Source: Terriglobales bacterium (GTDB taxonomy: Bacteria > Acidobacteriota > Terriglobia > Terriglobales > Acidobacteriaceae). From it: a DNA stretch of 64,000 nucleotides. Within the stretch, counting starts at the first letter, position 1; every line of letters begins with the position of its first letter. A program made the translations under genes and the position numbers. This document shows positions 1 through 64,000 of this stretch, in pieces. The DNA lies in the NCBI GenBank assembly GCA_035487355.1, contig DATHMF010000115.1:1-64000 (forward strand), written 5' to 3'. The notes under the pieces were generated by a model. The model searched no databases and had not been told where the DNA came from. It saw only the letters and a program-made list of their open reading frames with translations.

Positions 1-40
1 GGCTACGTCTTCCTCAGAAAACGAGGTCACCCATGGCTAG
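1..40 (+). CDS. 3' end of an upstream gene (partial, tentative)
   Basis: The frame starting at base 2 reads ATSSSENEVTHG and stops at TAG 38-40. The stop would overlap the ATG of the next gene by eight bases, as expected for a translationally coupled upstream gene. Only 12 codons are visible, so no function can be given. Anti-sigma or B-box zinc-finger proteins often precede DUF5668 proteins, but that is a guess here. Confidence 0.25.
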   Translation, partial: ATSSSENEVTHG

Positions 41-1649
41 CGAACCTGTTCCCGGCATTCCTTCACGCCGCCGCAGCTTTGCCGGCCCCATAGTTCTGAT
101 TTCGCTCGGCGTGATCTTTCTTCTGGGGAACATGCATGTAATCACCTGGCCCAGCCTGGCAATTTGGTTTGCCCACTACTGGCCGCTGCTGCTGATCCTT
201 TGGGGTGTCATCAAAGTGATCGAGTACCAAATGGCTCGCCGCCAGGGATACCAGTCTTCCGGCATAGGGGTTGGAGGAGTGTTCCTGGTCATCTTTATCG
301 TTGTCTCCGGCCTCGTGGCTACCGAAGTTGTAAGGGTAGATTGGACGGGGCTTCATAAGAAGCTGGATGATTTAGGTGTCGAGATCCCTGTCGGCAACAA
401 ATACGAGTATTCCAACCAGGTTGATCAGGCCGTCGCCTCGCATGGGGTTTTCACTTTGGCCCTGCAACGCGGTTCGATCACGGTATTGCCTTCGACCGAT
501 GAGAAGGTGCATGTATCGGTGAAGAAGACGATCAGAGCTTCTTCCCAGGAAGAAGCTGACCGTATTGATCAGGCCACCCAGCCCGAGATCAAGACCGACG
601 AGATTTCCACACCGAAGATACCCAATCTGCCTGATGTGCCTGGTCTCTCTTCAGCCGAAAAAGACAAAATTCGCGCAGAAATAGACCATGCCCGCGCCGA
701 AGTGGATCGGGCAAAGTCACAAATAGACCGCGCTCGCGCCGAGGCCGAGCATGCGCGTCAAGAGATCATCCGCGTGAACATTGGGTCTTCTTCCAACAAC
801 TCTGCTGAAGACAACATCGAATTGCACGTTCCGCCGACACTCACGCTGGAATTGAGCACCCAGCGCGGCGATATTGAAGTGCGCAGCCGGCAGGCAGACG
901 TGAAGCTTATTGCCAATCATGGCGACGTTACTGTAGATGACCTGACCGGCAACGCCACCATTACCATGCATGGCGGAATGCAGGGAGGGAACTTGAACGT
1001 GCGCAACGTCAAAGGCAACGTTACGGTTGAGGGCCACGCCGACGACAGCAACTTCTCCAATATCAGCGGTCTGGTATCTATGAACGGCGATTATGTGGGA
1101 GAGACCATTGTGCAGAACGTGGAGCAGGGGTTCCGCTTCAACTCCTCCCGCACCGATCTCGAGACCGGAAAAATTCAAGGTGAGCTGCGCTTTGATGGAG
1201 ACAGCCTGCGTGCCAGCAATATAAGCGGCGGCTTCAAGGTGACCACCCGCTCCAAGGACATCCACCTGGAAGACGTCGTGGGCGACGTTGAGGTCAACAA
1301 CAAGAATTCTGAAGTACAACTGCGTACCAGCAAGCCGCCTGCCGGGAATATCCTGATTACCAATAAGGACGGAGGGATCGAGGTCGCTTTCCCCAGCCAG
1401 AGTGCCTTTCAGGTAGATGCTACGGTTCGCGGCGGCCAGATTCACTCCGACTTCGAGCAGGTCAAAATCCAGAACCCCTCTGAAGACAATGCCACTGCCA
1501 GCGGCGCCGTCGGCGCGGGCGGCAAGAAGATCCAGCTTTCCACCGAACATTCTGATATAGAGATCCGCAAAAGCGATGAGAAGAGTTCGGAAAACAAAGA
1601 TCAGAAATCCGACAAGAAAGATCAAAAATCCGACAAGTCAGACGAGTAG
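33..1649 (+). CDS. Membrane protein with LiaI/DUF5668-like TM region and DUF4097-type beta-repeat domain
   Basis: The 538-residue protein has three hydrophobic segments at about 17-32, 42-62 and 76-98, resembling the LiaI/LiaF-type DUF5668 membrane module. A charged heptad-like coiled coil (about 205-250, rich in ARAE and DRAK) follows. Residues 260-510 are repetitive Gly/Asn/Asp-rich beta strands of the DUF4097 'putative adhesin' type (patterns such as GDIEVRS, GDVTVDDLTGN). The last 24 residues are a Lys/Asp/Ser-rich tail. GAGG seven bases before the ATG supports the start. Related proteins sit beside ECF sigma/anti-sigma or envelope-stress genes, and a role in envelope stress is inference. 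The orientation of the C-terminal domain across the membrane is not resolved. Confidence 0.75.
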   Translation: MASEPVPGIPSRRRSFAGPIVLISLGVIFLLGNMHVITWPSLAIWFAHYWPLLLILWGVIKVIEYQMARRQGYQSSGIGVGGVFLVIFIVVSGLVATEVVRVDWTGLHKKLDDLGVEIPVGNKYEYSNQVDQAVASHGVFTLALQRGSITVLPSTDEKVHVSVKKTIRASSQEEADRIDQATQPEIKTDEISTPKIPNLPDVPGLSSAEKDKIRAEIDHARAEVDRAKSQIDRARAEAEHARQEIIRVNIGSSSNNSAEDNIELHVPPTLTLELSTQRGDIEVRSRQADVKLIANHGDVTVDDLTGNATITMHGGMQGGNLNVRNVKGNVTVEGHADDSNFSNISGLVSMNGDYVGETIVQNVEQGFRFNSSRTDLETGKIQGELRFDGDSLRASNISGGFKVTTRSKDIHLEDVVGDVEVNNKNSEVQLRTSKPPAGNILITNKDGGIEVAFPSQSAFQVDATVRGGQIHSDFEQVKIQNPSEDNATASGAVGAGGKKIQLSTEHSDIEIRKSDEKSSENKDQKSDKKDQKSDKSDE

Positions 1650-1730
1650 CGCCGGCGTCTCGCTTTGATCGCAATTCCAATTACCAAATTACCCGATTAT
1701 TCAATCCCTCAATTCTGGGCATGGCCCCAT

Positions 1731-2025
1731 TGTGATATCAAACTCTTCATTCCTGAGAAACCCGGATTATCATTGTCCCTGGAAGTGTATCCAGCATCCC
1801 AGGATGCGAGGGCATTGCTCTATTTTGATCTTTGAAAATTGATTCTATGAAGCGGATTTGTGAATATCCTCACAAGCGCAAAGTAAATTTCACGCCCCAC
1901 TGATCGTTTACTAATTTAATAACAACAGACACTTGCTGCTTATACTTTTTATCCCATTCTATCTAGTTGATTTGTAATGGCTTGCTACTTAAGCCGACAA
2001 GCCAGCAAGTGGTGAGGGGTAAAGC
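1731..2025 (+). repeat. Dispersed intergenic repeat, copy A
   Basis: This copy fills most of the gap of about 440 bases between two convergent genes. It carries the family blocks in order: TGTGATATCAAA (1731), TCCTGAGAA, ATCATTGTCCCTGGAAGTGT, a hairpin GCATCC-CA-GGATGC (1794-1807), CTTTGAAAATT (near 1830), and a distal block GCCAGCAAGTGGTGAGGGGT near 2001-2020. Other copies lie near 23.3, 43.8 and 61.0 kb in the same orientation. No open reading frame is conserved in it. Confidence 0.7.
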
Positions 2026-2089
2026 CAAAATTATAAGATGGCAAGATTACTAAAAGATTACTAGCGGCAAAGACCGTTCCTGACAATGC

Positions 2090-3343
2090 CTACTCCGACG
2101 TGAAGTAATCCACCGGCACCGGATTTTCAAAGAGGGAGTAGTCGCGGGTGACCACGATAATGCCGCTTTCGGTCACAAAGTAATTCTGCCGGTCGCTTTC
2201 CGGGTCGTAACCGATCACAGTGCCCTCCGGGATGTGCACATCGCGGTCAATAATCGCTTTGCGGATGCGGCAATGGCGGCCGATATTGACGTGCGAAAAA
2301 ACGATGCTCGCGTCAACCTCAGCGTAAGAGTTGACCCGCACATCCGGCGAGAGCAGGCTGTTCTTTACGCTGCCTCCGGAGACGATGCATCCCATGCAGA
2401 CGATGGAATCCACGGCCTCGCCCCGGCGTCCGGGTTCGGCGAAGACAAATTTGGCCGGCGGATACTGGCGCTGGTGCGTGCGGATGGGCCACTCCTTGTC
2501 ATACAAGTTGAAAACCGGTGAGACCGAGACCACATCCATGTTGGCCTCGTAATAAGCCTCCAGGGTGCCCACGTCGCGCCAATAGAGCGCCTCTTTCTTG
2601 TTCTCATCCACGAAGTTGAACGAATACACCCGGTACTCATCCACAATGCGCGGCAGAATGTCATGTCCAAAGTCATGCGAAGAGTTCGGATCCTCGGCGT
2701 CTTTTAGCAGGATGGGCAACAGAACATCTGTATTGAACAGATAAACCCCCATCGAGCCGGAAACCATGCGCGGATTGTAAGGCGAACGGATATCGGTGCT
2801 CTGCGGCTTTTCCTGAAAGCCGACAATGCGGCCTTCGCGGTCAATTTCTACCACGCCGAAGCGCGAAGTTTCGCTGGGGTCAACCAGAATGGTGGCCAGG
2901 GTAACGTCGGCGCCGGCATCCACGTGTTGCCGCATCATCAACTCGTAATTCATCTTGTAGATATGATCGCCGCTCAGCACCAGCACGCGCCGGGGCTGCT
3001 CGCTGCCGATGGAGTAGATGTTCTGATACACGGCGTCCGCCGTGCCCAGGTACCAGTTGTCGCTCACCCGCTTCATGGGCGGTAGAATCTCGATGAACTC
3101 GCCCAGGTGGCGCGAGACCAGATTGCTCCATCCTTCGCGAATGTGGCGGTTCAACGAGAGTGCCTTGTATTGCGTGAGGATATGGACCTTGCGCAGGTCT
3201 GAATTAATGCAGTTGGAGAGGGTAACATCGATAATGCGGTAGATGCCGCCAAAGGTAACTGCAGGTTTAGCGCGGTCGCGCGTCAGCGGGTATAAGCGCT
3301 CCCCCGCGCCTCCAGCTAGCAGAACTCCCAGCGTGTCTTTCAT
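2090..3343 (-). CDS. glgC: Glucose-1-phosphate adenylyltransferase
   Basis: This enzyme makes ADP-glucose from ATP and glucose-1-phosphate, the committed step of bacterial glycogen synthesis. The 417-residue length is normal for the family. The N-terminus has the nucleotidyltransferase loop GGAGERLYPLTRDRAKPAV, followed by the typical FGGIYRIIDVTLSNCINS and the block LGTADAVYQN. The C-terminal third (about 290-417) has the hexapeptide left-handed beta-helix pattern (VKNSLLSPDVRVNSYAEVDASIV). It stands alone, with no glgA, glgB or glgP beside it, and its 3' end faces repeat copy A. The ATG lacks a strong Shine-Dalgarno sequence but matches the usual GlgC N-terminus. Confidence 0.96.
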   Translation of the reverse strand: MKDTLGVLLAGGAGERLYPLTRDRAKPAVTFGGIYRIIDVTLSNCINSDLRKVHILTQYKALSLNRHIREGWSNLVSRHLGEFIEILPPMKRVSDNWYLGTADAVYQNIYSIGSEQPRRVLVLSGDHIYKMNYELMMRQHVDAGADVTLATILVDPSETSRFGVVEIDREGRIVGFQEKPQSTDIRSPYNPRMVSGSMGVYLFNTDVLLPILLKDAEDPNSSHDFGHDILPRIVDEYRVYSFNFVDENKKEALYWRDVGTLEAYYEANMDVVSVSPVFNLYDKEWPIRTHQRQYPPAKFVFAEPGRRGEAVDSIVCMGCIVSGGSVKNSLLSPDVRVNSYAEVDASIVFSHVNIGRHCRIRKAIIDRDVHIPEGTVIGYDPESDRQNYFVTESGIIVVTRDYSLFENPVPVDYFTSE

Positions 3344-3495
3344 GTTTGGTTGTACTCGACTGCTTGATCTGCCAGAAAAGGATGGTACCAGACAACAGGC
3401 CCATTGCCCACCGTCTGGCCCGGCGCATTACCTAAGCGTAACACGTTGCCAGCGCGCGGAGCGATAGGGGCCAATTTCTTCTATTCGTCTTTCTT

Positions 3496-3942
3496 CTATT
3501 CTTCCAGCCGGATGCGCAACGATTTCAGGAACTTCATGTCCTGAGCGGTGATCTGGAACTCAGGCTCGTGCGCATTCAAGGAAGCCGTGACCATGGCAGG
3601 ATTGCTGCTCTCTTCGCCCTGCTGGGTGAACCCGACAGTAGCTTCCAGGACCAGGAATATGTCATACCCTGCGGCCTTGATATCGGCAATCGCTTTTGCA
3701 ATCGGCTCGGACTCTGAGAGCGACTGGTTGATGGCCTCTCCCAGGTGCTTAATTCGTTTTTTGAGGTTTTCGTCCAAGTTTTCAATCCCCCCAGGAACTC
3801 CCGTTTGCTCTAGCTCTGAAGACGCAACTATAACATTGCCGGTAATAGGGCGGCTTTGAGGGTCCGTATTTTTGGAGCGTTTCCGGGACTTCCAAAATTT
3901 GCGGAAAAATCCGGTGAAACGCCTCCATCCAAAGGGAAACAT
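3496..3942 (-). CDS. Uncharacterised small protein
   Basis: I do not recognise this protein. The reading frame also has an ATG at 3957, but GGAGG lies eight bases before the ATG at 3942, so the protein most likely begins MFPFGWRRF and has 148 residues. The N-terminus is basic and aromatic (GWRRFTGFFRKFWKSRKRSK), which could bind membranes or nucleic acid. The rest is mixed alpha/beta with acidic segments. It lies just upstream of, and in the same direction as, glgC, but 150 bases separate them and no functional link is evident. Confidence 0.6.
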   Translation of the reverse strand: MFPFGWRRFTGFFRKFWKSRKRSKNTDPQSRPITGNVIVASSELEQTGVPGGIENLDENLKKRIKHLGEAINQSLSESEPIAKAIADIKAAGYDIFLVLEATVGFTQQGEESSNPAMVTASLNAHEPEFQITAQDMKFLKSLRIRLEE

Positions 3943-4148
3943 TGACTTCTCCTCCATTGGATGCTTGCTTGGGCATTAAAGTTTAATGGAAATCTGTGTT
4001 GCCAACTGTAAAAATTAGCCAGGTCAGTTTAAACGAAGGTGTGTGACCTCCCGGGTGCTCTCAATCCCCAATTCAACAGATTCATGACAAAGCCTTCAAA
4101 AGGCCCCTCCGCGTCCTCTGCGGTTTAGTTCCATCGCCGGCTGCTAAA

Positions 4149-4526
4149 ATGCCAACAGTGGCTGAGGTTTCCAATAGTCGTAAATTCGCTGCTGCCAGCC
4201 GGGTCGCCGGACGGTATGCCGGCCGAAGTCGCACGATTTCAGCCGCACGGAATGCCATTTCCACAGTTTTGCGATCCCTTGGCCGAGTTGCCCACCGGCT
4301 GTGGCACGAGGTGATGGGATCTGTCTTCTTGGTTTTCTCTCTCGTGGGAGGCCTGTCGGCATATCGTGAGTATCGTAAATACTCATCGCAGATGCCGCAT
4401 CCAAGCGCGTCACATTTGATCGCGGCTGGAGTATTTTCTCTGGTATTTCTTTATTTCGGCATCAGCTCCTTCTGGCGTGCTTATTTCGGCGCCCGCGCAC
4501 GAGAAAACTCGAGAGGAAAGAAGTAA
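4149..4526 (+). CDS. Small membrane protein with two TM segments
   Basis: The 125-residue protein has a basic Ala/Arg/Ser-rich N-terminus (1-55) and two hydrophobic helices at about 56-76 and 90-108, ending in a basic tail. Family unknown. The stop lies four bases before the ATG of the mutase gene, so the two are probably co-transcribed. The start is uncertain. The ATG at 4149 has no clear ribosome-binding site, and an internal ATG at 4314 would give a 70-residue two-helix protein. Confidence 0.5.
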
Positions 4527-4530
4527 CCCA

Positions 4531-6159
4531 ATGGCCGGGCCCACGAAACCCGCCAACACATCCACTTCCGGACTACCTACTCAAACCTCTTCCGGCATTG
4601 AAGTGCAGCCCGTATACACCCCGGCCGATCTGGAAAAGCAGCAGCACGATCAGGAGTTGCAGGTAGGCTATCCCGGTCAGCTTCCTTTTACGCGCGGCAT
4701 ACAGCCCACGATGTACCGCGGACGCCTCTGGACCATGCGCCAGTACGCCGGCATGGGCGACGCTGAGGAATCGAATAAGCGTTACAAATATCTGCTGGCC
4801 CACGGGACCACGGGTCTCTCAGTCGCCTTCGACCTGCCCACGCAGATCGGGATGGATTCCGACCATCCCATGGCCCTGGGCGAAGTCGGCAAAGTCGGCG
4901 TGGCCATTGATTCCATCGAAGACATGCAGCGGCTTTTTGCCGGCATTGATCTGGAGAAAATTTCCACTTCAATGACCATCAATGCCACTGCTTCCATCTT
5001 GCTGGCGCTCTACATCGCCGTGGCCAAACGCAACGGCAGCGACCTGCGCAAGCTGAGCGGGACTGTGCAGAATGACATTCTGAAGGAATACATTGCGCGC
5101 GGGACGTACATCTATCCCCCGCGGCAGGCGATGCGCATCATTACCGATCTGTTTGCCTATGCCAACCGCAATGTGCCGGAGTGGAATACCATCTCCATTT
5201 CCGGCTACCACATGCGTGAGGCGGGATGCACCGCCGTTCAGGAAGTCGCCTTTACCTTGGCCAACGGCCTGACCTATGTGCAAGCTGCGATTCATGCCGG
5301 CTTGAACGTAGATGAATTCGCTCCCCGCCTTTCTTTCTTCTTCAACTGCCATAACAATTTTTTGGAAGAAATTGCCAAGTTCCGCGCCGCGCGGCGTATG
5401 TGGGCCCGCCTGATGCAGGAACGCGTTGCAGCAAAAAATCCGCGTTCTCTCATGCTGCGCTTTCATACCCAGACGGCAGGCTCGACCCTGCAGGCCCAGC
5501 AGCCTGAGATCAACATCGCGCGCACGGCGCTGCAGGCGCTGGCGGCGGTCCTGGGGGGCTCGCAATCGCTGCACACCAATGGCTTTGACGAAGCGCTGGC
5601 TTTGCCTACAGAAGAGGCGGCACGCATCGCGCTGCGCACCCAACAGATCATCGCCTACGAATCGGGGGCGCCCCAGACTGTTGATCCCCTGGCCGGTTCG
5701 TACTACATCGAGTCTCTGACCGATGAGATCGAAAAACGCGCCCAGGTTTACCTGGATAAAATTGACGCTCTCGGCGGCATGCTGAAAGCCATTGAGATCG
5801 GCTATGTTCAACAGGAAATCCAAAATGCCGCTTATGCTTTTCAGCAAGCGGTGGATTCCCACCAGGCCGTCATCGTGGGCGTGAATCAATTCCAGATCGA
5901 AGAGGAAAAGGGCCCGCCCATACAGCGCGTGGATGAGGCTCTTGAACGCAAACAGGTGGAGCGTGTACGCGCATTGCGTGCGCGCCGCGATGCGGCTGCA
6001 TGGAAGACCGCGCTCCAGCACATAGAAGACGCCGCCCGCTCAGGCGACAACCTGATGCCTCATATTATTCATGCCGTGGAAAACTACGCTACCGTCGGCG
6101 AAATTTCCGACACCCTGCGCCGAGTTTTTGGGGAGCACCAGGAGACAGTGGTGATTTAG
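4531..6159 (+). CDS. mutA: Methylmalonyl-CoA mutase, catalytic subunit without B12-binding domain
   Basis: Adenosylcobalamin-dependent mutases of this family interconvert methylmalonyl-CoA and succinyl-CoA in propionate and branched-chain metabolism. AGAGGAAAG sits ten bases before the ATG at 4531, giving 542 residues. An upstream in-frame ATG at 4477 lies inside the preceding gene and is less likely. The signature [16 protein letters not shown]...[22 protein letters not shown] is diagnostic of the TIM-barrel catalytic domain. The TMY tyrosine and the arginine in [10 protein letters not shown] match the methylmalonyl-specific rather than the isobutyryl-specific branch as I recall them. The cobalamin-binding domain (DxHxxG) is absent, so a separate small subunit must be encoded outside the window, as in archaeal-type split mutases. 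Confidence 0.9.
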
Positions 6160-6183
6160 TCAGAACTGCTTGAGGTCGCAGAG

Positions 6184-6357
6184 CTACGGAGTTTTCTGTG
6201 CCTCGTACTGACATGCTTCGCGGCAATCGAGGCAGTAGTAGTTCCCATCGATACAGAGGCGGACATTAAGGTCATTTTGACAGATGGAGCAATAACGTTC
6301 GCACTTGCAATCTTCTTCTTTTGCACCGCACAGCAGACAGACAAAGTAATCGGCCAT
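6184..6357 (-). CDS. 57-residue cysteine-rich (zinc-ribbon-like) protein
   Basis: This short reading frame translates to MADYFVCLLCG, a central CKC and YCSIC, then CIDGNYYCLDCREACQ. It has ten cysteines in 57 residues, mostly in CxxC or CxC pairs (7/10, 17/19, 23/26, 42/45). That spacing suggests two small zinc-binding knuckles, perhaps a treble-clef or zinc-ribbon protein. No good Shine-Dalgarno precedes the ATG. It lies between the mutase gene and gcvT, which both run the other way. The regular cysteine spacing argues that the frame is real. The other reading frames here are Ser/Thr/Lys-rich shadows of it. Confidence 0.6.
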   Translation of the reverse strand: MADYFVCLLCGAKEEDCKCERYCSICQNDLNVRLCIDGNYYCLDCREACQYEAQKTP

Positions 6358-6555
6358 GACCAAGAATGTACCGCGTTTTTCTCTGGATTGAAATAGGGCC
6401 GCGATTCCGTAGGGAAACCTCGTTCATTTGCAAAAAGTCCGCTTAAAAGCCTGGATTGCTCTCAAACCCCGGCGCTTGCAACATGCGGCTTGGAACTGTT
6501 AACTTGAAAGGTTCGGCACCCAATTCTGCTCCAATCTGCCGGAGAAGGAACTGAC

Positions 6556-7719
6556 TTGTCCCAGACTTTTGAGGCCACTACCACTGTGCTGCGTAAAACC
6601 GCGCTCAATGCTGTCCATCGCCAGATGGGAGCAAAAATGGTGGACTTCGGCGGCTGGGATATGCCTATCGAATATTGCAACTCGCCCCTCGGCCCGGGGG
6701 GGCTGATGAAAGAGCACCTGGCTGTGCGCACTGGCGTGGGCGTCTTCGACGTCAGCCACATGGGCGATATCCGCGTTACCGGCCCCGAAGCGCTGGCTGC
6801 GGTACAACACATTTCCATGAACGACGCCTCGCACCTTACCATTGGCCAGGCCCACTATTCGGCGCTGCTCTACCCCCAGGGCACATTTGTGGATGACGTG
6901 ATTGTTCATCGCCTGGGCGGGAACGTGTACCTGCTGGTGATCAATGCCGGCACGCGCGAAAAAGATTACAACTGGGTCCGCGAAAACATAAGGGAATTCA
7001 ACTGCACAGCGGAAGATATTGGCGACCTTTACACCCAGATCGCGATTCAGGGCCCCAGGGCGGCTGACCTTCTCCGCAAACTGACCGATGTAGATTTGGC
7101 CTCTATCAAGAACTATTGGTTTACGCACGGGACGGTTTGCGGCTTGAAGAACACTCTCATCGCTCGCACCGGCTACACCGGGGAAGACGGCTTTGAAATC
7201 TACGTTCCTTCGGATGAAAAGACGAGTGCCGAGGTCTGGAACAAAGTTCTGGAGGCGGGAAGGGAATTCAATATCCTCCCCTGCGGATTAGGCGCGCGCA
7301 ACACTCTGCGCCTGGAGGCCAAGATGGCGCTCTATGGGCACGAGATATCCGACACCATCACCGTGCTCGAGGCCGGCCTGGAGCGCTACTGCAAATTTGA
7401 CAAAAGCGATTTCATCGGCAAAGCCGCGCTGGAAAAACAAAAAGCCGAAGGCATTAAGCGCGTGCTGGTAGGCTTGGAATCCGTTGAGCGCGGCATCCCG
7501 CGCGATGGCTATAAAGTTCTGGACGGCTCTGGGATTGAAATTGGCTACGTCACCAGCGGATCCTACGCGCCGTTTTTGAAGAAAAATATTGCCTTGGCCT
7601 ATGTGCCGCCAAAGTTTTCTGAAATTGGTTCTACGGTGAACGTTGAAATCCGGGGACAGAGCGTGAAGTGCCAGGTGGTGCCAACGCCGTTTTATAAGAA
7701 ACCAAGAAAGCAGTCATGA
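6556..7719 (+). CDS. gcvT: Glycine cleavage system T protein (aminomethyltransferase)
   Basis: T protein releases ammonia from the aminomethyl group on lipoylated H protein and passes the one-carbon unit to tetrahydrofolate. The 387-residue protein starts at TTG, with GGAGAAGGAA directly upstream (6541-6550). Family motifs include [26 protein letters not shown] with the conserved aspartate, the [12 protein letters not shown] block and the C-terminal [22 protein letters not shown] barrel. It leads the gene order T-H-PA-PB. The intergenic space before it (6358-6555) has no recognisable glycine riboswitch. Confidence 0.96.
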
Positions 7720-7820
7720 GGTGCCGTTAGAAGCCAGGAATAATCGGGCTTTAGCCTTGAGGTTCGAATCGAAAAGCTCAAAAATATTTATCAAACCAGT
7801 TTTATATTTAGAGGACATTC

Positions 7821-8210
7821 ATGGCATATCCCAATGAGTTGAAGTACACCCGCGAGCACGAGTGGGTAAAAGTTGAAGGCAAAACCGCCACCGTGGGCAT
7901 TACCAACTATGCCCAGGACCAACTTGGCGACATCGTTTTTGTCGAGCTTCCTAAAGTGGGAACCGAGGTCACCAAGGGTAAAAGCTTTGGCACGGTGGAA
8001 TCGGTGAAGTCGGTCTCGGAGATCTTTGCCCCGGTTTCCGGCAAAGTTGTTGCCGTGAACGAAGCCCTGGCCACTGCCCCGGAAAAGATCGACACTGACG
8101 CTCACGGTTCGTGGATGGTCCGCATAGAAATGAAGGACCCAGCGGAACTTAACGGATTGCTTTCCGCCGCCGATTACGAAAAATTTATCACCGAAGAACA
8201 AGGACACTAA
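7821..8210 (+). CDS. gcvH: Glycine cleavage system H protein
   Basis: H protein is the lipoyl-bearing shuttle of the glycine cleavage complex. The 129-residue length is typical. Lys63 in the motif ESVKSVSEI is the lipoyl attachment site, and the fold motifs YTREHEWVKVEG and VGITNYAQDQLGDIVFVELP are complete. AGAGGA precedes the ATG. The gene is 100 bases after gcvT and 97 bases before gcvPA. The latter gap is occupied by an inverted-repeat element. Confidence 0.97.
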   Translation: MAYPNELKYTREHEWVKVEGKTATVGITNYAQDQLGDIVFVELPKVGTEVTKGKSFGTVESVKSVSEIFAPVSGKVVAVNEALATAPEKIDTDAHGSWMVRIEMKDPAELNGLLSAADYEKFITEEQGH

Positions 8211-8214
8211 TTTG

Positions 8215-8305
8215 ATTGAGTGATTGAGTCATCGGGTCATTGAGTGATTGTCTTGCTCGTCGTTTCAATGGCGCAATGATTCAATGATTCAATGACCCAA
8301 TTCAT
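8215..8305. repeat. Inverted-repeat element of ATTGAGTGATTGAGTC words
   Basis: The left arm (about 8215-8249) is quasi-tandem TGATTGAG/TCATTGAG words. The right arm (about 8272-8304) is CAATGATTCAATGATTCAAT with ACCCAATT, the same words inverted, around a loop of about 23 bases. It fills the gap between gcvH and gcvPA, so any transcript crossing the gene cluster could fold here. The same words occur singly near 1690, 15230, 20580, 37060 and 43640. Confidence 0.7.
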
Positions 8306-8307
8306 TC

Positions 8308-9633
8308 ATGCGTTATCTTCCTAAATCTCCAGCAGACCGCGAGCAGATGCTGCGCGAAATCGGCGCAGCGTCGATTGACGAACTTTTTTCTCACATTCCC
8401 GATGAATACCGGCTGAACCGCGACCTGAAAGTCACGCGGCAGTTGGCGGAATCGGAAATTGTAGATTACTTCCAGCAGCGCGCTTCCGAGTGCGCCGCTG
8501 GATATGCCAACTTCCTGGGAGCTGGGGCCTACAATCACTATCGCCCCGTGGTAGTTGATTCGCTCGTCTCGCGCGGCGAGTTTTTTACGGCTTACACACC
8601 CTATCAAGCTGAGATCGCGCAGGGAACGCTGCAGGCCATCTTTGAATTTCAGAGCATGATCTGCGAGCTCACCGGCATGGAAGTCGCTAATGCCTCCATG
8701 TACGACGGCTCAACGGCGGTTCCCGAGGCTGTGATGATGGCCATACGTATCACCGGACGTTCCGGCGCGGTGGTTGCGCGCAGCTTGCACCCGGAGTACC
8801 GTGGCGTGCTCAGCACTTACTCCAAGTATCAAGGAATCCCCGTGGCCACGATTCCTTTTCTGGCCAATGGCCGTGTGGATCTTGACGCTCTCGATCAGGC
8901 CATCAGCGATCAGACCGCGTGCGTTGTCATCCAGTCGCCGAATTTTTTCGGGACCATTGAAGACGTTACGGCTGTAGCTGATGTGGCCCATAAAAAGGGT
9001 ACGTTGCTGATTGTCTCCATTGCAGAGGCGATTTCTTTGGGGATTGTGAAGCCGCCTTCCGAGGCCGACATTGTTGCCATGGAAGCACAATCGTTTGGCG
9101 TGCCTCTGGGATTCGGCGGGCCCTATGCCGGTGTAATCGCGACTCGCGAAAAATTCGTCCGCCAGATGCCCGGGCGCCTGGTCGGTCAGACCGTAGATCA
9201 GCAAGGCCATCGCGGCTTTGTGCTTACGCTGGCCACGCGTGAGCAGCACATCAAACGCGAGAAGGCGACCTCTAACATCTGCACGAACCAGGCCTTGATT
9301 GCAACCATGGCTACTATCTTTATGACCATCTACGGACGCGAAGGATTTAAAGAGCTGGCCCAGCACAATCTCGCCAAGGCGCACTATGCTTCACAACAAT
9401 TCGGAAAGAAAGCCAAGGTACTGTTTGAGGGCGCACCACGGTTTAATGAGTTTGTGGTGCAAACAGCGGAAGATCCTCACATCATCAATAACAAGCTGCT
9501 GGCAAAAAATATTATTGGGGGGTTCCCGTTGCAGAAGTTCTATCCTGAACTCGGCAATGCAGCCCTTTGGTGTTGCACCGAAATGATCACGCGCGAGCAG
9601 ATTGAGTCTGCCGCCCAGGCGGTAGCCCAATGA
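8308..9633 (+). CDS. gcvPA: Glycine dehydrogenase (decarboxylating) subunit 1
   Basis: This is the N-terminal half of the split P protein, which decarboxylates glycine with PLP and loads the aminomethyl group onto H protein. The 441-residue length is typical of GcvPA. It contains the family start [52 protein letters not shown] and [11 protein letters not shown]. As expected, the PLP lysine is on subunit 2. Its stop overlaps the start of gcvPB (ATGA), implying coupled, stoichiometric translation. The initiating ATG lies at the very end of the preceding inverted-repeat element, which leaves little room for a Shine-Dalgarno sequence. Confidence 0.96.
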
Positions 9634-11132
9634 GCGCCAAAGAAATGAAGAAAGTAAGGCCGCATCCCAGCCAGAATGAAGGATTGATCTTTGAAAAATC
9701 CTCGCCCGGCAAGAAAGGTTACAAACTTCCTCCTCTGGATGTGCCGCCGGTAGACGCCGCCAAACTTCTTGGAACCAGTGAGCGCCAGGACTTGGGCAAC
9801 ATGCCCGAGGTCAGCGAATTTGAGATTATCCGCCACTTTACCCGGCTTTCCACCTGGAACTACGCCATTGATCTGGGGATGTATCCGCTGGGCTCCTGCA
9901 CCATGAAGTACAACGCGCGCGTGAATGAAGCTGTGGCCCGCATCCCTGGGCTGGCCAACGCGCATCCCTACCAGCCGGAGAAGATGTCGCAAGGCGCCCT
10001 GCGCATTCTCAGACTGCTCGCCGATTACCTTCTGGAAATTACCGGCATGGAAGCGATCACGCTGCAGCCTGCGGCCGGAGCGCACGGCGAGATGACCGGC
10101 ATCCTGCTCATTCGCGCTTATCTGGAATCCAAGGGGAACCCGCGCAAAAAAATTCTGATTCCCGATTCGGCACATGGTACTAACCCTGCTACCGCAGCCA
10201 TCTGCGGTTATACCGTCGAGAACCTCAAATCAAATTCCGCCGGCATGGTTGACGTGAGCGCTCTGGCCGCGCAGATGAACGAAGATGTAGCCGGCATCAT
10301 GCTCACCAATCCCAACACGCTGGGCATCTTCGAAGAAGAAATTCACAAGATTGCCGACATCCTGCACGAAAAGGGCGGTCTGCTCTACATGGATGGCGCC
10401 AACATGAACGCCCTCGTGGGCAAGACCCGCCCCGGCGATTTTGGCGTGGATGTGATGCATCTTAACCTGCACAAGACTTTTTCTACACCGCACGGCGGCG
10501 GCGGACCGGGCTCAGGCCCTGTGGCCTGCAAGAATCATCTGGAACCCTTCTTGCCGATTCCAGTCGTTGTGACCAAGCCGGACGGCAGTCTGGGTTTTAA
10601 CTATGATCGTCCAAAGGCCATCGGTCGTGTGCGCATGTTCTACGGTAACTTCGGAATGCATGTGCGAGCGTTGGCCTACATCATGGCCAATGGCTACGAT
10701 GGCCTGCGCCTGACGACGGAAGACGCTGTTCTCAACGCCAACTACATTCGCAAAAAATTGGAAGATGTCTACGAAGTTCCGTACAAAACCCCTTCCATGC
10801 ACGAGGTCATCCTGAGCCACCATCGCCAGGCTCGGCAGGGGGTCAAGACAGGAGACATCGCCAAGCGGCTCATTGACTACGGCTTTCACCCCTACACAAC
10901 AGCGTTTCCGCTCATCGTTGCCGATCACGGCGCCATGATGATCGAGCCCACGGAGAGCGAATCCAAGGAAGAGATGGATTTGTTCATTGAAGCCATGCGT
11001 GCCATCGCGGAGGAAGCACAAACCGAGCCCGACACAATTCTGAAAGCGCCGCACACGACCCGCGTCTCGCGCTTGGATGAGGTCACCGCAGCCCGCAAAC
11101 CGGTTCTGTGCTGGAAGCCGGAAAAAGTTTAA
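9630..11132 (+). CDS. gcvPB: Glycine dehydrogenase (decarboxylating) subunit 2
   Basis: This is the C-terminal, PLP-binding half of split P protein, 500 residues. The Schiff-base lysine is in [20 protein letters not shown]. Other family blocks are [26 protein letters not shown] and [12 protein letters not shown]. It overlaps gcvPA by four bases (ATGA). Transcription downstream runs into a long inverted repeat (11131-11317), whose left arm begins at the stop codon and which may act as a terminator or mRNA-stabilising stem. Confidence 0.97.
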
Positions 11133-11317
11133 CCACAAAGGACACGAAGGTTAACCACAAAGAGCACAAAGGAAAGCGAGACAATTCATATGCGATTTCA
11201 ATCAGCCCTGTGCTCATGGGCATCTGGACGACTGCCAGTAGATATCAATACCGAAACCAACAGATCTTGCTGATTCTTTGTGTCCTTCGTGGTTAACCTT
11301 CGTGTCCTTTGTGGTTA
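11131..11317. repeat. Long inverted repeat of CTTTGTG/ACCACAAAG words
   Basis: The left arm (11131-11171) begins AACCACAAAGGACACGAAGG. The right arm (11276-11317) is its inverted copy, ending CCTTTGTGGTT. The first 28 positions of the two arms pair perfectly, and only a few mismatches occur over about 41 positions. The loop is about 104 bases and codes for nothing evident. Each arm is itself built of two to three tandem words. It begins immediately at the gcvPB stop codon. Confidence 0.8.
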
Positions 11318-11326
11318 AATCCTTCT

Positions 11327-11602
11327 ATGTCGGTTTACGAAGATCGCAAGCAAGAACTTGAAAAATACGAATTCATGATGGGTGTGACTCGCGGCCGCCT
11401 GGCCGTCACCATGGACGCCCTCACCGACGCCCTAGTCCTCGTCGGCCAGCACGGAGTCTACTGCCAGAGCGCCCGTCAGCCCGGTAAGCCCGCCATGGAC
11501 GTGCAGATTATTCTTAAGTGCCTGAACGACTCAAAGGAACTAATTCGCTCGGTGATGGAAGAGCTTGAAAAAAACAAATCCGCCACGGATGAACACAGAT
11601 AA
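11327..11602 (+). CDS. Small protein of unknown function
   Basis: This 91-residue soluble protein starts at the ATG at 11327 (MSVYEDRKQELEKYEFMMG). An in-frame extension to 11309 would consist of repeat sequence and is rejected. The protein is predicted mostly helical with a central Gly/Gln/Pro segment. I do not recognise it. Its final residues (SATDEHR) and the stop codon are encoded by the CCACGGATGAACACAGATAA repeat, so the ancestral C-terminus may have been different. It has no clear Shine-Dalgarno sequence, since the bases before it are repeat arm. Confidence 0.5.
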   Translation: MSVYEDRKQELEKYEFMMGVTRGRLAVTMDALTDALVLVGQHGVYCQSARQPGKPAMDVQIILKCLNDSKELIRSVMEELEKNKSATDEHR

Positions 11603-11664
11603 ACACGGGATTTGTTCTAATTCGCTAATAAGCATCCGTGTTGATCCGTGCAAATCCGTGGCGA
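11581..11664. repeat. Inverted-repeat element of CCACGGATGAACAC words
   Basis: The left arm CGCCACGGATGAACACAG (11581-11608) faces the right arm CCGTGTTGATCCGTGCAAAT...CCGTGGCG (11636-11664). The loop is about 27 bases. The element lies between convergent genes (the 91-aa protein and fadE) and supplies the last codons of the former. Related single words occur near 36380, 43605 and 44120. Confidence 0.75.
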
Positions 11665-11668
11665 AAAA

Positions 11669-13468
<1,800 letters not shown>

Positions 13469-13480
13469 AAAACCTCTTTT

Positions 13481-13622
13481 CACCACAGAGGCACAGAGAC
13501 ACAGAGAAAAGCGATTCGTAATTTCATGTTCAACAACCAATCTTTCTGTGCATAGCTCAATCTTGTGTCACGTTAAAATTGAAACGAATTGTTCTTCTCT
13601 GTGCCTCTGTGTCTCTGTGGTT
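13481..13622. repeat. Inverted repeat of CCACAGAGGCACAGAG words inside the fad operon
   Basis: The left arm (13481-13510) is CACCACAGAGGCACAGAGAC plus ACAGAGAA. The right arm (13593-13622) is TTCTCTGTGCCTCTGTG plus TCTCTGTGG. They pair almost completely around a loop of about 80 bases. The element fills the space between the fadA stop and the fadE ribosome-binding site, so it could tune relative expression. Isolated words also occur near 20615 and 44340. Confidence 0.75.
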
Positions 13623-13626
13623 CAAA

Positions 13627-14805
13627 TTAATTTAGATTCTCGAAAATCCCTGCTGCGCCCATGCCGCCGCCGATGCACATGGTCACCATGCCATAACGTC
13701 CATTACGCCGCTTCAGTTCGCGGATAATCGTCGCCGTCACCTTCGCCCCCGTGCACCCCAAAGGATGTCCCAGTGCAATGGCTCCGCCATTGGGGTTGAT
13801 CCGCGCCGGGTCGAGCCCAGCTTCTTTGATCACGCTCAGCGCCTGCACAGCAAAGGCCTCATTCAGCTCGATCACGTCGATATCGCTTAGCTTCAATCCT
13901 GCCAGCTTCAGCGCCTTGGGAATGGCGAAGACCGGGCCTAGTCCCATCTCTTCGGGCTTATATCCGGCCGTGGCAAAGGAAACAAAGCGTGCCAGCGGCT
14001 TGATACCCAAAGCCTGCGCACGTTCGGCACTCATGACGACTGCTGCTGCCGCGCCATCAGACATCTGCGAAGAATTTCCCGCCGTGGTGATGCCGTTGAC
14101 ATGGAATGCCGGTTTAAGTGCTGCTAGAGCATCAAGAGTCGTATCAGCGCGTGGGCCTTCATCCATTTTGAATTGGATGTCAATGCGCTTTGGCTTACTG
14201 CCATTAGGAGTGGTAAAGCTTACCGGCACGGGCACGATTTCTTCGTCAAACTTGCCGGCTGCGATCGCCGCCAGTGCTTTCTTGTGGCTGTTCAGTGAGA
14301 ATTCGTCTGCTTCCTGACGGCTGATACCAAAGCGCTTGGCAAGACGTTCCGCCGTGAGCCCCATGGAAAGATAAGCATCAGGATAGTTCGCCACCAGCCA
14401 AGGATTGGCGCTGATTTTGTTCCCACCCATCGGAACCATGGACATGGATTCAGTCCCACCAGCCACAACAACTTCAGCTCCGCCTCCACGTATGCGTTCC
14501 GCACCCAGCGCAATCGCCTGCAGGCCGGAGGAGCAAAAGCGGTTGATGGTCATGGCCGAGACCTCGACAGGCAATCCTGCAATTAACGAGGCAGTGCGGG
14601 CGACGTTCATCCCCTGCTCGGCCTCGGGCATGGCGCAGCCCAGGATCACGTCTTCAATCTCATTGCGATCCAGTTGCGGCACCCGGTCGAGGGCGCCCTT
14701 GATGGCAACGGCTGCAAAATCGTCGGGACGCGTTGCCCGTAAAGTTCCTTTGAGTGCTTTGCCGACCGGCGTGCGGACGGCGCTGACAATAACAGCTTCT
14801 CGCAT
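13627..14805 (-). CDS. fadA: Acetyl-CoA acyltransferase (thiolase)
   Basis: This is a 392-residue thiolase, the thiolytic last step of beta-oxidation. Nucleophile Cys91 is in [12 protein letters not shown]. The NEAFAVQ loop, the [15 protein letters not shown] histidine block and the second active-site cysteine in [11 protein letters not shown] are all present. It lies between the fadN-like gene (with a small membrane protein between) and fadE, the Bacillus fadN-fadA-fadE order, which favours a degradative role over a biosynthetic one. Confidence 0.95.
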
Positions 14806-14818
14806 ATAGTTACCTCTA

Positions 14819-15184
14819 CTATCTACTGATGAGCGTCAGTATGGCGATGACTCCAAAAATAACCCAGGAAAAATGCTTTCCCCGCGTGGCCCCGAGCGAT
14901 AGCACTGCACAAGCCACAAAGATACAACCAATAATCGTTCGTGCGCTTACAAAAGAGCTTGTACCCAAACTCATGTTAAGCAGCAAGGCTGCCATTCCCC
15001 ACATCAGCACTGTAGTGAGATGCCAGGCGAACCATACCGAGCGCCGCATCATCCGGGAGCTGCCGGCTAATTTGGGTAACTCCAGGCCCAGCAGTCGCCG
15101 GATAATTAAGCGCTCACCCAGGGCCGAATGCACCGCCCCCAGCAGAAACGTCAATATCGCCGCGACGAAGAGCAAGATGTTCAT
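14819..15184 (-). CDS. Small integral membrane protein in fad operon
   Basis: The 121-residue protein starts [10 protein letters not shown] and has about four hydrophobic helices (near 3-20, 48-68, 74-94 and 101-119), with a short basic loop [18 protein letters not shown] after the first. A longer frame begins at 15220, but its extra residues look non-native. Family not recognised. It sits between the fadN-like gene and fadA, 13 bases upstream of the fadA start, and is absent from the Bacillus arrangement. A link to fatty-acid handling is inferred from position only. Confidence 0.65.
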
Positions 15185-15251
15185 TTGCCTGTTCCCAGGG
15201 CCAACCGCAGGCTTATCCAAGCTCTAGCAAATTACCCGATTACCCAATTAC

Positions 15252-17684
15252 TCAATTCCTCAATGTCTTTCCCGTCTTCAGCGTGAACTGAATCCGCTCC
15301 TGCGTCTTGCGCTCGCCGCAGAGCGACTTGAAGCCTTCACGCTCCAGGTCGAGCAGATACTGCTCGCTCACCGGAGTCCCCGGCGATACGCTGCCGCCGC
15401 ACAGCACCTCTGCGACTTTGTTGCCAATCTTTACCTCATGATCGCTGATGTATTCGCCCTGGCGCATCAGGTAAACCCCGAGTTTAAGTGTAGCCAGAAT
15501 ATTTTCACCCGGAGCAGGAACATCCGTGCGCGGAACCGGCGCCTTGTAGCCGCTGCGTACCAGTTCCAGCGCCCGTGCTTTGGCGTCAGTCAGTACGCGT
15601 TCGCGGTTCATAGAGATCTCATCGCCGCTGGAAATAAATCCGTAGCCACGCGCTTCTTCAGCAGAGGTAGAAACCTTGCCCATGGCAATGGTTTCAAAGG
15701 CGCGTTTCATGGCTTCCATGGTCTCCACCGATTCGCCCCGCCCATCGGGTCGGATAGATCTCGCCGCATCCACCGCACGCAGCGTCATCTCTTTGCATCC
15801 GCCACCGCCCGGCAGCAAGCCGACGCCGACTTCCACCAAGCCCATATACAGTTCGGCATGTGGCTGGCGCAGCGCCCCGTGCAGTCCCACTTCGCAGCCG
15901 CCTCCTAGAGTCATTCCAAAGGACGCAACTACTACCGGTTTAGGAGAGAACTTAATAGCCTGAGTCATACCTTGGAAGCTGCGGATCATGAGGTCAATAT
16001 CATCCCACTCGCCCTCTTGGACCGCCATGAGCAGCAGCATGATATTGGCGCCTACGGAGAAGTGCTGCGCGTCATTGGTGATGACAAATGCGTCGAAGTT
16101 GTCGCCGGGCCCGGGCCCCGAACCCGGTTTCAAAGTCTGCGTGACAAGCTGAACAATATCGCCGCCCAGGGCATTCATCTTCGAATGAAACTCAATACAG
16201 CCCACACCATCGCCTAGATCTATCAGTGAAGCACCTGCATTCTTCTTCACCACGGCATTTGGTTTTTTCTTAGCAACCTCGACCGACCACACACCCTCGG
16301 AGACTTCTACCGGCTTGTAGTCGCCGGTTTTAAGATCGAAGTAAGCGCGCCCCGAAGCTGCCTCAGGCGCATCTACATACCAGGATTTCTTGCCGCTGCT
16401 TAAAAGCTTCTCCACATTGGCCGAGACCGGGCGTCCTTCTTTCTTCATGCGAGCCACGGTTTGCTCTACGCCGGCCGCGTCCCACAGTTCGAACGGACCA
16501 AGCTCCCAGTTGAAGCCCAGCTTCATCGAGCGGTCAATTTCTACGATGGAATCGCAAATCTCGCCGACGCGGTTGGCAGCGTAGGTCCAAAGGTCGGGCA
16601 GCGTAGCCCACATGAATTGCGCTACTTTGTCTTTGGCCGGGTCGCCGCCTAGCAACATGCGCAGCCGCTCGGCGGTGGATTCGACGTTCTTGGCCATATC
16701 CAGCGCCGCGAACTTCGGCTTCTGGCGCTCGCGATACTCCAGCGTTTTCCAATCGAGTCCCAGTCGCTGCTCGCCTTCGGCGGTTTTCTTCTTCTTATAG
16801 AAGCCGCCGCCGGTCTTGTCGCCCAGCATCTTGCGCTCGAGCATTTGGTTGAAGAACGGGGGCAGCTTGAGTTCTGAGCGCTCGTCTTTGATGTTGGTGG
16901 TCATGTTGCTGACCACGTGACCGAGGATGTCGAGTCCGACCAGATCAATGGTGCGGAACGTCGCCGACTTGGGCCAGCCCACCGAGGCTCCCGTCAAAGA
17001 ATCGATTTCTTCGATGCTGAGGTCCATCTCCTGCATGACGCGTATAACGTTGAGCACCGAAAAGGTGCCGATGCGGTTGCCGATAAAATTCGGCGTGTCC
17101 TTGGCATAGACCACTCCCTTGCCCAGGCGCACATCGCAGAAGTGAGCAATCGCCTCCATAGAGGCTCGATCAGCCTCGGGCGTTGGGATCAGCTCCAGCA
17201 GCCGCATATACCGTGGCGGATTAAAAAAGTGTGTGCCAAACCAGTTGTGCCGCAGGTCTTCCGAGAAGCCTTCGGCAATCTTGCCGACTGGCAAGCCGCT
17301 GGTGTTGGTGGTGATGATCGTCCCCGGACGCCGCACCGCTTCCACCTTCTTGAGCAGCTCACGCTTGATATCGAGACGCTCGACCACGGCTTCGATGATC
17401 CAATCCACCTCGGCCAGCAGTTTGATGTCGTCCTCAAAATTGCCGATGGTGACCAGCCGCACCAGTGAGGGATCAAAAAAGGCCGCCGGTTTCGATTTTT
17501 TCGCTGCCTCGAGTCCTGCGGCCGCAATCGAGTTGCGTTTCGTGCGGTCGTTGCTGCCGGCCGCATCGGGAGGAACTATATCCAGCAGATAACAGGGAAC
17601 ACCGGCGTTCGCCATGTGGGCGGCAATGCGCGCGCCCATCGTACCTGCGCCCAGAACCGCGACTTTATGAATCCGTTTGTGCAT
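15252..17684 (-). CDS. fadN: 3-hydroxyacyl-CoA dehydrogenase / enoyl-CoA hydratase fusion
   Basis: The bifunctional beta-oxidation enzyme has 810 residues. The N-terminal half has the NAD-binding loop VAVLGAGTMGARIAAHMANAG and the HAD blocks NTSGLPVGKIAEGF, HFFNPPRYMRLLELIPT and DTPNFIGNRIG. The C-terminal half (about 500-720) is a crotonase domain with GMTLGGGCEVGLHGALRQ and MGLVEVGVGLLPGGGG. Dehydrogenase first, hydratase last is the FadN order, opposite to FadB. It is the first gene after the FadR-type promoter, with an untranslated leader of about 320 bases. The ATG has only a weak Shine-Dalgarno sequence. Confidence 0.94.
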   Translation of the reverse strand: MHKRIHKVAVLGAGTMGARIAAHMANAGVPCYLLDIVPPDAAGSNDRTKRNSIAAAGLEAAKKSKPAAFFDPSLVRLVTIGNFEDDIKLLAEVDWIIEAVVERLDIKRELLKKVEAVRRPGTIITTNTSGLPVGKIAEGFSEDLRHNWFGTHFFNPPRYMRLLELIPTPEADRASMEAIAHFCDVRLGKGVVYAKDTPNFIGNRIGTFSVLNVIRVMQEMDLSIEEIDSLTGASVGWPKSATFRTIDLVGLDILGHVVSNMTTNIKDERSELKLPPFFNQMLERKMLGDKTGGGFYKKKKTAEGEQRLGLDWKTLEYRERQKPKFAALDMAKNVESTAERLRMLLGGDPAKDKVAQFMWATLPDLWTYAANRVGEICDSIVEIDRSMKLGFNWELGPFELWDAAGVEQTVARMKKEGRPVSANVEKLLSSGKKSWYVDAPEAASGRAYFDLKTGDYKPVEVSEGVWSVEVAKKKPNAVVKKNAGASLIDLGDGVGCIEFHSKMNALGGDIVQLVTQTLKPGSGPGPGDNFDAFVITNDAQHFSVGANIMLLLMAVQEGEWDDIDLMIRSFQGMTQAIKFSPKPVVVASFGMTLGGGCEVGLHGALRQPHAELYMGLVEVGVGLLPGGGGCKEMTLRAVDAARSIRPDGRGESVETMEAMKRAFETIAMGKVSTSAEEARGYGFISSGDEISMNRERVLTDAKARALELVRSGYKAPVPRTDVPAPGENILATLKLGVYLMRQGEYISDHEVKIGNKVAEVLCGGSVSPGTPVSEQYLLDLEREGFKSLCGERKTQERIQFTLKTGKTLRN

Positions 17685-18010
17685 ACGTGCTCGCCAGAAG
17701 AGATTTATGTTTTTCGGTTGAGACTGCCAAATCTGGAACTACCGGACAACACCACATTTGACGGCGCCAAAAGCTCGCCGTCATGCCGCGGCGAAATCTT
17801 AACAGGTTTGAATAAACTCTTACTAACAGGGTTGAATAAATTAACGATGAAGACTACTGGATGCACCGCTGCTTTCAACGGCGCAAGGGTTTGATCGCCG
17901 CGAATCCCGCCGCGTGATGCCTTAGAGCGGACTTGCATGATGAAAGAAGGCGCAGGCTGAATAAAGTGGGGTGAGGATGGCTCCAGCCTGCACCCGTTAT
18001 GATGAGCTTA
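17685..18010 (-). other. Long 5' leader of the fad operon
   Basis: About 320 bases separate the predicted transcription start (near 18004) from the fadN start. The leader holds no convincing gene. It contains a short direct repeat on the plus strand, ACAGGTTTGAATAAA near 17803 and ACAGGGTTGAATAAA near 17827. I could not identify a known riboswitch or a clear attenuator. Confidence 0.35.
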
Positions 18011-18040
18011 ATCATACTGAATGAACACTCATTCAGTCAA
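18011..18040 (-). promoter_or_regulatory. fad operon promoter with FadR-type operator in the spacer
   Basis: Read on the minus strand, TTGACT (18040-18035) and TATGAT (18016-18011) are 18 bases apart, close to the sigma-70 consensus. The spacer is almost entirely a perfect palindrome, ACTGAATGA-N4-TCATTCAGT (18016-18037). The core TGAATGAACACTCATTCA differs at one defined position from the Bacillus FadR consensus as I recall it (TGAATGAMTANTCATTCA). A TetR-family regulator bound here would block RNA polymerase and be released by long-chain acyl-CoA. That regulator is not in the window. Confidence 0.8.
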
Positions 18041-18044
18041 GTTT

Positions 18045-18110
18045 ATACATTTTTGCCTTCCTTTGTGTTTCCTTTCGTCTGCCTTTGTGCCCTTTGTGGT
18101 TAAGCTCCTG
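18045..18110 (+). repeat. CTTTGTG...CCTTTGTGGTTAAG word repeat
   Basis: A tandem run of related words (CCTTTGTGTTTCC, CTTTGTGCCCTTTGTGGTTAA) sits between the fad promoter and the end of the VIT-type gene. It belongs to the same word family as the long inverted repeat at 11131-11317 but has no inverted partner nearby. Confidence 0.6.
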
Positions 18111-18113
18111 TCT

Positions 18114-18833
18114 CTATGGCGAAATCAGCCTTGCCAATCCAAACGCCGCTGCTGCCGCCACACTACCGATGATCACCGTCTCCAGAGCGCTGCGGAGGGC
18201 ATGTGCGCCAGTAAAGCGTCCCTTGATGTAGCCGAAGGCTGCCAGCGCCACCAGCGTAACTCCTACGGAAAAGGGCAGTGCGGTATGGGTATCGCGGATA
18301 AACATATATGGCGCCAGCGGAATCAATCCTCCCACGATATACGAACCCGCGATGGTTACCGCGCTTTGCAGCGCACGTTTGGGTTCTGGTTTCTCCAGAC
18401 CCAATTCGAAGCGCATCATGAAATCAACCCATGCCTCGGGATGCTGCTTTAATGCTTCCACCAGCGTTGCGCTTTCTTCGGGCTTAACCCCGTAGGCCTC
18501 AAAAATTTCGGTAATCTCATCGGCTTCGACCGTGGGCTTCTCTCTGACCTCGGTCTGTTCGCGAATTCGTTCACTGGTATAGTGTTCGGCGTCGCTGCGT
18601 GCCGCCAGATATCCGCCCAATCCCATGGCGATGGAGCCAGCGGCAATTTCCGCGAGGCCGGCCACCACCACCAAACCGCTGGCCGCAACTGCGCCGGTCA
18701 ATCCCGCGGCCAGCGCAAAGGGTACAGTCAATCCATCGGACATCCCAATCACAACGTCGCGGACCTTTTCTCCGCCGGTAAAGTGGCGCTCAACATGATG
18801 CGGCGTTTCCATGACCTGCTCCTGTGCTGGCAT
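18114..18833 (-). CDS. VIT1/CCC1-family iron/manganese transporter
   Basis: This 239-residue integral membrane protein belongs to the VIT1/CCC1 (DUF125) family, which moves Fe(II) or Mn(II) out of the cytosol. Visible are the family opening GEKVRDVVIGMSDGLTVPFALAAGL, the second helix with AEIAAGSIAMGLGGYLAARSDAEHY, the glutamate-rich cytosolic metal-binding helix hairpin (about 95-140), and three C-terminal helices with IVGGLIPLAPYMF. ATG codons at 18833 and 18812 both have good upstream Shine-Dalgarno sequences. The first is adopted. Confidence 0.9.
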   Translation of the reverse strand: MPAQEQVMETPHHVERHFTGGEKVRDVVIGMSDGLTVPFALAAGLTGAVAASGLVVVAGLAEIAAGSIAMGLGGYLAARSDAEHYTSERIREQTEVREKPTVEADEITEIFEAYGVKPEESATLVEALKQHPEAWVDFMMRFELGLEKPEPKRALQSAVTIAGSYIVGGLIPLAPYMFIRDTHTALPFSVGVTLVALAAFGYIKGRFTGAHALRSALETVIIGSVAAAAAFGLARLISP

Positions 18834-18978
18834 ACCATGCTCCCGTAGGAGCCTTGGTTATAACAGCGCCCTCAGCGGGTTGCAACTGCTGGAGAATGAG
18901 GATGTCTGGCACTGTTGGGTAATATGGGATTCCGTTTACGATGACGGACGAAGCGAGACATTTTTACAAGCGCATTCG

Positions 18979-19440
18979 TTAAGTGTTTTCCCGAAATGGG
19001 ATATCTTCAGTTAGGGCGGCGTCAGATGGCTCAACTTCAGTTGCGGCGGTCTCATCTTCCTGCAACGGAGTGGCCTGATGAAAAATTACGCGCCATGAGC
19101 CGTTGCGCTCAATCCAGATTGAACTCCGGTGGCTGCGATTGAAGTATTGTTGCCCCTTATAGCGGCGCTCTACCGTGACGATGTAGGTGAGGATCACGCA
19201 TGTTGGGTCAATGGGCAGCAGCCGGAAGCACTCGAGCCAGTAATCCAGCAGATGCACAAATTTGAGTCTATCGAGCACCTGGGCCTTCGAAAAAAAAAGG
19301 CCACTACCGCTGATTTCACGGAAGCCCTGGGCCAGCGCAGCTTCAACGGCAACGAAATCGCGGCGCTTCTGAGCAGCGAAAATGCTCCGTTCTTTGGCGA
19401 TGAGCTTTTCTTCCAGCTCTTTGAGTTCTTCGCTGGTCAT
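18979..19440 (-). CDS. DUF4440 / SnoaL-like protein, downstream paralogue
   Basis: The 153-residue cystatin/NTF2-like protein starts MTSEELKELEEKLIAKERSI. Its ATG overlaps the TGA of the upstream paralogue (ATGA). The core pattern, a helix with ALAQGFREISGSG, then YIVTVERRYKGQQYFNRSHRSSIWIERNGSWRVIFHQATPL, is that of DUF4440 proteins, which are small ligand-binding or enzymatic folds of mostly unknown role. It has an acidic tail of about 25 residues not present in its sister. A longer frame from 19491 overlaps the sister gene and is rejected. Confidence 0.8.
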   Translation of the reverse strand: MTSEELKELEEKLIAKERSIFAAQKRRDFVAVEAALAQGFREISGSGLFFSKAQVLDRLKFVHLLDYWLECFRLLPIDPTCVILTYIVTVERRYKGQQYFNRSHRSSIWIERNGSWRVIFHQATPLQEDETAATEVEPSDAALTEDIPFRENT

Positions 19441-19829
19441 AATATTGAGTCTCTGGTGATGGGGGTGCCCTGGTGAAAGATCATGCGCCATGAGCCGGCC
19501 TGCTCAATCCAGGTTGAGCTCCGGTAAGCCCGAGTGACCTCTTCCTTCCCCTGGAGGCGGCGCCGTACGGTGGCAATATAGGTGACGATCATGCAGCTTG
19601 CGCTGACCCGCAGCAGTCTGAATTGTTCGAGCGAGTAGTCAGTGATCGCCGCCGGATCTTTGAGGGCATTCATGATTTCCGCTTTCGAATAGGATTTCCC
19701 GCCTTTGCCGATCTCATAGAATCCATCGGCCAGCGCGGTAGCGACAGCAGAAGGGTCGCGCCGCTTCAGGGCGGCGAGAATGCTTCTCTCGTTGGCGATA
19801 AGTTTCTCTTCAAGTTCTTTGCTGATCAT
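19437..19829 (-). CDS. DUF4440 / SnoaL-like protein, upstream paralogue
   Basis: This 130-residue protein (MISKELEEKLIANERSILAALKRRD) is clearly homologous along its whole length to the product of the next gene; both end in W(R)(M/V)IFHQ(G/A)TP. It is therefore a tandem duplication with translational coupling. DUF4440 proteins adopt a cone-shaped NTF2-like fold and often dimerise, so a heterodimer is plausible but unproven. Confidence 0.8.
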   Translation of the reverse strand: MISKELEEKLIANERSILAALKRRDPSAVATALADGFYEIGKGGKSYSKAEIMNALKDPAAITDYSLEQFRLLRVSASCMIVTYIATVRRRLQGKEEVTRAYRSSTWIEQAGSWRMIFHQGTPITRDSIL

Positions 19830-19913
19830 GTTGTTCTGTGCCTGTTTTGAATCCCTAATGCAGAGACGGGCCTGCTGCGCCTCAATTTTACAAAGGAATG
19901 GCGGCCAATTCTG

Positions 19914-20465
19914 TCACAGTACCTTCGACATGGTGATGCCGTGACACTCCACGCCGTCTTTTAAAGGACGCGAGGTTCGAACTGCTTCTGTGCCGGTTTG
20001 GATATACCCCAGCTTGCGATAAAACGGCGGCAAATCCGGTCGCAAGCTGAGGACAACAATATCCACGTATTTACAGCCGTGCTTACGGCAATAATCTTCG
20101 GCGGCCTCGACCATCACGCGTCCCAGGCCCGTGCCCTGCCGCGAAGGATCAACCGACAACATGCCGAAATATCCGCGCTCGCCGCGCAACTCCGTATAGA
20201 CCGCCGCGACAATGCGGCGCGCGCCCTTGACAGCGGCCCCCGCTTTTGCAACGCCGTCCGCAATTTCTTCGGCAATAATTTCCGCAACCAGGAACTCGCC
20301 CTTGCGCATCATCTCCGCCATGCGCTCCTCATCGGTGCCCGTGCCGTCGAGAAAGGTCTCAATGGCGAAGGCGGCATTAACCACCGGGATCATGGCAGGC
20401 ATATCGGCAGCGGTTGCTGCACGGATGCGAACAGGAGAAATCGAATCTTTAATAGCAGCAATCAT
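19914..20465 (-). CDS. GNAT-family N-acetyltransferase
   Basis: This 183-residue acetyltransferase has the acetyl-CoA loop (motif A) FGMLSVDPSRQGTGLGRVMV, preceded by the strand AAVYTELRGERGYFG, and the motif B region PPFYRKLGYIQTGTE. The substrate cannot be told from sequence. An Ala/Glu-rich insertion (about 65-85, AEIIAEEIADGVAKAGAAVKG) lies between the first strands. The gene is not obviously in an operon with its neighbours. Confidence 0.88.
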   Translation of the reverse strand: MIAAIKDSISPVRIRAATAADMPAMIPVVNAAFAIETFLDGTGTDEERMAEMMRKGEFLVAEIIAEEIADGVAKAGAAVKGARRIVAAVYTELRGERGYFGMLSVDPSRQGTGLGRVMVEAAEDYCRKHGCKYVDIVVLSLRPDLPPFYRKLGYIQTGTEAVRTSRPLKDGVECHGITMSKVL

Positions 20466-20685
20466 TCGAGCACTCTATCCTCTTAACTATATATTGTGAC
20501 GGGTATCGCCTAAAGCCAGGCGCAGGGTATGATTTTCAAAGCGTTCACGACCCTCCTAAGATGCTTTGCCGCACACAATGACTCGACGACCCGACGATCC
20601 AATGACCCGATTCTTCTCTGTGCCTCTGTGGTGAATAAGATCCTCTGCACCCCACCGCTTCTTCCGTTTGCAGTAAACTGTAACT

Positions 20686-22122
20686 TTGCCTGACGAACAT
20701 CCATCTTCTGTTCCTGAATCTTTACCGGGTGACGCCTTTCCGGGCACACAGGTTGAAGGCACGCAGCGCTCTATCGACACCGCGCTTGCCGAAGGTGCAT
20801 TACAAGGGATGGCCAGCCAGCAAGCCATTGCTCCCGAGATTCCTTCCACCACGATCCAGATGCCGCGCATGTTGCAGGCGGTGCGTCATCGCGACTTCTT
20901 CTTGTTCTGGGTGGGGAACTTTCTCTCCAACGTAGGCACCTGGATGCAGAATGTAGCGCAAGGCTGGCTGGTGTTGGACCTTGCCGACCAGATGAAGCAG
21001 CACGAAGTCCTCGGACGCTTTCAGACCAACGGCGCCTTCTGGCTGGGGCTGGTGGGCTTTGCCACCTCCGCTCCCATGCTGGTCTTCGCGCTGATTGGCG
21101 GCGTCATTGCGGACCGTGTCAACCGGCGCAATATGATGCTGCGCACGCAAACCGCCATGATGGTCTGTGCTTTCATCATGGCAATTCTGGCCTTTACCCA
21201 CGAGATTAATATTCCTGAGATCATCCTGCTGGCTTTTGCTAACGGCCTCGCCGCATCGCTGAACTCGCCCAGCCAACAGGCGCTGGTGCCGCGGCTGGTC
21301 CCGAAAGAAGATCTGGCCAACGCGATTGCGCTCAACTCCGCCCAGTTCAACCTTTCACGTCTCATCGGGCCCACCATCGGTGGCCTGGTGATGGCTTGGT
21401 TGGGCGTGCCGGCAAATTTTCTGCTCAACGGCATCAGCTTTCTGGCGGTGATTTTTGTTTTAACCAAGATCCACTACCCCGATCCGCAGACCAGCGACAA
21501 CAGCGCCAGTCTCTGGCAGAACCTTGCCGATGGCTTTCGCTACGTTTTCTTGCGCAAGGAGATGTCCGCCCTGCTCAGCCTGGTTGCCATTGCTAGTATT
21601 TTCGGGGTTCCGTTCATCACTTTCATTCCATTTTTCGCGCGCGACATTCTCCATGCCGGCGAACGCGGGCTGGGGTTTCTGATGGCCTTCTCCGGTGTCG
21701 GCGCGTTCCTGGGGTCCATCACTATCGCCTGGCTGGGACGTGCCAATCTACGTGGAAGCTTCGTGGTCCGTGCAGCCACACTTTTCTTCGTGGCCGTCAT
21801 TGGTTTCACATTGTCCAGAAAATTTTTCTTGTCCGGCGTGCTGTTGATCTTCGCAGGCTACGCGATGATTCTGATGGTGGCCACGGTGAACACTCTCTTG
21901 CAGCATCTTTCATCGGAGGCCATGCGTGGACGCGTGATGAGCTTTTACGCTACTGCCTTTCTCGGTCTTGCTCCTGTAGGCAGCCTCATTGCGGGCTCGC
22001 TCGCTGGAGTGATCACCGCGCCTTATGCCATTGCGGCCATGTGTTCGCTTGCACTGGTGGCTACGTGGGTGCTTTACTTTACGCGTCCTGAATTGCGAAG
22101 CGTGAGCACTTTTACGAAGTAG
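20686..22122 (+). CDS. Major facilitator superfamily transporter (MFS_3, EntS-like)
   Basis: This is a 478-residue transporter with about twelve hydrophobic segments. The opening helix FFLFWVGNFLSNVGTWMQNVAQGWLVLDL and the loop GGVIADRVNRRNMMLRTQT are typical of the MFS_3/EntS branch, which includes siderophore and macrolide exporters. The block NSPSQQALVPRLVPKEDLANAIALNS is also characteristic. The substrate is unknown. The frame opens with TTG at 20686 without a good ribosome-binding site. An ATG at 20809 (MASQQAIAPEI) is an alternative that would remove a 41-residue hydrophilic tail. Confidence 0.88.
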   Translation: MPDEHPSSVPESLPGDAFPGTQVEGTQRSIDTALAEGALQGMASQQAIAPEIPSTTIQMPRMLQAVRHRDFFLFWVGNFLSNVGTWMQNVAQGWLVLDLADQMKQHEVLGRFQTNGAFWLGLVGFATSAPMLVFALIGGVIADRVNRRNMMLRTQTAMMVCAFIMAILAFTHEINIPEIILLAFANGLAASLNSPSQQALVPRLVPKEDLANAIALNSAQFNLSRLIGPTIGGLVMAWLGVPANFLLNGISFLAVIFVLTKIHYPDPQTSDNSASLWQNLADGFRYVFLRKEMSALLSLVAIASIFGVPFITFIPFFARDILHAGERGLGFLMAFSGVGAFLGSITIAWLGRANLRGSFVVRAATLFFVAVIGFTLSRKFFLSGVLLIFAGYAMILMVATVNTLLQHLSSEAMRGRVMSFYATAFLGLAPVGSLIAGSLAGVITAPYAIAAMCSLALVATWVLYFTRPELRSVSTFTK

Positions 22123-22130
22123 TGCTCTGC

Positions 22131-23000
22131 CTAGGCCGCTGCGGCAATGCGCCGCACGAGGTCATCCTGTTCGGTCTTGCTCTCGGCGCCGATGGTAAAT
22201 GCATCCAGCACGTCGAGCGATAGAGCATACTTCAGAGCTTCATCCTGACGCTCTCGCAGGGCGCCCTGCCCGAGGATCTTCATTCCGATCACTCCCTTGC
22301 CGGCGACTTTCATCTCGCGCAGCACGCCTACAACGGTCTGAGGGTCGGCGTCCATGTGCGCTCCAATCGGATTGATGCGCGCCAGATCAACTTCCACCCA
22401 GGGCGATTTAGCTGCCGCCCGCAACGCCTCGATGCTGTGACACGAACACCCGTGCGCGCGGATTGTCCCCTTCTGCTTGGCTTCCGAGAGAACATCCATG
22501 ACGCCCCGATATCGCTCGGTCCAATCTCCTTCGGTCAGGCAGTGCATCAGGCACACGTCAATGTAGTCGGTGCCCAGTTCTCGGCGGAAGCGCACCAGGT
22601 CAGCGCGCGCCCCGGCCGCGTCGCGTGCCCAGGTTTTGGTGAGGACAGTAACTTTGTCGCGAGGCACATGCTTCAGCGCCTCGGCCACATGCGGATGGCT
22701 GCCGTAGGCATCGGCTGAATCGAAGAACCGCAGTCCCTGGTCATAGCCATGGAGAAGAAGCTTAGAGAGTCCGTCAATGCCCAGCGCGGTCTGATTGGAA
22801 TGGTGACCGAACCCGACTGTACCGGTTCCCATGGCAAGTCTGCTGGTCTTAATGCCGGTCTTCCCCAGCACCACGGTGTCAGAGGCGTTGAACTTGCCGG
22901 GCAAACTGGCTGCTGCAATGGCATCCAGTACGCCTTTCGATGCCAACCATGCAGCCCCCAGGCCTTGGGCCGCGCGTACTATGAATTCCCTGCGTTTCAT
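22131..23000 (-). CDS. Tat-exported aldo/keto reductase
   Basis: This 289-residue protein opens with a twin-arginine type signal, MKRREFIVRAAQGLGAAWLASKG, suggesting export in folded form. The catalytic tetrad of the family is visible: Asp and Tyr in FFDSADAYGSHPH, Lys in TVLTKTWARD, His in DVCLMHCLTEGDW. The barrel motif MGTGTVGFGHHSNQ and the C-terminal FTIGAESKTEQDDL fit the family. The substrate is unknown. The gene runs convergently with the MFS gene, with an eight-base gap. Confidence 0.88.
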   Translation of the reverse strand: MKRREFIVRAAQGLGAAWLASKGVLDAIAAASLPGKFNASDTVVLGKTGIKTSRLAMGTGTVGFGHHSNQTALGIDGLSKLLLHGYDQGLRFFDSADAYGSHPHVAEALKHVPRDKVTVLTKTWARDAAGARADLVRFRRELGTDYIDVCLMHCLTEGDWTERYRGVMDVLSEAKQKGTIRAHGCSCHSIEALRAAAKSPWVEVDLARINPIGAHMDADPQTVVGVLREMKVAGKGVIGMKILGQGALRERQDEALKYALSLDVLDAFTIGAESKTEQDDLVRRIAAAA

Positions 23001-23153
23001 TGGTCCTCCTCATGACAGAAGGTCTATGCATTTTAGACGCCGCAAACAGCGGACCGGTAGGGCAAGACCTGACAAGTATAAGCCAAGGAACTGACCGCTG
23101 CACGGTCTCCCGAGGCTGCGGAAAAACTCATTGTGCCACGAGACAAGTATCAG

Positions 23154-23173
23154 GGCCCGACTTTAGTCGGGCC
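23154..23173. repeat. REP-like palindrome
   Basis: GGCCCGACT-TT-AGTCGGGCC is a perfect nine-base stem with a two-base loop, followed by GCTAAGCGCTGAAAATG. It resembles the GC-rich hairpins of REP elements. It is near the 5' side of the aldo/keto reductase gene. A similar paired element is at 38799-38860. Confidence 0.6.
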
Positions 23174-23299
23174 GCTAAGCGCTGAAAATGAACAACTCCA
23201 CTCTGCCGAAGGGCATGCGCGAAGCGCTAGAAAAGTACCGAAGATTTAAAAAATCATTTTCTGCGGAAAAGCCGTCAAAAACAGCGGCTGGCACCAATC

Positions 23300-23625
23300 T
23301 GGTACCAAAACATTGACTCCTTGGATGCTGCGGGGCCATCATTGTGCCAGACGTGTGTCTTACGTCCAGCATTCAAGAATGCATGAGGGCGCAGTAGCCT
23401 TGTTTTTGGCTGCGAAGCCCTTAAAATGAGGCTCTTTGAAAATTCGTTGCTTGCTTGGATTCACTTTTCGCGGGTTACAGGCGCGAGTCCAAGGGACTGA
23501 CTAGCCGTTCGACTAACCACTTTCCTCACTACCCAGCTAGTAGGGTATTTATGTCCTCTATGTCCTTTATTTATAATGAGTTAAGGCCGTATTTGACTAG
23601 CTAGCAAGTGCGAAGGGGTGCTAAC
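23300..23625 (+). repeat. Dispersed intergenic repeat, copy B
   Basis: This copy lies in the gap of about 680 bases between the aldo/keto reductase gene and the secreted-protein gene. Blocks: TGGTACCAAAA, GGGGCCATCATTGTGCCAGA, the hairpin GCATTC-AA-GAATGC (23369-23382), CTCTTTGAAAATTCGTTGC (23431), ACCCAGCTAGTAGGG (23530) and GCTAGCAAGTGCGAAGGGGT (23599). Relative to copies C and D it has an extra stretch of about 30 bases between the hairpin and CTTTGAAAATT. Confidence 0.7.
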
Positions 23626-23679
23626 AAAAGCAGCTCCAGGCTCTCAGCTCTAATGATCTGAGAACTGGGAACTGCAGTT

Positions 23680-24300
23680 TTACTTCTGCGTTACCGTCAG
23701 CCTATGCTGGCCCACAATGGCGAGGTCTATTTTAGACGTGAGTTTAAATGTGGAATCGAGGCCTACGTTGGGGTATTTGGGTTTCACAAATTTATCAACG
23801 AAAATTTCCAGGAGCATGCGTGGAATCTGCGTATCATCCAGTGCCACCGAATCCACGCTGACCTTTCCTTCGCCGCCGCTGCCGCTGGCATGTGCCACCA
23901 CGCGGACTTCATGCACGCCGCTAAATATGCTCAGCAAAGGATTGCTGCTGGAGCGGCCAGCCTTCAGTTCATCGAAATCAACCTTGGCCGAGCCGTTGAT
24001 GATGTCCGGCTCGAGCCCGAACTTTGTGCTCTTTACTCCTGTGGGCAGTTTGACCAGTCCTTCGGCAAAGTAGGAATTGATTTCTTCTTCGGTAAGGACT
24101 GTGGGTGTCTGGTCGGGGTTCTGCTTCATTCCGTTTTGCTGGATATGTTTCAGCTTTGCGGCCATTCTGTCGGCAGCGGCGCGCGTATTGCCGCCGCTCG
24201 CGGGTGAGGGCTTGACCGAGGATTGCGCAAATGCCGTCGAGGTCAGCAGGATTACGATCAAAATGATATGAAGAGAAATATTCCGGGGATAAACGGGCAT
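23680..24300 (-). CDS. Secreted protein of unknown function, AsmA-linked
   Basis: The 206-residue protein begins MPVYPRNISLHIILIVILLTSTAFAQ, a clear Sec signal peptide. The ATG is only four bases after the stop of the AsmA-like gene, so the pair is coupled. The mature part starts with a Ser/Pro/Gly linker, then LTEEEINSYFAEGLVKLPTGV and strands such as KVSVDSVALDDTQIPRMLLEIFVDKFVKPKYP, patterns seen in small lipid- or envelope-associated proteins. I cannot name the family. A role with AsmA in the cell envelope is inferred from context. Confidence 0.7.
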   Translation of the reverse strand: MPVYPRNISLHIILIVILLTSTAFAQSSVKPSPASGGNTRAAADRMAAKLKHIQQNGMKQNPDQTPTVLTEEEINSYFAEGLVKLPTGVKSTKFGLEPDIINGSAKVDFDELKAGRSSSNPLLSIFSGVHEVRVVAHASGSGGEGKVSVDSVALDDTQIPRMLLEIFVDKFVKPKYPNVGLDSTFKLTSKIDLAIVGQHRLTVTQK

Positions 24301-24304
24301 GGGT

Positions 24305-26011
24305 TTATTGTATCGCGGCGCGGGTTTGTGTCTGGGTTCGCACTGTTCCTGCAACCTCGGGCGAAGCAAAGCCGTTCCAGGCGCCGCCGAATGACAGGTC
24401 AACCTTGGCTTTTCCGCTGGCCGGTGGCTCCATCTCGGGCTGGGGCAATCCCAGGGTCTCGATGAATGCGCTTAGCCTCTCCACATCAACATCTCCTTTG
24501 ATCTCGAAGTGGTAATTACTGCGGCTGAAGATCGCGCTGGCGGTCGCCGGTGCTGCCCCACCCAGGGAGACGTGGAAGGGAGTGACAGCCAATTGCGGCT
24601 CCGCCAACACGGGCGGTCCTTTTTTTGCAGGACGCAGCCCGCCGGCATCTTCCGAAAGCGGACGCTCATAATTGATGGCGATCACGTCTGTACTGGCTGG
24701 AGGCTGCAACAGCTCTGAGCCTAATTTGATGTTGGAAACAATGACCGTCCAAGTCTCCATTCCGTGATCAACCATGCCGCTCGGGCCCCGCGGCGTTGGA
24801 GAACTGAAGAAGGTGCCGTCAATGAAGCCTGAAGCGTCAAGCTCACGCGCCATGCCTTTTTTCATGTGCCGCGCCAGTGCTGCTACGGTCGAGAGTGGAA
24901 ACTTAAAGGCCCGCAAAGAAACATCAGAGAGCAGCAACCTTTCCGCGTTTGGCGTGGTATTCAATGTCAGCCCGCCTACAAGGTTTATGGCTCCTCCATC
25001 CTTGGGCAGGGTGCAATCAAACCGCAACGGAGAGTTGGCCGCAACCACGATTGCACGATAGCTGGCATTGCAATTGATATTGAAGTCAAAGGAATCGTCG
25101 CTGGCAAGGTCGTAACGGCGGAAATCGTCAACGGAAACCGCACCCGAGAGGTCAAATGCCGCAGGCGATCCCGCGAGTTTAGCTGTGACGGTTACCGCCC
25201 CGCGCCAGCCGCGATCACGTCCGTAAATAAGGTGCGTGAGCTGGCCGAGTTGGGCTCTCTCCCACGTCGCCTCCATCTGGAAGGGGGTGGCGCGCAGGTC
25301 GGGAGCCCGCTGAAAGCTTCCGCTCACTTTGAGCGTGCCTGTGTCGCCCAAATTGGCATCCGACCGGATAGGGCGTGCCGCCAGGCGCATGTTCCACAGA
25401 TCTTCGGAAGCCAGCCACAAAGAAAAGTCAGCCTCGGTCAGGGCGAATGCTTTTTTCTCCTGCCCGATTTTGAAGTTAATGCGCCCGCTGTCGGCTTCAA
25501 TGTAGGGGAAGCGCGGCCGCGCTTCTGCATGGGTGGTGCCCGTGGGAGCGCTGGGAATCTGCGCAGCCCGGGTCAGCAGCGATTCCACGTTCCAACGCCC
25601 CTGGCTGTTACGGACCAGGTTCAAGCTGGGTTCTTTCAGGCTTAACCGGGCGATTTCAATGCGTGCTCCCAGCAGAGACCGCAGCCGCAAGTTTGCCGTG
25701 ACACTATCGGAGCGCAGCAGCGGCTCGGAGCTGAATGCAGGGTCATCTTCAATCGTGAAGTTTTCCAGGTTAAATCCCGGGCGGGGAAGAAGATGAAAAT
25801 CAATGTTTTGAGCGCTTACGCGGCGGCCCAGGGAAGCGGTAATCGAAGCCTCCAGGCGTTTTTTCAGCCGATCAAGGCGGATGGGAATGAAAGCCGCAAT
25901 CGCAAAGATTACAGCAATCCAAATGATCCACTTGCGCCGGCGGCGCGGACGCGCGCGCTTCTCCTCAATACGGATAGCTTGGCTGCTGGCGCTCATAACA
26001 GCGCGCTCCAT
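24305..26011 (-). CDS. AsmA-family envelope protein
   Basis: This 568-residue protein has a basic N-terminus (RARPRRRRK), one transmembrane helix (about 28-46) and a large periplasmic part. The segment after the helix, RLDRLKKRLEASITASLGRRVSAQNIDFHLLPRPGFNLENFTI, is the AsmA N-terminal signature. AsmA proteins are bridge-like proteins implicated in phospholipid transport to the outer membrane. The start overlaps the stop of lepB2 (TAATG). An ATG at 25996 (MSASSQ) is an alternative. Its position after two signal peptidases and before a secreted protein fits an envelope-biogenesis operon. Confidence 0.82.
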   Translation of the reverse strand: MERAVMSASSQAIRIEEKRARPRRRRKWIIWIAVIFAIAAFIPIRLDRLKKRLEASITASLGRRVSAQNIDFHLLPRPGFNLENFTIEDDPAFSSEPLLRSDSVTANLRLRSLLGARIEIARLSLKEPSLNLVRNSQGRWNVESLLTRAAQIPSAPTGTTHAEARPRFPYIEADSGRINFKIGQEKKAFALTEADFSLWLASEDLWNMRLAARPIRSDANLGDTGTLKVSGSFQRAPDLRATPFQMEATWERAQLGQLTHLIYGRDRGWRGAVTVTAKLAGSPAAFDLSGAVSVDDFRRYDLASDDSFDFNINCNASYRAIVVAANSPLRFDCTLPKDGGAINLVGGLTLNTTPNAERLLLSDVSLRAFKFPLSTVAALARHMKKGMARELDASGFIDGTFFSSPTPRGPSGMVDHGMETWTVIVSNIKLGSELLQPPASTDVIAINYERPLSEDAGGLRPAKKGPPVLAEPQLAVTPFHVSLGGAAPATASAIFSRSNYHFEIKGDVDVERLSAFIETLGLPQPEMEPPASGKAKVDLSFGGAWNGFASPEVAGTVRTQTQTRAAIQ

Positions 26012-26823
26012 TAGTGCACCATGTTCAGCGTACGGCTCCAGCGTGTTTTATCGAAAAAGTGAAGAATCGTGTACCCGATATTGGCGAGCCGCTCACCGAA
26101 ACTGCTTGGCTCGTAGGTGCTCTTATCAGCCTTAAACGACCAGTAAATAAACATGGGACGTCCTATCAGGTTTGCCTGGGGTACAAATCCCCAATAACGA
26201 CTGTCAAGGCTGTTATCGCGATTGTCACCCATGGCGAAATAACTGTCCGGAGGCACGACTAGTTCTCCATTCTGAACGTACGAAGTCATAGCTTGGCTCC
26301 ACTTCTCGGTTGCACCGTACATCTCGGACGCAGGCACGGAAGGGAAGTTGTCACGATAATCGCTGTAGGTGCCATTGCGGACGACGAAAGGCTCGATCTG
26401 CAGTTCGCCGTTCACGTAGAGTTTGCCATTGACTAGCCGTATCCGATCGCCGGGTACGCCGCGCACGCGCTTGACCAGGTACAAACCTGCCTGTGCAGGA
26501 GCGATGAACACAATGATGTCGCCGCGCTTAATTTTGCCATAGGGCAGCAGAGGACCTACCCACTGCGTCTTGGGCGCAAGGCTCACTCGGTCCACAAAGA
26601 GGTGATCGCCTACTAGAAGCGTATTCATCATGGATTCCGAGGGAATTTCAAAGGCCTGCAGGATAAAAGTAATGATGAACAGGCCTGAAACCAGCACGGC
26701 AGCCATCGAGCCAATGAACTCCATCGTCGTTTCGTGGTGCTTTTCGGGTTTTTCGGCGGAGTTTTTTCCATTCCCCGAAGCAGCTTTTGCTTTATTTTTA
26801 TTTTTTCCCAAGGTATCTCTCAC
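26011..26823 (-). CDS. lepB: Signal peptidase I, second copy
   Basis: This is a membrane serine protease of the Ser/Lys dyad type that removes Sec signal peptides. The chosen GTG at 26823 overlaps the TGA of the preceding lepB (GTGA), giving 270 residues. A longer frame to 26865 would overlap that gene by 45 bases. The N-terminal 35 residues are Lys/Asn/Ala-rich and cytosolic, then one TM helix (about 38-57). Catalytic Ser64 is in IPSESMMNTLLVGD and Lys118 in YLVKRVRGVPGDRI, followed by GDNRDNSLDSRYWGF. One TM rather than two is typical outside the enterobacterial form. Confidence 0.93.
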   Translation of the reverse strand: MRDTLGKNKNKAKAASGNGKNSAEKPEKHHETTMEFIGSMAAVLVSGLFIITFILQAFEIPSESMMNTLLVGDHLFVDRVSLAPKTQWVGPLLPYGKIKRGDIIVFIAPAQAGLYLVKRVRGVPGDRIRLVNGKLYVNGELQIEPFVVRNGTYSDYRDNFPSVPASEMYGATEKWSQAMTSYVQNGELVVPPDSYFAMGDNRDNSLDSRYWGFVPQANLIGRPMFIYWSFKADKSTYEPSSFGERLANIGYTILHFFDKTRWSRTLNMVH

Positions 26824-27701
26824 TGAACCAGTCGCATAACCCGGTTCCAACGCACGTATTCCCACAGGTGGCGGACTGTAAATATCAGACCTGCCAGTTT
26901 ACCATCAGCCGCTTGTGCTTCTTCTGTTCCTACCGGACTCGCGGCAAAAGAGAAGTAAACCAGCCAGGGCCGTCCCTCAATGTTTTCCCGTGGGACGAAG
27001 CCCCAAAAGCGGCTATCTTCGCTGTCGTCGCGGTTATCGCCCAGCACAAAGTAAGAACCGGGCGGGACAACCAACTCGTCCCCCCGGACAAAGTTGGGCA
27101 ATTGCGTCGTCCAGCTTCCATTGGTGTGCTCGTACAGGGAATCGGAAGGGAAGCTACCACGGCCCCCTGTCTGATAAATGGTATAACCCTCATGCAGCAG
27201 CTTGCCATTCACCCAGACGTTCTTGTTTTCCATGCGCACTCGATCGCCGGGCAACCCGATGACGCGCTTCACATAGTGAAGCGAAGGATTGATGGGGTAT
27301 TTGAAGACGATAATATCGCCGTGCCAGATGGGCGAATATGGCAGCACATTGTTCCAGATGCCGCCCTCGCCGAAGCGGACCTTATCCACCATGACGTAAT
27401 CGCCCACCAGCAGCGTATTTTCCATGGAACCTGAGGGAATCTGGAAAGCCTGTATCAAAAACGTGACCACAAAGAGCGCAATCACTACCACAACCAATAG
27501 CGATTGCAGCAGCCCCAGCCAGCTTTCCTGCTGCTTGCGTGGCCGGGTGGAGTGCTGTGGATCTGGAGCCGGGGTGGCGCCTTCTGCGATGTCCGGCTGG
27601 AAGCGGTCAGCCCCGTGCAGAAATTCAGGCTGTGCGGCCGGCTGGTTTTGCGGCTCGCTGGTCTCGGTAGAAGAATTTGACGGAGAAGAAGGATCGCTCA
27701 T
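26820..27701 (-). CDS. lepB: Signal peptidase I, first copy
   Basis: This is a 293-residue signal peptidase I. A Pro/Ser/Glu-rich cytosolic N-terminus of about 60 residues precedes a TM helix (63-85). Ser92 in QIPSGSMENTLLVGD and Lys145 in HYVKRVIGLPGDRV form the dyad. The box VLGDNRDDSEDSRFWGFVP is complete. The start overlaps the rnc stop (ATGA) and the stop overlaps the next lepB (GTGA). The two copies share the catalytic core but have unrelated N-termini, so they may differ in substrates or partners. Confidence 0.95.
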   Translation of the reverse strand: MSDPSSPSNSSTETSEPQNQPAAQPEFLHGADRFQPDIAEGATPAPDPQHSTRPRKQQESWLGLLQSLLVVVVIALFVVTFLIQAFQIPSGSMENTLLVGDYVMVDKVRFGEGGIWNNVLPYSPIWHGDIIVFKYPINPSLHYVKRVIGLPGDRVRMENKNVWVNGKLLHEGYTIYQTGGRGSFPSDSLYEHTNGSWTTQLPNFVRGDELVVPPGSYFVLGDNRDDSEDSRFWGFVPRENIEGRPWLVYFSFAASPVGTEEAQAADGKLAGLIFTVRHLWEYVRWNRVMRLVQ

Positions 27702-28513
27702 TCGCTTTCTCCGGCAGCAGATCGCTGCTTCTCAAGATGCTCGAGCGCCTGGCGGGCAGCACGCTGCTCCGCGCTCTTCTTACTGTGGCCCTCGGCGCGG
27801 GCGACTAAATGCGGGTTTTCGTCGCTGCCGCGCAAATGCAGTCTCACCTCTGCCGTAAAGATTTTTTTGTGGTCCGGGCCGGTCTCTTTCGCAATCACGT
27901 ACACCGGTTGCGGCTGTCCCATGGATTGCACCGACTCTTGCAGCGCCGATTTGTAGTCCGTAAGCGGCAGATTTTCTCCCGCTTGCTGCATCTTGCCGAG
28001 CTCCGGGTTGACGATCTCCTTAAAGATAAACTGGCGGGCGAGTTCCAGTCCGCCATCCAGGTAAAGCGCGGCGATGACCGCCTCCAGCGCATCCACCAGC
28101 AGGGCCGACTTGTTGCGTCCGCCACTTTTTTCCTCTCCGCGCCCCAGCCGTAGATAATCTCCCAGGTTAATCTGCTTGGCCACGCGCACCAGGTGCCGTG
28201 CGCTGACCAGGTGTGCCCGCATTTTGGAAAGTTCACCTTCATGCTTCCCGGGAAAACGCGTAAACAGCGCCTCGCTGGTCACAAACCCCAGCACCGCATC
28301 TCCCAGAAATTCCATGATTTCATTATCGCCTGTGGCAAAGGTCATTTTCTCGCCAGTGCTCTCCCCCGGCGCCGAGGCGTCTGTGGCTTCGTGTGCATGC
28401 GAGCTGTGCGTGAGCGCTTGCTCCAGCAGCCCCGCGTGTTGGAAGCGATGTCCCAGCGCGGCTTCCAGGGTCGAAGTATCAGGGATGGTCATGGGCGCAA
28501 ATAACAAATTCAA
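27698..28513 (-). CDS. rnc: Ribonuclease III
   Basis: This double-strand RNA endonuclease acts in rRNA processing. The signature NEIMEFLGDAVLGFV and the helices GKHEGELSKMRAHLVSARHL and SALLVDALEAVIAALYLDGG are complete, and the C-terminal dsRNA-binding domain (about 190-260) ends in KKSAEQRAARQALEHL. The frame starts at TTG (28513), giving 271 residues. An ATG at 28492 (MTIPDTSTLEAALGHRF) matches usual RNase III N-termini better, but neither start has a strong Shine-Dalgarno sequence. An rnc-lepB pairing is common in bacteria. Confidence 0.95.
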   Translation of the reverse strand: MNLLFAPMTIPDTSTLEAALGHRFQHAGLLEQALTHSSHAHEATDASAPGESTGEKMTFATGDNEIMEFLGDAVLGFVTSEALFTRFPGKHEGELSKMRAHLVSARHLVRVAKQINLGDYLRLGRGEEKSGGRNKSALLVDALEAVIAALYLDGGLELARQFIFKEIVNPELGKMQQAGENLPLTDYKSALQESVQSMGQPQPVYVIAKETGPDHKKIFTAEVRLHLRGSDENPHLVARAEGHSKKSAEQRAARQALEHLEKQRSAAGESE

Positions 28514-28529
28514 GAGATTGCCTATGGAA

Positions 28530-29345
28530 TCAGTGCGCTGTTTTTGTATCAGCCAATAGCTTAAGCCTTGTCTGCTCCTGCGTTGCTAATTTCAGCACGT
28601 CAGCGTCGCTGGCAGAAAGCCCCACCGCTCGATTGGCAGCAGTGAGAGCGTCAGCATATTTCTTTTGATGGTCCATGGCAATCGCCAGCCGCAGCCACAC
28701 CGAAGGCTCAGGGTTTGTGGTATTCAGTTCGGTGGCTTTACGCAGAAAGTCTTCGGCTGCCTTGTCATTCTTGCTGGTCAATTCCACCGTACCCTGGGCG
28801 CCATAGGCCATGGATTTGATGGTATTCAACTGGTCGGCCGTGAACTGCGCCGGCTTGAAAGCGCCCGAATCAATCAACTGGATGGCACGGCCGGCGTCTT
28901 TCACAACTTCATCATGACGCTGTTGCAGGTTCGGGTCTGTTTCTGTGCTGCGCTCAGCCAGGACACTGGAAACCATGATGAGCGCAAAAACGGAATCGGG
29001 ATCGAGGGCAAGCACTTTGTGTCCCATCTCCAGGGTTTTATCTGCGTTGTTGGCCTGCTGGTAACGGCGCATCAATTGTTCATACAAAGTGGACCGCAGA
29101 TCGCTGTCGGGAAACTTGCTTGCGAATTCATTGGCTGCGCTGTCGGCTTTAGCCAGGTTCTGCTCGCTCCAAGCGGCCTGGAATGCGTCGTACTCGGGTT
29201 GGGTCTTTGCCGCCTTAACTTTGGGTTCTCCCGCGGGCTGTTGGGAAGAGGATCCAGGATTTGCATTTTGTGCTTGCGTAGCTTGCGCCGGCAACAAGCT
29301 AGCTGCAGTCAGCAGGATGGCGGCGAGCCTCAAGGCATTTTTCAT
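28530..29345 (-). CDS. Exported TPR-repeat protein
   Basis: The ATG at 29345 has GGAG eight bases upstream and opens a signal peptide, MKNALRLAAILLTAASLLPAQATQAQ. A longer frame to 29531 runs through the neighbouring gene and is rejected. The 271-residue product has a Gln/Pro/Ser linker (27-45) and then helical repeats of TPR type, including ADKTLEMGHKVLALDPDSVFALIM and NPEPSVWLRLAIAMDHQKKYADALTAANRAVGL. It probably acts as a periplasmic protein-protein scaffold. It follows a second exported TPR protein by only 35 bases, so they are likely co-transcribed. Confidence 0.8.
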   Translation of the reverse strand: MKNALRLAAILLTAASLLPAQATQAQNANPGSSSQQPAGEPKVKAAKTQPEYDAFQAAWSEQNLAKADSAANEFASKFPDSDLRSTLYEQLMRRYQQANNADKTLEMGHKVLALDPDSVFALIMVSSVLAERSTETDPNLQQRHDEVVKDAGRAIQLIDSGAFKPAQFTADQLNTIKSMAYGAQGTVELTSKNDKAAEDFLRKATELNTTNPEPSVWLRLAIAMDHQKKYADALTAANRAVGLSASDADVLKLATQEQTRLKLLADTKTAH

Positions 29346-29379
29346 TGTGCTACTCCAAAGGAATGAATGGTTCCTCTCA

Positions 29380-30939
29380 CTAATTCTGATCTTTTGGACG
29401 CGAAGACCGCGGCTCATAAGGCTGGGAAATCCCGCGATCCGCAGCGGTCCTTGTGTCCGGGCTGGTATCGCCGGCTTCAAGCGCGGCGCGGTATTGGGCA
29501 AGCGCCGCCGCCCGCTCTTCCTGAAGATCAAAGATTCTGCCCAGATAAATATGCGACCAGGCTACAACCCGGGGCTCGTGCGCAATTTCCAGCGTGCGCT
29601 GAAAGTATTCGCGCGCTCCATTCACGTCTCCGCGGAGCGCTGCCGCCCTTGCCAGAATGAATAAGGCGCGTGCCGGGTCTTCATTTTTTTCATCCAACGC
29701 CTGGTGCGCCAGCTTTTCTGCTCCCGGGATATCGGCCGATACCAGCCGCTGCTCCGCTAAATCCAGCAATTGCACTTGTTGTGTTTTAGCTGCGCTCAAC
29801 AGTTCGGGAGTGGCCTCTTTCGAAAAGCTGATCTGCTGCGCCTGTTTTTTTTCTTTGTCAACGTCAATTTGAAACAGCCAATCCGAGTAGCTGTCTTTCA
29901 ATCCCGCAGGGTCTTTTTCGAATTTTTGCAGGGCCTCGTAAAAATAGCGGGTGAGAATGAATCCCTCGTTCTCTGAAGCTTTGGCTCTCTGTAACCGCAC
30001 ATCTTCCGCATCTTTGCCTGTTCCCGGAAGCGTGCGCGCCTCGATGGCCCGAATCAGGGATTCGTCAACCAGCAGGCCGATATCATTTTTGAAGCTGTCA
30101 TCCATGGGGGCGGTGGATACGGTGAGCAATAGAGGCTGCAGCCGTTTGAGCGATGTGCCGCGTTTGAGCGCGTAAGGATCGAGAACATAATGCAGGTAGG
30201 TATGGCGGATCTGGTCCAGCTTGATCGAACCTCGCGACGGTGAGATCACCATATAGTAGTCATCGCTATAGTTCCGGGCATTGATGCCGCTGGGAGCAGC
30301 CAAAGGTTCTACCAGCACGGTAAAACGCCGTCCCATATAGCCGCTCATTTGCAGCTTCAAGTACAGGTCGGTCTTGAGAATCATCTGCGAGACCGGTGTA
30401 TGGTAGCGGTCTACCAGGGTGTCATATCCGGCCTGGTGCTCCTTCCAGATGTCCCGCAGTCCTAGTGCTTGATAAAAGGTTTGCAGCAAAGGGACCGCCC
30501 CGAGGACGTAAGTTGCGTCCGGTGGCAGGTCAGCTTCTTGCACGCTGGGCTGAAAAGCGGGTGGGGGCGTGAGAAACAACCCCAGCGACACAAACTGCGC
30601 CAAATCTCGGGCGGGGTCCGCATTCTGATGGTCTTTGTAGAAATTGCAAAACTCCGTCCGGGCACGGGTGGCCTCTTCTGAAGCCGCGGCCTTCTGCGCG
30701 ATCTCCTGTCGGATTTGCGCGCGCAGCGGGTCCGAGTTGGCCAGGTCGGCATCGTACCCGCAGGCATTCATTGCGGCCAGCAGGCTGAACAGCGTCTCGC
30801 TGGTATCCAAAGTGACTTTGGAAGTTGTTGCGGCTGGGGGAACGCTCGGCGCTGGCGAGGACTTCTGTTGCGCCTGGCCGGGCAAAATCACAACTGAGCA
30901 AAAAACGATAACACTTGAAAATAATGAGATAAAACGCAG
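29380..30939 (-). CDS. Exported protein with C-terminal TPR repeats (start at CTG proposed)
   Basis: The first ATG/GTG/TTG-type start is GTG at 30891, giving 503 residues and no signal peptide. The frame continues upstream to CTG at 30939, preceded by GAGGAGG at a spacing of five bases. Starting there adds RFISLFSSVIVFCSVVI before LPGQAQQ, a good Sec signal. The mature protein has a Pro/Ala linker, a mainly helical unknown domain (about 30-340 from the GTG), and TPR-like repeats near the C-terminus (PGAEKLAHQALDEKNEDPARALFILARAAALRGDV). It is followed by another exported TPR protein. Function unknown. Confidence 0.72.
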   Translation of the reverse strand: MRFISLFSSVIVFCSVVILPGQAQQKSSPAPSVPPAATTSKVTLDTSETLFSLLAAMNACGYDADLANSDPLRAQIRQEIAQKAAASEEATRARTEFCNFYKDHQNADPARDLAQFVSLGLFLTPPPAFQPSVQEADLPPDATYVLGAVPLLQTFYQALGLRDIWKEHQAGYDTLVDRYHTPVSQMILKTDLYLKLQMSGYMGRRFTVLVEPLAAPSGINARNYSDDYYMVISPSRGSIKLDQIRHTYLHYVLDPYALKRGTSLKRLQPLLLTVSTAPMDDSFKNDIGLLVDESLIRAIEARTLPGTGKDAEDVRLQRAKASENEGFILTRYFYEALQKFEKDPAGLKDSYSDWLFQIDVDKEKKQAQQISFSKEATPELLSAAKTQQVQLLDLAEQRLVSADIPGAEKLAHQALDEKNEDPARALFILARAAALRGDVNGAREYFQRTLEIAHEPRVVAWSHIYLGRIFDLQEERAAALAQYRAALEAGDTSPDTRTAADRGISQPYEPRSSRPKDQN

Positions 30940-31133
30940 ACGGGCCTCCTCTTCAACACAAGGCGGGATGCCTTATTCTACTGGCCCAGGAAGAATACGG
31001 TCAATTGCTCGTATTTGGGCCCTAAGGTTACAACTGTCACTCCTAACCATCTATTGAGATGGCTTCTAGTTGCCTGTAACTCGAAACTGGAAACTGGAAA
31101 TCCGAAACTGTGAGTGTACACTTATGACCATCC

Positions 31134-31637
31134 ATGACGATCACATTAGAAGCACTTCGTACTCATTTTGATTACACGGCTTGGGCCAGCAGCAGGCTGG
31201 TGAATGCGGCAAGTTCACTGAGCGCCGAGGAGTTAACAAGAGACTTCCACACCGCTGACCACAACGTTCTCGGCACCCTGGTGCACATTTATGCCGCCGA
31301 TCGCATCTGGCTTGGGCGCATCCAGGGGAATCCGCCGGCAAAGTTCATCAATCCGGAACAGGATATGCATTTGGCAGTGCTTCAAAACGACTGGCCTCTG
31401 CTTCTTAAGAGGTGGAAAGACTGGGCTTCAAGCCTGACGGAAGATTCCCTGGGAACCAAATTTTCCTACAAAGATTTGAAGGGCAATCCCTATGAGACTC
31501 CGCTCTGGCAGATCTCGCTCCACGTCGTCAATCACGGCACGCACCATCGCGGACAGGTTTCTGGCTTTCTTCGCGCTATGGGCTACGCGCCACCACCGCT
31601 GGATTTGATCGCTTATTATCGAGAAATTTCCCGCTAA
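31134..31637 (+). CDS. DinB-family metal-dependent enzyme
   Basis: This 167-residue four-helix protein of the DinB/YfiT superfamily has probable metal ligands His51 (LVHIYAADRIW), His134 and His138 in VVNHGTHHRGQVSGFL. The family includes bacillithiol S-transferases and many damage-inducible enzymes of unknown substrate. It is a lone gene, and GAAACTGGAAACT-type word repeats lie before (31080-31110) and after it (31670-31692). Confidence 0.85.
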   Translation: MTITLEALRTHFDYTAWASSRLVNAASSLSAEELTRDFHTADHNVLGTLVHIYAADRIWLGRIQGNPPAKFINPEQDMHLAVLQNDWPLLLKRWKDWASSLTEDSLGTKFSYKDLKGNPYETPLWQISLHVVNHGTHHRGQVSGFLRAMGYAPPPLDLIAYYREISR

Positions 31638-31696
31638 CCGTGGGTTCCCAAGGCGCGGCTTCTAGCAGCCTAGAAACTCGAAACTTGAAACTGTTT

Positions 31697-32368
31697 TTAT
31701 CCCCTTACGTTCATGCCCGAAAATGAGAGCACAACGCGGCTGGGCGTAGGTCGTCCCATGTTCATTGCGGGACGGAAGGTTGTAAAGATGAGCAGATTAT
31801 CCACACGCGGGATCAGGTCCTGGGTTCCTTCAGGCGCGGATATGATTCGATAGTCTTCCACTCGGCCATTGGCGTCCACATACGTTTCCACGACCAATGA
31901 TCCCTCGCTGTTGCCAATCGTAGTCAAGAATGGCAGGGCCGAAGGGTTCAACTGCGGAGGAGTGTACAGCGCCAGGGGCACATCAGAAGAAGCTGAGCTG
32001 TTGACCGGCAGGCCGAAGAACCCGATGATCAACCCGAAAAATATTACCGCGCTCAGCAAGCCGGCGGTCGCGGGAAACATGAAAGCATTAAAAGCATTTT
32101 CCCATCGCACCAGCATGCCTTCCCAGCGGCGGCGATAGTTTTTTGTGCGCTCCACCGAAAGCGCTATGCGCAACTGAAGAGCCAGATCAGGAGGCGCCTG
32201 TCGCCTTCCCAGGCCGGCAACCATGCGTTGCGTGGCCCGAAGCTGTTGGTATTCAGCCTGACAGGAGTCACATGCTTCGGCATGCGCAGCCACTTGCTGC
32301 ATCTGTACACCGGTCAGGGCGCTATCCAGATACAACGAAAACAAAGACTGCACTTCGCTGCACTTCAT
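31697..32368 (-). CDS. Anti-sigma factor with zinc finger and C-terminal TonB_C-like domain
   Basis: This 223-residue membrane protein has a zf-HC2 anti-sigma zinc finger (Cys3, His29, Cys33, Cys36 in HAEACDSCQ), a TM helix at about 99-120, and an outside domain (145-222). The outside domain reads GSLVVETYVDANGRVEDYRI...FTTFRPAMNMGRPTPSRVVL, the TonB C-terminal pattern. Its ATG overlaps the stop of the sigma gene (ATGA), so the two are made together and it most likely sequesters that sigma factor at the membrane. The TonB_C-like sensor end is unusual. Confidence 0.86.
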   Translation of the reverse strand: MKCSEVQSLFSLYLDSALTGVQMQQVAAHAEACDSCQAEYQQLRATQRMVAGLGRRQAPPDLALQLRIALSVERTKNYRRRWEGMLVRWENAFNAFMFPATAGLLSAVIFFGLIIGFFGLPVNSSASSDVPLALYTPPQLNPSALPFLTTIGNSEGSLVVETYVDANGRVEDYRIISAPEGTQDLIPRVDNLLIFTTFRPAMNMGRPTPSRVVLSFSGMNVRG

Positions 32369-33126
32369 GACATCACCTCAACGTTGGCTCGCCGCATTCC
32401 CGGCATTTTTGCCTTGGATCGTTCGCGGTCGTTGGCCTCCACATTACGCTCTGTGGCTAATCCCATCTCCTGGCCGACTTCGTTCACATAAGGTTGCAGT
32501 CTTTTCTTCAGCATCTCGCGGCCGCGGGTAAGCCGGCTTTTTACCGTACCCAGAGAGGCTCGTGTGACTTCTGCAATCTCCTCGTACGAAAGGTCTTCAA
32601 TATCACGCAAGATCACCGTCGTGCGGTACGGTTCCGGGACCTGTCTCAACTCTTCCTCGACTCGGGCCCGGACCTCTTCGTGCGCGAGGCTCTCAAATGG
32701 TGAGTCGCCGTGGTCTTGCAGCGAGTCCTTAAGACCCTGGGCGGGTGGGCCATCATTCATTTCATCCACCACAGGTTCGAGGCTGGTCTCGCGCCTCTTA
32801 TGGCGGAACCACCAGCGCTTGGAGTTACAGGCCTCATGCACGGCAATGCGGTAAATCCAGGTCTTCAGGCTCGATTCACCGTGGAAGTGGCTCATCCCGC
32901 GGAAAATCTTGAGGAAAACTTCCTGGGTTGTATCCGCCGCATCCGCTGGATTGTTGACGATGCGGTACACCAGGCTATAAACCTGCTGGTGATAATGTGC
33001 AATCAGCCAGGAGTACGCCTCTTCTGACCCGGACTTAAGCTCCGCCACGATTGAACTTTCTTCCGTGGCATTCGCGAGCGCGCTTGCTAATTCGGCCAAC
33101 GTAGTTGCTCCCGCCATCGCCTTCAT
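32365..33126 (-). CDS. ECF-type RNA polymerase sigma factor
   Basis: The ATG at 33126 has GAGGTGA six bases upstream and yields 253 residues (MKAMAGATTLAELAS). The longer frame to 33255 lacks support. Region 2 is YHQQVYSLVYRIVNNPADAADTTQEVFLKIFRG with the following WIYRIAVHEACN. Region 4 is YRTTVILRDIEDLSYEEIAEV...LGTVKSRLTRGREML. An acidic linker of about 45 residues separates them, and there is a C-terminal extension of about 35 residues beyond region 4. It is paired with its anti-sigma factor. Confidence 0.92.
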   Translation of the reverse strand: MKAMAGATTLAELASALANATEESSIVAELKSGSEEAYSWLIAHYHQQVYSLVYRIVNNPADAADTTQEVFLKIFRGMSHFHGESSLKTWIYRIAVHEACNSKRWWFRHKRRETSLEPVVDEMNDGPPAQGLKDSLQDHGDSPFESLAHEEVRARVEEELRQVPEPYRTTVILRDIEDLSYEEIAEVTRASLGTVKSRLTRGREMLKKRLQPYVNEVGQEMGLATERNVEANDRERSKAKMPGMRRANVEVMS

Positions 33127-33311
33127 GGCGTCACCTCTCACATTAGCAGGATATGATGCCAGCTTCAACACACCATTTGGCCTATGGTAGCCGCCCCCGG
33201 GCGAAGCCTGCTTACTACTTACAATAGACGTCCATACCCCTTCAAAGGTTCCCAAAAAAGGGGGTTGGGGATAGATAATTTTGTAAAGCTATCCTCTTGG
33301 AATTCCCGGAC

Positions 33312-34100
33312 TTATTGCGATTTAGCAGTGCCTTGCGGTGTTGGCTGTGACGTTGAGGACGGAGTTTTCTTGTGAACCGGCTTTCTCGCCGTGTCGCTGT
33401 CATCCCCTGCATCTACAATCCGCTTGGGCACTCCGTTTGCCCCAACGATGATCACCGGACCTGTATGCGCCGGCGTCGGCGCTGGGGTGGCCTTGCCGCC
33501 GCTGCTGGCGACCGGGCTGGCGGTTTGGCTGCTGCGTCCGCGCAGGCGGGCGAGTTCGGCATCCTGGAAGGCAGCAAGGCTTTCCATGTAATTAGCCAGC
33601 GAGTGCCGGTTGGCTTCGAGTAATTGTGTATCGGTAGAGAGTATCTGGTATTCGTCTTTGCTGCCAAACGCTCCCGCGGAATCGGCCAGCGGCGACAGCA
33701 CCTCGTAGAGCACGTTCAAATCACGGTAGAGTCTTAAATTGGCCGAGAGGGAAGTCGGCGCGCTACGGGCGGCGCTGATCATGCCCGGCAGGGCGTTGGT
33801 CATGTTGCTCATCAACGATTGCGCATTGGATTGTATTTGGTCTTTGGTGTTGCCGTCCGTCTTCCATTTATCAATGCGGAGTCTTGCCAGGTCGAGTGTA
33901 GTCTGCCGTGTTAATTGCTCCAGGCCCGCGAGCGTCGAACTGAGCTGCGTGATATTCAACGCAGGAGCGCTGACAGGCGTTGTCTTCGCCGCAGACGTGC
34001 TCCGCGGCTTGAGGGTAGATTTAGCGGGCTGGGACGACTGGCCCCAACAACTTATTACTCCCCCCATTACGGCAATAAATATGAGGAACTTGTGTCTCAT
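33312..34100 (-). CDS. Secreted protein of unknown function
   Basis: This 262-residue protein starts at the ATG at 34100 (MRHKFLIFIAVMGGVISCWGQ, signal peptide). GGAG ten bases upstream supports this over the TTG at 34109. The central part (40-180) is helical and resembles a four-helix secreted domain (LEQLTRQTTLDLARLRIDKWK, LRLYRDLNVLYEVLSPLADSAG). The C-terminal 80 residues are a Ser/Thr/Pro/Lys-rich disordered tail containing a short VIIVGANGVPKRIVDAGD strand pair. I do not recognise the family. Confidence 0.65.
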   Translation of the reverse strand: MRHKFLIFIAVMGGVISCWGQSSQPAKSTLKPRSTSAAKTTPVSAPALNITQLSSTLAGLEQLTRQTTLDLARLRIDKWKTDGNTKDQIQSNAQSLMSNMTNALPGMISAARSAPTSLSANLRLYRDLNVLYEVLSPLADSAGAFGSKDEYQILSTDTQLLEANRHSLANYMESLAAFQDAELARLRGRSSQTASPVASSGGKATPAPTPAHTGPVIIVGANGVPKRIVDAGDDSDTARKPVHKKTPSSTSQPTPQGTAKSQ

Positions 34101-34244
34101 GGCTGGCAATCTCCATATAAGGATGTTGACTCAGCGGCGCAGGTTACTGGACTCTATATTCTTGGTACCAGTTTAGAACAGATTGTGCTTACCTGCGACT
34201 TTACTTTCCTTTTGTGGGGCTGGGGCCTGGTTTCACAAAGCGTT

Positions 34245-34682
34245 TCAGAGTGGCCCGCTTTGGCCTCTGCGTACCTTTGCGTCCTCTGCGGTTAATTCTT
34301 CTTGAATGAGCGCAAGCACGCGCCCACGAATTTCATCTCTTATCTGGCGGACTTGGTCTATGCCTTGGCCTTTTGGGTCGGGCAGAGGCCAGTCATCTAT
34401 GCGCAGGCCGGGAATATAGGGGCAGGCATCACCGCATCCCATGGTGATGAGCAGGTTGGCATCCTGGGCGAGTTCGGTGCTCAGCTTCTGGGGGTGGGCC
34501 TGGGTGAGATCTATGCCAACTTCACGCATGACCTCGACTACTTCAGGATGCACCCGCTCGCCAGGCTGAGTTCCGGCGGAGATGGCCACGGCCTTGGCGG
34601 GATCGGCATACTTATTAAAGAAGGCCGCCGACATCTGTGACCGGCCGGCGTTGTGGACGCAAGCAAAGATGACCTTAAGAAT
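34245..34682 (-). CDS. arsC: Arsenate reductase, LMW-phosphatase (thioredoxin) type, non-canonical start
   Basis: This enzyme reduces arsenate to arsenite. The first ATG (34634) would remove the catalytic P-loop. Reading upstream in frame gives KVIFACVHNAGRSQMSAAFF, containing CX5R, so translation must begin earlier. The closest candidate is ATT at 34682, with GAGG six bases before it; CTG at 34694 is another. Both lie inside the 3' end of aqpS, so translation is probably coupled. Later motifs (AQDANLLITMGCGDACPYIPGLRIDDWPLPDP) are typical, with Cys for redox. The last 15 residues (TAEDAKVRRGQ...) are encoded by an intergenic word repeat. Confidence 0.88.
   Translation of the reverse strand: MLKVIFACVHNAGRSQMSAAFFNKYADPAKAVAISAGTQPGERVHPEVVEVMREVGIDLTQAHPQKLSTELAQDANLLITMGCGDACPYIPGLRIDDWPLPDPKGQGIDQVRQIRDEIRGRVLALIQEELTAEDAKVRRGQSGPL
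34258..34296 (-). repeat. Word repeat CCTCTGCG...CTTTGCGTCCTCTGCGGTTAA used as arsC 3' end
   Basis: The words TGGCCTCTGCGTACCTTTGCG and TCCTCTGCGGTTAA match the CTTTGTG/CCTCTGTG family. On the minus strand they read as codons for the C-terminal tail of ArsC. The arsC stop lies just past the words, at 34245-34247. A single matching word, CGTCCTCTGCGGTTTAG, occurs near 4111. Confidence 0.6.
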
Positions 34683-35397
34683 AAGGAACCTCAGCTTTCT
34701 GCTGCGGATGGGGCAGTGTTTCAGTTTCCGGCGACTTGCCGGCCAGCCAGCGGAAGAGCGCTGTGGCCGAGAGCGCGCCCAGCAACTGCATCACGATAAA
34801 GCCGGGTGCATCAGGGGGGCGGATTCCGACAAAGGTGTTGGTGAACGAGCGCGCCAGGGTCAGGGCAGGATTGGCAAATGAGGTTGAGGCCGTGAACCAG
34901 TAAGCGGCGGTAATGTATGCGCCCACAGCGTACGGAACGGCAGAGGGCCGTGCGCGCGAACATCCCCAGATGACTGCCAGCAGGCCGAAGCTGGCGACGA
35001 ATTCGCTGAACAGTTGCGCGGGACCGCTGCGGACGTGCGTGGAAACCTGAATCACCGGCTGAGCGAACATCAGATGAGCAGCGTAGACGCCGAGCATTGC
35101 CCCAGTGCACTGGGCGGCGATATAGCCAGGGACGAGACGCCAGGCGGTGCCTCCCTGAGTTGCATCCGCAATGGTGACGGCAGGATTAAGGTGCGCGCCT
35201 GAAATCGGCCCAAAGGTCAGAATCAAAGCAACCAGCGCCGCGCCGGTAGCGATAGTGTTGGCCAGCAGCGCTAGAGCGACGTTTCCTCCTGAGAGCTTCT
35301 CACCCATGATGCCCGAGCCAACCACGGCAGCCAGAAGGAATGCGGTGCCAAGAAGTTCGGCAACGAGCCTTCTTGAAGTTGTGACGCCCGAGTTCAA
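34675..35397 (-). CDS. aqpS: Aquaglyceroporin-type channel in ars operon
   Basis: This 240-residue MIP-family channel has six predicted helices and two half-helix NPA motifs, SGAHLNPAVT and SFANPALT. It lies between arsM and arsC, as AqpS does in Sinorhizobium, where the channel lets arsenite leave the cell. That role is likely here because no ArsB or Acr3 pump is visible in the cluster. The start is TTG at 35397, overlapping the arsM TGA (TTGA). Confidence 0.9.
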   Translation of the reverse strand: MNSGVTTSRRLVAELLGTAFLLAAVVGSGIMGEKLSGGNVALALLANTIATGAALVALILTFGPISGAHLNPAVTIADATQGGTAWRLVPGYIAAQCTGAMLGVYAAHLMFAQPVIQVSTHVRSGPAQLFSEFVASFGLLAVIWGCSRARPSAVPYAVGAYITAAYWFTASTSFANPALTLARSFTNTFVGIRPPDAPGFIVMQLLGALSATALFRWLAGKSPETETLPHPQQKAEVPYS

Positions 35398-36251
35398 GCC
35401 GCAGTTCCTTTATTTGCAGCCGGCGAGCAACACGCCGCCGGCTTCGTGGCCCGAATGAAGACGCTCATGAACTTGCCATCCACGAACGGGGCGATGGCGT
35501 CTAGGTTGACGCCTTGTCCGGTCAAGAAGGCGCGGGCATCTTCGATGGTGTAGACGCGCGTGGGCTCGATCTCGATGGCCTCAAAGCCCGCCTGCTTGAG
35601 CTTGGCGACGTAGTCAGAATCGCTCAAGGCGCCAGCCACGCAGCCCACCCACAGCAGCACGCTTCTGCGGATTTCTTCGGGGACCTCGCCGCGCACCACT
35701 ACATCAGAGACGGCGAATCGTCCGCCGGGCTTGAGCACGCGGAAGGCCTCGCGTAGCACGCGGTCCTTATCAGCCGAGAGGTTGATGACGCAGTTGGAGA
35801 TGATCACATCCACAGAATTTTCAGGCAGAGGGATGTTCTCGATCTCTCCTTTGAGGAACTCCACGTTTTCAACCCCGGCCTGCCGCTGGTTTTCGCGGGC
35901 GAGCGTGAGCATTTCGTCGGTCATATCAAGTCCGTAGGCCTTGCCGCTGGGCCCAACGCGCCGGGCTGAGAGCAGCACATCAATGCCGCCGCCCGAGCCC
36001 AAATCAAGTACGGTTTCGCCGGGATTGAGTTGGGCGAGCGCGGTAGGATTGCCGCATCCGAGTGAAGCCTTGACCGCCTGCTCAGGCAGAACCCCAGTCT
36101 GGGCGCTGTCGTAAAGATCGCGCGTGATGGGATCGGCGTCAGTGCAGCAGGGTGCCGCCCCACAGCACGAGCTGCTGGCTCCGGAAAGGACGCGCTTGGC
36201 CGCCTCTCCGTACTTTTCCCGGACAACGTCTTTAATGTTTGTAGTGGACAT
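35394..36251 (-). CDS. arsM: Arsenite S-adenosylmethionine methyltransferase
   Basis: The 285-residue enzyme methylates As(III). The SAM-binding loop is VLDLGSGGGIDVLLSARRVG, with the acidic residue in YGLDMTDEML. The three cysteines conserved in ArsM are present: Cys66 (SLGCGNP), Cys154 (ISNCVINLS) and Cys204 (WVGCVAGALS). Extra Cys pairs lie at the N-terminus (SSCCGAAPCC) and near the C-terminus (AACC), a usual bacterial ArsM feature that may bind As(III). It is followed by aqpS with overlapping stop and start. Confidence 0.95.
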   Translation of the reverse strand: MSTTNIKDVVREKYGEAAKRVLSGASSSCCGAAPCCTDADPITRDLYDSAQTGVLPEQAVKASLGCGNPTALAQLNPGETVLDLGSGGGIDVLLSARRVGPSGKAYGLDMTDEMLTLARENQRQAGVENVEFLKGEIENIPLPENSVDVIISNCVINLSADKDRVLREAFRVLKPGGRFAVSDVVVRGEVPEEIRRSVLLWVGCVAGALSDSDYVAKLKQAGFEAIEIEPTRVYTIEDARAFLTGQGVNLDAIAPFVDGKFMSVFIRATKPAACCSPAANKGTAA

Positions 36252-36369
36252 GGTTTTGTCTCCTTTCGTGAAGTTTCCCGTTTTGGTATTCTTCTTTCGC
36301 CGCGTTACCGTTTAGGTTTGTCATCCTGAGCGCCCGCTTGTGGCGTGAAGGATCTTGCGTTTTCTTATC

Positions 36370-36515
36370 GGATCGAACATCCGCGTTCATCCGCGGCGAA
36401 AAATCTTTTGCTTTTGCCTTTGCTCGAAACTTGAGCCGTTTTCGCGGCGTCCGAGCCGCGAGGCGAAATCCCGAGCGCAGTCGAGGGATCTGGATTCTCG
36501 AAACCTGAAACTCGA
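36370..36515. repeat. Repeat-rich spacer between arsR and arsM
   Basis: The stretch of about 270 bases between arsR and arsM contains CCGCGTTCATCCGCGGCGAAAA (word family of 11581-11664), several CGAAAC words including CTCGAAACCTGAAACTCGAA, and GAGCGCCCGCTTG-type sequence. There is no convincing gene. These words probably separate two parts of one operon, although a second promoter for arsM cannot be excluded. Confidence 0.5.
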
Positions 36516-36520
36516 AACTG

Positions 36521-36865
36521 TCACTTACAGCAGACCACTCTCTGCGGCGCCACAGCTTTGTTGCGCGTGCAGCACTCGGCGTAAAGAAATCCGAGCAGCT
36601 CTTCCAGCGCGGCCGTGTTGGCGGTGTAGCGCAGAAACGTGCCCTCGCGCTGCACCTGCACAAGGTCTTCGTTCTTCAGTTTTTCCAGATGATGCGAGAG
36701 AGTGGAATTGGGAATTTCCAACTCTTCGCCGATCTCGCCGACAACCATGCCCTCAGGATGCGCCGACAGCAGCAGCCGCACAATGCGCAGCCGGGGCTCG
36801 GCCCCCATGGCCGAGAGCATGTCCGCATAGCGGATGACTTCATTCGGGTTGAGTTTGGCAGGCAC
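36521..36865 (-). CDS. arsR: ArsR/SmtB-family arsenical repressor
   Basis: GTG at 36865 with GGAG five bases upstream gives 114 residues; the longer ATG frame to 36916 would overlap the promoter. The winged helix is clear: LSAMGAEPRLRIVRLLL, then VGEIGEELEIPNSTLSHHLEKLKNEDLVQVQREGTFLRYTAN. It lacks the ELCVCDL metal site of classical ArsR. Instead it has vicinal cysteine pairs near the C-terminus (AECC and VVCC), as in the alternative As(III)-site ArsR types. It presumably represses its own operon through the palindrome upstream. Confidence 0.93.
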   Translation of the reverse strand: MPAKLNPNEVIRYADMLSAMGAEPRLRIVRLLLSAHPEGMVVGEIGEELEIPNSTLSHHLEKLKNEDLVQVQREGTFLRYTANTAALEELLGFLYAECCTRNKAVAPQRVVCCK

Positions 36866-36877
36866 GGTGGCTCCTTC

Positions 36878-36916
36878 TATATTTCTACAATTATCGAAAT
36901 ATATAAGATTTGTCAA
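36878..36916 (-). promoter_or_regulatory. ars promoter and ArsR operator
   Basis: The minus-strand -35 box TTGACA (36916-36911) is followed 15 bases later by GATAAT (36895-36890), a close match to -10 at short spacing. A palindrome with perfect arms TATATTTC and GAAATATA (36878-36903, 10-base centre TACAATTATC) covers the -10 and start region. AT-rich palindromes of this kind are typical of ArsR/SmtB operators. Bound ArsR would occlude RNA polymerase. Confidence 0.75.
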
Positions 36917-37138
36917 GGAAAAATTCGCTGCAGATCAACGCGGATTGTCACGGATTTTTAAAGGCAGTTAGGCGCTAAAGGTCAGGGCAGGCTACGGGTA
37001 CTGAGACTTCGCCCTGCGGCACAGCGAGAAGCAAAGCTTAACCAAAGAGACACAAAGAATCATTGAGTCATCCGGTGATTTACGATTTTCGACCGACATG
37101 CCTTTCTGTTTCTTTGTGTCCTTTGTGGTTAAACTTCG

Positions 37139-38698
37139 TTAACGTTGCACGCGAATTTCGGCGCTGGCCGCGCTCAGGACGAAAGCCGGCTTCTCTTCAT
37201 GCTCTTCTTCTTCATGCCTTTCGTGTTTTTCTTCTCTTTCTTGCTGCCGTCCTTCACGGCGGCGCTGGGCTTCATCTCTGTCTTTATCGTGATCGTGATC
37301 GCGGTCTTCATCCTCAGCTTTGCGCCTTTTTCTCTTGAAGACTTGGATCGTCGCCGGATTGGTTTTTGACAACAAGTCTGCCAGCGAAGTGGTTATGTCC
37401 AGAACCAGCGTCTTGGGCCGGCGCTCCGTACTCTGCGCGAGTTCATGTATGGCTTCGTCCCCGAAGAAGGAGATCGCCCCCAGCAGGGTCCGTTTGTTTG
37501 TCCGCGTGGCAAATATGTCGAAGGTGCCGGTAAACTGGCGGGGCACAACCACTCCGTGCAGCACAAGGGCTGCCGGGAAGTTTGCGCCGGCCTGGGAGAG
37601 GAGGATCGTCCTGGCCTCTTCGTTGATACCAATGATCGGACCCACCTCGGGCGGAGGCTGGCAGCAAAGCAACTGGCATATGTAGGCGACGATGTACGGC
37701 GGGATGATGAACTCGTTCACGTAGGTATAGCGCAGGTTGCTGCGGTGATCGAGCACGTCGGCGGCGCTGATGGAGACCACCTGCTGGTTCTCGTCATAGA
37801 ACGACCAGCGCGCGTTGAGGAAGCTGGCGTCGGTGGGATTGTGATACGCGGTTGGAGGCAGTTTTTTGCTCGTCAGGCTGTTCCACTTGCTCCACAGCTT
37901 ATCGATATTGCAGTGGTGGGCAAAGAACAGCGGGTCGCGGGCGGCAAACGCCAGTGTTCCCATGTCATTGCCGCCGCCCAGGCCTACATCGGTATGAATG
38001 ATGTTGTGCGGGTCATCCTCGCAACCGCCCGAGCTGAAAGCGTCTCCACCGAAGGTGGGAAAATCCGTCATGCCCAGCAGCGTCTTGACCCGCGACGCCG
38101 TACCGTCGAATGCGGGCAGGTTGCCGCCGCCGGCCAGCCCGACGTCGCGCTTGGCGTCAAACAGAGAATTGACCGACGACCCCGGGGTTGTGTAAGGCGT
38201 GGGCAGGTTGCGGATGTTTTCCCAATCCCAATAAGGCAGGCGGAAGCCATCTATGTTCCCTACCAGCGATCCCAGGATGCGCTCGTAGTAGTAGAGATAA
38301 GCGCGATGCCAGGGAAAGAAGTTCCACGAGCCGTGGATCTGGGTGTTGTCATTGCTGCATTGATGGCAGTTGGTTGCATGGATATCGGCCTGCAGCACCC
38401 AGGTGCGCTTGTCGCTCAAGGGAAGAGCGCGCAGCGCGGCGTATGCGGACGCCAACTCGGTAAGCTCCGCTCCCGACAGCGAGCTGATGGACCGGCGCAG
38501 GATAATCGGCCGGGTATCGCTGCCGGCAACAAATGGGATGCCTCCCGCGGCGGGCACCGGACATCCGAAAGGCGGGTCCTGCGCCCAAGTCGGCAACGCC
38601 CCAATAGTGCTGTAGCCGGCCACGACAGAGCCGGCCGCAATGGCCGCTGTGCCCTGCAGGAAACGGCGGCGGTTGATACGGCTGGTGTGATCACTCAT
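37139..38698 (-). CDS. Tat-exported polyphenol oxidase/tyrosinase with charged insert
   Basis: This is a 519-residue type-3 copper oxidase of plant PPO architecture. The Tat signal is RINRRRFLQGTAAIAAGS with cleavage near 40. CuA ligands are His107, His122 (IHGSWNFFPWHR) and His131. CuB ligands are His231 and His235 (HNIIH) and His261 in FFAHHCNIDKLW. The central DWL-like and C-terminal KFDV-like beta domains follow. Between the last two strands, residues 455-504 form a run of Lys/Arg/Glu/Asp/His with HDHDKD and EEKHERHEEEE stretches, absent from ordinary PPOs. AGGAG eight bases before the ATG supports the start. It probably oxidises phenols outside the cytoplasm. Confidence 0.93.
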   Translation of the reverse strand: MSDHTSRINRRRFLQGTAAIAAGSVVAGYSTIGALPTWAQDPPFGCPVPAAGGIPFVAGSDTRPIILRRSISSLSGAELTELASAYAALRALPLSDKRTWVLQADIHATNCHQCSNDNTQIHGSWNFFPWHRAYLYYYERILGSLVGNIDGFRLPYWDWENIRNLPTPYTTPGSSVNSLFDAKRDVGLAGGGNLPAFDGTASRVKTLLGMTDFPTFGGDAFSSGGCEDDPHNIIHTDVGLGGGNDMGTLAFAARDPLFFAHHCNIDKLWSKWNSLTSKKLPPTAYHNPTDASFLNARWSFYDENQQVVSISAADVLDHRSNLRYTYVNEFIIPPYIVAYICQLLCCQPPPEVGPIIGINEEARTILLSQAGANFPAALVLHGVVVPRQFTGTFDIFATRTNKRTLLGAISFFGDEAIHELAQSTERRPKTLVLDITTSLADLLSKTNPATIQVFKRKRRKAEDEDRDHDHDKDRDEAQRRREGRQQEREEKHERHEEEEHEEKPAFVLSAASAEIRVQR

Positions 38699-38798
38699 AT
38701 TGATTTCTCCTTGAACAGCTTCTTACGCAATGGGGCCCGTAACTCCTCGAAAGACGGCTAACGCGATTCCACAATTACTGTATCCATCACCGTGGAAG

Positions 38799-38860
38799 AG
38801 CGGGCCTTCAGGCCCGCGTTGAAATGCCAAACAAATGGGCTTCAGCCCGGTGCTTTTCTG
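38799..38860. repeat. Paired REP-like hairpins
   Basis: Two GC-rich hairpins, CGGGCC-TTCA-GGCCCG and GGGC-TTCA-GCCC, are joined by the linker CGTTGAAATGCCAAACAAAT and followed by GGTGCTTTTCTG. This matches the general form of bacterial REP doublets. The rest of the gap of about 500 bases between the PPO gene and the OmpA-like gene shows no gene. It includes an ACCGCAAAGGACACAGATG word near 39066. Confidence 0.65.
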
Positions 38861-39194
38861 AACACTTACCATATTTCGTAAATCGCAATTTCCCTGTTCT
38901 GAATAGTGTGGGACGATCGCAAACCGTCTCACCTTGTGAGAAGTTTTTCCGTGCCTGAACTGCTGAGCGGCGAAAGTGTAACCCCAGAAGGATGGCAAGG
39001 TGTATTAAGTGCTGATGAAATTCTCTTTAAAAAACAGCGCATAGGCATTGAGCAGTTAGCAATTAACCGCAAAGGACACAGATGACCAGCAAGTTATGCA
39101 GTGACAATTTGCTCCATCCTTGTGGTTGACAACTTCGTGCTTGGGGCCGATATTATTTGCGTCCGACATTCCCAACATTTTTGAGGAGATATCC

Positions 39195-39986
39195 ATGAAG
39201 GCACGAGTGTACGTCTTTCGGCTTGCCGTCAAGGCTGTCGTCGTCGCGGCCGTTGCCACGGCTGTGCTGCTCCCGGGCAACGCCTGGCAGGCTGCGCCGG
39301 TCAACAAGCCCTCTGGCGCACCGCGCTATGACCTGAATGGCGAGTGGCAAGGGAAGTTTACGGTGAACCAGGCCGATTTGAAGATTGAAAAGGTGATGAT
39401 CCAGCAAATCGGTAACGACATGGTTGCCACCAAAATTACCGGGGATGAATTTGTGCCCGCCGGCAAGGTGACCATACACGGCGCCTACACCGCCAACCCT
39501 TTCAGCGCGCAACAGGTATGCGCGTCGGCGGGATTTCAAAATGCGCACTGGGTTGACGTCACCGTGACCATCATGGATGCCACCCACCTCAAAGTTGCCA
39601 ATAGCTGCGGCGCCGATGCGCTATGGGAGAGGGTCGGCAAGCCCACTCTGGCCCTGGATAGCGCTATTCTTTTCGATTTGGATAAATACAAGCTCAAGCC
39701 CGGGGCGGAGGCCACGCTCGAAAAAATTGCCGGATTCCTGAAAGACAACCATCCTAAGTCTCACCTGCTGATCGCCGGATACACTGACGACCTGGGCAGC
39801 GATGCTCATAACCTTGTGCTCTCCCGGCGGCGGGCCGCTTCGGTGGCAAGCTGGCTCGGAGGCCATGACTTCGCCGCGGCGCAGTTGAAGACCATGGGAT
39901 ATGGCAAGCGGAACCCACGGTATCCCAATACCAACGATGAGGCCCGGGCCCACAATCGCCGGGTGGAAATTGTAGTCACGGACTAG
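39195..39986 (+). CDS. OmpA-family peptidoglycan-binding protein
   Basis: GAGGAGA six bases before the ATG at 39195 gives 264 residues with a signal peptide (MKARVYVFRLAVKAVVVAAVATAVLLPGNAWQA). Residues 45-140 form a small beta-rich domain (GEWQGKFTVNQADLKIEKVMI) containing two cysteines. Residues 155-262 are the OmpA C-terminal domain: ILFDLDKYKLKPGAEATLEKIAGFL, GYTDDLGSDAHNLVLSRRRAASVASWL and NDEARAHNRRVEIVV. It probably tethers an outer-membrane or periplasmic module to the cell wall. Confidence 0.9.
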   Translation: MKARVYVFRLAVKAVVVAAVATAVLLPGNAWQAAPVNKPSGAPRYDLNGEWQGKFTVNQADLKIEKVMIQQIGNDMVATKITGDEFVPAGKVTIHGAYTANPFSAQQVCASAGFQNAHWVDVTVTIMDATHLKVANSCGADALWERVGKPTLALDSAILFDLDKYKLKPGAEATLEKIAGFLKDNHPKSHLLIAGYTDDLGSDAHNLVLSRRRAASVASWLGGHDFAAAQLKTMGYGKRNPRYPNTNDEARAHNRRVEIVVTD

Positions 39987-40003
39987 AAGAGATTTCGCAG
40001 CGC

Positions 40004-40540
40004 ATGAACACAGATTCGAAAAACGCCGCCGAGATGAGCAAGGGTTGGAAGTGCTCTACCTGCGGCCAGTCCCATGCCGGAATTCCACTGAGTTTTGCCG
40101 CCGATTTTCCCGACATGTACGCCAACATGAAGAGGGAAGAGCGCGACGTGCGCGCGCAGATCGGCAGCGATCAATGCATCATTGATGGCGAGTGGTTTTT
40201 TATCCGCGGGTGCCTGGAAATTCCCATTATCAGCAGTGATGAGATTTTTCTGTGGGGCCTGTGGGCTTCGGTCCGCGAAGAGGTCTATGACGAAATCGGG
40301 GAGTGCTGGACGCTCGAAGGAAGAGAGAAAACCCACGGCCCGTTCAAAGGAAGGCTGAACAATTCGCTGAGGATGTATCCGGAAACACTGAATCTGAAGC
40401 TGGAGATTGCCCTGCAGCCGGTTGGGGCGCGTCCGCTGTTCAAGGTGGAAGAGACCGGGCATCCCTTGGGCGCCGAACAACGAGATGGCATCACCCGCAC
40501 CCGAGCCATGGAGTTGGCGGCGCTGCTGTTGCACGGGTAA
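40004..40540 (+). CDS. DUF2199-family protein
   Basis: The 178-residue protein matches the DUF2199 pattern: GWKCSTCGQSHAGIPLSFAADFPDMY at the start, then DQCIIDGEWFFIRGCLEIPI and FLWGLWASV. The two CxxC-His residues near the N-terminus may bind zinc. The biochemical role of the family is unknown. It starts 18 bases after the OmpA-like gene and may be co-transcribed. Confidence 0.85.
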   Translation: MNTDSKNAAEMSKGWKCSTCGQSHAGIPLSFAADFPDMYANMKREERDVRAQIGSDQCIIDGEWFFIRGCLEIPIISSDEIFLWGLWASVREEVYDEIGECWTLEGREKTHGPFKGRLNNSLRMYPETLNLKLEIALQPVGARPLFKVEETGHPLGAEQRDGITRTRAMELAALLLHG

Positions 40541-40578
40541 GAGTCAGCGAGCTCCCCTGCTGGGAATCTTTGTTAGGG

Positions 40579-41283
40579 CTACGGACGTTTGGTGAACCAA
40601 GCAAGAGCAAGAATAGCGACTGACACAATCCAGACGCTCACCGCAGCGCCGTGGGCGCTGCCTTTCCATAAGTCCCAACCAATCTTTGAGAGAAAGAAGA
40701 AGAAGCCTGTCGAGAAGCCTTCGATCTTCTGGCGGTAGCGTGCCCACCAGGTATTCTGACTGACAATCCGATCCAGCTTTCGGGCGATCTCTTCGGAGTA
40801 TCTGCCAAAGGCTGCATCGTAGCGCTCCTTGGATGTGGTGCCGTGGTCATTGTCGTCAGGATCAGGTTTTTCAAGGATAGCGAGGCCCCTCTCTTGAGCC
40901 TCGAGTGCGTCCTGCAGGAATGCTTTGCGGCTAAAGAAGATGCGAGGCGTGGCTGAGTACTTCGAATGAGCGCGCTCTGCAAGCTTGAACCCCTCTTTCG
41001 GTGATTGTCCGGCGTCGAGCAGGAGAGCGCGAAGATGAGCTTCCATCGCTGATAGCTCATCGTCGGCAGCGGCGATCGCCGCGCGCTTTTTCTCTTCTGT
41101 GTGCGGCCCGTAATAGAGATCCAGCAGAAAAAGATCTGGCTTGCGCACATGCTGCTTCTGGAGCTGATCAAGTGCGTCTTCCAACATAGTTGCAGCGCCA
41201 ATAATGTAGCGTTCACCCATGTACTTTCGGAAACGCTCAATTTCGTCCGGATCGTCATCAACAAAACAGATGGACTTTTTCAT
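40579..41283 (-). CDS. Membrane-tethered receiver-domain protein
   Basis: GGAGAAA precedes the ATG at 41283, giving 234 residues. Residues 1-145 form a response-regulator receiver fold with the acidic pocket (Asp9-Asp11 in FVDDDPDE), phospho-acceptor Asp55 (LFLLDLYYG), Ser118 (FFSRK) and Lys139 (LEKP). An extra Ala/Glu-rich helical insertion (60-110) lies between strands 3 and 4. Instead of an output domain, the C-terminus carries two predicted TM helices (about 190-206 and 213-230). It lies 94 bases downstream of the STAND-TPR gene, on the same strand. Coupling to that ATPase is inferred from proximity and shared membrane location. Confidence 0.8.
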   Translation of the reverse strand: MKKSICFVDDDPDEIERFRKYMGERYIIGAATMLEDALDQLQKQHVRKPDLFLLDLYYGPHTEEKKRAAIAAADDELSAMEAHLRALLLDAGQSPKEGFKLAERAHSKYSATPRIFFSRKAFLQDALEAQERGLAILEKPDPDDNDHGTTSKERYDAAFGRYSEEIARKLDRIVSQNTWWARYRQKIEGFSTGFFFFLSKIGWDLWKGSAHGAAVSVWIVSVAILALAWFTKRP

Positions 41284-41376
41284 ACTTTCTCCAATTTGGA
41301 CAGCGCGCCCTAGATTTAAAGATGAAGCGTCAGGATGACCCATACGCCGCGAACCTTGGGGTCCGCTGCACCCGGC

Positions 41377-43515
41377 CTACTCCGATTGGCTGCTCTTCTT
41401 TTTTAACGCGGCACCCAGGTTATACAACGCATCAACATCATCGGGCTTCACCTCCAGCGCCTTGCGATAGCTGGCAATTGCCTCATCCAGCAGGCCCTTG
41501 TCTGCTAGCGCGGCGCCAAGGTTATTCAGCGCATTGAAATAATCGGGCTTGATCTTCAGCGCCTTGCGATAACTAGCAATGGCCTCATTCGGCAGCCCTT
41601 TGTCCACTAGGGCGTTGCCTAGGTTGCTCAACGCATTGATATAGTCGGGCTCAATCTCCAGCGCCTTGCGAAAGCTAGCAATGGCCTCCTCCAGCAGACC
41701 GTTGGCTGCTAGCGCATTGCCTAGATTATTCAGCGCATCAACATCATCGGGCTTGATCTCTAGCACCTTGTGATAACTGGCGATGGCTTCATCCAGCAGG
41801 CCCTTGTCTTTGAGCGCGACACCTAGGTTGTTCAGCGCATCAACATAATCGGGCTCAATCTCCAGCGCCTTGTGATAACTGGCGATGGCTTCATCCGGCA
41901 AGCCCTTGTCTTTGAGCGCGACACCTAGATTATTCAGCGCTTTGACATTATCGGGGCTTATTTGGAGAGCCTTGCGATAGCTGGCAATGGCTTCATCCGG
42001 CAGGCCCTTGTTCCAAAGCGCGTTGCCCAGGTTATTTAGCACACCGGCATTATCGGGGCCTATTTGCAGCGCCTTGCGATAGCTGGCAACGGCTTCATCA
42101 AGCTGACCCTGGTCTTTGAGCGCGATCCCTAGGTTATTCAGCGCACCGACATTATCGGGGCCTATTTGCAGCGCCTTGCGGTAGCTGGCAATGGCTTCGT
42201 CCAGACGTTTGATGTGATGGAAGCAGTAAGCCATGTCGAAGGCAAGAACCGCGTCATCGGTAAGTGTTCTGGCCGCCTTCGCCAGATAAACGAGGGCTTG
42301 CTGATAGTTCTCGCCGCTTTTCCAGAAGATGCCGAGGGACTGCAGGTCGCGCGCAGAGCCTACTCCCTCAACCGTGTCTCCCAAGCGCTCGACATGCGAG
42401 TTCAAGAGAGCGCTGTTCCGTGAATAGTAGTCAAAGAAATCAAGCGTGAGATAGCTGTCGTGAGAGGCGGCGATGGTTCCGTTGCGATGCAGGAAGCCAT
42501 CGCGAATCAAGTCACGGAGGGTAGATTCAAATTTGTCTTCGGGGAGGCTACATTCATAGATGTCTTTCATGACCGCGCCGACGAGCGTCTCTTCTGGAGA
42601 AAAGATAAGAGCTGTACGCAGAAGAAACATTGCCTTCATGAGGGTCTGAGATTTTTCACCGGCTTTCTTAAGGCGCACACGCATCTGCTCCAGCCCCAGC
42701 AAAATACTGCCGGGAGTACGGTCGTGGATTTTGGGGGCCGGTTTGCCGACGCTTTGGGCTAGATCGGCGAGCTCCGTTTCCGTAAAGTCACTGCAGCTCA
42801 CCGTTAGAAACTGGTCTATAAAAGAGGCCATTTCCGCATCAGAGCGGACCATCTCAAGCTCCTGGCCGGAACGGCATGTGACGATGATTCGGACGAGGCA
42901 TTGCTCCCCGAGCATACGTTCTCCCCGATTCAGGTCTAGCTTGCCCAGGAATTTGTCCGCATCATCAATAATCCATAGGACTTTGCAGCGAACCCCAAGC
43001 TTGGGGAAGTTGAGGGCCTTCCAGTCGTTAAATTCAGGGTCAAGCCGTAACACCAGGTCGCTACTCCCCACATCTTTAGCCAGGTTGAAGGCGAGCCGGG
43101 TCTTTCCACCCGAGGGTGGTCCTACGATAAGAACGCGATTTTTCTGCAAGAGTGCTTGTTTGGCCTCCTGCGCCTCCGAATGCGCTTTATAAAATGTGTT
43201 GAAACCGACGATGCCTAAGTCGGCGGGGCGCAATTTTCTGCCATGGGTAAGGAGTTTCACGATGGGTTTAACTGCTTCCAGCGCCTCTTGGCGATCAGCG
43301 AGCAACCAGAGACAAGCGCAGAGAAGAACGAAGGCCAGTCCCGAAAAAGAACTCAAAATTAGGTGGGATTTCAGGATGTTTATCCATGGCGTCAGATTTG
43401 GCGACGGCTTTTCAGCGAGCTGGTCTTTCACAATGAAGATTGCAGTGCCGACTAGGATTGTCAGCAAACTGTATGTCAGCCATTTGACCGCTTTTGCGAC
43501 GGACATCTTGCGCAC
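41377..43515 (-). CDS. Membrane STAND-type NTPase with C-terminal TPR array
   Basis: This 712-residue protein has two TM helices (about 12-29 and 50-73), an NTPase domain with Walker A GPPSGGKT (132-139), Walker B VLWIIDDAD (179-187) and RIIVTCRSG near 210. A helical/winged region follows (about 290-390), then roughly nine TPR units of 34 residues (from about 430 to the end), repeats of ALNNLG...EAIASYRKAL. The order effector/TM, NTPase, sensor repeats is that of STAND signalling ATPases. Start is GTG 43515 or ATG 43506; neither has a strong Shine-Dalgarno sequence. It is followed by the membrane receiver gene. Confidence 0.85.
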   Translation of the reverse strand: MRKMSVAKAVKWLTYSLLTILVGTAIFIVKDQLAEKPSPNLTPWINILKSHLILSSFSGLAFVLLCACLWLLADRQEALEAVKPIVKLLTHGRKLRPADLGIVGFNTFYKAHSEAQEAKQALLQKNRVLIVGPPSGGKTRLAFNLAKDVGSSDLVLRLDPEFNDWKALNFPKLGVRCKVLWIIDDADKFLGKLDLNRGERMLGEQCLVRIIVTCRSGQELEMVRSDAEMASFIDQFLTVSCSDFTETELADLAQSVGKPAPKIHDRTPGSILLGLEQMRVRLKKAGEKSQTLMKAMFLLRTALIFSPEETLVGAVMKDIYECSLPEDKFESTLRDLIRDGFLHRNGTIAASHDSYLTLDFFDYYSRNSALLNSHVERLGDTVEGVGSARDLQSLGIFWKSGENYQQALVYLAKAARTLTDDAVLAFDMAYCFHHIKRLDEAIASYRKALQIGPDNVGALNNLGIALKDQGQLDEAVASYRKALQIGPDNAGVLNNLGNALWNKGLPDEAIASYRKALQISPDNVKALNNLGVALKDKGLPDEAIASYHKALEIEPDYVDALNNLGVALKDKGLLDEAIASYHKVLEIKPDDVDALNNLGNALAANGLLEEAIASFRKALEIEPDYINALSNLGNALVDKGLPNEAIASYRKALKIKPDYFNALNNLGAALADKGLLDEAIASYRKALEVKPDDVDALYNLGAALKKKSSQSE
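41420..42235 (-). repeat. 102-bp in-frame tandem repeats encoding TPR units
   Basis: Eight complete 102-base units, each one 34-residue TPR, lie in the 3' part of the STAND gene. Neighbouring units are very similar at the DNA level; for example, the block CTTGTCTTTGAGCGCGACAC recurs exactly near 41803 and 41905. This implies recent unit duplication or gene conversion. Unit number may vary between strains. Confidence 0.85.
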
Positions 43516-43754
43516 ACTCTCAGGGTGTAGAACGGGAGCCTACAGCAGAGTGTGGGCGTAGTCAATTAGATCCAGACAAGCCGGGTGAGTAGAAAACTTT
43601 CTTCCCGCCGCGGATGAACGCGGATATGCGCGGGATTGAGTCATTGCTTCATTGGGTCATCAGGTCATTGGATCATTTAAGAACTGAGGAACGTGCTTCC
43701 TTTAAGCTCTGCTACATGCGCGATCACCTGCAAGATATCCCAACCTCGGCTAAC

Positions 43755-44105
43755 CGTGGTATCACTGTGATATCAAATTCTTAATTTCTTAGGAATTTTA
43801 TGCCATCATTTGTCCTTGAGGTGTGTTTGACCGCATTCCAGAATGCGGGGGTTAGGCCCCTAGGTCTTTGAAAATTCGTTACCTTGCAGGATGAATATCC
43901 GCTTGCAGTGATCAAGCGCTGTTTGGCTGGTCGGGGTGAGATGACCCGAGCAGCTTGACCCTTGGAGCTGAGGGCTGTGAGCTTGGAGCTGTCTTCCAGA
44001 CTACCAGCTAGTCCCCCGGCCCGGATTGATCTTCGCCAATAATGACGCGGGTCAGACGCGATTTGGGGCACTCTAACCACAAGCTAGCAAGCGGGGTGGG
44101 GGGCA
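43755..44105 (+). repeat. Dispersed intergenic repeat, copy C
   Basis: The gap of nearly 1 kb between the divergent STAND gene and TonB_C-protein gene contains this copy: GGTATCACTGTGATATCAAA (43758), AGGAATTTTATGCCATCATT (43791), GTCCTTGAGGTGTGTTTGA, hairpin GCATTC-CA-GAATGC (43833-43846), GTCTTTGAAAATTCGTTACC (43864), CCAGCTAGTCCCCC (near 44003) and GCTAGCAAGCGGGGTGGGG (44083). The 5' end is also palindromic (TATCAC-T-GTGATA). Elsewhere the gap has word repeats at 43605-43675, 44115-44140 and 44335-44370. Confidence 0.75.
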
Positions 44106-44492
44106 CAATCCTCAGGAATCCGTGTTCATCCGTGGCGAAAGGTTTTTGCGGTCGTTTTTCTGAGTACTGCCCACAGTTTTACGGATCAAGTATTTATCCA
44201 GCAACCATTACTCTTCACTCTTTCGCTCTCTCGTATGTACTTGAATTAGAATGACTTAACTCCACGAAGACTACTCTGAGTAATGGGGGTGGGGGTAGTA
44301 CTTGAAATCGCAAACCCTTTCTGCACATGTAGCCGGCTTTCTCTGTGCCTCTGTATCTCTGCGGTGAATTAAATCTAAGCCGTGCTGGAGATGCGCGAAC
44401 CTGCAAGATATCCTAGCTTCGGCGTTCTTTGAGTCAGGGGCCGAAAGCGGCAGCAACTGAAGGCCGATCTAAATCATGAAAGGCGCACTAAC

Positions 44493-45365
44493 ATGCCACT
44501 TCTCTACAAAATGGCCAGCAGAATCGGACTGTATGTCATGCTTTTGCTGTGCCCGCTATCGCTTCTTTTCGCGGGCAAACCCAAAGCGGACCAGCCTTTC
44601 TATGAATGCAGCTACGAGCATCCGGCCTCGGCTGGGCCGTGTGCTACGACGCCGGTGGCCATCCATGCGGTGCTCCCTGAATACAGCGAAGAGGCGCGCC
44701 AGGCCCAATTAGCGGGCGAGGTCGTGGTTGCGCTGGTGGTGGGGAAGAAAGGCGTGCCCAGCGACGTTCACGTGGTCAAATCCCTCGGCAAAGGATTAGA
44801 CGAGCGCTCCGTCACCGCCGTCGAGCAATGGAAGTTCACCCCTGGGACATATAAAGGCCACGCGGTCGCGGTCAGCGTCACCTTGCCGATTTACTTCCAG
44901 CATTGCGACACCCCTGGAGCGTATCGGCTGTTTCCTGCTCCCGGGTCTGAATTTTCTATGGCAGAAACAGAGCCTGGTAAAAAGACAGCGTGCCGCGATC
45001 CGCAGCTCTACGGGTGCCGCGGCGCGATTGGAGTGAGCTCGAAGATGGCATGTGCGCCGGAGCTGATCCATGCGCCCAATCCTGAGTATTCGGACGAGGC
45101 GCGTCAGGCAGGAGTGCAGGGTGTGGTCGTGCTTCGCCTGGTAGTGAACGAGCGGGGGAGTGCGAGGGATGTTCGGGTGGTGCAATCGATTGCCCAGGCG
45201 TTGGATGAGCCCGCAGTCGCCGCCGTAAAGCAATGGAAGTTTGTGCCCGCGCTGTGCGACGACCGACCCATCGCGGTGAACGCAAGCGTAGCCCTCGAGT
45301 TCGGGCAGTGCAAAACCTTCAGCGTTTCCGCTGGCCCTCTCGGCTCACCGGGGCAAAGCTACTAG
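44493..45365 (+). CDS. Secreted protein with two TonB_C domains
   Basis: This 290-residue protein begins with a signal peptide/hydrophobic helix (IGLYVMLLLCPLSLLFAG). Two TonB C-terminal-like domains follow. One (about 56-135) reads PEYSEEARQAQLAGEVVVALVVGKKG...VEQWKFTPGTYKGHAV. The other (about 195-275) reads NPEYSDEARQAGVQGVVVLRLVVNERG...VKQWKFVPALCDDRPI. They are clear duplicates. Cysteine pairs lie in each linker (CSYEHPASAGPC and CRDPQLYGCRG), probably forming disulphides. It lacks the proline-rich spanning region of a true TonB, so it is more likely a periplasmic protein than an energy transducer. Confidence 0.82.
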   Translation: MPLLYKMASRIGLYVMLLLCPLSLLFAGKPKADQPFYECSYEHPASAGPCATTPVAIHAVLPEYSEEARQAQLAGEVVVALVVGKKGVPSDVHVVKSLGKGLDERSVTAVEQWKFTPGTYKGHAVAVSVTLPIYFQHCDTPGAYRLFPAPGSEFSMAETEPGKKTACRDPQLYGCRGAIGVSSKMACAPELIHAPNPEYSDEARQAGVQGVVVLRLVVNERGSARDVRVVQSIAQALDEPAVAAVKQWKFVPALCDDRPIAVNASVALEFGQCKTFSVSAGPLGSPGQSY

Positions 45366-45454
45366 AACAGTTGTCGGTTGCCGGCGGCCGGTTGCCATTA
45401 GAAGGCAAGAGCTCGGGCGAGAAAAATTCCAGATAGGTCCGATTGAAAGCCTGT

Positions 45455-46198
45455 CTATCGCTTCCACAGAGATGGGCGCGTAGACGATTTTGGGGCACTA
45501 TTATCTGCGGCCGGAGTCGCTGCCGGCGGACGATTACCCGCGGCGGCTGCGGCGGCCGGTGCATCCGGCTGCGGAACGGTAGGCATTGGGATCGTATCGG
45601 CTGCGGGCTGCTGGGCGAGGGTTGTTGCAAATAAAGACGCAGCCGTGCGAATTTTGCGCTCTTCCTCGCGTTTTCGGGTGCGCCACTCGTCCAGGCGGGT
45701 TTTTTCGCTGGCGATCTCTTTCTCATTGGCCTGAATCAGCAAGCGGAGCTGTTCGGTCAGGCGGTCGATTTCAGCCTGGGTCTCCTGGCTCTGCTGCGCC
45801 TTTCCAGTTTTGTAATTCTGGAATATCTGGAGCTGGCGTGCTTCGTAGTCATTCAGCACACGCTCGCGCCGTGCGGCGTCCTCGGTCACCTCATTGACCT
45901 GTATGTTGCTGGCCTCGAGCGTCAGCAAGACCGCCGCGCGCTTGGCGTCGGGAGTAAGCTCTCGAATGTGCACACTGCTCAGCATCTCCGCAACCTTCAG
46001 GATAGAGAAGCCATGCGGCGGCACGCGAACACCAGCTTGTGCGTAGACCTCAGAGATGCTTGGGGTTTGGATGGTTGGCGGCGCGGCCTGCCCGGCCGAC
46101 CGTTCCGTTTTTGGGGCTGGTGCAACCGCTTCAGCGGGAAGATCTTCCTGCGGAAGCAGATCGTGTACACTTTCCTGCGAGTCTTGTTCGTGTATCAT
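45455..46198 (-). CDS. Coiled-coil protein of unknown function
   Basis: This 247-residue protein has an acidic/proline-rich N-terminus (1-45), a compact region around ISEVYAQAGVRVPPHGFSILKVAEMLSS (50-80), a long charged coiled coil (about 85-185, ETQAEIDRLTEQLRLLIQANEKEIASEKTRL) and an Ala/Pro-rich disordered tail. There is no TM segment or signal peptide. I cannot assign it to a family. It is convergent with the TonB_C gene and not in an evident operon. Confidence 0.7.
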   Translation of the reverse strand: MIHEQDSQESVHDLLPQEDLPAEAVAPAPKTERSAGQAAPPTIQTPSISEVYAQAGVRVPPHGFSILKVAEMLSSVHIRELTPDAKRAAVLLTLEASNIQVNEVTEDAARRERVLNDYEARQLQIFQNYKTGKAQQSQETQAEIDRLTEQLRLLIQANEKEIASEKTRLDEWRTRKREEERKIRTAASLFATTLAQQPAADTIPMPTVPQPDAPAAAAAAGNRPPAATPAADNSAPKSSTRPSLWKR

Positions 46199-46362
46199 GG
46201 CGAGTTCTAATATAGACGGGTCATCCGAATCTGCAACAGCCTGTAAAAATTAGGGGGTCGTAATGCTCATATTACACCCTTTTCGGGAACTTAGCCTACT
46301 TTAGCTTCGCAGGCATCTTCGCGCACAACAGAGTGTAAAGGACGTCCTGAGAATGCTTTACT

Positions 46363-47286
46363 TTAGCTCTTCTTATACTTCCAGGCTGCGTCGAGCATTT
46401 CCTTATTATAAGGTTGCGGCACGATGCCTTCGGCGGCGTAAAGATACAGCGCGCCTTTGAAAACCAGGCCGGCAACGTTCATCAGATAACTCCAGGCAAT
46501 CAGGCCCAGCACCCAGACGGCCGCCGCAATGCCGATGATCCAGAAATTGTTCGCCTGGATGGAGACGAACACGGCGCCACCCAACAGCACCAGTGAAGCG
46601 AGCATGATGATCAGGCTGCCGAAGGCCATGCCGGCGTATCCGATGAGGGCCTCGCCCCATGTGCGCTTCAGCATGGCGGCCGATTTCCGCAACATGGCCA
46701 CCGGGTTCACGCTCGGGTCGCGCACGATAATCGGAATCACGAAGACAGAGGCGATGCTCCAGGTGATGCCGATCAGGCGGGCGATGATCCGGCCCACGAG
46801 ATCGAGCCGCCGCTCGATGGTTTTGATGATCAAGCCAACTAGTCCGGCGAAAAGGGTCCACATGAAAATGGCCTGAAAGCGGGAGCAGGCGAACTTGAGG
46901 CCGCGGCTGATGGAAACAGGTTTTCCCGTCAGCGCCGCGAGAATTTCGTTATAGAAAGCCACGTTGAAGAATGTGGCAAGAAACATAGAAACGAAATAAA
47001 GAAAGACCAGATAAGCGATCGCTGTGGGCGAATAGGTGAAAGTAGTCTCTGACGAGTCGGTGGCATGCGGTGACACCCGGAAAAACGTGGCGCCAATCGC
47101 CTGCCAGTGATCGAGGGATGTATAGGAATGACCGGTCGGCCACAGCGCCGCGGGCGCCGCGAAGAAAAGAATGATGACCAACGTGAGCACGGAGATGACA
47201 ACCGGGAAAAGCAGCAACTGTTTGTTCCGCGTAATGACGGAGATGGAACTCTTGAATAACAGCCAACTACGTTGAAATTTGCCCAT
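46363..47286 (-). CDS. DUF6159-like polytopic membrane protein
   Basis: This 307-residue protein has about six hydrophobic segments. The opening GKFQRSWLLFKSSISVITRNKQLLLFPVVISVLTL and the block ISRGLKFACSRFQAIFMWTLFAGLVGLIIKTIERR are typical of the DUF6159 family of uncharacterised integral membrane proteins. GGAGG eight to nine bases before the ATG supports the start. It is followed on the same strand, upstream, by peptide deformylase with a 28-base gap, so they may share a transcript. Confidence 0.82.
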   Translation of the reverse strand: MGKFQRSWLLFKSSISVITRNKQLLLFPVVISVLTLVIILFFAAPAALWPTGHSYTSLDHWQAIGATFFRVSPHATDSSETTFTYSPTAIAYLVFLYFVSMFLATFFNVAFYNEILAALTGKPVSISRGLKFACSRFQAIFMWTLFAGLVGLIIKTIERRLDLVGRIIARLIGITWSIASVFVIPIIVRDPSVNPVAMLRKSAAMLKRTWGEALIGYAGMAFGSLIIMLASLVLLGGAVFVSIQANNFWIIGIAAAVWVLGLIAWSYLMNVAGLVFKGALYLYAAEGIVPQPYNKEMLDAAWKYKKS

Positions 47287-47314
47287 GACATTTTCCTCCG
47301 GACTGCTGTGCCGA

Positions 47315-47899
47315 TTATTTTAGGGCATCACGGACCTCTTGAATAGATTTGTTTTTCCAAAAGCGGGTGAGGTTTTCCAGTGTGGTCAGCGAACGGCTGT
47401 GCATGCGGTCTATATAAATAGTTCCGTTCAGGTGGTCTATTTCATGCTGAAGGATGCGGGCGTACCATCCGGAGGCTTCGATTACGCGGGGTGTCCCTTT
47501 TTCGTCCAGGCATTCCACGCGTACAGTGCGAGAACGCGGCACGAGAGCGCAGAAGCCGGCAAGACTAAGACATCCTTCGAAGAACTCAACTGGCGCGCCG
47601 GATGTGGAGACGATCTTGGGATTGATGATCACGTGGAACGGAACCGGTTTTCGTTCGCGCTCGAGGAGCTGTTCGGCGGAGACATCTTTGGAATACTCGG
47701 CGCGATCCTCGATCACGGCAAGCTGCAGTGACATCCCCACCTGGGGCGCGGCGAGGCCGACGCCGGGCGCATCGCGCATGGTCTCTTTCATATGCTCGAT
47801 GAGTTGCTGGATGTTGGCACTAAGAATTTCCTCGGCAGACAATGGCCTGGCCTGCTGGCGAAGAACCGGGTCTCCGGCTTGAACGATCTTTAGGCGCAT
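47315..47899 (-). CDS. def: Peptide deformylase
   Basis: This metalloenzyme removes the N-formyl group from nascent proteins. The three family motifs are complete: [18 protein letters not shown] (metal Cys) and QHEIDHLNG (metal His and catalytic Glu). The length of 194 residues is normal, with an insertion around [23 protein letters not shown]. No strong Shine-Dalgarno precedes the ATG. It is not next to fmt, unlike in many bacteria. Confidence 0.96.
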
Positions 47900-48487
47900 A
47901 GGATTATCGCCAGCTTCTGGCTGTAATTAGGTTATCAACAATTCAAGAATAGTTTTGCTGCATGAGCGAGCTCTGCAGATTTGGAATTAGATTCAGCAAA
48001 TCTTCATTTTAGTTCGGTACTCTAATCAGATTTGAGAAAGCGCCCGGTTTTCACTTCGAGTGACTTAACAAAAAATTACAGTTCAAGCCCGCTTGGTTAA
48101 GTTAAAACGTTATGGAAGGCCGCAGAGTTTATTTTGCCCTGTGAAACTTTATTAATCTAAAAAAGTAGAACAAATTAAAGCGAAATACGTCTTATAAAAT
48201 ACAAGCAGATTGATCAGAGGTCATTCGTGGTGGGGAGTGATTTCAGAGCGGCTCCAGGTTGCAAGCTCCAAACCTACAGTAAATCAGGCATGCTGTAAGT
48301 GCGAAAAACGCTCTCAATGAAACCTGGGATAAGTGTTTTTGAGGTACGGCGAAGCTGGTTTCCTGCAATCGCGCCATTTTTTACAGAAAACGCGTAAGTT
48401 TCGCAGCAGTTAGCAGCAGTTATACGTCCAAGGTAGTGTGGTTTTTTGGGAATTTGAGGGAATGGGAAGTCACGGAGTAAAGGTTCA
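47900..48487. other. AT-rich intergenic region without recognisable gene
   Basis: About 590 bases between the divergent def and DUF5666-protein genes. It is notably richer in A and T than its surroundings (for example, near 48100-48220). I found no convincing coding frame, terminator or member of the dispersed repeat family. It presumably contains promoters for both genes, but none could be assigned with confidence. Confidence 0.4.
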
Positions 48488-49744
48488 ATGAACCGCATAT
48501 TAATGAAGCGCATATTAAAGAAATCAGGATTGCTGGTCTGGGGTGCTGCTGTTCTTGTTTTGGGAATCTTCAGCGGCGTTAGTTACGGCCAGACGCAGCC
48601 GGCTCCGGCGGCACAAGCTGCACCGGCAAAGCAGATTGGCGCAGTGAAAGCCATTGCGGGAAATACTCTCACGCTGAAGAGTGACTCCGGTCCTGAATTC
48701 CAGGTTTTGGTGCAGGACTCCACGCGCATCGTGCGCATCGCCCCCGGACAAACCAGCCTGAAAGATGCGACCACAATACAACTCTCAGACCTGCAGGTCG
48801 GGGACAGAATCCTGGCACGCGGCAATCAGGGAGACAATGCGCAGTCTATAGCGGCGGCCCTTGTGGTGGTCATGAAACAAGCCGACGTTTCCCAAAAGCA
48901 GGAGCATGAACGGGAAGACTGGCAGAAACGCGGAACGGGCGGGATCGTTACGGCGGTCGACCCTGCCAGCGGAATCGTTAGCGTTTCGATTGCACCGACC
49001 TACAACGTTGCCCTAAAAACTTCGAAGGACACACACTATCTCCGCTATGCGGCAGACTCGGTGAAGTTCAGCGATGCCACGCCAGGGACCTTCGACCAGA
49101 TCAAGATCGGAGACCAGCTTCGCGCGCGAGGAACGAAGAGTGCCGATAGCAAAGAATTTGCCGCCGATGAAATCATTTCAGGCGCATTCAGAAACATAGC
49201 CGGCACAATACTCTCGATTGACACCAGCAACAATACAATCAGCGTCATGGACCTGTTAAAGAAGAAAGCGGTCACCGTGAAGTTCGCGGCTGATTCCCAG
49301 TTGCGGAAACTGCCTCCGCAGGCAGCACAGAGAATCGCGATGATGCTCAAGGGAATTCCTTCTCAGGGCGGAGTCCCTCCTTCGGGAGGAACTCCTCAGC
49401 CCGGTGCTCCCTCATCCGGTAACGCAGCAACAAGCCCAGCGAGCGGGCAGACGAGTGGACCACGAGCTCAAGCTGCTGGTGGAGGTGAGCGGCCAGGGGG
49501 AACTGGGGGACGTCCGCCTGAGTTCCAACAAATCCTGGGCCGGCTTCCAACGGTAACGCTTGCTGATTTGCAGAAGGGCGACGCGGTAATGATTGTCTCA
49601 ACCCAGGGCGCAGATACGGCCGAGGCCAGGGCGATCACGTTGTTAAGCGGAGTCGAGCCCATTCTCACGGCATCGCCGAGTGGGGGCGCGACCGCCGCGG
49701 TGCTATCTGCGTGGAACATGTCCGGGGGCGGAGACGCGCAATAG
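48488..49744 (+). CDS. Exported DUF5666-domain protein
   Basis: This 418-residue protein has a signal peptide (KKSGLLVWGAAVLVLGIFSGVSYGQ). Three successive beta-rich segments (about 45-120, 145-220 and 228-285) follow the DUF5666 pattern: KAIAGNTLTLKSDSGPEFQVLVQDSTRI...LQVGDRILARGN; TAVDPASGIVSVSIAP...IKIGDQLRARGT; LSIDTSNNTISVMDL. A Pro/Gly/Ser/Ala-rich low-complexity stretch (about 290-350) precedes a short final segment with LADLQKGDAVMIVSTQG. AAGG five bases before the ATG supports the start. DUF5666 proteins are envelope proteins of unknown role. It may be co-expressed with the TonB receptor that follows. Confidence 0.82.
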   Translation: MNRILMKRILKKSGLLVWGAAVLVLGIFSGVSYGQTQPAPAAQAAPAKQIGAVKAIAGNTLTLKSDSGPEFQVLVQDSTRIVRIAPGQTSLKDATTIQLSDLQVGDRILARGNQGDNAQSIAAALVVVMKQADVSQKQEHEREDWQKRGTGGIVTAVDPASGIVSVSIAPTYNVALKTSKDTHYLRYAADSVKFSDATPGTFDQIKIGDQLRARGTKSADSKEFAADEIISGAFRNIAGTILSIDTSNNTISVMDLLKKKAVTVKFAADSQLRKLPPQAAQRIAMMLKGIPSQGGVPPSGGTPQPGAPSSGNAATSPASGQTSGPRAQAAGGGERPGGTGGRPPEFQQILGRLPTVTLADLQKGDAVMIVSTQGADTAEARAITLLSGVEPILTASPSGGATAAVLSAWNMSGGGDAQ

Positions 49745-49855
49745 AAGTTTCGAGTTTGTATATAGGACTGATTGGAAGGCTCAAAAGGTTTCGCACTGCT
49801 GTTCAGGTAAACAGTAATTAAAAGACTGCTCTAAAGGTCATGGGGTGATTTTTTT

Positions 49856-52768
49856 ATGGGGTCCAAAAGCTGGGCATTATCACGATCTATCTTCCTTCTT
49901 ATACTTCTTATTCTGCTGTTCACGAATTATTTGTTTGGGCAAACTCCTTCCGGGACCCTGCGTGGGCAGGTGAGTGACCCTTCGGGCGCCGTGGTGCAGT
50001 CCGCTACCGTAACGGCCAAGAGCGAGTCCGGGCAAGCAACTAGTACGAAGACAGGCAAGTTGGGGACCTACGAAATCAAGGGGCTCGCGCCGGGCAAGTA
50101 CACAGTCAGCGCCGCCGCTAAAGGTTTTGCGGTGTCCGCGAATGATGTGGAGGTGGTCGCGGGGAAAGAGCAGAAGCTCGATGTTCATCTGGAGATTGCA
50201 GTCGAGCAACAGCAAGTCGCGGTGGAAGAGACCCAGACCAAGGTGGACATTGGCTCTGAAAATAATGCCAGTGCGGTGGTCATCAAAGGAAAAGACCTGG
50301 AAGCTCTCTCCGACGATCCCGACGAGCTGTCATCGGAACTGCAGGCGCTGGCTGGCCCGGCCGCGGGGCCCAATGGCGGCCAGATGTATATTGATGGATT
50401 TAGCGGCGGCACACTTCCGCCCAAGGCGTCAATCCGTGAGATCAGGGTGAATCAAAATCCCTTCTCGGCACAGTATGACCGGCTCGGTTATGGCCGCATT
50501 GAAATCTTCACCAAACCGGGAACAGACAAGTTTCATGGCCAACTGATGTTCAGGGACAGCCCTACTGGTCTCAGCGCTGCTAATCCATTCGCATTTCCAC
50601 TCAGGCCTACTTATAGTGCGCAACAGGTCGAAGGCAATATCGGCGGCCCAATCAACAAGAACGGCTCATTTTTTCTGAATGTGGAAGACCGCAACACGCA
50701 GGATCACAGGATTACAACCCCATTCCTCTCTCTGGATGCGAACAATAAGGCGGTCGCCTTTCCGCAAGCAGTGTCTTACCCCGGCGCGGGTATTGAAATC
50801 TCTCCGCGATTCGATTACCAGATCACTGCAAACAACACGCTGACAACCCGCTTCGAATACAACCGCAACCACTCCGATAACGCATTGGGAACGCTCTCGC
50901 TACCTGAGCAGGCCTACAATACCCGCAGCTCCGAGATCAACGCACAGGTGAGCGACACGCAGATTGTAAATTCTAAAACCGTCAACGAGACCCGCTTTCA
51001 ATATGTGCGCAACATCAGTTCCCAAAGGGCACAAAGCTTTTCGCCGCAGATTTCCGTGCTGGGTGCTTTCAACAGCGGAGGCAATCCGATTGGCCGAAGC
51101 TCGACCAGCCAGGACCATTACGAGCTGCAGAACTATACTTCCATGTCTCTGGGCAACCACTTTGTCAGGTTCGGTGGAAGGTTGCGCGGTACAGCGGAGA
51201 CAGACAACTTTATCCAGAATTTTAACGGCACGTATACGTTTTCATCATTGAATGCGTACCTGACAACCCTGCAGGGATTGGGCCCTGGACCTACCCAGTT
51301 TTCTATCAACACCGGAAATCCTCGTACCTCCAATACCTCTGTGGATGCGGGACTGTACGTCGAAGAGGACTGGAAGATACGGCCTGACTTGATGTTCAGC
51401 CACGGATTGCGATTTGAGACGCAGAACGATATTCACGACCACGCTGATTTCGCTCCACGCGTCGGTGTTGCCTGGGCTCCAGGTGGTACAAAGAATGCGT
51501 CCCCCAAAACTGTACTGCGAGCAGGATTCGGCCTTTTTTACGACCGTTTCGGACAGAACCTGGTATTGCAAGCGCTACGGCAGAATGGCATCAATCAGCA
51601 GCAGTTTACTGTAGATTCGTTGACGCCAAATGCTGGAGCAATCCTGGGCTTTTACCCAAACATCCCACCTATCAGCTTGCTTACCAGCACGCCGGCGCTT
51701 TCCGTTCGCCATATTGATACCAAGTTGCACGCACCTTACACCATGCAGTTTGCGACCTCAGTTGAACGGCAACTGACTAAAACTGCGAACTTGAGCATTA
51801 CTTATCTGCACTCGCGAGGCGTCCATCAGCTTCTCTCGCGCAACATCAACACGCCGTTGCCTGGAGCACCCAGCGTCATATATCCGTTAGGTCAACAGGG
51901 CAATGTTTATCAATATCAGTCGGAGGGGATTTTCAATCAAAACCAATTGATCACCAGTTTCAATGTGCGCGGAAGAGTACTCTCCCTCTTTGGCTTCTAT
52001 ATGTTGAACTACGCGAAGAGCAACACCTCCGGTGCTGGCAGCTTTCCGTCAAACGAATATGACTTGGGTCAGGACTACGGACGCACAGGGTATGACATTC
52101 ACCACCGCATCTTCTTCGGCGGCTCTATTTCCATGCCTTACGGATTTCGGCTCAACCCATTCATGGTGGTCAACTCAGGCGCGCCGTTTAACATCTACAC
52201 GGGAACTGATCTGAACGGCGATTCCGTTATCGGCAATGACAGACCTGCATTCGCCACCAGTGCGACGCTGCAACAAAACTTGGTCCCAACGCGCTTTGGA
52301 ACGTTTGACCTGAATCCATCTCTCGGCCAGAAGATCATTCCGATTAATTTTGGCACCGAGCCGGCCAGGTATAGCTTGAATACGAGATTGAGTAAGACCT
52401 TCGGGTTTGGAGGCAGTTCCAGCCAAGCCAGATCCGGTGGCAACGGTGGCCCTGGTGGAGGCGGTCCGGGCGGTGGCGGTCCGAGGATGGGAGGCGGAGG
52501 TGAGGGTCGTGGTGGCGGCGGCGAAGGTATCGGTCGCGGCGGCTTCGGCGGCGGTGGCGGCGGCGGCGGCAGTGAGCAACGTTACAATCTGACCTTCACC
52601 GTTGGCGCGTTCAATCTTTTCAATCACACGAACCTGGGTGATCCGATTGGCAACGTCAGCTCATCGACCTTTGGTTTCGTTAAGACGCTCACCGGCCCTC
52701 CGTTCACGCCCCCGAACACCTTCGCCACGAACCGTCGTGTGGACCTGCAGGTGAATTTCTCCTTCTAG
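49856..52768 (+). CDS. TonB-dependent receptor with carboxypeptidase-regulatory domain
   Basis: This 970-residue outer-membrane protein has a signal peptide (SIFLLILLILLFTNYLFGQ) and a CarboxypepD_reg domain (about 30-105: GTLRGQVSDPSGAVVQSATVTAKS...GTYEIKGLAPGKYTV). A plug-like region (to about 240, with GGQMYIDGFSGGTLPPKASIREIRVN) leads into a long beta-barrel ending in VDLQVNFSF, the terminal Phe typical of outer-membrane barrels. A Gly-rich insert (about 855-905) interrupts the last strands. This is the Oar-like class abundant in Acidobacteria and Bacteroidetes. The ligand is unknown. It ends just before a strong terminator. Confidence 0.93.
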   Translation: MGSKSWALSRSIFLLILLILLFTNYLFGQTPSGTLRGQVSDPSGAVVQSATVTAKSESGQATSTKTGKLGTYEIKGLAPGKYTVSAAAKGFAVSANDVEVVAGKEQKLDVHLEIAVEQQQVAVEETQTKVDIGSENNASAVVIKGKDLEALSDDPDELSSELQALAGPAAGPNGGQMYIDGFSGGTLPPKASIREIRVNQNPFSAQYDRLGYGRIEIFTKPGTDKFHGQLMFRDSPTGLSAANPFAFPLRPTYSAQQVEGNIGGPINKNGSFFLNVEDRNTQDHRITTPFLSLDANNKAVAFPQAVSYPGAGIEISPRFDYQITANNTLTTRFEYNRNHSDNALGTLSLPEQAYNTRSSEINAQVSDTQIVNSKTVNETRFQYVRNISSQRAQSFSPQISVLGAFNSGGNPIGRSSTSQDHYELQNYTSMSLGNHFVRFGGRLRGTAETDNFIQNFNGTYTFSSLNAYLTTLQGLGPGPTQFSINTGNPRTSNTSVDAGLYVEEDWKIRPDLMFSHGLRFETQNDIHDHADFAPRVGVAWAPGGTKNASPKTVLRAGFGLFYDRFGQNLVLQALRQNGINQQQFTVDSLTPNAGAILGFYPNIPPISLLTSTPALSVRHIDTKLHAPYTMQFATSVERQLTKTANLSITYLHSRGVHQLLSRNINTPLPGAPSVIYPLGQQGNVYQYQSEGIFNQNQLITSFNVRGRVLSLFGFYMLNYAKSNTSGAGSFPSNEYDLGQDYGRTGYDIHHRIFFGGSISMPYGFRLNPFMVVNSGAPFNIYTGTDLNGDSVIGNDRPAFATSATLQQNLVPTRFGTFDLNPSLGQKIIPINFGTEPARYSLNTRLSKTFGFGGSSSQARSGGNGGPGGGGPGGGGPRMGGGGEGRGGGGEGIGRGGFGGGGGGGGSEQRYNLTFTVGAFNLFNHTNLGDPIGNVSSSTFGFVKTLTGPPFTPPNTFATNRRVDLQVNFSF

Positions 52769-52782
52769 CGAATCAGTGCGCG

Positions 52783-52823
52783 AAAAAAACGGTGGGTCAT
52801 AACGCCCACCGTTTTCCTTTTTT
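52783..52823. terminator. Bidirectional intrinsic terminator
   Basis: An eight-base-pair stem, ACGGTGGG / CCCACCGT (52789-52796 and 52805-52812), with an eight-base loop has T-rich sequence on the plus side (TTTCCTTTTTT) and a matching A-run on the other (AAAAAAA, 52783-52789). It sits between the convergent TonB-receptor and beta-propeller genes and can terminate both. Confidence 0.9.
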
Positions 52824-52849
52824 AGAACCGATTGCTTCTTGCGGCTTAC

Positions 52850-55501
52850 TTACTGGATATTGAAATTACATACTGTTAACGTGTCCGCTGCCGATGTAGT
52901 ACCCACAAAGACTCCGTAGTTATTGACGCTTGTCACTGTGTTCTGCTCGGTGCGGAAGTGGAAATTGCTGCCGATGGTCAACTCCGATCCTCCCGGCGGA
53001 GTTACAAAGACGGAGTAGGTGTGCACGGGGACGTTGACCACCAAACGGAAATGATACGTATTTCCGCCGGAGTACGGGATGGCCGGTGTGGGTCCGGCAT
53101 AACTTCCACCATCACGCGCCAAAATCACGCCCTGCGTGCCGTTAAAGGCCACCAGGTTGGCGAATGCGCTGTAGGCAGTCCCAGCCCCATGTGAGAGTGC
53201 GACCACGCTGTTCATGTTGTTATGCGCAGGCGTGGCATCAAAGGTGGTGGTAAATGTTCCTGTCTGCGAAGCAAATGCGGTGTTCACCCATCCTGCTCCG
53301 CCTACTGCCTTCGGACATGTACTGACTACAGGATTGACCACGAGCACCACGTTCGCAGTGTGGGAGAGGCTACCGCTGGTTCCCATAATGGTCAGGGTAA
53401 AGGTGCCGGTTGAAGCCGAGATGGTTGTCGAAACATTCAGCATAGAAGCGCCGGAACCACTCACCGATGTCGGAGTAAGACTGGCTGTGACTCCTGCCGA
53501 CTGACCGGTCACCGTGAGGGCAACGTTTCCGTTGAACCCATTCACCGCGCCGACCGTCGCCGTATAGCTGGTGCTGCCGCCTACGGTCACAGTTTGCGAA
53601 CCCGGCGAAGCTTTCAGCGTAAAGTCCGGCTGCAACGGCTGGTTGACAATCAAGGTGACGTTGGTCGAGTGTGACAAATTGCCGCTTGTTCCCGTAATGG
53701 TCAGAGTGTAAGTGCCGGCCGGAGTTGTGCTGGAAGTGGAGATGCCTAACGTGGAAGAACCGGAACCGCCTGGAACAGGATTCGGGCTGAAGCTGGAGCT
53801 TGCACCCGCCGGCAATCCGCCCACACTCAACGTCACAGCGCTGCTAAACCCGTTTGAAGGTGTCACGGTGGTTGTGTAAGTGGTGCTGTTCCCGGCTACC
53901 ACGGTCTGCGAACTTGGCGATGCCCCCAGCGAAAAGTCAGGAGAAGGAGGCGCTAACAATCCATACACGCACAGCTGGCCGGTGCCGGTGTTGGCAGTGC
54001 CGAAGCTGGACAGATACACCTTGCCATTGGCAATGGTGGGCGGAGCCATCTTAGAGTAGTTGTTGCAATTGTCGCGGGCACTGTTTTGCAACGAGTTCCA
54101 CAGCTCGTTGTTGATATTGTCGGCGTTAAATGCATGCAGCACGCCGGGCCGCGATGAGTGCCAGGCATCGCCACTGGCCATGATAGCCGCCCACACGATT
54201 CCGTTGGCATTCCCATTTGCGGAAATTGAGAGCATGCCGCCGGGATGACCGGTGTTGGCCGTGGGCTGGATCATGAAGGGCGTAGTGTTGAATGTGCTGC
54301 CGTTGAATTTGTAGACCTTGAAGCGATCAGCCTGCGGCCACATGTAGAGCATGGGGCCGTTCACGGCACTATTCCAGAACGCGAGGCTGTGCAGATGTTG
54401 CTTGTTGAAAGTGCCGGTCTGGAAGCTCTGAACGATCTGGTTGTCGTCACTGGGATGCACGTGGCCGAAATTGTTAGTATCTACGACATATAATTTTGCC
54501 CCCTTGCCGCCGCCGATCAGAAGATTTGTGCCGGGAAGCAGCATGGGCCCACCGGAATTAACGTCCGCATCGGCGCCATCCAGCGTGGCATGGTCGTGTG
54601 GCGTGAACCAATCGAGCAAGTGCAAACTGCCGGGGCTCAACTTCATGAAAGTTTCGCTGAAATTGTTGACCCCATCCCATGTGCCATTACTGGTAATGAC
54701 ATAGATGTTCCCGTTGACGTCCACAGCCGGCCCCGTGCCCGAATGCCAGATGCTGTCGCCGTTGCCCGAGGTCGAGGTGTTGAAGGCCCCCACTTGCTGT
54801 AGCGTGTTGGCGTTGTAGGCGAGAAGGAATCCGTGGTAAATGCCTTGGTCGCAGTGTGACGAATAACCGATGTACACCACCCCGTTGGAGAGCAGCAATG
54901 CTGGCCGCTGATTTTCCTGCGATGCATTAAAGCCAGAGGCCGCGATTATCACCGGACTGCCTGAGCGTTCGATTCCGGTAGCGATATCCAGAGCGTGCAG
55001 TCGTTGCGTCGTGCCGCTCAGCGAAACCACGTAGAGGGTGTCGGTGTTGCCATCAATCACCGGGGTGCCGGTGACGCCGATATTGCCATTGATATCGGTG
55101 CAGCGGAAATGATTGGCCACTGGTGCGCCGAAATTGACGTGCCAATACGGAGCGGTGACGCTGGGGTCGTCGGCATCGAAAGCATAAACGCTATTGTGCA
55201 TGGTGGTGACATAAACCACGTTGTGGGTGCCCGCGGCAATGCTGACATTGGTGGCAACCAGCGGCTGGCCATAAACCTGGTCGTCCACCACGCGCTTGAA
55301 CAGCATGCCGAACTGGTTTACGTTCACGTTGGCATGCGTGAGAATGGTTTCATTGAGGTTGGCGCCGGTGCGTCCGTTGTCGTTGTGCTGCGTCAGGACA
55401 TTCACCTGGGCAAAAGCCGGCAGCGCCAGCAAAAGTACGGCCGTTACTATGGTCCATCGGCGACAGGGGAGGGCATGGCTAGCAGAGAATCCTGTATTCA
55501 T
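52850..55501 (-). CDS. Large exported protein: PQQ-like beta-propeller plus Ig-like repeats
   Basis: The ATG at 55501 is preceded by GAGGAGA and gives 883 residues with a signal peptide (WTIVTAVLLLALPAFA). Residues of about 30-510 form beta-propeller repeats: YGQPLVATNVSI, VVYVTTMHNSVYAFDADDP, GVTGTPVIDGNTDTLYVVS, GNIYVITSNGTWDG. Two homologous Ig-like segments of about 100 residues follow (FSLGASPSSQTVVAGNSTTYT and FTLKASPGSQTVTVGGSTSYT), then a beta-sandwich-like C-terminal region. No PQQ ligand set or catalytic signature was identified, so it may be a surface or adhesion protein rather than a dehydrogenase. Confidence 0.82.
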   Translation of the reverse strand: MNTGFSASHALPCRRWTIVTAVLLLALPAFAQVNVLTQHNDNGRTGANLNETILTHANVNVNQFGMLFKRVVDDQVYGQPLVATNVSIAAGTHNVVYVTTMHNSVYAFDADDPSVTAPYWHVNFGAPVANHFRCTDINGNIGVTGTPVIDGNTDTLYVVSLSGTTQRLHALDIATGIERSGSPVIIAASGFNASQENQRPALLLSNGVVYIGYSSHCDQGIYHGFLLAYNANTLQQVGAFNTSTSGNGDSIWHSGTGPAVDVNGNIYVITSNGTWDGVNNFSETFMKLSPGSLHLLDWFTPHDHATLDGADADVNSGGPMLLPGTNLLIGGGKGAKLYVVDTNNFGHVHPSDDNQIVQSFQTGTFNKQHLHSLAFWNSAVNGPMLYMWPQADRFKVYKFNGSTFNTTPFMIQPTANTGHPGGMLSISANGNANGIVWAAIMASGDAWHSSRPGVLHAFNADNINNELWNSLQNSARDNCNNYSKMAPPTIANGKVYLSSFGTANTGTGQLCVYGLLAPPSPDFSLGASPSSQTVVAGNSTTYTTTVTPSNGFSSAVTLSVGGLPAGASSSFSPNPVPGGSGSSTLGISTSSTTPAGTYTLTITGTSGNLSHSTNVTLIVNQPLQPDFTLKASPGSQTVTVGGSTSYTATVGAVNGFNGNVALTVTGQSAGVTASLTPTSVSGSGASMLNVSTTISASTGTFTLTIMGTSGSLSHTANVVLVVNPVVSTCPKAVGGAGWVNTAFASQTGTFTTTFDATPAHNNMNSVVALSHGAGTAYSAFANLVAFNGTQGVILARDGGSYAGPTPAIPYSGGNTYHFRLVVNVPVHTYSVFVTPPGGSELTIGSNFHFRTEQNTVTSVNNYGVFVGTTSAADTLTVCNFNIQ

Positions 55502-55862
55502 TGGATCAATCTCCTCACAAGGAATCGTGATGATTGTGCAGTATCGTGGTCGAGCAGCGCAGGGTGCGGGCAAGCGCCAATGGTGATGGTCAATACAAAC
55601 TTCAAGCCGCTTTCAGTTTGCTGATATCAGCAAGCTCGTAAACGTTTACACGAATTTAGCCGTTTGTGTCAAAGCAAAACCTCTAAACAATGTCTTTGAA
55701 AAAACTCAATAGGGCGGGATGGGTCTTGATCGCTGGACTACAGGCTTCAGGAACTGCAGGATGAAAAATGCCTAATGCTGACCACAATTGCCTGTGACTC
55801 GTGCTCTGTGGCACTATTGAGTCCGCTTTTCATCTATCACACATGTTCCGGAAAAACTCGAC
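55502..55862. other. Divergent promoter region
   Basis: About 360 bases separate two divergently transcribed genes for exported proteins. No gene or member of the dispersed families was recognised. The GAGGAGA ribosome-binding site of the minus-strand gene lies near 55511. Promoters for both directions are expected here but were not resolved. Confidence 0.4.
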
Positions 55863-57020
55863 ATGAAATCAAAGCTAATCTTATTGGCATTTGTCTGCGG
55901 CATTGTGCTGGCGCTCGACGCGACGCCGGCCTGGTGCGCTTCTGAAGTGCAGAAGTCCACGGTGAATGATTCGCCTCAATCGGTGCGCGATCTGCGCGCT
56001 ATCCGCAAGGGTGATAAGGTAACGCTGACTTGGAGCCAGCCGCGCGATATTCGTGACGGCACGTCGTCGGGGCAGCGCCATGTGAGCACAGCCAAGATAT
56101 GCCGCGATGTTTCCTCGTCTCCACAAGTTTCCAATTCGGCGACGGGGAATTCGACTACCACTTGTGGGCAAGCGGTGGGTGAAGTTGACATTGACAAATC
56201 CGCGGGCGCGAAGGTAGAGACAGAAAAATCGGATAGCAGCGTTGCGCTCCGGTTCATCGACACGCTGCCAGAAGACCTGCTGAGTGCAACCCCACTACAG
56301 TTTGCAATCTACCGGGTTGAGATGCGTGACAAGCAGGGGCACAGCGCGGGGATTTCCAGCCCAGTTTCGGTTTCGCTCGTGCCCACGGTGCCGGCGAAAG
56401 GCCTGCATTTCTCGCTCGATGTGCATGGTGTCTACCTGATATGGGATGCGGACATGGGAGATCATCCGGCCTCGGTGCAGTTTGATTACCGTATCTACCG
56501 GCAGGAAAAAGATTCCCGCAAGAGAGTTGCCGTTCCATTCTTGCGTGCAGTTCTTCACCAGCGCGATGGCGAGCGATGGAGCGGAGTAGATACGAGCATC
56601 GAATGGGAAAAAACGTACACCTATTGGGTCATGCCGGTGACCAGAGTGTATTCGGAAGGCCACCAACTCATTGCCGAAATCGAAGGAGAAGATTCCGCCC
56701 CGGTTCCAGTCGTGGCTCATGATGTCTTCCCGCCGGCTACTCCCGAGGGATTGCTGGCGTTGGCCAGTGAAATTCCTACAAGAAAGTTTGTTGACCTGAT
56801 GTGGGCGCCGAACGCAGAGAAAGACCTCGCCGGATACAACGTTTACCGCCGCGAAAAAGGCGAAAAGTTGGCGCGCATCAATCCTGATCCAATCACCATG
56901 CTTTCATTTCAAGACACCAGCGTGGTAGCAGGCCATAAGTACTTCTACGCGATATCGGCGATTGACCTGCGCGGCAACGAAAGCAGCAAGACGGAGGAGA
57001 GTACTGAGGTGTCGCAGTAA
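55863..57020 (+). CDS. Exported protein with fibronectin type III-like domains
   Basis: This 385-residue protein opens with a signal peptide (MKSKLILLAFVCGIVLALDATPAWCA). Segments with the Fn3 pattern are visible: PQSVRDLRAIRKGDKVTLTW (about 38-57) and KFVDLMWAPNAEKDLAGYNVYRREKG...HKYFYAISAIDLRGNESSKT (about 305-375). The middle contains LHFSLDVHGVYLIWDAD and EKTYTYWVMPVTRVY, a second Fn3-like unit. It is probably cell-envelope associated. The cysteine in AWCA is not a standard lipobox. The gene has weak ties to its neighbours. Confidence 0.75.
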   Translation: MKSKLILLAFVCGIVLALDATPAWCASEVQKSTVNDSPQSVRDLRAIRKGDKVTLTWSQPRDIRDGTSSGQRHVSTAKICRDVSSSPQVSNSATGNSTTTCGQAVGEVDIDKSAGAKVETEKSDSSVALRFIDTLPEDLLSATPLQFAIYRVEMRDKQGHSAGISSPVSVSLVPTVPAKGLHFSLDVHGVYLIWDADMGDHPASVQFDYRIYRQEKDSRKRVAVPFLRAVLHQRDGERWSGVDTSIEWEKTYTYWVMPVTRVYSEGHQLIAEIEGEDSAPVPVVAHDVFPPATPEGLLALASEIPTRKFVDLMWAPNAEKDLAGYNVYRREKGEKLARINPDPITMLSFQDTSVVAGHKYFYAISAIDLRGNESSKTEESTEVSQ

Positions 57021-57046
57021 TGGAGCAGCGCTCAGTTCGTAGGTTC

Positions 57047-57748
57047 CTATGTTGGGAAGTGGAAGTAGACATCCTGCAGCGAGGCGATGGGCACACCATC
57101 ACGGGTTGCCGGTTTGAAGCGCCAATCTGCCAGCGCACGAAGCACGAGCCCATCAATATTAGGTCCCATGCTCTGCAGCACCTTGGTTTGCACGATCTTG
57201 CCTTGTTCATCAATGGCGATCTCGATGATGACATTGCCTTCCTGATGATTCGGTAGCTCAGCAAGCCTTGCCTTGGGATACGGGCCATAGACAGGCAGCG
57301 CAGGACGAATCTCCGATCCCGACAACTCGCCATCAGGAGAGGTCCCGTACGTCTGGCCTGCCGGTGGAGCGGCAGAAGAGCTGTTCTCCGCCGCCTGGCT
57401 TGCGTTTCCCTTTGCGGGAACCTGGGGAGCATAAGAGCGGGCCTTCGAGCGTGCTGGATTATTTAAATGGAGCTGGGCCGACTGAGAAGATGAATCCGAC
57501 CTGGAGACGGTACGCTCGGCACTGGCTTCTCCGTCGTAGTGAGAATAAATGATTGACGTAGTTGTGCCGTTGCGTCCTGCGCGTACTTCCTTCACTTTTA
57601 CGAAAGTAGGCGCCGGAGGGTGGACCACCAGCCACAAAATCAACACATGGAGCAACACGGAGGCAGAAATCCAGTATCGCCTGCCTTTTGAAGAAGGGCT
57701 TGGGGCGGAGGTGAACAGCGGTGATTCCTGGCGCTGACTTTCTTCCAT
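57047..57748 (-). CDS. tonB: Energy transducer TonB-like protein
   Basis: This 233-residue protein has one N-terminal membrane anchor (YWISASVLLHVLILWLVV, about 25-42) and a periplasmic Ser/Ala/Pro-rich linker (50-150). It ends in a TonB_C domain (about 155-232): YPKARLAELPNHQEGNVIIEIAIDEQGKI...LRALADWRFKPATRDGVPI. Such proteins transfer proton-motive force to outer-membrane receptors. ExbB and ExbD are not in the window. It could serve the TonB receptor a few kilobases away, but that is inference. Confidence 0.85.
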   Translation of the reverse strand: MEESQRQESPLFTSAPSPSSKGRRYWISASVLLHVLILWLVVHPPAPTFVKVKEVRAGRNGTTTSIIYSHYDGEASAERTVSRSDSSSQSAQLHLNNPARSKARSYAPQVPAKGNASQAAENSSSAAPPAGQTYGTSPDGELSGSEIRPALPVYGPYPKARLAELPNHQEGNVIIEIAIDEQGKIVQTKVLQSMGPNIDGLVLRALADWRFKPATRDGVPIASLQDVYFHFPT

Positions 57749-57794
57749 ACCAGTTATGCTTCCATATTAGTTAATATGTGTAACTTCGAGAATG

Positions 57795-58634
57795 CTACTT
57801 GCTGCTTTTCAATGGTTCATTCAACGTTTCATTCAGCAAGGCAGCCAACCGCAAGCCGGCCAGTGCCAGTCTCTCATCCAACATGCCAATGTTGGCTTTG
57901 TAATAAGCTTCATCCACGGAGGCCCCGTTTTCCAGGAAGGCCTGCTGCGCGTCGTGAAAAGATTCGTTCGCCCAATCCTGCGGCGTTCCGCCGGCTTTGG
58001 CCTGCAAGTTTTTGGACGCAATCAGTTGCTCGAGGTAAGCAACATAATCAGCCTCAGAGCGGCCGGTATGCTCGATGAGGTCAATATCCCAGACAAAGTG
58101 AAGATTGCAGGGCCAGTCGCCACACTGAGTCGAGCCAAATTCGGTTACGTGAATATCATTTCCTCCGCGCGCTTCGCCGATGGCGTGAAAAGGTTGGTGA
58201 ACGTCTCCAATAAAGTGGACCAGAAACTTCAATGCCTCTACGCGGTCGGATTGCGGCGCGTTTTTGTTGGCCAGGGTTTGCCGGAACATGTCAATTCGGT
58301 CAACCACGCAGTTATGGTGATCGTCTTTGGTGTAAGGACGGGTATCATTCGGTTGATAACAGTCACGCGCCTGAGAGAACCCGCTCGAATCCTTGGGAAT
58401 ATCAACAAAGTGCCAGCCATAGGTCTCGCGGCGCTGGCCTTTGATATCGTCCGCCCAGTTGGCGACATCGGCGAGATTCGTATTGCCGAGCAACAGCAGG
58501 ACTTGTTGCCGGGCCGGGTCGGTGAGGTGAGCCTGAGCAATGGCTCCTACAATGCGGTGTCCCTTGGGGCCCCAGGCAAATAACTGAAGCGACGAGAGCG
58601 TAAGCAGAGCGAGAATAGCAGCAAACTTTTTCAT
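57795..58634 (-). CDS. Exported S1/P1-type nuclease
   Basis: ATG 58634 gives 279 residues with a signal peptide ending ...LQLFA, so that the mature protein starts at Trp21. This is the family arrangement, in which the N-terminal Trp binds zinc. The zinc ligands are all visible: WGPKGH (Trp21, His26), NWADDI, His75 (GWHFVDIP), His140/Asp144/His150 (LVHFIGDVHQPFH), His179 and Asp183 (LHFVWD). It probably degrades single-stranded nucleic acid or nucleotides outside the cytoplasm. The longer frame to 58682 would disrupt the signal peptide. Confidence 0.93.
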   Translation of the reverse strand: MKKFAAILALLTLSSLQLFAWGPKGHRIVGAIAQAHLTDPARQQVLLLLGNTNLADVANWADDIKGQRRETYGWHFVDIPKDSSGFSQARDCYQPNDTRPYTKDDHHNCVVDRIDMFRQTLANKNAPQSDRVEALKFLVHFIGDVHQPFHAIGEARGGNDIHVTEFGSTQCGDWPCNLHFVWDIDLIEHTGRSEADYVAYLEQLIASKNLQAKAGGTPQDWANESFHDAQQAFLENGASVDEAYYKANIGMLDERLALAGLRLAALLNETLNEPLKSSK

Positions 58635-59043
58635 AAACTTTTCTGGATACATGATATGCGATGGTATCAGGGTTATGCACATCGCTTCTATGCTATGCAG
58701 AATAATATGTTAGATAAGTTCCCGCTGAGAATGAAAAATAAGACGGACAGTCGGCGGCATGCATTTTCATTGTATTACTTCGGTAACTTGAGGTTCGTGA
58801 GATGGCAATGATAGATTTCAAAACAGATTCCAATCCCCCCGCAGCGAATCGGTGCTGAAGTTGTCAGGAGAGCGCTGAAATGCCGGGCTAGACAAAATCG
58901 GGGGCGAGTCCAGCATTGAGTCCCACAGTTCATGTTTCAACGCAGACGCGGCCTGTTTCTGGCAGCGGTGGGGGCACTGTTTTGCGCGCGCCATTTGATT
59001 TAGACTTGAAGTTCCAGATAAGAATCAGCAACCGCCCTTATTT
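58635..59043. other. Intergenic region without recognised feature
   Basis: About 410 bases lie between the divergent S1/P1 nuclease gene and the PilZ-protein gene. I see no coding frame of note and no copy of the dispersed repeat. Promoters in both directions are expected, but none is distinctive. Confidence 0.35.
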
Positions 59044-59763
59044 ATGAAACTCAATTGCCTCATTCTCTGCGACGAACTCAAATCACTCTCGGTCTTGACG
59101 GCTGCCTTGGAGAAATGCGAGATCAGCCGGCAGATATGCACGGAGGTGGCTGAAGCCAAACATTTGCTGAAGACCTCTCGCGTCAACGGGGTGATTATAG
59201 ACTGCGACGATTTGGAATCGGGCAAACAGTTCCTTCTGGATGTTCGTCAGGGCAAATCCAACCGCTCTGCCGTGAGCTTTGCCATTGTAAACGGCGAAAC
59301 CAGCGTGCGTGATGCCTATGCCATGGGTGCAAATTTCGTTCTTGAAAAACCTCTTTCCCCTGATCTGCTGCTGCGAATGTTGAAAGCGGGAGTGGGATCC
59401 ATGCTGGCCATGGAACGGCGCTCGTTTCGCCAGGTTTTGGACGTCGAGGCAACGGTCAAGAGCGAAACCGGGACACATCGCCTTCGTGCTTATAACATCA
59501 GTGAAAGCGGTATCGGATTGAAGAACGTTGACGGGTGTTTAAAACCGCACCAACTGGTTACATTGACTTTTCGGCTGCCGGAGGAAGACACCAGGATGGA
59601 ATGTAAAGGTGAGGTCGTCTGGGTCCGTGATTCCGGAGACGCCGGATTAAAGCTCACACAGCTTCCAACATCGTGCGCCGAGAAGCTTCAAGTCTGGTTA
59701 CATCGGGAATTTGACCAGCGCATGACAGGCTTATCGCCGGCATCCGCAAGAACGCGCAAATGA
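59044..59763 (+). CDS. Receiver-like / PilZ domain protein
   Basis: This 239-residue protein has two parts. Residues 1-115 resemble a degenerate receiver domain: one acidic residue at the pocket (Asp10), acceptor-like Asp53 in GVIIDCDD, and Lys102 in LEKPLSPDLL. Residues 122-225 are a PilZ domain with the c-di-GMP motifs RRSFR (Arg125...Arg129) and NISESGIGL (151-159). It therefore probably responds to cyclic di-GMP. It is a lone gene with no evident partner. Confidence 0.88.
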   Translation: MKLNCLILCDELKSLSVLTAALEKCEISRQICTEVAEAKHLLKTSRVNGVIIDCDDLESGKQFLLDVRQGKSNRSAVSFAIVNGETSVRDAYAMGANFVLEKPLSPDLLLRMLKAGVGSMLAMERRSFRQVLDVEATVKSETGTHRLRAYNISESGIGLKNVDGCLKPHQLVTLTFRLPEEDTRMECKGEVVWVRDSGDAGLKLTQLPTSCAEKLQVWLHREFDQRMTGLSPASARTRK

Positions 59764-59783
59764 TAGCTGCCAGACTGTAACAT

Positions 59784-60227
59784 CTACTGGACGTTCTCGA
59801 GTCTTGGCCTGCGCCCCTCAATTACCGCTTTGACTTTCTCAAGAAGTTCTAGCTTTACCAGCCGCGGGCGTAGCCACACTGAACTCTGAACCAATCCTCC
59901 TCCCATGCCTCCGGACACTCCACTCCCCAGAGGCAGGCGTTCGTAGAACAGATGTGCTGAAGAGGGATCACTCCACTTGAGTGCATCGAGGTCTTGCAGT
60001 AATTGCTGAAGAGATTCCTCACTACATCTGACTATCGAAACAGGACAAACAACATAGATTTGCCCTCCTTCATCACCTTCGAGAATGACTATCCCCTGGG
60101 GATCTTGTTGTGCTTCTTTAAGCGACTTGAACGAGACGTATTGCTGCCCAGTACTCTCGGCCTCCATCTTTCGCAATCCGGATTCATGACTCAACAGGAT
60201 TTCTGGCTTAAATAACTTCTTCTTCAT
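59784..60227 (-). CDS. Protein of unknown function
   Basis: The 147-residue protein has a basic N-terminus (MKKKLFKPEILLSHESG), a middle with QGIVILEGDEGGQIYVVCPVSIVRCSEESLQQLLQDLDAL (alpha/beta), a Gly/Ser/Met loop (SGVSGGMGGGL) and a basic C-terminal helix. I do not recognise it. Its ATG lies four bases after the stop of tag, so it is probably co-transcribed with it. Its start region lies next to a word repeat. Confidence 0.65.
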   Translation of the reverse strand: MKKKLFKPEILLSHESGLRKMEAESTGQQYVSFKSLKEAQQDPQGIVILEGDEGGQIYVVCPVSIVRCSEESLQQLLQDLDALKWSDPSSAHLFYERLPLGSGVSGGMGGGLVQSSVWLRPRLVKLELLEKVKAVIEGRRPRLENVQ

Positions 60228-60230
60228 TGA

Positions 60231-60836
60231 TCAACTTTGTGTTCCTTTGTGCCCTTTGTGGTAAGACGTATCTTTGACCTCGGAGTAGCGAAAACAGCTC
60301 ACCAGATGATCGTTCACCATGCCCGTCGCCTGCATGAAGGCATAACAAACCGTGGGGCCGGCGAAAGTGAAACCCCGTTTTACCAGGTCTTTGCTCATCT
60401 TTGTGGATTCGATGGTCTGAGCGGGAAGCTTTCCGCCGGCTCGCCATGAATTCCTGATCGGCTGCCCGCCGACAAACTGCCAGATGTAGGCGTCGAAACT
60501 GCCAAATTCCTTTTGCACTTGCAGGAACGCCTTTGCGTTGCGGACTGCGGCGCTGATCTTCAAGCGATTGCGAACGATACCAGGGTTCGCAAGCAGTCGA
60601 GACAGCTTTTCAGCTCCATACCTGGCCACCTTCCGTGGGTCAAAACTGCTGAATGCCTTGCGATAGGCTTCGCGCTTAGCCAGAATCGTGGACCAGCTCA
60701 GACCAGCCTGCGCCCCTTCCAGAATCAGAAATTCAAACAGTACGCGGTCGTCATGTTGCGGGACGCCCCACTCTGTGTCGTGATAAGCGATCATGGCTTC
60801 TGTAGTTGCCCAACTGCATCGGCTGGTTGGTTTCAT
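60231..60836 (-). CDS. tag: DNA-3-methyladenine glycosylase I
   Basis: GAGG five bases before the ATG at 60836 supports a 201-residue protein. The zinc ligands of Tag, Cys7 and His19 (RCSWATTEAMIAYHDTEWGVP) and the C-terminal NDHLVSCF, are present, as are LLEGAQAGLSW-type (LILEGAQAGLSWSTIL) and FVGGQPIRNSW blocks. It excises 3-methyladenine from DNA. The last 12 residues (TSYHKGHKGTQS) and stop codon are encoded by the CTTTGTG word repeat, so the natural C-terminus has been extended or replaced. A longer frame to 60941 is unsupported. Confidence 0.94.
   Translation of the reverse strand: MKPTSRCSWATTEAMIAYHDTEWGVPQHDDRVLFEFLILEGAQAGLSWSTILAKREAYRKAFSSFDPRKVARYGAEKLSRLLANPGIVRNRLKISAAVRNAKAFLQVQKEFGSFDAYIWQFVGGQPIRNSWRAGGKLPAQTIESTKMSKDLVKRGFTFAGPTVCYAFMQATGMVNDHLVSCFRYSEVKDTSYHKGHKGTQS
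60232..60264 (-). repeat. Word repeat used as tag 3' end
   Basis: TTTGTGTTCCTTTGTGCCC and TTTGTGGTAAG words of the same family as 11131-11317. Read on the minus strand they are the final codons of tag. The start of the next gene follows directly. Confidence 0.6.
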
Positions 60837-60990
60837 TCGATCCTCTATTGTTAACCTGTCATGTAATGCTATCGCGACTGGGATACGGAACGTAAGGGGT
60901 GACCTAGCAGCAAGGCATGATTTCTTCTGCGATTGGCGCAAATGGCTGGAAAGAAAATTGATTTATTCCCCGGCATCTATTCAGCTCTAA

Positions 60991-61300
60991 CAGTGGTATC
61001 ACCGTGATATCAAAACCGTGATTTCCTGGGAACTGTATGCCATCATTGTGCTGGAGGAGTGTTTTTACGGCGACTCATTAGAACGAACAGCATTCAAGAA
61101 TGCGGGGACGTGTGCCCTCAAGGTTCTTTGAAAATTTGTTACGGGTAGATCGAACGCGCAGCAGAATGCTGGCTGAGTACCACTTTTACCTGCTCAGCTG
61201 GTCCCCACCCCAGACATCAACTTTCACCGCTAGATATGCGGCGATCAGCGCTGTTTCTAGGGTTTCACCCATTAGCAGCAAGTACCCCACCCCCCACCTA
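60991..61300 (+). repeat. Dispersed intergenic repeat, copy D
   Basis: Blocks: GTGGTATCACCGTGATATCA (60992), ATTTCCTGGGAACTGTATGC (61021), CATCATTGTGCTGGAGGAGT, hairpin GCATTC-AA-GAATGC (61090-61103), GTTCTTTGAAAATTTGTTAC (61123), then CTCAGCTGGTCCCCACCCC (61194) and AGCAGCAAGTACCCCACCCC (61274). It lies between tag (transcribed away) and the small zinc-finger gene. The rest of this gap of about 560 bases has no recognised gene. Confidence 0.75.
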
Positions 61301-61403
61301 CTGGGCCAAGGGCGAACCCTTAGAGGCGTCACTCACGGCGTTTGCCGCTCCCGGGCACAGAATGGAGCTGTCACCTATTCACCTACTCAGAGTCGCGAAC
61401 TTT

Positions 61404-61580
61404 TTACAGGTTGGGCAGCTTCATGGTTCCATGGTGCTTGCGCTCCTGGATATGGTCCCAAACGAGCTGATCTGCTACCCAGGAGGCCTGCTTTTTGACC
61501 AACTCGGCGTTCTGAAAGTCCGGACCATTGCGGATGGCAAAGCGTTGGCCGCAATTGCCGCACACGATCGTCTCCGCCAT
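61404..61580 (-). CDS. Small CxxC protein
   Basis: The ATG at 61580 gives a 58-residue protein, MAETIVCGNCGQRFAIRNGPDF followed by a helical stretch rich in Lys, His and Gln. A CxxC pair in this context is often half of a zinc ribbon or a rubredoxin-like knuckle; only one pair is present. An in-frame GTG at 61640 overlaps the stop of the RRM gene (GTGA) and would add 20 residues, a plausible coupled start. Function unknown. Confidence 0.5.
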   Translation of the reverse strand: MAETIVCGNCGQRFAIRNGPDFQNAELVKKQASWVADQLVWDHIQERKHHGTMKLPNL

Positions 61581-61636
61581 AGCAGCGCCGGAGGGAGGTT
61601 CGGTCGGCGCCCGCAAACGTGTTGCAACGCTCGGCT

Positions 61637-61966
61637 TCACCAACGGGGCTCTCGACGCTGCTGAGGACCGCGATCGCCTTTTCGGCCGCCGCCACCGTCA
61701 CGAAATCCGCCGCCCCGCTGAACTTGAGGTTTCGCCTCGTTGACGGTGAGCGCCCGTCCGTCCGATTCCTTACCGTTTAAGGCTGCCATTGCCTTTTCAG
61801 CTTCTTCGTCATTAGGCATGGAAACAAAGCCGAAACCGCGTGACCGGCCGGTCTCACGGTCGGTGGCGACGGTGGCGGTCTCGATGCTGCCAAAGGGTTC
61901 GAACAGCGCTCGAAGTTCTGGTTCTGTCATCTTGAAAGAGAAATTGCCGACGTAAATCTTCTTCAC
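61637..61966 (-). CDS. RRM-type RNA-binding protein
   Basis: GTG at 61966, with AAGGAG seven bases upstream, opens a 109-residue protein. The longer ATG frame to 62065 is unsupported. RNP2 is KKIYVGNFSF (2-11) and RNP1 is RSRGFGFVSM (41-50), the complete single RRM of bacterial RNA-binding proteins, followed by an Arg/Gly-rich tail (about 80-109). Such proteins are often cold-inducible and act as RNA chaperones. Confidence 0.92.
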   Translation of the reverse strand: MKKIYVGNFSFKMTEPELRALFEPFGSIETATVATDRETGRSRGFGFVSMPNDEEAEKAMAALNGKESDGRALTVNEAKPQVQRGGGFRDGGGGRKGDRGPQQRREPRW

Positions 61967-62161
61967 TTTGCGACTCCTTAAATGTTGTGGTGCTTGGATT
62001 TGGCTGTTCTCAGCAGAAATAGGCAGGACAAAAATGGATAACGTGTCTATCCGAGTCGAGGACAACTGAAGGTGCTAGCCTTCATACTACACCTGAAAGC
62101 AATGCTGCGGCGAATAAATCACCGGGTGAGCCCGCATGAACGAGCCACTGCCGGCACGTCC

Positions 62162-62353
62162 TCATTTTTCTGAGTATCCGGTTGCGTCGGGCACGCTCGG
62201 TATACCTTCGTTGGGGCAGCCTTCATCAGACATTTGCAATGAAGCTTCCCCATCACGAGGAGGATTGCCGGACTGTTCAGGAAGCCGTGGGTCCGCACCG
62301 GGTGAAAGCGGAGTGCTCATGTCGCCAGGGACCTTCTTTTTGTTGATACTCAT
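62162..62353 (-). CDS. Small protein of unknown function (tentative)
   Basis: ATG 62353 gives 63 residues (MSINKKKVPGDMSTPLSPGADPR), Pro/Gly/Glu-rich and probably disordered, with one cysteine. It is on the same strand and just downstream of the 62-aa basic protein and the desaturase, so it may be part of that transcript. The Shine-Dalgarno signal is weak, and the evidence rests mainly on the open frame and position. Confidence 0.3.
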   Translation of the reverse strand: MSINKKKVPGDMSTPLSPGADPRLPEQSGNPPRDGEASLQMSDEGCPNEGIPSVPDATGYSEK

Positions 62354-62379
62354 AGCAAACGTTCCAATCAATGCAAGAA

Positions 62380-62568
62380 TTAGCCGTTGGCGTGCGATCT
62401 TCTCAACTTCGCCCTATGGGTTGCGCGCTTTGCCTTCTTTCTAGCCTTTCTGGCCTCGGCAAATTTATCAACTGGGCCCGCTGGAGAAGCATGTTGCTGC
62501 TGGATGACTGGCGCCTTCTCGGGCGTTACCTCGGCTGAAGGATCTACTACTGTTACTGTTGTGCTCAT
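62380..62568 (-). CDS. Small basic protein downstream of desaturase
   Basis: The 62-residue protein begins MSTTVTVVDPSAEVTPEKAPV and ends in a highly basic helix (ARKARKKAKRATHRAKLRRSH). AAGGAG nine bases before the ATG is a strong ribosome-binding site. The start lies 48 bases after the stop of the desaturase gene, so co-transcription is likely. The basic tail suggests nucleic-acid or membrane binding. No family recognised. Confidence 0.6.
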   Translation of the reverse strand: MSTTVTVVDPSAEVTPEKAPVIQQQHASPAGPVDKFAEARKARKKAKRATHRAKLRRSHANG

Positions 62569-62615
62569 CTCTTTTTCTCCTTGAAAGCTCGCTTAAAGGA
62601 CGCACGCGCCCAGTT

Positions 62616-63518
62616 CTAGGTCGCTATGGTCTGGTTTGCAGGTCTTGGACGCCGGACGTTATGGGCGAAGCCTAAGGCTTCCAAAAGGCAAATGAAATAC
62701 CAGCCAAAGTCTACCTGCCACCAGCGCAGTCCGAAGCGTGCCGACCCGGCGTTGGAGTGGTGGTTGCGGTGCCAATTCTCTCCCCAGGCGATCATTTGCA
62801 GCGGGCCCAGCCACCAGACATTCTGGCTGGTGTCGCCGTCCGTACTGTGGCCTAAGTGAGTGAGGCTATTGACGAAGCACTGCATATGCAACGAGTAGAC
62901 AAGCCGGATCGCGCCCATCCAGAAGAAGCCTTGCCATCCCAAAACAGCTCCACACAACAGCGAGACCAGGATGACGGGGACTTCGGCATAAGTCCACATT
63001 TTGTAGATTCCCTTGTTGAACTCCGGACACCAGTACTGAGCATTCGCACGGGGAGACTGATATAACCAGCGCAGGTGTGCCCACCAGAACCCGCCATGCG
63101 TGGGACTGGAAATATCTTCGGGCGTATCGGACTTGGAATGATGGTGCCGATGGTAGGCGACCCAACTGGCGGGAGCGCCTGAGCCGTTGAACATGGCAAA
63201 GAAAATCAACATGTGCTCGATTATTTTGTTCAACTTAACGGTGCGGTGTGACAGGGTGCGGTGATAACAAACGGTGGTCCCCAGACCACCCAGCCAAGAG
63301 AGAATCAACGTCAGCCCGATGACCCGGAGGCTGGGAAGTGGAAAGAGAATCAACCCAGCAACCGCCAACACATGTATGAGAATCAGATAAAAAAAGATAA
63401 ACCCTTTGCCTTTTGTTGGCTTCCAGAAGGGACGTTCCCACGGATAGCTTTTAACAATCGTTGATTCAATAGTCGCTTGGTTCACAGAAGATTGCACTTC
63501 GACGTCAGTAGTTTGCAC
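62616..63518 (-). CDS. Membrane fatty-acid (acyl-CoA) desaturase
   Basis: This 300-residue di-iron enzyme introduces a cis double bond into acyl chains. It has all three histidine boxes: HRTLSH, HRHHH (AYHRHHHSKSDT) and HRNHH (NWHRNHHSNAG). Four membrane segments are predicted (about 40-75 as a hairpin, 165-205 as another). GTG at 63518 with AGGAG six bases upstream is the start. Membrane-fluidity control is the usual role. Confidence 0.92.
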   Translation of the reverse strand: MQTTDVEVQSSVNQATIESTIVKSYPWERPFWKPTKGKGFIFFYLILIHVLAVAGLILFPLPSLRVIGLTLILSWLGGLGTTVCYHRTLSHRTVKLNKIIEHMLIFFAMFNGSGAPASWVAYHRHHHSKSDTPEDISSPTHGGFWWAHLRWLYQSPRANAQYWCPEFNKGIYKMWTYAEVPVILVSLLCGAVLGWQGFFWMGAIRLVYSLHMQCFVNSLTHLGHSTDGDTSQNVWWLGPLQMIAWGENWHRNHHSNAGSARFGLRWWQVDFGWYFICLLEALGFAHNVRRPRPANQTIAT

Positions 63519-64000
63519 TGGTCACTCCTAAATCGCGGTCTAACGGTGAGAAGCAGCCACCAAACCCGCAATGGTGGCGCACAACTGCTTTGGCAGTATA
63601 GTTGCCCTTTTCCAAATAAGCATCTGCCAGTACCTCGGTCGGCAACCTGCCTCGCCAAAACTCCCGCTGGCCGCAATCACGGGAACATGCAGGAAACGTT
63701 GACGGACAACTTGCCAGGAACTCCCGAAGCCAGACTTTATACAGAGTGTTCCCCAGTTTCAGTATGGGGTTTTAGAGTTTTGAAAACTGTTCTAAATTGA
63801 CCATTCCAAGAATGTTCTTAGCTCTTTTCAGATTTCGGGTTGGTTAGCACAGGCTATTGATGCCTGCGTAAAGTCGTGCCCTGACACGAGATCCCGCCGA
63901 AGAGTATAGCCACGCTGGGAAACGCTTTTAACCTCTTACGAACAGTATGGAATTGCTAGACTGCTGGAAGCGATTTACCACACTCCAAGCAACATGGTTT
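63519..64000. other. End region without recognised gene
   Basis: The last 480 bases contain no convincing coding frame. A 107-codon plus-strand frame (63477-63800) overlaps the desaturase start and lacks any recognisable protein character. The promoter for the desaturase is expected here. A gene upstream may continue beyond the window. Confidence 0.35.

Follow-up and report, generated by a model that had tools for sequence, protein, structure and literature searches.

A dispersed intergenic repeat with promoter-like, boxA-bearing heads and modular units, restricted to one genus of Acidobacteriaceae

The DNA analysed here is a stretch of 64,000 nucleotides (the window) from a Terriglobales bacterium of the Acidobacteriaceae (contig DATHMF010000115.1 of assembly GCA_035487355.1, positions 1 to 64,000 of the forward strand). 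It holds four copies of a repeat, and the copy of interest, copy 3, lies at 43757..44101. An earlier examination of the letters alone (the sequence-only reading) had reported one four-copy element of about 300 bp. All four copies are there, intergenic and on the plus strand, and its blocks occur in the order it gave in every copy; we corrected the starts to 1722, 23289, 43757 and 60994. Each copy consists of two 8-bp palindromes, TGRTAYCA-n3-TGATATCA, followed by a sigma70-type promoter sequence, a hairpin, the boxA word TCTTTGAAAAYT, a linker, and one or more units. The features are listed below; in copies 1, 2 and 4 the palindromes, promoters, hairpins and boxAs, and in copies 1 and 2 the unit-related stretches, were read off the sequence. 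Bits for whole elements are covariance-model scores.

1722..2019, plus, copy 1, whole element (100 bits)
1722-1729/1733-1740, plus, copy 1 palindromes
-35 1746-1751, -10 1768-1773, plus, copy 1 predicted promoter, 16-bp spacer
1794-1807, plus, copy 1 hairpin
1827-1840, plus, copy 1 boxA
1962-2019, plus, copy 1 unit-like stretch
23289..23617, plus, copy 2, whole element (89 bits)
23289-23296/23300-23307, plus, copy 2 palindromes
-35 23313-23318, -10 23337-23342, plus, copy 2 predicted promoter, 18-bp spacer
23369-23382, plus, copy 2 hairpin
23431-23444, plus, copy 2 boxA
23535-23541 and 23603-23609, plus, copy 2 AGCTAGT and AGCAAGT
43757..44101, plus, copy 3, whole element (119 bits; 91 blastn matches genome-wide)
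43757..43775, plus, copy 3 operator-like palindrome pair TGGTATCA-n3-TGATATCA (motif at 73 genome sites)
43781..43809, plus, copy 3 predicted promoter, -35 TTAATT 43781-43786, 17 bp, -10 CATCAT 43804-43809 (position frequencies, 78 heads)
43833..43846, plus, copy 3 hairpin GCATTC-CA-GAATGC, then a GGGG/CCCC stem
43863..43876, plus, copy 3 boxA GGTCTTTGAAAATT (boxA word 125 times genome-wide, control 0)
44005..44101, plus, copy 3 unit CAGCTAGT ... CACAAGCTAGCAAGCGGGGTGGGG, AGCAAGC at 44086-44092 (nhmmer unit, 85 bits)
60994..61293, plus, copy 4, whole element (112 bits)
60994-61001/61005-61012, plus, copy 4 palindromes
-35 61018-61023, -10 61041-61046, plus, copy 4 predicted promoter
61090-61103, plus, copy 4 hairpin
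61123-61136, plus, copy 4 boxA
61195-61293, plus, copy 4 unit

A covariance model had been proposed as a check. The one we built from 22 heads, the first part of the element, matches the window copies (E 3e-20 to 2e-14), the whole genome of the window (G000) and that of a sister species, the one other genome of the genus. Three of the four window copies helped build the model; the genome-wide result is independent of that. The search found no fifth copy in the window, and G000 as a whole, instead of four, has at least 118 heads on both strands (E<1e-3), a lower bound since 150 of 1603 candidates were scored. The sister genome has at least 19 copies, or 24 at E<0.01. The element was absent from 35 other sampled genera of the family and from the order and class samples; it is restricted to one genus. 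At gathering and relaxed thresholds, Rfam had nothing on the element, with no match in the window and only sub-threshold matches in 16 loci. Plasmid, phage and IMG/VR collections gave no match, and a pattern scan of GTDB contigs gave three AT-rich chance matches, all lacking the hairpin. When copy 3 was searched against G000 with blastn, the 91 matches fell into two classes, a 5′ head (query 1-131) and a 3′ unit (query ~250-355). The unit recurs at a period of ~205 bp, the head always coming first and on the same strand. We then dropped the view of head and unit as a single 300-bp repeat: what follows boxA is a modular unit, present once per copy in the window and up to five times elsewhere.

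The head resembles the start of a transcription unit. The pair TGRTAYCAnnnTGRTAYCA occurs at 73 sites in G000, and its reversed control at none. Position counts over 78 heads give the consensus TGRTAYCA-n3-TGRTAYCA-AA, a -35-like hexamer, 17 bp and CATMAT, and the positions expected to be invariant stand out (-35 T2 95%, -10 A2 94%, -10 T6 81%). Within 53 nt before boxA, 62 of 74 heads have a perfectly paired stem of 5 bp or more, compared with 12% of shuffles. The word TCTTTGAAAAYT occurs 125 times in G000 (62 forward, 63 reverse) and never when read backwards; the sister genome has 17, and each of 59 other relatives 0 to 7. Its identification as boxA relies on the rRNA leaders of the family and on what is established about boxA. 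The 16S gene of G000 itself is missing from the assembly, so the comparison uses two relatives from the family whose 16S gene is intact; they have GGATCTTTGAAAACT or GGATCTTTGACAATC ~150 bp upstream of it. The element's word thus matches the family leader, follows a hairpin and lies downstream of a promoter sequence, as in an rRNA-type antitermination leader. Like the rRNA operon leaders, the element has boxA (GGWTCTTTGAAAAYT) downstream of a sigma70-type promoter and before RNA that would be untranslated; unlike them, it is followed by no rRNA, is scattered in more than 100 copies, and has tandem palindromes, which we did not see in the rRNA leaders inspected. Apart from rRNA itself, antitermination of the rRNA type is known from some CRISPR arrays and from a few operons. 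Many elements (L184, L193, L198 and several short copies) have a separate inserted module, GGGTGAGCGCGAAGCGAGCGCCGGATTGCGCGAGCGTAGCGCGAGGGC...CGCGGAGCCCTTAG, between hairpin and boxA, in some cases twice.

Since each copy has a promoter and an operator-like palindrome pair, the family could be a bank of regulatory promoters acting on neighboring genes. However, the next downstream gene is on the opposite strand, facing the element, in 50 of 73 copies (p=0.002), and therefore most copies could only give antisense RNA; we consider a promoter bank very unlikely. Convergent gene settings outnumber divergent ones 25 to 9. This bias fits avoidance of read-through into genes, and fits parasitic repeats equally well, as these are also enriched between convergent genes (PMC3049150). 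The shared orientation of the four copies would suit a chromosome-organising or segregation site; the sequence-only reading had offered the former. The common strand is real in the window, and orientation within contigs is weakly concordant (p=0.05, marginal), but genome-wide the boxA words divide 62 to 63, and a check of strand bias found no relation to GC skew, with 42 of 81 copies on the positive-skew strand (mean 0.0016 +/- 0.0032). We give such a site next to no credence.

In each copy the linker leads to one or more units of ~96 nt, about five at most. Each unit opens with AGCWAGK and extends to a hairpin, MCTWGC..GCAAGK, with a G- or C-run after it. We aligned 92 units; those of both genomes align at 95-97 nt with few gaps. 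The opening AGCWAGK pairs in a stem with MCTWGC, which lies close to the end of the unit (columns 3-8/78-83, 92% of cells paired); this stem emerged only once sister-species units were added. It has 20 double-sided changes, compared to 9.5 in shuffles, with two of the six pairs changing on both sides. Its covariation score was reached by none of 500 shuffles, slid versions of the stem are 8-49% paired, and RNAalifold, unaided, predicts five of the six pairs from the two species together. This covariation is mostly between species: one of the two covarying pairs reflects a single concerted change, from T-A to G-C, at the species level. In G000 alone, covariation of the other, an A/T pair, was not significant (p=0.18), and RNAalifold found no consensus fold for 61 type-A units; mutual information over the units was dominated by subtype differences. 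MCTWGC is also able to pair with the closing GCAAGK, and therefore an alternative pairing is possible. Taken together, the sigma70-spaced promoter, the hairpin, the rRNA-like boxA and the two-species covariation of the unit stem lend support to a noncoding RNA, one of the identities the sequence-only reading had offered.

A single 5′ head with promoter and boxA, followed on the same strand by tandem units at the ~205-bp period, might also suggest a spacer-acquiring array, CRISPR- or integron-like, with the head as leader and the units as repeats. According to the account in PMC7862264, boxA lies upstream of CRISPR arrays, and adding boxA gave ~10-fold more array transcript, a point in favor of the transcription unit proposed below. 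The likeness to such arrays (Stringer et al., as cited there) is that of a promoter and boxA before a repetitive noncoding array. CRISPR repeats are near-identical and their spacers unique, whereas the ~96-nt units vary (~70-87% alike) and the DNA between them is itself repetitive, made of stretches common to several loci and partly of inverted relatives of the unit. Nor did we notice an integrase or cas gene next to the copies inspected. We regard an array of this kind as highly improbable. Between units (at L031, L032 and in other arrays) we saw the unit core in a related, inverted form, AAAATCCGCGTTGATCCGCGTTCATCCGCGGCGAAAAG, as well as drifting repeats of the words GAGAACTGAGAACTG and GAAACTCGAAACTTG.

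Some palindrome pairs in G000 precede an ORF in place of the hairpin. In this long form, the operator and promoter sequences are followed by the ORF, then by hairpin and boxA, linker and units, all on the same strand. The protein has 19 matches at about 18 loci of G000; there is no such gene in the window. The ORFs are 145-325 aa long, and their invariant residues include C-x9-C-x10-C-x2-H (three Cys, one His). Where a locus is assembled far enough to count, hairpin and boxA follow the stop codon by 18-303 nt in ten loci, and in an eleventh locus another, related ORF comes before them; two loci, L203 and L205, have no boxA in reach. L202 is one long-form element with two related zinc-motif ORFs in tandem and a single boxA behind them. 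Long and short copies are up to 80% identical over 60 nt in their 5′ parts and up to 88% over 222 nt in their 3′ parts. Contig ends truncate about six of the long-form loci, and near-identical repeats would be expected to break an assembly in this way. The ratio dN/dS is 0.11-0.69, mostly below 0.5 (13 pairs), and the ORFs are therefore under purifying selection. The protein had no convincing match in Pfam, NCBIfam or PHROGs, no match in PDB or PADLOC, and no viral relatives. No gene for it was detectable in the sister genome, which does have the short form, complete with promoter, hairpin, boxA and units; this is weak evidence of absence because that genome is 76% complete and in 690 contigs.

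Of the 299 class genomes, 39 have more distant relatives of the protein. These uncharacterised zinc-motif proteins of Terriglobia (e.g. L209-L234) differ from the long form in having one to four matches per genome, and no operator palindromes or boxA beside those checked. Of 25 relatives with a callable start, many of them from one genus, 17 have a self-complementary G-run/C-run no more than 40 nt 5′ of that codon, compared to 1.9% of random stretches. The run, such as GGGGGGTACCCCC or CCCCCCAGGGGGG, stands just before the ribosome-binding site, and in one genus a further conserved hairpin lies upstream of it. It looks like an autoregulatory leader. The units of G000 end in the same kind of G/C run, a suggestive similarity and the only hint of a functional link between protein and units.

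Comparison of the two genomes shows how the copies behave over time. At two loci (C109, C73), the sister has the element between the same genes, which are 78-81% identical. Within the element itself, likeness is mostly confined to TGATATCAAA, the promoter with its -10 region, boxA and a unit core, a pattern that selection on those blocks would produce. At three others (C6, C27, C93) the two genes are paired in the sister as well, but no element accompanies them. The copies are therefore inherited and have also been gained or lost.

The sequence-only reading had also offered a MITE-like element, and this gains support from the many dispersed copies, their presence or absence between the sister genomes and the protein-coding long form with the same two ends. 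The main rival goes further: plain selfish DNA (a MITE), in which the conserved blocks are transposase recognition sites and any transcription is incidental. The dispersal of at least 118 copies, their gain and loss between the sister genomes, the enrichment between convergent genes known from pneumococcal BOX/RUP, and a longer gene-bearing form with the same ends all speak for it. However, the blocks agree with a spaced sigma70 promoter and an rRNA boxA, a likeness not to be expected of transposon ends, and the long-form gene, with no convincing family match, does not look like that of a transposase. We identified no transposase and no terminal inverted repeats: the 5′ end has the TGRTAYCA palindromes and the 3′ end AGCAAGT with a G/C run, with no inverted match. 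We aligned three occupied and empty site pairs and identified no target duplication, the sister's intergenic DNA being too diverged to place the junctions. Near-identical short copies are lacking as well; the closest pairs are 85-87% identical, and therefore no recent burst is seen. We think plain selfish DNA unlikely, if still worth weighing.

Known repeats share parts of this design. By architecture, pneumococcal BOX (boxA-boxB(n)-boxC; PMC3049150) is similarly dispersed and modular, with a variable number of internal modules; it is predicted to fold when transcribed and is enriched between convergent genes. Its boxA module is not the antitermination boxA, the shared name being a coincidence. 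In contrast to BOX, the element described here combines a sigma70-type promoter of its own with an rRNA-type boxA and also has a protein-coding long form; its units follow one head with no closing boxC. Correia elements of Neisseria are likewise MITE-like and present in many copies, and some make functional promoters and are processed as RNA, according to PMC3049150; that account bounds them by 26-bp inverted repeats, which we did not find here, and describes no boxA or unit array.

We propose, with moderate confidence, that the element is a dispersed, genus-specific noncoding transcription unit that is antiterminated, evolves fast, spreads in a MITE-like manner and has a protein-coding long form. 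A sigma70-type promoter would start an untranslated transcript, perhaps under the control of a protein that binds the two upstream palindromes. With the hairpin and rRNA-type boxA, RNA polymerase would withstand Rho across the untranslated part; this part would carry the units (AGCWAGK/MCTWGC), each followed by the terminal hairpin with its G- or C-run. Short and long forms share both ends, and the short form is most simply a MITE-like, internal-deletion derivative of the long form that has since multiplied. The presence of short forms without the protein gene in the sister genome means that the direction could be the reverse. The long-form protein may bind such RNA, with the units as possible binding sites.

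A bolder version strikes us as rather unlikely: a two-part RNA-protein family made up of an RNA-binding zinc-motif protein and over 100 RNAs that are antiterminated through boxA and bear the protein's binding motif (hairpin plus G/C run) in arrays. Protein and RNAs would spread jointly as a mobile element, and the genus would keep them because the RNAs act in trans, either on the protein or on its targets. Dispersed transcribed repeats are a kind already known, to which this family would belong; the RNA and protein functions would make it a new kind if they hold. If our main reading is true, well over 100 scattered boxA-led noncoding units would be one of the largest uses of rRNA-type antitermination, and the role of such RNAs and the spread of boxA with mobile DNA would become directly testable. 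An unannotated zinc-motif protein family of Terriglobia also gains a context of promoter, boxA and RNA units.

The window has other repeats as well. Another dispersed intergenic repeat, with the word TTAACCACAAAGGACACGAAGG, occurs in both orientations at 11126-11319, 18055-18106, 37092-37139 and 39063-39098. At 41290-42303, a 102-bp repeat recurs in register, with eight copies that lie for the most part within the minus-strand ORF 41377-43515.
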